Positions 1 to 15,792 of a stretch of 15,792 nucleotides of DNA are shown here, piece after piece. Each line of letters begins with the position of its first letter. Position 1 is the stretch's first letter. Made by a program: the position numbers and the translations under genes. The notes below the pieces were generated by a model. The model did no database searches. It saw only the letters and a list, made by a program, of their open reading frames with translations, and was not told the origin of the DNA. Origin of the DNA: Kiritimatiellia bacterium (GTDB lineage: Bacteria > Verrucomicrobiota > Kiritimatiellia > RFP12 > DVOR01); contig JAFYMU010000121.1 in assembly GCA_017548245.1 (NCBI GenBank), positions 1-15,792 on the forward strand, read 5' to 3'.

Positions 1-693
1 GACTTGGCGCGTGAGGGGTTGACGGGCGTGAATTTAACCATTCCGCACAAGCAGTTGGCCCAGCCGATGATGGATAGCTTGACGCCTGAGGCCAAACGCT
101 AGGGCGCGGTGAATACGGTTCGCTTTGAGAAGGGCCAGTATTTTGGTCACAATACCGATGGCCCAGGCTTCTTGGCCGCCGCTAAGGCGTGTCTAGCGTT
201 TTCCCCCGAAGGTCATACCGCCGCGGTGATTGGGTGCGGTGGCGCAGGTCGCGCCGTGGCACTCTCGCTAGCGTATGGTGGCGTCACGTGGTTGGGCTTG
301 ATGGATATTGACCTCAACCGTGCGCAACAGTTGGCAGATGAGATTTCGGCGCAAACCCAAACGCGTGCCGAAGTGATTACGGTGGAGCGTTTGCACGAGG
401 CCAACTTGGTCGCGCAGTGTTCGCCGAGCGGTTTGGCGATCATGCCTGAAGCCGCTGCACCAGCCTCGGCCTTCCGTCCAGATCAAGTGCTCTACGATAT
501 TGTGATTCCGCCGGGTGATCCCGAAACGCCGACGATGCGGGCCTACCGTGAAGCGGGCGGAACGCGTTGCGCCAATGGTGTTCGCATGTTGGTGGAGCAG
601 GGGGCACTCTCCTTTGCCTTCTGGACTGGGTTGGAAGCGGACCGCGAAGCGATGTTGGAGGCGGTCGAACGCGAGGTGAAGGCCCATGGCTGA
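1..693 (+). CDS. aroE: Shikimate dehydrogenase AroE, 5'-partial and interrupted by an in-frame TAG
   Basis: AroE reduces 3-dehydroshikimate to shikimate with NADPH in the cytoplasmic shikimate pathway. Reading frame 1 enters from outside the window and shows the substrate-binding motif NLTIPHK (catalytic Lys at codon 17), then GAVNTV, NTDGPGF (catalytic Asp), the Rossmann loop GCGGAGRA and the C-terminal LVEQGALSFAFWTG, all in family order. An in-frame TAG lies at 100-102, directly before GAVNT, where the family usually has Leu, Ile or Ala; TTG to TAG would be a one-base change. There is no frameshift and the rest is intact. A GTG at 109 could restart translation, but that product would lack the TIPHK lysine and should be inactive. 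The gene stops with TGA and overlaps the next start by 8 nt (ATGGCTGA). Family assignment is certain. Whether the gene is functional, a fresh pseudogene or affected by a sequencing error is open. Confidence 0.85.
100..102 (+). other. In-frame TAG codon inside aroE
   Basis: The codon lies between the TIPHK and GAVNT motifs, with both sides in the same frame. No other recognised gene in the window contains an in-frame TAG, and none ends with TAG: the 16 stops are 12 TAA and 4 TGA. It may be a nonsense mutation, a base-call error, or a rarely used read-through or recoded codon. Confidence 0.9.
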
Positions 694-1768
694 GTTTTTG
701 ATTGGCCTTTCGGAAGAGGATGCCACCTTTTTGGCTCGTATCGCCCTTGCCTTTGTGGTGTGCTTAGGGGCGATTATCGGTAGTTTTTTGAATGTCTGCA
801 TCTACCGTATCCCGTTGGAACAATCGGTGAGCCGTCCGCGTTCGCACTGCTTTAGTTGTGGCAAGACAATCCGTTGGTACCACAACATTCCGGTGCTGGC
901 ATGGTTCTTCCTGCGTGGCAAGTGCGCGTACTGCAAGGCACCCGTCAGTTTCCGTTATCCTGCGATTGAAGCCATCACGGCCATGCTCTTCTTAATGGTC
1001 TTCCAGATGTGGGGCAATCCCGCCATCTTTGGTTTGAATCCGCTCTCAATTCCCGAACTCATTCCGATCTATTGGCTCTTTGTGGCCTCCACGGTGGTGA
1101 ATATCATGATTGATATCGACCATCGCATCTTGTTGGACCGCATCTCGTTGGGCGGCACGGTGTTGGCCTTGGCGGCAGCCGCGGCCTTCCCTGCGATGCA
1201 TGGCGAACTCTCTTGGTGGCATGGCCTTTGCGACGCGATGGGCGGCGCTGCGGTGGGCTTTGGAATTGGTTTTGCCATTGCCTTCTTGGGCGAACGCATC
1301 TTCTTGCAGGATGCCTTTGGCTTTGGCGATGTCAAATGGATGATGCTCTTTGGTGCGCTCTTCGGTTGGAACGGGCTCTTGTGGATCTTGCTGATGGCCT
1401 CCTTCTTGGGGTTGATTATGGGCGTCGGCGCATTGATTTACAACCGCATCAAACACCTTTCGGAAGAGGGTGCTGTGGCGATTCCCTTTGGGCCCGCGTT
1501 GGGCGTGGCGGCGTTGATTTGGCTCTTTTGGAGCCGTCGCCTCTTGGATGGCTTTGCGTGGCTTCGCGAACAGGCCTTGTTGCATGAAACGGCGATGCTG
1601 TATGGGTTGATTCCCGTATTGCTGGTGATGATGGTTTGGTTGAGCATCCGGATTGTGGCGATTCGCCGTTACAACCGTGCCTTGGCAGAAGCAGAAGCGG
1701 CTGAAGGCGAGGTGGAACTCACCCCCGTGGCCGATGAAACGCAGGATCAGGAGGCTCCTCATGCGTGA
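686..1768 (+). CDS. Type IV prepilin peptidase (leader peptidase / N-methyltransferase)
   Basis: This inner-membrane aspartic protease (A24 family, PilD/PppA/GspO type) cleaves the leader of type IV prepilins or type II secretion pseudopilins, and usually methylates the new N-terminus. The 360 aa protein starts with a membrane segment (about 15-40) and has the cytoplasmic zinc-type CxxC pairs at C55/C58 and C80/C83. The two catalytic aspartates fall at D143 (MIDIDHR region) and D215 in the GFGD motif (212-215). The family normally ends soon after the PFGPALG segment (about 267-273). This one continues with another likely membrane segment (about 305-325) and a Glu-rich tail (331-360), so it is longer than usual. 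The ATG at 686 overlaps aroE by 8 nt and has a GAGGTG-type ribosome site just upstream. The substrate pilin genes are not in the window, so no specific pil or gsp name is given. Confidence 0.93.
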   Translation: MAEFLIGLSEEDATFLARIALAFVVCLGAIIGSFLNVCIYRIPLEQSVSRPRSHCFSCGKTIRWYHNIPVLAWFFLRGKCAYCKAPVSFRYPAIEAITAMLFLMVFQMWGNPAIFGLNPLSIPELIPIYWLFVASTVVNIMIDIDHRILLDRISLGGTVLALAAAAAFPAMHGELSWWHGLCDAMGGAAVGFGIGFAIAFLGERIFLQDAFGFGDVKWMMLFGALFGWNGLLWILLMASFLGLIMGVGALIYNRIKHLSEEGAVAIPFGPALGVAALIWLFWSRRLLDGFAWLREQALLHETAMLYGLIPVLLVMMVWLSIRIVAIRRYNRALAEAEAAEGEVELTPVADETQDQEAPHA

Positions 1769-2123
1769 TCAGATTGTCTTGGAAGGGTTGCGTGTCGAGT
1801 GTATCGTTGGGGATTTGCCCCATGAACGCATCTATCCGCAAGAACTCTTTTTGGAGATGAAGCTGGCCTGCGACCTTGCGCCTGCAGGGGCCAGTGACCA
1901 ATTGGCCGACACGGTGAACTATGTTGCCGTGATTGATGCGGTGCGGTTGGCCTTGATAGAGGCGAAATGTCAGATGGTTGAACGCGCCGCACAGGTGGCC
2001 GTTGAGGCCGCGTTTGCAACCGATGCGCGCATCTTGGCCGTGGACGTCACGGTTCGCAAACCGCATGCCTTGCCCGGCGTGGTGGCGGGCGTTCGAATCG
2101 TTCGCGAACGCACGTGCAACTAA
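1761..2123 (+). CDS. folB: Dihydroneopterin aldolase FolB
   Basis: FolB converts 7,8-dihydroneopterin to 6-hydroxymethyl-dihydropterin plus glycolaldehyde in folate synthesis. The 120 aa product matches the family's usual size and layout: N-terminal strand VLEGLRVECIVG, a HERIYPQEL region with the active-site Glu, LADTVNYVAV (family form: cls-Y-adi), MVERAAQVAVEA, and the C-terminal VTVRKPHALPG with the catalytic Lys. The ATG at 1761 overlaps the prepilin peptidase stop by 8 nt (ATGCGTGA) and has AGGAGG six bases upstream. That ribosome site sits inside an AGGAGGCTCCT near-palindrome, which may favour translation coupled to the preceding gene. The FolX/FolB epimerase family is similar in sequence, but FolB is the better call. 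Confidence 0.92.
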   Translation: MRDQIVLEGLRVECIVGDLPHERIYPQELFLEMKLACDLAPAGASDQLADTVNYVAVIDAVRLALIEAKCQMVERAAQVAVEAAFATDARILAVDVTVRKPHALPGVVAGVRIVRERTCN

Positions 2124-2133
2124 ATCCCTTTCT

Positions 2134-2163
2134 CCGCGCTAACGAGCGCGGTTTTCATTTTTT
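2134..2163 (+). terminator. Rho-independent terminator (or attenuator) after folB
   Basis: The stem CCGCGCT (2134-2140) pairs with AGCGCGG (2145-2151) around an AACG loop, followed by a T-rich tract TTTTCATTTTTT (2152-2163). It lies 10 nt after the folB stop and just 5' of the ribosome site of the next gene. It therefore either ends the aroE operon or partly attenuates read-through into the MurU-AmgK gene. Confidence 0.75.
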
Positions 2164-2179
2164 CGAGGAGAAGTTTCGA

Positions 2180-3979
2180 ATGACGAAGCCGACAATTGCC
2201 TTTGTATTGGGCGCAGGGTTTGGTGAACGTTTACGTCCCATGACCCTTGCTACGCCGAAACCGTTGATGCCGATCTGGAACCGTCCCTTATTGGCGCACA
2301 CCTTGGACCAATTGGTGGCGTGGGGCGTGAAGACCGTCTACATCAACACCCACTGGTTGCCCGATTGCCTGCGTGCCTTTATGGCGGCGTATCAGGGGCC
2401 GTTGACGTTGCACGAACTCCACGAACCCGAGATTTTGGGAACCGGTGGCTGCCTCCGTGCTTTGAAGCCGCATGTGAAGGACGAACCCTTCTGGTTGGTG
2501 AATGGCGACATCGTCTTTAACTGTTCGCCCGAACCCCTGATGGAGGCCTTCGAACAGTCGGGCGCCTTTGCCGCCGCTTGGTTGGAACCCAAACGTGGCC
2601 CGCGCACCGTGGAAGTGGACTACGCAGGGCGCGTGACCTGTTGGGCCTCGCCGACCCCTGGCGTGGAGCACACCTATACCTTCACGGGCGTGAGTCTCTT
2701 GAGTGCGAAGGTGATTGACTTCTTGCCGCCAGAGAAGACGATGTGTTCGGTGGTGGACGCCTTTAATGCGGCAATGTATGCGGGCAATTTCGTTCGCGCG
2801 GCCGTTCAGAAGGAGGCGTATTGGAACGATGCGGGCACCTTGAAGGCCTACCTCCAAGTGCATAAGGATGTGAAGAAGATGCCTGCGTTGGCATCCTATG
2901 CCCAAGCGGCAGCAACGTTGCCAGCGCCTGAATTGGAGGCCGTGCTCAAGGCGTTGCGTTGGAACTTGGACGAGACCGTGGTGATTCCGTTGGGCCGTCG
3001 GGGAAGCCAACGCACCTTCTGGCGCCTCGTGGGCAATAAGCGTTCGGTCATCGCCATTGCGTATCAAACCGAAGGGCGCGTTGAAAATGCGCGCTATGCC
3101 GCCTGTGCAAATGGGTTGGCAAAGGCCGGTGTTGCGGTTCCCAAGGTCGTCTTGGACAAGCCCAACCTTATGGTGTTGGAAGACTTGGGTGACGACACCT
3201 TGGATCACTACGCCAAACAAATCCGCGAAGATTTAGAGGTCGCTCACGTCTGTTCCTGCGGCGAAGAGCACGAAACGTGTGACGACGAAGGCTGCGCTTG
3301 CGGTCACCACCACGACGATGAACCCTGTTCCTGCGGTGGCCATCACCACGATGAAGGGTGCACCTGCGGCCATCATCACGAACCCGAACACCCGATTTTG
3401 ACGAAGGTCATGACCCTTTTGGCCACCTTCCATCACGCAGATGTCGGTGATTTACCCCTTGAGCCCTCCTTTGATCAGGCGTTGTATGATTGGGAAGTCG
3501 GCCTGTACGAACAGTTTGTGGCGCCCTTCTCGCCAGAGGCTAAGGCAGAATTGCAAGGCCTCCAGCAGACCTTGTTGGCCGAACCCCTCGTGTTGGTCCA
3601 TCGCGACTTCCAGAGTTCCAACCTCTTGTGGAAGCAAGACGCGCCCTTTGTGATTGATTTCCAAGGTATGCGTCGTGGCGCGGCACTCTACGACTTGGCC
3701 TCCTTCCTCGCCGATCCCTATACCGATTGGGGCGAAGCTACGACGGAGGTGGCCTTGCGCGCCTATGCCAAGGCATCGGGACGCGCGGTGGAGGAACTCC
3801 AACGCAACCTGCCGTGCGCCATTGTTCAACGTTTGATTCAAGCGATTGGCGCCTTTCACCGTTTGGCCTCGGTGGGGCAACCGCGCTTCTTGGCCTATGT
3901 GCCAACGGCACGGGCACGCGCCGCTCAAGCCGCAGAAAGGTTGGGCTGCACCCACTTGGCGCAAGCCTTACGCGGTTAA
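2180..3979 (+). CDS. Fused MurU-like nucleotidyltransferase / AmgK-like sugar kinase with Cys/His-rich insertion
   Basis: The 599 aa protein joins two enzymes that in Pseudomonas are separate neighbours. AmgK phosphorylates N-acetylmuramate/N-acetylglucosamine at C1, and MurU turns MurNAc-1-P into UDP-MurNAc in peptidoglycan recycling. Residues 4-235 form the nucleotidyltransferase: GAGFGERLRP with TPKPLMP (11-31), metal Asp in VNGD (107-110) and WNDAGT (215-220). Residues 250-599 form an aminoglycoside-phosphotransferase-fold kinase: VLEDLGDD hinge (332-339), catalytic HRDFQSSN (474-481; H474, D476, N481) and metal-binding VIDFQG (491-496). Between hinge and catalytic loop lies a 47-residue stretch (358-404) with nine Cys, four CxC pairs and three HHH runs. 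The start is the ATG at 2180, with GAGGAG upstream. It appears to be a single-gene unit between two terminators. The fold calls are strong. The substrate (MurNAc or GlcNAc rather than another sugar-1-phosphate) is inferred from the domain pairing. Confidence 0.85.
   Translation: MTKPTIAFVLGAGFGERLRPMTLATPKPLMPIWNRPLLAHTLDQLVAWGVKTVYINTHWLPDCLRAFMAAYQGPLTLHELHEPEILGTGGCLRALKPHVKDEPFWLVNGDIVFNCSPEPLMEAFEQSGAFAAAWLEPKRGPRTVEVDYAGRVTCWASPTPGVEHTYTFTGVSLLSAKVIDFLPPEKTMCSVVDAFNAAMYAGNFVRAAVQKEAYWNDAGTLKAYLQVHKDVKKMPALASYAQAAATLPAPELEAVLKALRWNLDETVVIPLGRRGSQRTFWRLVGNKRSVIAIAYQTEGRVENARYAACANGLAKAGVAVPKVVLDKPNLMVLEDLGDDTLDHYAKQIREDLEVAHVCSCGEEHETCDDEGCACGHHHDDEPCSCGGHHHDEGCTCGHHHEPEHPILTKVMTLLATFHHADVGDLPLEPSFDQALYDWEVGLYEQFVAPFSPEAKAELQGLQQTLLAEPLVLVHRDFQSSNLLWKQDAPFVIDFQGMRRGAALYDLASFLADPYTDWGEATTEVALRAYAKASGRAVEELQRNLPCAIVQRLIQAIGAFHRLASVGQPRFLAYVPTARARAAQAAERLGCTHLAQALRG
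3293..3391 (+). repeat. 33-nt tandem repeat encoding Cys/His-rich 11-residue units
   Basis: Three in-frame 33-nt units encode CACGHHHDDEP, CSCGGHHHDEG and CTCGHHHEPEH (residues 372-404 of the fusion enzyme). A degenerate fourth unit lies just upstream (CSCGEEHETC, from 3251). The pattern is C-x-C-G-(G)-H-H-H followed by acidic residues. The repeat probably grew by duplication and the protein segment is likely to bind transition metals. Confidence 0.85.
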
Positions 3980-3998
3980 GCGACGCTCAATACACAAT

Positions 3999-4035
3999 AA
4001 AAAACACGCATTGCGATTGGTGATGCGTGTTTTTT
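3999..4035. terminator. Bidirectional rho-independent terminator
   Basis: A perfect 13-bp stem, AAAAAACACGCAT (3999-4011) with ATGCGTGTTTTTT (4023-4035), encloses an 11-nt loop. It has an A-run on the left and a T-run on the right, so it can act in both directions. It lies between the convergent MurU-AmgK gene (ends 3979) and the glycosyltransferase gene (ends 4062). Confidence 0.88.
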
Positions 4036-4061
4036 GTCGTTGGATGTCGTCTGTTGGACGT

Positions 4062-5165
4062 TTACTTCACGAGCTCCTTGTAGATGGCCAAGGTCTTCTC
4101 TGCGAGGCGTTCGGCCGTAAAATTGTCGGCAATGTGGGTGCGAAGGTCGCCAAAGGTCGTGGCTTGAACGCGCTGCAAGGCGTTGGCCAGTTCTTCTGCA
4201 TCGCCAGGAGTGAAGAAGAAGCCATCGCTGTTTTCGCGGATGATGTCCAGCACACCGCCATGCTTTGCGGCGACAACGGGGGTGTTCATCGCCAGGGCTT
4301 CGGCCACGGTGCGACCAAAGCTTTCGGGCTTCTTGGTGTTACACGAACAGACCACCGACGAGAGGGCGGCGATTTCAGGGATGTTCCGTTGACTACCGGT
4401 GAAGTGCACGCGGTCGCTGATGCCGAGTTCGTTCGCGAGGGTGTGCAAATCGTCAAGGACGTGTTCCTGATTCTTCTGCGGACCTCCGACGACCAAGACG
4501 GCGAGATTCGGCATCGCGTCTTTCAACAAGGCGGCGGCACGAACCAAGGTCTCAATGCCTTTGAGAGCAGAGACGCGGCCAATGGCGGTGGCGACAAACT
4601 TGCCCTTCAACTGGTAACGTTCGACAAAATCGGCCATCCAGGCCGTGTCTAAGCGTTCGGGCGAGAAGGTGTCAATGTCCACGCCACGGGGAATAATCTG
4701 GAGTTTTTCAGGGGCAACCCAAGGGTAGTGGGCATTCACAAAGGCGAGACCTGCGCTAGAGACGCAGATGACACGGTCGGCACGCACCATGACGCTGCTG
4801 TAGAAGCAGGGGTGGTTGAGGCCGTGCATAGTGGAGACCACGGGGATGCGGAGGTCGGAGGCGGCATTGGCCCAGAGGGTGAGCCAACCCGGAACGCGGC
4901 TACGGAAGTGGATGACATCGGGGCGAATCTGGCGAATCGCACGGCGAAGCGCCATGGCACGCGGCCACGCTGTGAGCGGATTCTTGCTCTTGACATCCAA
5001 GGTAACGTGGTGGCCGCCGGCGTGTTCAATCTCAGCCACGCGTTTGCCACCTGCAGAAATGACCCAACTCTCATGGCCCGCTGCGATGTAGAGGCGGTTT
5101 GAATCAACGGTGCCACGTTCAACACCACCGTCATCCAACGAGGGAAGAATTTGCAAAATCTTCAT
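4062..5165 (-). CDS. GT4-family glycosyltransferase (GT-B fold)
   Basis: This is a probable retaining glycosyltransferase that adds a sugar from a nucleotide-sugar donor to a cell-surface glycan such as LPS core, O-antigen or capsule. The 367 aa protein has an N-terminal acceptor domain starting MKILQILPSLDDGGVERG (Gly-rich loop at 13-18), then STMHGLNH (111-118), the linker IIPRGVDIDTFSP (157-169), and the donor domain with GRVSALKGIETLV (196-208). The E-x7-E motif ESFGRTVAE (E281, E289) is typical of GT4, followed by GGVLDII and the C-terminal family pattern. The start at 5165 is chosen because MKILQILP is the normal family N-terminus and AGAAGGA lies upstream; a longer reading from 5237 would add 24 unrelated residues. 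It stands alone on the minus strand, divergent from the DUF3127 operon. The sugar and acceptor cannot be told from sequence. Confidence 0.9.
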   Translation of the reverse strand: MKILQILPSLDDGGVERGTVDSNRLYIAAGHESWVISAGGKRVAEIEHAGGHHVTLDVKSKNPLTAWPRAMALRRAIRQIRPDVIHFRSRVPGWLTLWANAASDLRIPVVSTMHGLNHPCFYSSVMVRADRVICVSSAGLAFVNAHYPWVAPEKLQIIPRGVDIDTFSPERLDTAWMADFVERYQLKGKFVATAIGRVSALKGIETLVRAAALLKDAMPNLAVLVVGGPQKNQEHVLDDLHTLANELGISDRVHFTGSQRNIPEIAALSSVVCSCNTKKPESFGRTVAEALAMNTPVVAAKHGGVLDIIRENSDGFFFTPGDAEELANALQRVQATTFGDLRTHIADNFTAERLAEKTLAIYKELVK

Positions 5166-5200
5166 TGGTCTTAGTTCCTTCTCTAAGGGGTTCACGAAGA

Positions 5201-5237
5201 ACAGAAATAGTCTAGCATTTTTAACGCTTCTGTGCAA
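5201..5237 (-). promoter_or_regulatory. Promoter of the GT4 glycosyltransferase gene
   Basis: Read on the minus strand, TTGCAC (5237-5232) lies exactly 17 nt before TAGACT (5214-5209), which is preceded by TGC to form an extended -10. Transcription would start near 5202, giving a leader of about 37 nt before the ATG at 5165. The -35 matches the sigma-70 consensus only in TTG, so the extended -10 carries most of the support. Confidence 0.55.
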
Positions 5238-5264
5238 TCTTTCTGCGTGCAGAGGGAAGGCTTT

Positions 5265-5281
5265 TGCTATACTATTTCCAT
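5265..5281 (+). promoter_or_regulatory. Extended -10 promoter of the DUF3127-prmC-bioF-recD2 operon
   Basis: TGC followed by TATACT (5268-5273) forms an extended -10 element. Transcription would start near 5280, leaving a leader of about 70 nt. No good -35 hexamer was found at normal spacing. The element and the following bases nearly repeat those of the divergent promoter. Confidence 0.5.
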
Positions 5282-5350
5282 AATACGGCCGCCATACTGT
5301 TTAAACGTGTAAAGAGTGGGTGCTGTTGGAAATGAATAAAGGAATTACAG

Positions 5351-5710
5351 ATGAGTACGTCTTATGAGTTTGAAGGTACCGTGAAAGAAATCATGGACAT
5401 GCAGACATTTGCAAGTGGGTTTACGAAGCGTGAAATCGTGATCACGGACAAGGATGACCGTTATCCTCAGGATATTAAGTTCGTAGCCGTGAAGAATAAC
5501 TGCGCCTTGTTGGATACGATTAAGAAGGGCGACACGGTGCGCGTGAACTTCTCGTTGCGCGGCAATCTCTACAATGGTCGTTACTACACCGATTTGCAGC
5601 TGTTTAAATTGGTAAAGGTGGAAGTGGATGGTTCGACCGCCGAACCCATCCCGCAGCCCGCTGACGATTTCCCTGTTGATGATATCAGTGATGAAGACAT
5701 GCCCTTCTGA
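5351..5710 (+). CDS. DUF3127-family OB-fold protein with SSB-like acidic C-terminal tail
   Basis: The 119 aa protein fits DUF3127, a small family related in fold to single-stranded DNA-binding proteins and common in Bacteroidota. Family-like segments are YEFEGTVKEI (5-14), FTKREIVIT (24-32), YPQDIKFVAV (38-47), KKGDTVRVNFSLRG (58-71) and YNGRYYTDLQLFKL (74-87). After the domain comes a short linker and an acidic tail ending DDISDEDMPF. This closely resembles the DDDIPF-type tip by which SSB recruits partner proteins. DNA binding and partner docking are inferences; no function is proven for the family as far as I know. The ATG at 5351 has AAAGGAA upstream. It is the first gene of the operon that ends with recD2, and its stop codon forms part of the ribosome site of prmC. 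It is not a canonical ssb. Confidence 0.82.
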   Translation: MSTSYEFEGTVKEIMDMQTFASGFTKREIVITDKDDRYPQDIKFVAVKNNCALLDTIKKGDTVRVNFSLRGNLYNGRYYTDLQLFKLVKVEVDGSTAEPIPQPADDFPVDDISDEDMPF

Positions 5711-5723
5711 GGTCACCCCCTTG
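5708..5723 (+). promoter_or_regulatory. Stop codon that doubles as ribosome-binding site for prmC
   Basis: TGAGGT contains the TGA stop of the DUF3127 gene (5708-5710) and the GAGGT ribosome site. A 7-nt spacer leads to the TTG start at 5721. Ribosomes ending one gene would sit on the start site of the next, which supports translational coupling and the choice of TTG. Confidence 0.6.
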
Positions 5724-6578
5724 ACGGTAGAGCGGCTCCTAGAAGCAGGGGCCGCCTATCTTTGTCGTCATGGGATGGAAGCAGAGGAAGCGCAGAGTCA
5801 AGCGCGGATCTTGTTGTCGGAGGTGCTGAACTGTTCGCTCTCGGCGTTGACCTTGCAGGCTAAGCGCGTCCTCGAAGAGGCGCTGGTGCAACGCTTGCGC
5901 GAACAGTTTAAGCGCATTGCCTCGGGCGAACCCATTCAGTACGTCTTGGGGACGTGGCCCTTCCACAATATTACGTTGCGAACCGATGCGCGCGCCTTGA
6001 TTCCGCGTCCTGAGACGGAGGAATTGGTGGAACGCATCTTGCGCAGCGAGGTCTGGGCGCGTGCGGAGCATATTGCCGATATTGGCACGGGTACAGGCGC
6101 GATTATCTTGGCCTTGGCCCATGCGGCGCGTGGCACGAATCGACGTTTTACAGCGGTGGATCTCTCGGAGGCGGCGTTGAGTCTCGCCCAAGAGAATGCG
6201 CAAGCCTTGGGGTTGAGCGATGTGGTCACCTTTATCCATGGCAATGGAGCAGGGGTGCTGCCGGCGTGTTCGTGCGATATTTTGGTCTCCAATCCGCCCT
6301 ACATCGCAACGGCAGAGGTTAACCAATTGCCCTCGCACATCCTGGATCACGAACCGCGAATGGCGTTGGATGGCGGTGCGGATGGCTTGGATATCCTGCG
6401 TCAAATCATCTTGGATGGAACGCAAGTGCTCAAACCTTCGGGCCGTCTCTTCTTTGAGATTGGCGACGAACAAGGGCTCTCCATGCAGCGCTTGTTGGAA
6501 CGTGCGGGTTATGCGGATGTGGTGGTGGCGCGTGATTTCGCCGGCCATCACCGTTATGCCGAGGGTTCGCTTCTGTGA
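5721..6578 (+). CDS. prmC: Peptide chain release factor N5-glutamine methyltransferase PrmC (TTG start)
   Basis: PrmC (HemK) methylates the Gln of the GGQ motif in release factors RF1 and RF2, using S-adenosylmethionine. The 285 aa form has the N-terminal helical domain (about 1-75), the hallmark PRPETEELVE, the SAM loop ADIGTGTGAI, AVDLSEAAL, and the catalytic SNPPYI followed by HEPRMALDGGADGLDILR, all diagnostic for PrmC. I chose the TTG at 5721 because GAGGT at 5709-5713 lies 7 nt upstream and the resulting N-terminus (TVERLLEAGAAYL) is family-like. An in-frame ATG at 5691 would overlap the DUF3127 gene by 20 nt and lacks a ribosome site. The stop TGA overlaps the next gene's GTG start by 4 nt. 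Confidence 0.93.
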   Translation: MTVERLLEAGAAYLCRHGMEAEEAQSQARILLSEVLNCSLSALTLQAKRVLEEALVQRLREQFKRIASGEPIQYVLGTWPFHNITLRTDARALIPRPETEELVERILRSEVWARAEHIADIGTGTGAIILALAHAARGTNRRFTAVDLSEAALSLAQENAQALGLSDVVTFIHGNGAGVLPACSCDILVSNPPYIATAEVNQLPSHILDHEPRMALDGGADGLDILRQIILDGTQVLKPSGRLFFEIGDEQGLSMQRLLERAGYADVVVARDFAGHHRYAEGSLL

Positions 6579-8131
6579 AACGTAGGCCGCAGCCGTTGCC
6601 GAATGAACCGCGTTCGCGTCGCTTGCAAGCGCGGATCGCCCAACATTTGCCGTACTTACGGCAAACGCCACCGCCGCCCTGCCGTTACGACCATGTCACC
6701 TTACTGCTCTACTATTTCCCCCAAACCGTTGAGGCGCACACCTTTGACGCCTTTGAATTCGCTCTCCGCCAAACCTGGTCGGTCTTGGGGTGGTTGCGAA
6801 CGGTTGTCGTTACCCACGACGCTTCCGTGATTCCTGCCGCCTTTGCGCAGGCTTATCCCATCGAAATCCAAGTCGAACCCACACTCGTTCCTGGCGAGAT
6901 TCGTTCGATGAGTCGGGATTGCTTGGTGCGCTTGTACCAACGCTTTCAGACGTCACACGTGCTCATTGTGCAAGCCGATGGCTGGCCGTTGGAAGATCGT
7001 TTGGCCGCCTTCTTGAAGTATGACTATGTGGGCGCTCCAAATGTCACCCCCGGCTGGCGCGCACGGATTGCTGATGCGTTGGCCTTAACCGTCCTCAATG
7101 GTGGCTTCTCCTTGCGGTCCAAACGCCTCTGCCGTTTTGTCGCGCGTGTCTGCGGTTGCTTGCCCAAGACCTTTGCACCGAGTGAGGATCAGGTCTACGC
7201 GCGCTTTCGTTACCTCTTCCGTTTTCCCTCAGCGGCCATTGCTCGGCAGTTCAGTGAAGATGCGTTGGATGGCTTATTGCCGCCTGCACCAACGGCGCAG
7301 CCGATGGGGTTCCATCGCGCCTCGACCTTTGCTATGTTGAATCCCGAAGCGACTCCGTTAACGGTCGTGAGTGTGGTGCGGGATTGGGCGTGTTACGAAC
7401 GCTGTGTGCGGCAAAATCCTTACTTGCGAGGTGCGCGCTTTGTTACCTTTGATAACGCAGCCCAAAACATTCCAATTCCCGAACGCTACAACGCCTTTTT
7501 GGATGCAATGCCCGCTGATACGGGTTGGATTCTCTTCGCTCATGAAGATTTTGAAGTGCAAGAGGACCCGCGCCCGCTGTTGAATCGGCGTTCAACGCTC
7601 TTCCCGTGTGGTTTGATTGGCACGCGAACGATTCTGGATTCGGTGATCTTACCCTTTGGTGTGATTACGGATTCCGATCGCGATGGGGCGCGTTACCATG
7701 TGAATCGTCCGCCGTTACCCTATGTGGGCCTGTTGGGGGCGCGCGCTGAAAACTGTGATTGTTGCGGCTTCTTTGTCCATGCGGACACCTTCCGTTCGTG
7801 GCAATTACGCTTTGATCCGCGTTGCGAATGGGATCTGTATGCCGAAGATTTGTGCTTCCAATTTATCCAAACGAGCGGCCACACGGTCAGCATCTTGCCC
7901 CTAAAAGCTCATCACTGGTCACGCGGTAACCCCGCAACCGACCACTTTGCGGCAGCGTTGGCGCATCTCAATGCCAAGTATGCCGATGCCTTTTTCGCGG
8001 GCGGAACGTGTGTCTTCTCCATCGGCAGACGGCCCACATGGCGTTTGCGCCTCTTTCAATTTTGTGTTCACCATTTCTTTTTACGGTGGGTTTCGTTCCT
8101 GCAAGGCATCCGTAACAGGAGGGAAAGATAA
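6575..8131 (+). CDS. Two-domain protein: DUF5672 domain fused to a StrF-like (Glyco_tranf_2_5) glycosyltransferase domain
   Basis: The 518 aa protein has two halves. Residues about 40-230 fit DUF5672, a domain found in surface-polysaccharide loci: HVLIVQADGW (128-137), KYDYVGAP (148-155), LNGGFSLRSKRL (174-185) and SEDQVY (203-208). Residues about 262-470 fit the GT-A-like StrF/Glyco_tranf_2_5 type: VVSVVRDWACYERC, WILFAHEDFEV (318-328) in the place of a DxD-like metal site, a Cys-rich NCDCCGFFV (393-401), FDPRCEWDLYAEDLCFQ (413-429) and HHW (446-448). The tail is basic and hydrophobic (about 486-518) and may lie at the membrane. The GTG start overlaps prmC by 4 nt (GTGA). The TAA shares one base with the bioF ATG. 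A role in surface glycan assembly is inferred; donor and acceptor are unknown. Confidence 0.75.
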   Translation: MKRRPQPLPNEPRSRRLQARIAQHLPYLRQTPPPPCRYDHVTLLLYYFPQTVEAHTFDAFEFALRQTWSVLGWLRTVVVTHDASVIPAAFAQAYPIEIQVEPTLVPGEIRSMSRDCLVRLYQRFQTSHVLIVQADGWPLEDRLAAFLKYDYVGAPNVTPGWRARIADALALTVLNGGFSLRSKRLCRFVARVCGCLPKTFAPSEDQVYARFRYLFRFPSAAIARQFSEDALDGLLPPAPTAQPMGFHRASTFAMLNPEATPLTVVSVVRDWACYERCVRQNPYLRGARFVTFDNAAQNIPIPERYNAFLDAMPADTGWILFAHEDFEVQEDPRPLLNRRSTLFPCGLIGTRTILDSVILPFGVITDSDRDGARYHVNRPPLPYVGLLGARAENCDCCGFFVHADTFRSWQLRFDPRCEWDLYAEDLCFQFIQTSGHTVSILPLKAHHWSRGNPATDHFAAALAHLNAKYADAFFAGGTCVFSIGRRPTWRLRLFQFCVHHFFLRWVSFLQGIRNRRER

Positions 8132-9252
8132 TGCAGTTTACAGATCGCTTGCTCCAAGAATTAACGTCGCTCCGTTCGGTAGGCTCCTTTCGCCAGTTGC
8201 CGATTGTGCCTGAAGGCGTGGTTAACTTGTCGGGCAATGACTACCTCGGCCTCTTGGAAGATGAGGCCTTGCGTGAAGCCTTTTATGCCCAATTGAAACC
8301 GCGTGCAAGCCTCTTGAGTGCGGCGAGTTCGCGTTTGTTAACGGGAAATACGCCTGAAGCGATTGAACTCGAGGAGACCCTCGCTGCGGCCTATGGCACG
8401 GAGGCGGCCCTTGTGTTGGGTTCTGGCTATCACGCGAATACCGGCATCTTGCCCGCCTTGATTGGGCCCAAGAGTCTAATCCTTTCCGATCGCCTTAACC
8501 ACGCGAGCCTGATTGATGGCATTCGCGCCACGGGCGTGGATTTCTATCGCTTCCGTCACAATGATTTAGCCCATGCGCGAAACTATTTGGAACGTTATGC
8601 CAAGGATTACGATGAGGTCTTTGTGGTGACGGAGAGCGTCTTCTCCATGGATGGCGACTGCACCGATTTGAAGGCCTTGGTCCAACTCAAACGCGACTTC
8701 CCGAATGTGGTGCTCTATTTGGATGAGGCCCATGGCGTGGGGGTCTTTGGTGACAAGGGCTTGGGGTTGGCCACCGCGCAGGGCGTGCATCAGGAGATTG
8801 ATATCTTGGTGGGCACCTTTGGTAAGGCGCTCTGCTCAACGGGGGCCTTCGTGGTCTGTTCGCAGGCCATCCGCGATACACTCGTGAATAAGATGCGTCC
8901 CTTTATCTTTACAACGGCATTGCCGCCCATCAATTTGGCGTGGACCAAGTTTGTCGTGAATGCCTTGCCAACGATGCAGGCGCGTCGCGCTCATCTTCAA
9001 ACGATGGCCGCCCAACTCGCCGAGGCCATTCGCGCCAAGACGGGTGCGTGTGTGAGTACCTCGCAGATTGTGCCCTATGTGATTGGCTCTAATGAGGATG
9101 CGATTCAGGAGGCAAAACGCTTCCAGACGGCGGGCTTCTATGTCTTGCCGATTCGCCCGCCAACGGTGCCAAAGGGAACGGCGCGGTTGCGTTTTTCCCT
9201 CTCGGCGGCCTTGAGTTCCGACGCCTTTAATCGTCTTTTGGATGTCTTGTAA
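8131..9252 (+). CDS. bioF: 8-amino-7-oxononanoate synthase BioF
   Basis: BioF is a PLP enzyme of the alpha-oxoamine synthase family. It condenses pimeloyl-ACP/CoA with alanine to make 7-keto-8-aminopelargonate for biotin. The 373 aa product has NLSGNDYLGL (32-41), RLLTGNTPE, the Gly-rich AALVLGSGYHAN, NHASL with the PLP-stacking His124, TESVFSMDGD (168-176), YLDEAHGVGVFG (D198, H201), the PLP lysine K232 in GTFGKALCSTGAF, and the BioF-type end RPPTVPKGTARLRFSLSA. That ending argues for BioF over the sister enzymes Kbl, HemA and serine palmitoyltransferase. The ATG at 8131 overlaps the previous stop (TAATG) and has a strong AGGAGGG at 8117-8123. No other bio gene is in the window. Confidence 0.92.
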   Translation: MQFTDRLLQELTSLRSVGSFRQLPIVPEGVVNLSGNDYLGLLEDEALREAFYAQLKPRASLLSAASSRLLTGNTPEAIELEETLAAAYGTEAALVLGSGYHANTGILPALIGPKSLILSDRLNHASLIDGIRATGVDFYRFRHNDLAHARNYLERYAKDYDEVFVVTESVFSMDGDCTDLKALVQLKRDFPNVVLYLDEAHGVGVFGDKGLGLATAQGVHQEIDILVGTFGKALCSTGAFVVCSQAIRDTLVNKMRPFIFTTALPPINLAWTKFVVNALPTMQARRAHLQTMAAQLAEAIRAKTGACVSTSQIVPYVIGSNEDAIQEAKRFQTAGFYVLPIRPPTVPKGTARLRFSLSAALSSDAFNRLLDVL

Positions 9253-9253
9253 G

Positions 9254-11428
9254 ATGGCTCAACCTTTGGAACAGATTGCTGGCAGCGTTGAAACGATCAC
9301 CTTTCGTAATGAGGAGACCGGTTATACGGTCTTATCGATTCAACCGATTGCGGAACGCCAGGGCGACAAACGTCGTGTCACCGTGGTGGGGAAGTGCGCA
9401 ACCGTTTGGGTGGGCGAGGAGTTGACCGCAACGGGATGTTGGATTGAAGACCCGCGCTTTGGCAGACAGTTTAAGGCGGAATCCATCATCTGTGTCGCGC
9501 CGACCTCCGTGGAGGGTATTCGCCGTTTCTTGTCGAGTGGCTTGATTCGTGGCATTGGTCCCGTGTTGGCCGAGGCGATTGTCAAACGCTTTGGCACGGA
9601 CACAATCCACATTTTGGATTCGCGTCCCGATCGGTTGCGCGAAGTCCCCAAGGTCGGCCGCAAGAAGTGTGAGATGATTCGTAAGTCGTGGAGTGACCAA
9701 CGTCAAAGCCATGAGACAATGATCTTCTTGCAAGCGCAAGGTATTGGTACTGGCACGGCGGCGCGCATCTGGCGACGATACGGTTCGGACGCCATTGCCA
9801 TTGTGAAACGCAATCCCTACCGTTTGGCAGAGGATGTGCGCGGCATCGGCTTCTTAACTGCGGACCAAATCGCCTTGCGGATGGGGATCGCTAAAGATTC
9901 GGAGATGCGCGCAGAGGCGGGGCTTTTGCATTGCTTGAACCGTGCCGCCGAGGAATATGGCCACGTCTATCTTAAGGAGAGCGAACTCTTCTTAGCGGCG
10001 AATGAGGCCCTTGATATCTCCGTTGAAACGCTTGCTGTCGCCCTCAAAGCCGATGCCGAACGTGGCGTGGTGACCTTGGAAGAGGATCGCGTTTACCTCT
10101 ACGAACACTTTGAGGACGAACTCAAAATTACCGAACGCTTGACCAAGTTGGTTCGCTCCAAACCGAAGTTTCGTCCCATTATGGCGGATAAGGCGGTGGC
10201 TTGGGCTGAGGAACAGATGAGGATCTCGTTGGCCTCGGCGCAGTGGAAGGCCTTGATGACGGCGTTATCCAATAAGGTTTCGGTGATTACTGGTGGCCCA
10301 GGTGTGGGTAAGACAACCATTATCAAAGCCTTGGCCTCGGTCTATCGCGCCCGTAAATTGCGTGTCTTCTTGGCGGCCCCAACAGGGCGTGCGGCCAAAC
10401 GTATGGCTGAAAGTACGGGCTTCCCTGCGACAACGCTGCACCGTTTGTTGAAGTACCAACCGCAAAACGGCAAGTTTCTCTACAATTTAGAGAACCGTTT
10501 TCAGGGCGATGTCTTCATCTTGGACGAGAGTTCCATGTTGGATGCCACCCTGACGCGCAACTTCTTGAACGCGCTTCCCGATGAGGCGGTGCTCATCTTT
10601 GTGGGGGATACCGACCAGTTGCCGAGCGTGGGGGCGGGCAATATCTTGGGCGATATCATCGCCTCTGGAGTGGTTCCCTGCACGCATTTAACGACCATCT
10701 TCCGTCAAGACGCCTCGGGCTTAATCGTTCGCAACGCGCATCGCGTGAATCAAGGCGAGGCCTTTGAGGTGCCGGCGCCGGGGGCGACGAGTGACTTCTA
10801 CTTCGTGGAGGCCCAAGACCCGCAGAAGATTCAAGAGTTGTTGTTGAAATTCATGACGGAACGCATCCCTGCGAAGTTCAAGTTTGACCCCTTGCAAGAG
10901 GTGCAAGTCTTGACGCCGATGCGCCGTGGTGAGTTGGGTACGGATCGGTTGAATGCGTTGATTCAAGCGAAGATGAATCCCTCGGGGGAAACGATTTGGC
11001 GCGGTTCGACACCCTTCCGTAAGGATGACCGCGTCATGCAAATCGCCAATAACTATGATAAAGAGGTCTTCAATGGTGACATTGGCTTCGTTCAGATGGT
11101 CGATAGCGATGCGCATTCGCTCGTGGTGTGCTTTGATGGCCGCTTCGTCGAATATCAAGCCGATGAGTTGGATGAACTGGTCTTGGCCTACGCGACGAGT
11201 ATCCACAAATCGCAGGGCAGCGAATATCCCGCGGTTATTGTTTTGATGCATACCCAACACTTTAAGCTGTTGCGCAAGAATTTGATCTACACCGCGATTA
11301 CGCGTGGTAAGAAGTTGGTGATCGTGATTGGTTCGTCCAAGGCGCTTTGGATTGCGCTCCACGCCGAAGCCGAAAGCATTCGCCAAACCACCTTGGCGCA
11401 ACGGCTGAAGCAGTCCCTTGAAGGGTAA
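9254..11428 (+). CDS. recD2: ATP-dependent RecD2 helicase (RecD-like, SF1B)
   Basis: RecD2 is a 5'-3' DNA helicase of superfamily 1B, found outside RecBCD and linked to replication-fork and mismatch or recombination repair. The 724 aa protein has the family's N-terminal part ETITFRNEETGYTVL (13-27), two helix-hairpin-helix segments (about 94-145), and YRLAEDVRGIGF (189-200). The helicase core has Walker A GGPGVGKTT (347-355), motif Ia LAAPTGRAAKRM, Walker B FILDESSMLD (421-430; D424, E425), motif III GDTDQLPSVGAGN, IFRQ, YATSIHKSQGSEYP (646-659) and IYTAITRGKK (678-687). I place the start at 9254, 1 nt past the bioF stop, because it gives the usual family N-terminus. An ATG at 9242 would add four residues and overlap bioF. 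Neither has a clear ribosome site, so coupling to bioF is likely. It is last in its operon. Confidence 0.94.
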   Translation: MAQPLEQIAGSVETITFRNEETGYTVLSIQPIAERQGDKRRVTVVGKCATVWVGEELTATGCWIEDPRFGRQFKAESIICVAPTSVEGIRRFLSSGLIRGIGPVLAEAIVKRFGTDTIHILDSRPDRLREVPKVGRKKCEMIRKSWSDQRQSHETMIFLQAQGIGTGTAARIWRRYGSDAIAIVKRNPYRLAEDVRGIGFLTADQIALRMGIAKDSEMRAEAGLLHCLNRAAEEYGHVYLKESELFLAANEALDISVETLAVALKADAERGVVTLEEDRVYLYEHFEDELKITERLTKLVRSKPKFRPIMADKAVAWAEEQMRISLASAQWKALMTALSNKVSVITGGPGVGKTTIIKALASVYRARKLRVFLAAPTGRAAKRMAESTGFPATTLHRLLKYQPQNGKFLYNLENRFQGDVFILDESSMLDATLTRNFLNALPDEAVLIFVGDTDQLPSVGAGNILGDIIASGVVPCTHLTTIFRQDASGLIVRNAHRVNQGEAFEVPAPGATSDFYFVEAQDPQKIQELLLKFMTERIPAKFKFDPLQEVQVLTPMRRGELGTDRLNALIQAKMNPSGETIWRGSTPFRKDDRVMQIANNYDKEVFNGDIGFVQMVDSDAHSLVVCFDGRFVEYQADELDELVLAYATSIHKSQGSEYPAVIVLMHTQHFKLLRKNLIYTAITRGKKLVIVIGSSKALWIALHAEAESIRQTTLAQRLKQSLEG

Positions 11429-11445
11429 CTCGCCTTCGCATAAAC

Positions 11446-11479
11446 AAAAAGGACGGTCTCGTGAGAGGCCGTCCTTTTT
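11446..11479. terminator. Strong bidirectional rho-independent terminator
   Basis: The 15-bp stem AAAAAGGACGGTCTC (11446-11460) pairs with GAGGCCGTCCTTTTT (11465-11479), with one G-T wobble and a GTGA tetraloop. The A-run on one side and T-run on the other serve both convergent operons: recD2 ends at 11428, and the methyltransferase gene ends at 11503 on the other strand. Confidence 0.92.
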
Positions 11480-11502
11480 TGTTGGGGCAGTGCAACGCAA
11501 TC

Positions 11503-12681
11503 TTAGCGGCGCGTCATCAACAACACCGTGTAACCGCGACGCGAGAAGGTGCCGAGTTGATCAAAGCCCGCCTTCTCCATCATTTCAAGCGGCTTGCATT
11601 CGCGTTTGGAGACAAAGGCCAAAATGGCGCCACGCTTCAGGAGTTTGGCTGCGGTTTCAATGAAGAACTCCGCAATGCGCCAGTCACCGAAGTAGGGAGG
11701 GTTGGCCAAGAAGAGGTCATACGAACCCGCCTTGCCCATGCCGTCAGCCGAGAAGAGGAGGTTCGACTGATGCGGATAACGTTGCAAGTTCTCCTTTGCC
11801 GAATCATAAGCGCAACGGTTGGAGTCCTGGTAGTCGATGCGCAACTGCTTTTCGGGGAAGGCGGTTGCCAACAAGATGCCATTCATACCGCACCCGCAGC
11901 CCATGTCCATCACGCGGTCATTGCGGTCAAAGGAGATGTGTTCGGCTACGACTTCGGTCAAGGCAAGGCCGCCCATATCGGCACGACGATGGCAGAAACA
12001 ACCCGGCAAGGTGGTCAACGTAATGGGGTCGTGTCCCTTCAATGAGACCTCAAAGGTGGCGGCACGATTGGCGCGTTCTTCGCTTGGCAAGGGCTTGGTG
12101 AGCGTTCCCTTAATGAGGGTCACGGTGTCCTTGCGTTGCACGGTCACGCTGGTGCAGTGCTTACGAAAACGCTTGAGGAAGGTTTCGTTCGGCTCTTCCG
12201 CGGCAATGAGGAAGTGACGGGCCAACCCTTCAGGCGCATCAAAGAGTTGTTCCAAGGTCTCCAAATCGCGTTCGGCCGTGCCATCGCCCTTGGTTAACTG
12301 CCAGAAGACGAGGGTGGAACCTTGCGTCAACGTGGTGAGGTCGGTCTCCGATTGCGCCGCCAACACCGTTTCAGGCGCGTGGTTCTCGGCCAAGTTACGC
12401 TTCAAGGTCTGCAAGGTGTGCGCATCAAAGGTGTGCACCGTCAGCTTCCCTTGGAGGCGATCACCCGCTGTCAACCACAACGCCATCGCCAAGGCGCCCG
12501 TGCGTCCACCCAAAAAGAGCGGATTGACGAAGGCTCCGGGCGTCTTCTGAAGCTGCGGGAGTTGTTCGATGAGCAACTTTTCCGTAGGGTTAATCCCGCT
12601 TCGGGAAACGATACGCAACGTCTTGTCGAGCATCAACTCTTTACGTGCGTGAGGATGGCGAGTAAGGGCAATGGTGAGCAT
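11503..12681 (-). CDS. RsmC/RlmG-like class I SAM-dependent methyltransferase
   Basis: This is a probable rRNA guanine-N2 methyltransferase of the RsmC/RlmG (COG2813) type. The 392 aa protein has the two-half layout of that group. The N-terminal half (about 20-215) looks like a degenerate methyltransferase-type domain. The C-terminal catalytic half has SAM motif I VMDMGCGCGMNG (257-268), an acidic motif II (YQDSN, 284-288) and the catalytic LANPPYFGDWR (325-335); NPPY/F is the nucleobase-amine signature. The exact target (16S G1207, 23S G1835 or another base) cannot be called. The ATG at 12681 lies 32 nt after the phosphoribosyltransferase stop but has no clear ribosome site. An alternative ATG at 12633 (LDKTLRIVSR) has only a weak one, so the first 16 residues are uncertain. 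It is the last gene of the recR operon and ends just before the shared terminator. Confidence 0.82.
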   Translation of the reverse strand: MLTIALTRHPHARKELMLDKTLRIVSRSGINPTEKLLIEQLPQLQKTPGAFVNPLFLGGRTGALAMALWLTAGDRLQGKLTVHTFDAHTLQTLKRNLAENHAPETVLAAQSETDLTTLTQGSTLVFWQLTKGDGTAERDLETLEQLFDAPEGLARHFLIAAEEPNETFLKRFRKHCTSVTVQRKDTVTLIKGTLTKPLPSEERANRAATFEVSLKGHDPITLTTLPGCFCHRRADMGGLALTEVVAEHISFDRNDRVMDMGCGCGMNGILLATAFPEKQLRIDYQDSNRCAYDSAKENLQRYPHQSNLLFSADGMGKAGSYDLFLANPPYFGDWRIAEFFIETAAKLLKRGAILAFVSKRECKPLEMMEKAGFDQLGTFSRRGYTVLLMTRR

Positions 12682-12713
12682 AGGGCAATCGTTTCGAAAT
12701 AGGCCGCGTGGGG

Positions 12714-13244
12714 TTAACCCAACAAAATATCGGCGATTTCAGGGTCTTTCGTGCGCAATTCTTCTTCCGTCAACCCATCCAATTCGTGCGGGAAGACGAT
12801 CCATTCGTTGATTTCACGGATGGTATAGTCGGGCAAGAAGTCCACCTTGCGTTCGGTCGGCTTCCAGTACACCGTCGCCACGCGGACATCAGCCTTTTCC
12901 AAACGCTTCTTGACGGCTTCTGCGGTCTTACCCGAATCAAAGACATCGTCAATCATCAACACCTTGCACCCAGGACGAATGGCGTCCAAGAGCGCATCGG
13001 CATTCTGGAAGATGACCTCGTTGGTGCGTGCGCCAATCCCTGCGTAGGAGAAACATTTGACCACTGCATGGGCGACCGGGCGACCCAAGAAGGCAAAGAC
13101 CTCACTCATAATCACGCCAGGCTGAGCACCGCCACGCCAAAGGGCCAAGAGCAATTCGGGCTGCCAATCGGGATCGTCATAGACCTTTTTGGCCAAACGG
13201 ATGCAGTCTCTTTGAAAGATGTCAGCAGTAAGGTAACGCTTCAT
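12714..13244 (-). CDS. COG2236-type phosphoribosyltransferase (hypoxanthine/xanthine-guanine salvage type)
   Basis: The 176 aa protein carries the type I PRTase signature VLMIDDVFDSGKT (95-107), which binds PRPP, the early loop LWRGGAQPG (35-43), and the C-terminal VYWKP (125-129) and PDYTIREINEWIVFPHE (138-154). These resemble the HGPRT-like proteins of COG2236, described best in archaea and yeast Hpt1. The likely reaction joins PRPP to a 6-oxopurine to give a nucleotide in purine salvage; the exact base preference is not visible. I use the ATG at 13244 because AAGGTGG lies 6 nt upstream. A TTG at 13250 would add two residues but would fall in that spacer. The ribosome site abuts the stop of the preceding membrane-protein gene (12 nt between genes), so the genes are co-transcribed. 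Confidence 0.85.
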   Translation of the reverse strand: MKRYLTADIFQRDCIRLAKKVYDDPDWQPELLLALWRGGAQPGVIMSEVFAFLGRPVAHAVVKCFSYAGIGARTNEVIFQNADALLDAIRPGCKVLMIDDVFDSGKTAEAVKKRLEKADVRVATVYWKPTERKVDFLPDYTIREINEWIVFPHELDGLTEEELRTKDPEIADILLG

Positions 13245-13256
13245 AATCAACCACCT

Positions 13257-13832
13257 TTAATATGCACGTTGAATTGCGAGGGTGAGTTCACGCTGCGACT
13301 GTTCCAACAATCGTAACGTAGCAAACAGCGCTATCGGCATCGTGATAAAGATCCCAATGCCGAAGCAGAAAAGGCCAGAGAAGGCAATCAACCCCAAAAC
13401 CACCATCTGTGCGGCGAGAATGGGATTGTCCATCGTGAAATAGAGGGTTGCCTTGAGGGTAATGGGGAGGGCAAGGTCGTAGCAGTCGGCCAAGACAAGG
13501 GCGAACCAGAAGGGCTGCACGAGGAGCCAACTGGCAGGAATGCCCAAGACAAAGCTCTGCGAAGCGGGGAGAATAGCGACCACCCAAATGATAATGCCCA
13601 ACCAAAAGGCGGTGTTCACACGACGCGTGCCGCGAAAACGTTGCACCATCTGCAACTGGAAGGTCACGGGGTCAATGTTTTCTTTGGGCATCAAGTGAAC
13701 CAAATAGAGCAGGGCTCCAATGCCGAGGAAGAGTCCTGTTAAGGAGGCAAACAAGAAGAGGGCCGCCGCGAGGGCTTCGCGTAAGGGGTTACGCAAAAAA
13801 CGCAGGAGGCCTTCTTGGAGTGCGAACATCAT
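13257..13832 (-). CDS. Multi-pass inner-membrane protein of unknown function
   Basis: I do not recognise this 191 aa protein. It is very hydrophobic, with likely membrane segments at about 20-46, 74-91, 94-115 and 138-172 (the last long enough for one or two passes). A polar loop of about 25 residues (49-73) holds a basic run RFRGTRR (65-71). The first 19 residues (ALQEGLLRFLRNPLREA) form an amphipathic helix, and the C-terminus (about 173-191) is charged and probably cytoplasmic. Two adjacent ATGs open the gene (13832 and 13829) with only a weak ribosome site, so the start could be one codon later. It lies 22 nt downstream of the TolA-like gene and 12 nt upstream of the phosphoribosyltransferase gene. 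Position suggests an envelope role with the upstream gene, but nothing in the sequence proves it. Confidence 0.75.
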   Translation of the reverse strand: MMFALQEGLLRFLRNPLREALAAALFLFASLTGLFLGIGALLYLVHLMPKENIDPVTFQLQMVQRFRGTRRVNTAFWLGIIIWVVAILPASQSFVLGIPASWLLVQPFWFALVLADCYDLALPITLKATLYFTMDNPILAAQMVVLGLIAFSGLFCFGIGIFITMPIALFATLRLLEQSQRELTLAIQRAY

Positions 13833-13854
13833 AGCGAAAAAACTTTCAATTCAA

Positions 13855-14514
13855 TTAGAGCTGCCAATCGAGTTCATCACTTCCCATTGGCAACGTAACA
13901 CGATTCAGAGGATAACCATCGCTCCCCACGCGCTGTTGGGCGGCGGGTGTCTCTTGAGGTGCAGGGCGAGGCTTAACTTTTGCGGCTTGCGTCTGGTGGG
14001 GCTTGGCAGGCGTTGCCTTTTTGGGGGTGTCCTTCTTAGGTGCGGCTGCCTTTGGGGTCTCAGGCTTCTTGGGCTGCGGCTGAACCTGTTGACTGGGCGC
14101 AGGCGTAGGGGCAGGGGCCGCAGGCTGCTGAACCACGACCACCGGTGCAGGGGCGGGCTGTTGCTGCTTCGAGAGCAAGACCGCCATATCTTGTTCGGCC
14201 TTGCGACGGGCTTCCGCTTCGCGTTGGGCGGCTTCTTCAGCGCGCTTCAAACGGGCCTGGATGTCTGCCAACGCACTTTCCGTTGCGGAGGAGGGCGGCG
14301 CTTCAACCGGTTGCGCCGTGGCCACATGACCCGCTTGGGCTTGTGCAGCCTTGGCTTCTTGCAAACGCACTTCGAGCAAACGGTCATTGAGGCGTTCGTT
14401 CATCGCCATCGAACGTTGCATTAACCAAATCACCATGCCACAAATCATTGCCACGATGATGACCACCGCGAAGGCAATCACAACAACAGGTGCATTAGAG
14501 GACTTTGTTTCCAT
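13855..14514 (-). CDS. Single-pass membrane protein with coiled coil and Pro/Ala/Gln/Lys-rich stalk (TolA/TonB-like architecture, unknown function)
   Basis: The 219 aa protein has a short N-terminus (1-9), one membrane segment (10-32), a charged helical region likely to form coiled coil (about 36-60 and 79-115), and a Pro/Ala/Val/Gln stretch (118-148). A basic Pro/Lys/Ala stretch follows (149-195), then a short non-repetitive tail ending DGYPLNRVTLPMGSDELDWQL (199-219). The layout recalls TolA or TonB, but no TolA/TonB C-terminal domain is present. Orientation is unclear: arginines R34, R41, R45 and R50 directly after the membrane segment would favour a cytoplasmic C-terminus by the positive-inside rule. 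The ATG at 14514 is supported by AAGGAA upstream and overlaps rlmN by 20 nt, so coupling is likely; an upstream extension would only follow the rlmN coding region. The function is not known. Confidence 0.78.
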   Translation of the reverse strand: METKSSNAPVVVIAFAVVIIVAMICGMVIWLMQRSMAMNERLNDRLLEVRLQEAKAAQAQAGHVATAQPVEAPPSSATESALADIQARLKRAEEAAQREAEARRKAEQDMAVLLSKQQQPAPAPVVVVQQPAAPAPTPAPSQQVQPQPKKPETPKAAAPKKDTPKKATPAKPHQTQAAKVKPRPAPQETPAAQQRVGSDGYPLNRVTLPMGSDELDWQL

Positions 14515-15550
14515 GTTGTTCTTCCTTGATTTTACGCAAACGGAGTTGGCCGCAAGCGGCATCGGCTTGTTTGCCTCGGCTGCGGCGCATGGTGGTGTGA
14601 ATGCCCGCCTTCAAGAGGGCGTCCAAAAAGGCTAAACAGTCGGCGTGCGATGGGGTTTCACCCTTGAATTCGGCCACAGGACTGAGCGGAATCAAATTGA
14701 CACGCGCTTTACGGCCACGGAGCAGACGAATCAACTCTGCCGCGTGGGAGAGGCGGTCGTTAAAGTTCCGCACGAGCGTGTATTCGTAGGTGATGATACG
14801 GCCAGTCGCGGCGGTATAGGCATCGCAGGCGGCCAACAATTCGTTGATCTTCCAACGGCGATTGACGGGCATCAACTGCGAACGCAAGGTATCGTTCGGC
14901 GCGTGGAGCGAGACCGAGAGTTCGAACTGCACCCCTTCTTCTGCCAACCGTTCAATCCCAGGCACAATGCCACACGTTGAGAGCGTAATGTGGCGTGCGC
15001 CGATATTGATCCCTTGCTGGCAGTTCAAGATACGCAACGCGCGAATCACCGCGTCATAGTTGACAAAGGGTTCGCCCATGCCCATGACCACGATGTTATT
15101 CGGATACTGACCCATTTCGCGCGAGAGCACCATCACCTCTGCGACAATTTCAGCCGCAGTGAGCGAACGCACACACCCTAATTGCCCACTGGCGCAAAAG
15201 GCGCAGTGCATATCGCAGCCCACTTGTGAGGAGATGCATTGGGTGACGCGTCCATCGGCAGGAATCCAAACCGTTTCAATGCGTTCGCCATCCTGCGCTT
15301 CCAGCAAGAACTTGGTCACGCCATCGGTTCCCGAAGGTGTGCGCGTGACCTCTTTCAATGTGGTGAGCGGCAGTTCGGCTTCCAACTTCTCACGCATGGC
15401 CCCAGGCAGGGTGGTTAATTCAGACCAATCCTGAATGCGGTCTTTGTAGAGCCCTTGCACAATTTGTTTTGCACGGAAGGCGGGAAAACCCGCTTCCTTG
15501 CAGAACGCGGCCCAATCTTCAGGGAGTAACGCATACGCATCGCTTGCCAT
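14495..15550 (-). CDS. rlmN: Dual-specificity RNA methyltransferase RlmN (radical SAM)
   Basis: RlmN makes 2-methyladenosine at A2503 of 23S rRNA and A37 of some tRNAs, using a radical-SAM [4Fe-4S] cluster. The 351 aa product has the N-terminal accessory domain (FPAFRAKQIVQGLYK, 22-36), then RVTQCISSQVGCDMHCAFC with cluster cysteines C112, C116 and C119. It also has MGMGEPFVNYD, ISLSTCGIVPG-type segments (here ITLSTCGIVPG), LSVSLHAPND and YEYTLV. The C-terminal ACGQL provides C333, the methyl-carrying cysteine equivalent to E. coli Cys355; C105 matches its partner Cys118. Both catalytic cysteines are therefore kept. The ATG at 15550 shares one base with the recR stop (TAATG) and gives the normal family N-terminus; a start at 15643 would overlap recR and add 31 unrelated residues. 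GGAG lies 11 nt upstream. Confidence 0.96.
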   Translation of the reverse strand: MASDAYALLPEDWAAFCKEAGFPAFRAKQIVQGLYKDRIQDWSELTTLPGAMREKLEAELPLTTLKEVTRTPSGTDGVTKFLLEAQDGERIETVWIPADGRVTQCISSQVGCDMHCAFCASGQLGCVRSLTAAEIVAEVMVLSREMGQYPNNIVVMGMGEPFVNYDAVIRALRILNCQQGINIGARHITLSTCGIVPGIERLAEEGVQFELSVSLHAPNDTLRSQLMPVNRRWKINELLAACDAYTAATGRIITYEYTLVRNFNDRLSHAAELIRLLRGRKARVNLIPLSPVAEFKGETPSHADCLAFLDALLKAGIHTTMRRSRGKQADAACGQLRLRKIKEEQHGNKVL

Positions 15551-15792
15551 TAGTCCAAATTCTCCAACGGGGTGACATACTGTCTGCCAGCAATGGCTCG
15601 ACGCAAGGTCAGTGGATCGGCATAGGAAACACCCGATCCGCAAGGCAGGCCAAAGGCAAGGCGCGTGAGGCGCACGTTGCAGTCTTTAACCTTTTCAGCG
15701 ATGTAGTTCGCCGTGGCATCCCCTTCAAGGTCAGTGGAGAGTGCAAGCAACACCTCTTGAATGCCCTCTTGGCGAATGCGATGCACGAGGGC
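15550..15792 (-). CDS. recR: Recombination protein RecR, 5'-partial (C-terminal Toprim part)
   Basis: RecR works with RecF and RecO to load RecA at gapped DNA. Only the last 80 codons lie in the window and the frame runs off the edge. The visible part is the end of the Toprim domain: RIRQEGIQEVLLALSTDLEG followed by DATANYIAEKV, then VRLTRLAFGLPCGSGV and YADPLTLRRAIAGRQ. These match the RecR pattern (LATNPTVEGDATAHYIA, VTRLAHGVPVGGELEY and TL-ALSGR). One difference is the Cys and small residues in GLPCGSGV in place of the common GVPVGGEL. The zinc finger and helix-hairpin-helix parts would lie outside the window. It is translationally coupled to rlmN. Confidence 0.93.
   Translation of the reverse strand, partial: ALVHRIRQEGIQEVLLALSTDLEGDATANYIAEKVKDCNVRLTRLAFGLPCGSGVSYADPLTLRRAIAGRQYVTPLENLD

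Follow-up and report, generated by a model that had tools for sequence, protein, structure and literature searches.

Cys/His-rich metal tracts are mainly known on metal chaperones, transporters and metal-delivery enzymes. Metallothioneins are CxC-rich metal traps that exist as free-standing small proteins. The tail of SlyD (E. coli, H. pylori) is acidic and His-rich, with scattered Cys. One study (PMC7055735) reports that H. pylori SlyD takes up 2.4 Ni(II) or 3.3 Zn(II) per protein through its Cys/His-rich tail, an appendage missing in some homologues.

The window (the whole stretch of DNA analysed here, 15,792 nt) encodes a sugar-kinase fusion protein, P0001, with a Cys/His-rich tract in its kinase half. 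Like the SlyD tail, this tract is acidic and His-rich, has a predicted capacity for several metal ions, and is an appendage absent from some homologues. SlyD, however, is an FKBP-type isomerase with a nickel-linked tail, whereas the tract of P0001 forms a loop within a sugar kinase, and its genus gives no match to NiFe-hydrogenase or cobW/HypB; Pfam finds no FKBP-type isomerase domain in P0001. The tract resembles those of HypB and further GTPases of the cobW (G3E) type in placing predicted metal ligands beside a nucleotide-binding domain, but no G3E GTPase domain is found in P0001 by Pfam, and cobW is matched in none of the 17 genus genomes. The tract shares its richness in CxC with metallothioneins, but is an insertion with more His than Cys, and no metallothionein is among the three Pfam matches of the protein. 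A Cu/Zn efflux permease of the SO_0444 type, present in the same genus, uses a common Cys/His vocabulary (read in nine genomes), but it is an unrelated membrane protein with a near-fixed loop, while the tract of P0001 is a variable repeat. Compared with MurU, a uridylyltransferase, and AmgK, a kinase that acts on MurNAc/GlcNAc at C1, P0001 has both halves in one chain, carries the insert, and scores far below the equivalog cut-offs. The chemistry of the tract is familiar from other systems; what is new, to our knowledge, is the protein that carries it and the natural series of copy numbers.

Searches of the literature gave nothing relevant among open-access papers, either on an insert of this kind or on His-rich repeats, and combining Kiritimatiellae with metallothionein in that literature gave nothing on such an insert. 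The words 'metal', 'zinc' and 'hinge' are absent from a paper on AmgK/MurU (PMC12346966). Another paper (PMC5371409), checked for AnmK and fusions, describes reporter fusions. Spyradenecus is named in two published papers, going by a literature listing.

The reading favoured here, to which we give about even weight, takes the tract for a functional appendage that chelates metal, was built from repeats and sits in a loop of the kinase half; it would serve mainly as a tethered Zn (or Cu) buffer or sink in the cytoplasm.

The fusion gene and its Cys/His-rich tract

The features of the gene and its surroundings are as follows.

2134..2151, +, hairpin resembling a terminator and having a T run, located between folB and the fusion gene (weak: three such sites in the region against 3.8 in shuffles)
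2180..3979, +, nucleotidyltransferase / APH-type sugar kinase fusion gene, bifunctional, MurU/AmgK-like, 599 aa, P0001 (translation; PF00483, PF01636; NCBIfam MurU and AmgK below cut-off)
2198..2875, +, nucleotidyltransferase domain, residues 7-232 (PF00483, E 7.7e-20; solved relative 4y7t)
3173..3196, +, VLEDLGDD, residues 332-339, presumed kinase hinge, so named in the first-pass annotation and from the kinase fold (translation; aligns to LLIEDLGD of 3csv_A)
3206..3403, +, insert zone, residues 343-408, 66 residues (9-25 residues in 66 proteins outside the clade described below)
3245..3277, +, degenerate unit 0, HVCSCGEEHET, then C-D-D (codons; register set by hand on CxC)
3251..3391, +, Cys/His tract, residues 358-404, 9 Cys and 11 His (translation, composition count)
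3287..3319, +, repeat unit 1, EGCACGHHHDD (TRF; codons)
3320..3352, +, repeat unit 2, EPCSCGGHHHD (TRF; codons)
3353..3385, +, repeat unit 3, EGCTCGHHHEP (TRF, array to 3369; codons)
3599..3622, +, catalytic loop HRDFQSSN, residues 474-481, intact (H474, R475, D476, Q478, S479 and N481 the same in all 62 proteins aligned)
3656..3667, +, DFQG, residues 493-496, intact, probable Mg2+ site, a role presumed from APH kinases (D493, Q495 and G496 the same in all 62 proteins aligned)

The residue numbers and coordinates of P0001 are exact given a start at ATG 2180, and a GAGGAG sits 9 nt ahead of this codon (by eye). An alternative, longer frame starting at GTG 2114 crosses the hairpin at 2134-2151. 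This weakly supported hairpin may give the kinase gene a separate transcript; no sigma-70-like site was found. The folB gene lies 5′ of the kinase gene in 7 of the 14 genus genomes carrying the latter (flanks of 1.5 kb), a neighbourhood that is uninformative on metal. Elsewhere in the window, positions 6575-8131 encode a 518-aa protein with DUF5672 (PF18922) at residues 119-247 and no further Pfam match.

Pfam assigns PF00483, PF01636 and PF12804 to P0001 and nothing else, with the best stretch of the APH-type kinase domain (PF01636) at residues 400-535 (58.4 bits, cut-off 23.2). The best curated match is MurU for the first half (NF045761, 90.3 bits) and AmgK for the kinase half (NF045759, 47.7 bits), far from the equivalog cut-offs of 250 and 550. 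The APH fold and the HRDxxxxN and DFQ motifs expected of AmgK are present. The name MurU-AmgK fusion, used in the first-pass annotation, is best taken as pointing to the nearest named families. The tie to cell-wall sugar recycling suggested there is unproven: both equivalogs are missed, and AnmK (PF03702), the one component of the Pseudomonas-type MurNAc recycling route that was searched for, was matched in 0/17 genus genomes and 5/14 control genomes.

The tract, CSCGEEHETCDDEGCACGHHHDDEPCSCGGHHHDEGCTCGHHHEPEH, contains four CxC and one lone Cys, and three HHH runs are found among its 11 His, so that a recount upheld the initial description of a Cys/His-rich, repeat-built stretch at this position. 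Its density of Cys and His exceeds that of the rest of P0001 (hypergeometric p 1.7e-13), a descriptive rather than a blind figure, the stretch having been picked for density. It is also the top 40-residue Cys+His stretch in the window, with 17 such residues against nine in the next (stop-to-stop frames of at least 60 residues). The 33-nt tandem repeat that had been proposed was recovered by TRF, which places 2.7 copies at 3282-3369 with 72% matches and without indels. An assembly error, which the first-pass annotation said would weaken the case, is unlikely because the frame is open, the units are just 72% alike, and the tract of a related protein from another record (P0002) is equally long and keeps all nine Cys.

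Among the 56 solved chains listed as matching P0001 at E <=1e-6, the sole kinase is 3csv_A. In this alignment the insert falls after LLIEDLGD (the hinge) and before YRAAVDLLIHLHDA, ahead of the catalytic loop, and the translation agrees, confirming the placement between hinge and catalytic loop given in the first-pass annotation. On 3csv_A the insert is presumably flanked by a short helix and a long helix, as assumed from the fold. The tract itself had no match among solved structures, a weak test. Catalytic residues are unchanged throughout the 62-protein alignment, in insert-bearing and insert-free forms alike.

Occurrence and unit number among relatives

A protein search with P0001 gave 854 proteins at E <=0.001 among 7,995 scored candidates. 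The best 120 of the 854 were analysed and all of them aligned, the best 58 separately as well. In a tree that included ten outgroup proteins, the top 53 group together as a single clade, that of Candidatus Spyradenecus and its surroundings. Among the names that sources give are Candidatus Spyradenecus and Kiritimatiellia; in the NCBI taxonomy, Spyradenecus belongs to Lentisphaerota. The genome of the window falls in the same genus group as G009. Record titles show that part of the clade comes from gut samples, and the host bacterium is probably gut-dwelling.

The insert zone carries CxC in 36 of the 53 clade proteins; applying a looser rule to the remainder, five have a Cys/His-rich zone only, and 12/53 have neither. 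Beyond the clade, CxC was found in the insert zone of 0/82 loci and 0/66 proteins (from the best 120 of 854). Of 89 non-genus loci, 82 yielded a forward frame and were used, and the other seven were set aside. Some of the loci are copies of one species, and they come from a set made up of the best 80 of 552 confirmed loci and of loci from a genus-genome search. One 512-aa clade member (P0095) was excluded from both the 53 and the 66. The Cys/His insert is a lineage trait, restricted to the clade among the relatives examined. On these counts, the idea of a general feature of the enzyme family was rejected.

Three genus genomes, G001 (88% complete), G008 (93%) and G013 (77%), gave only weak partial matches to the fusion protein, and the whole gene seems absent from them. 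A search of a large protein set (948 candidates) with the insert zone alone recovered the query only; it missed even P0002, and is hence uninformative on relatives. Against the 17 genus genomes (E up to 10), the tract matched itself and gave six weak matches (E 0.023 to 0.52). The insert zone of one protein, P0031, spans 65 residues, of which one is Cys and none is His; this long insert lacks metal ligands and forms a natural contrast to the Cys/His forms.

The number of CxC in the 53 clade proteins (overlaps included) is 0 in 17, 1 in 19, 2 in three, 3 in seven, 4 in six, and 6 in one. The commonest CxC-bearing form has a single CxC (19/36), in a zone with 2-4 Cys and 4-11 His. The length of the repeat unit depends on the species, being 11 residues in P0001 and 14 (GEEHTCDCGCDHDH) in G016. 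It had been suggested that repeat number may vary between strains. It does vary, from 1 to 6 CxC in the 36 proteins, the variation seen being between species.

When the insert columns are left out of tree building, the presence of CxC requires eight changes, six of these forced by well-supported branches, while a quick tree gives nine changes. The state of having at least three CxC requires six changes on the tree without insert columns, at least three of them forced by well-supported branches. An insert-free group (P0034, P0043, P0048, P0050 and P0051) is possibly the first branch of the clade, at a fork with weak support (59/87). One reading of the sequences is a single early gain of the insert followed by several losses, and the repeated expansion could be partly due to slippage. 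Judged from this distribution the insert is dispensable, because 17/53 proteins are without CxC, 12/53 are without a clear insert, and three genus genomes apparently lack the gene.

The commonness of the single-CxC form (19/36) would suit a structural or assembly site, at which Zn would hold the loop in place or link subunits, serving stability and not storage. Growth to 4-6 CxC is unexpected for such a site, however, as is the lack of a clear Cys/His insert in 12 of the 53 clade proteins, and we regard it as quite unlikely. A more exciting reading than a buffer is a metal gate, in which Zn or Cu binding would fold the loop at the mouth of the active site and turn the activity of the kinase (or of the coupled nucleotidyltransferase) up or down, making sugar activation dependent on metal level. 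This is consistent with the position of the insert between hinge and catalytic loop on the 3csv_A alignment, with the intact catalytic residues, and with the retention of ligand-type residues in the closest pairs (see below). A range of 0 to 6 CxC with at least six presence changes on the tree is, however, a poor fit to a fixed allosteric geometry, and insert-free relatives have the same catalytic residues, leaving a gate unlikely. We prefer the buffer to a precise allosteric gate in view of the wide variation in unit number, the dispensability of the insert, and the drift in the remainder of the loop.

Conservation of the ligand-type residues

The insert zones of the clade contain 8.0% Cys and 15.7% His, compared to 1.1% and 2.6% elsewhere in the proteins. 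Cys and His are dense and in the spacing of metal sites: in the 53 zones CxC occurs 76 times against 14.3 in composition-preserving shuffles, HxH 129 against 54.9, and CxCG[HD] 30 against 0.3, while CC (2 against 14.8 expected) and CxxC (2 against 14.1) are scarce. These motif counts include repeats and shared ancestry, and are better read as the description of a grammar than as a test of one.

The cleanest conservation numbers come from P0001 and its nearest relative, P0002 (84% identical), together with the control outside the zone. Within the tract, Cys/His are kept at 20/20 positions (9/9 Cys, 11/11 His) and other residues at 8/27 (Fisher 4e-7). Over the whole 66-residue zone with flanks, 21/24 Cys/His columns and 18/41 others are kept. 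Outside the insert zone the figures are 15/20 for Cys/His and 451/513 for others, showing no Cys/His bias.

Close pairs of clade proteins gave a similar picture. With flat scoring, seven disjoint pairs of at least 80% core identity kept 62/75 Cys, 106/136 His and 294/527 other residues, and 14 pairs of at least 70% core identity kept 98/139, 160/262 and 510/1096; this residue-wise test (zones of at least 28 aa) was designed after a null result with 23 pairs and counts positions from both sides, making its p-values too small. The cruder 23-pair test, which scored any column with Cys/His in either sequence and took in pairs with the insert missing on one side, found no difference (155/272 against 321/607, p 0.27). 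Ligand-type residues are accordingly conserved beyond their surroundings in the closest pair and in the seven or 14 close pairs, and not significantly so in the cruder count. The four units of the window point weakly in the same direction at the codon level, in a register set by hand on CxC: Cys codons have no differences at positions 1-2 and four at position 3 (12 comparisons), and non-Cys codons have 29 and 32 (54 comparisons).

These results bear on whether the tract is a neutral expansion of a low-complexity repeat, the alternative that the first-pass annotation had set beside its own proposal. The 33-nt tandem duplication and variable size, the repeated gain and loss of CxC on the tree and the non-significant 23-pair test would all be expected of such an expansion. 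The retention of Cys/His (20/20 against 8/27 for other residues, with no such trend outside the zone), the rarity of CC and CxxC, and the chemistry shared by lineages whose units differ in length all speak against it, ligand-type residues being kept while their neighbours change and unit number varies, and we consider it very unlikely. On evidence mostly from close pairs, the tract looks like a metal site under purifying selection, which is hard to square with a neutral repeat.

The excess of CxC (76 against 14.3 expected) could also indicate a redox-sensitive thiol/zinc switch, in which oxidised CxC pairs would let the metal go, and the clade records with gut samples in their titles would suit this if anaerobic life is assumed. 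In the closest pair, however, His is kept like Cys (11/11 and 9/9), and P0015, P0020, G006 and G009 hold four His with one Cys, and we consider such a switch highly unlikely.

Metal context in the genus

Several markers of metal use were searched for in the 17 genus genomes and 14 control genomes. No match was found in the 17 for ZnuA (11/14 controls match), cobW/HypB (13/14) or NiFe-hydrogenase (5/14), absences that weigh less outside the nine genomes whose completeness reaches 90% or more and whose contamination is low; the window's own genome is 75% complete. A FUR-type regulator is present in 12/17. Nickel delivery is unlikely because neither NiFe-hydrogenase nor cobW/HypB has a match in the genus genomes. 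Storage or delivery of Ni, Zn or Cu had been put forward for the tract; the nickel part of this proposal is unlikely, and Zn or Cu is the better fit.

For the favoured reading of a tethered buffer, we infer from the sequences that the elementary unit, C-x-C-G-(H)-x-H, would offer about two thiolates and two imidazoles, and that one unit would hold about one four-coordinate ion, probably Zn(II) or Cu(I). Multiplication of the unit to at least three CxC in several lineages would give a greater capacity. The array would lie in a presumably surface-exposed loop of the kinase half, acting as a tethered sink or buffer for cytoplasmic Zn (or Cu), in the manner of the SlyD tail, and leaving the catalytic machinery intact.

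A bolder version, which we hold unlikely, is a metal rheostat, in which the number of units, altered by 11- to 14-residue duplications, would tune the response of sugar-nucleotide supply to cytosolic Zn or Cu. If true, this would be an evolvable metal-binding array inside a sugar-activating kinase, with a set point moved by unit duplication. Proteins that can otherwise be aligned carry anywhere from 0 to 6 CxC, and this natural series makes the scaling of capacity with unit number directly testable, and equally the coupling of a metabolic kinase to metal level via a simple repeat.

Within the genus, the exact CxCGHxH motif is particular to the fusion kinase. As a DNA pattern it gave 11 matches in the 17 genus genomes, of which six are in the fusion kinase (five genomes) and the other five in short frames or in frames overlapped by longer ones; a reversed control pattern gave six. 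A genome-wide habit of this exact motif was rejected, as the matches outside the kinase are at about the level of the reversed control.

Other His-rich tracts are present in the genus. A His-x-His pattern has many matches in all 17 genomes and, among the matches listed, 22 in the window's genome against four for the reversed control. Inspection of nine such stretches led to one exporter and one RND adaptor. The exporter is of the SO_0444 Cu/Zn type and is matched in 17/17 genus genomes, with scores of 249-289 bits in 16 (the cut-off is 300) and a partial match of 85.5 bits in one; after joining the pieces of second copies, two genomes pass the cut-off (303.1 and 301.8) and the other 15 stay under it. 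The same family matches in 8/14 control genomes, one of them above the cut-off. A loop of the form CACHHHD..HPH.....H.HEF is present in the nine genus genomes where it was read. Exporter loci are L150 (1306-2586, minus strand), L151, L157, L163, L164, L166, L167, L170 and L171. The exporter does not explain the insert because it is present with or without it; G002, for example, has the exporter and no insert.

The adaptor (L149, 1752-3104 on contig C23 of G016) is an RND/CzcB-like metal-efflux protein with two NCBIfam matches, both below their cut-offs. Its N-terminus contains about four His-rich repeats of 25 residues, another repeat-built metal tract in a relative.
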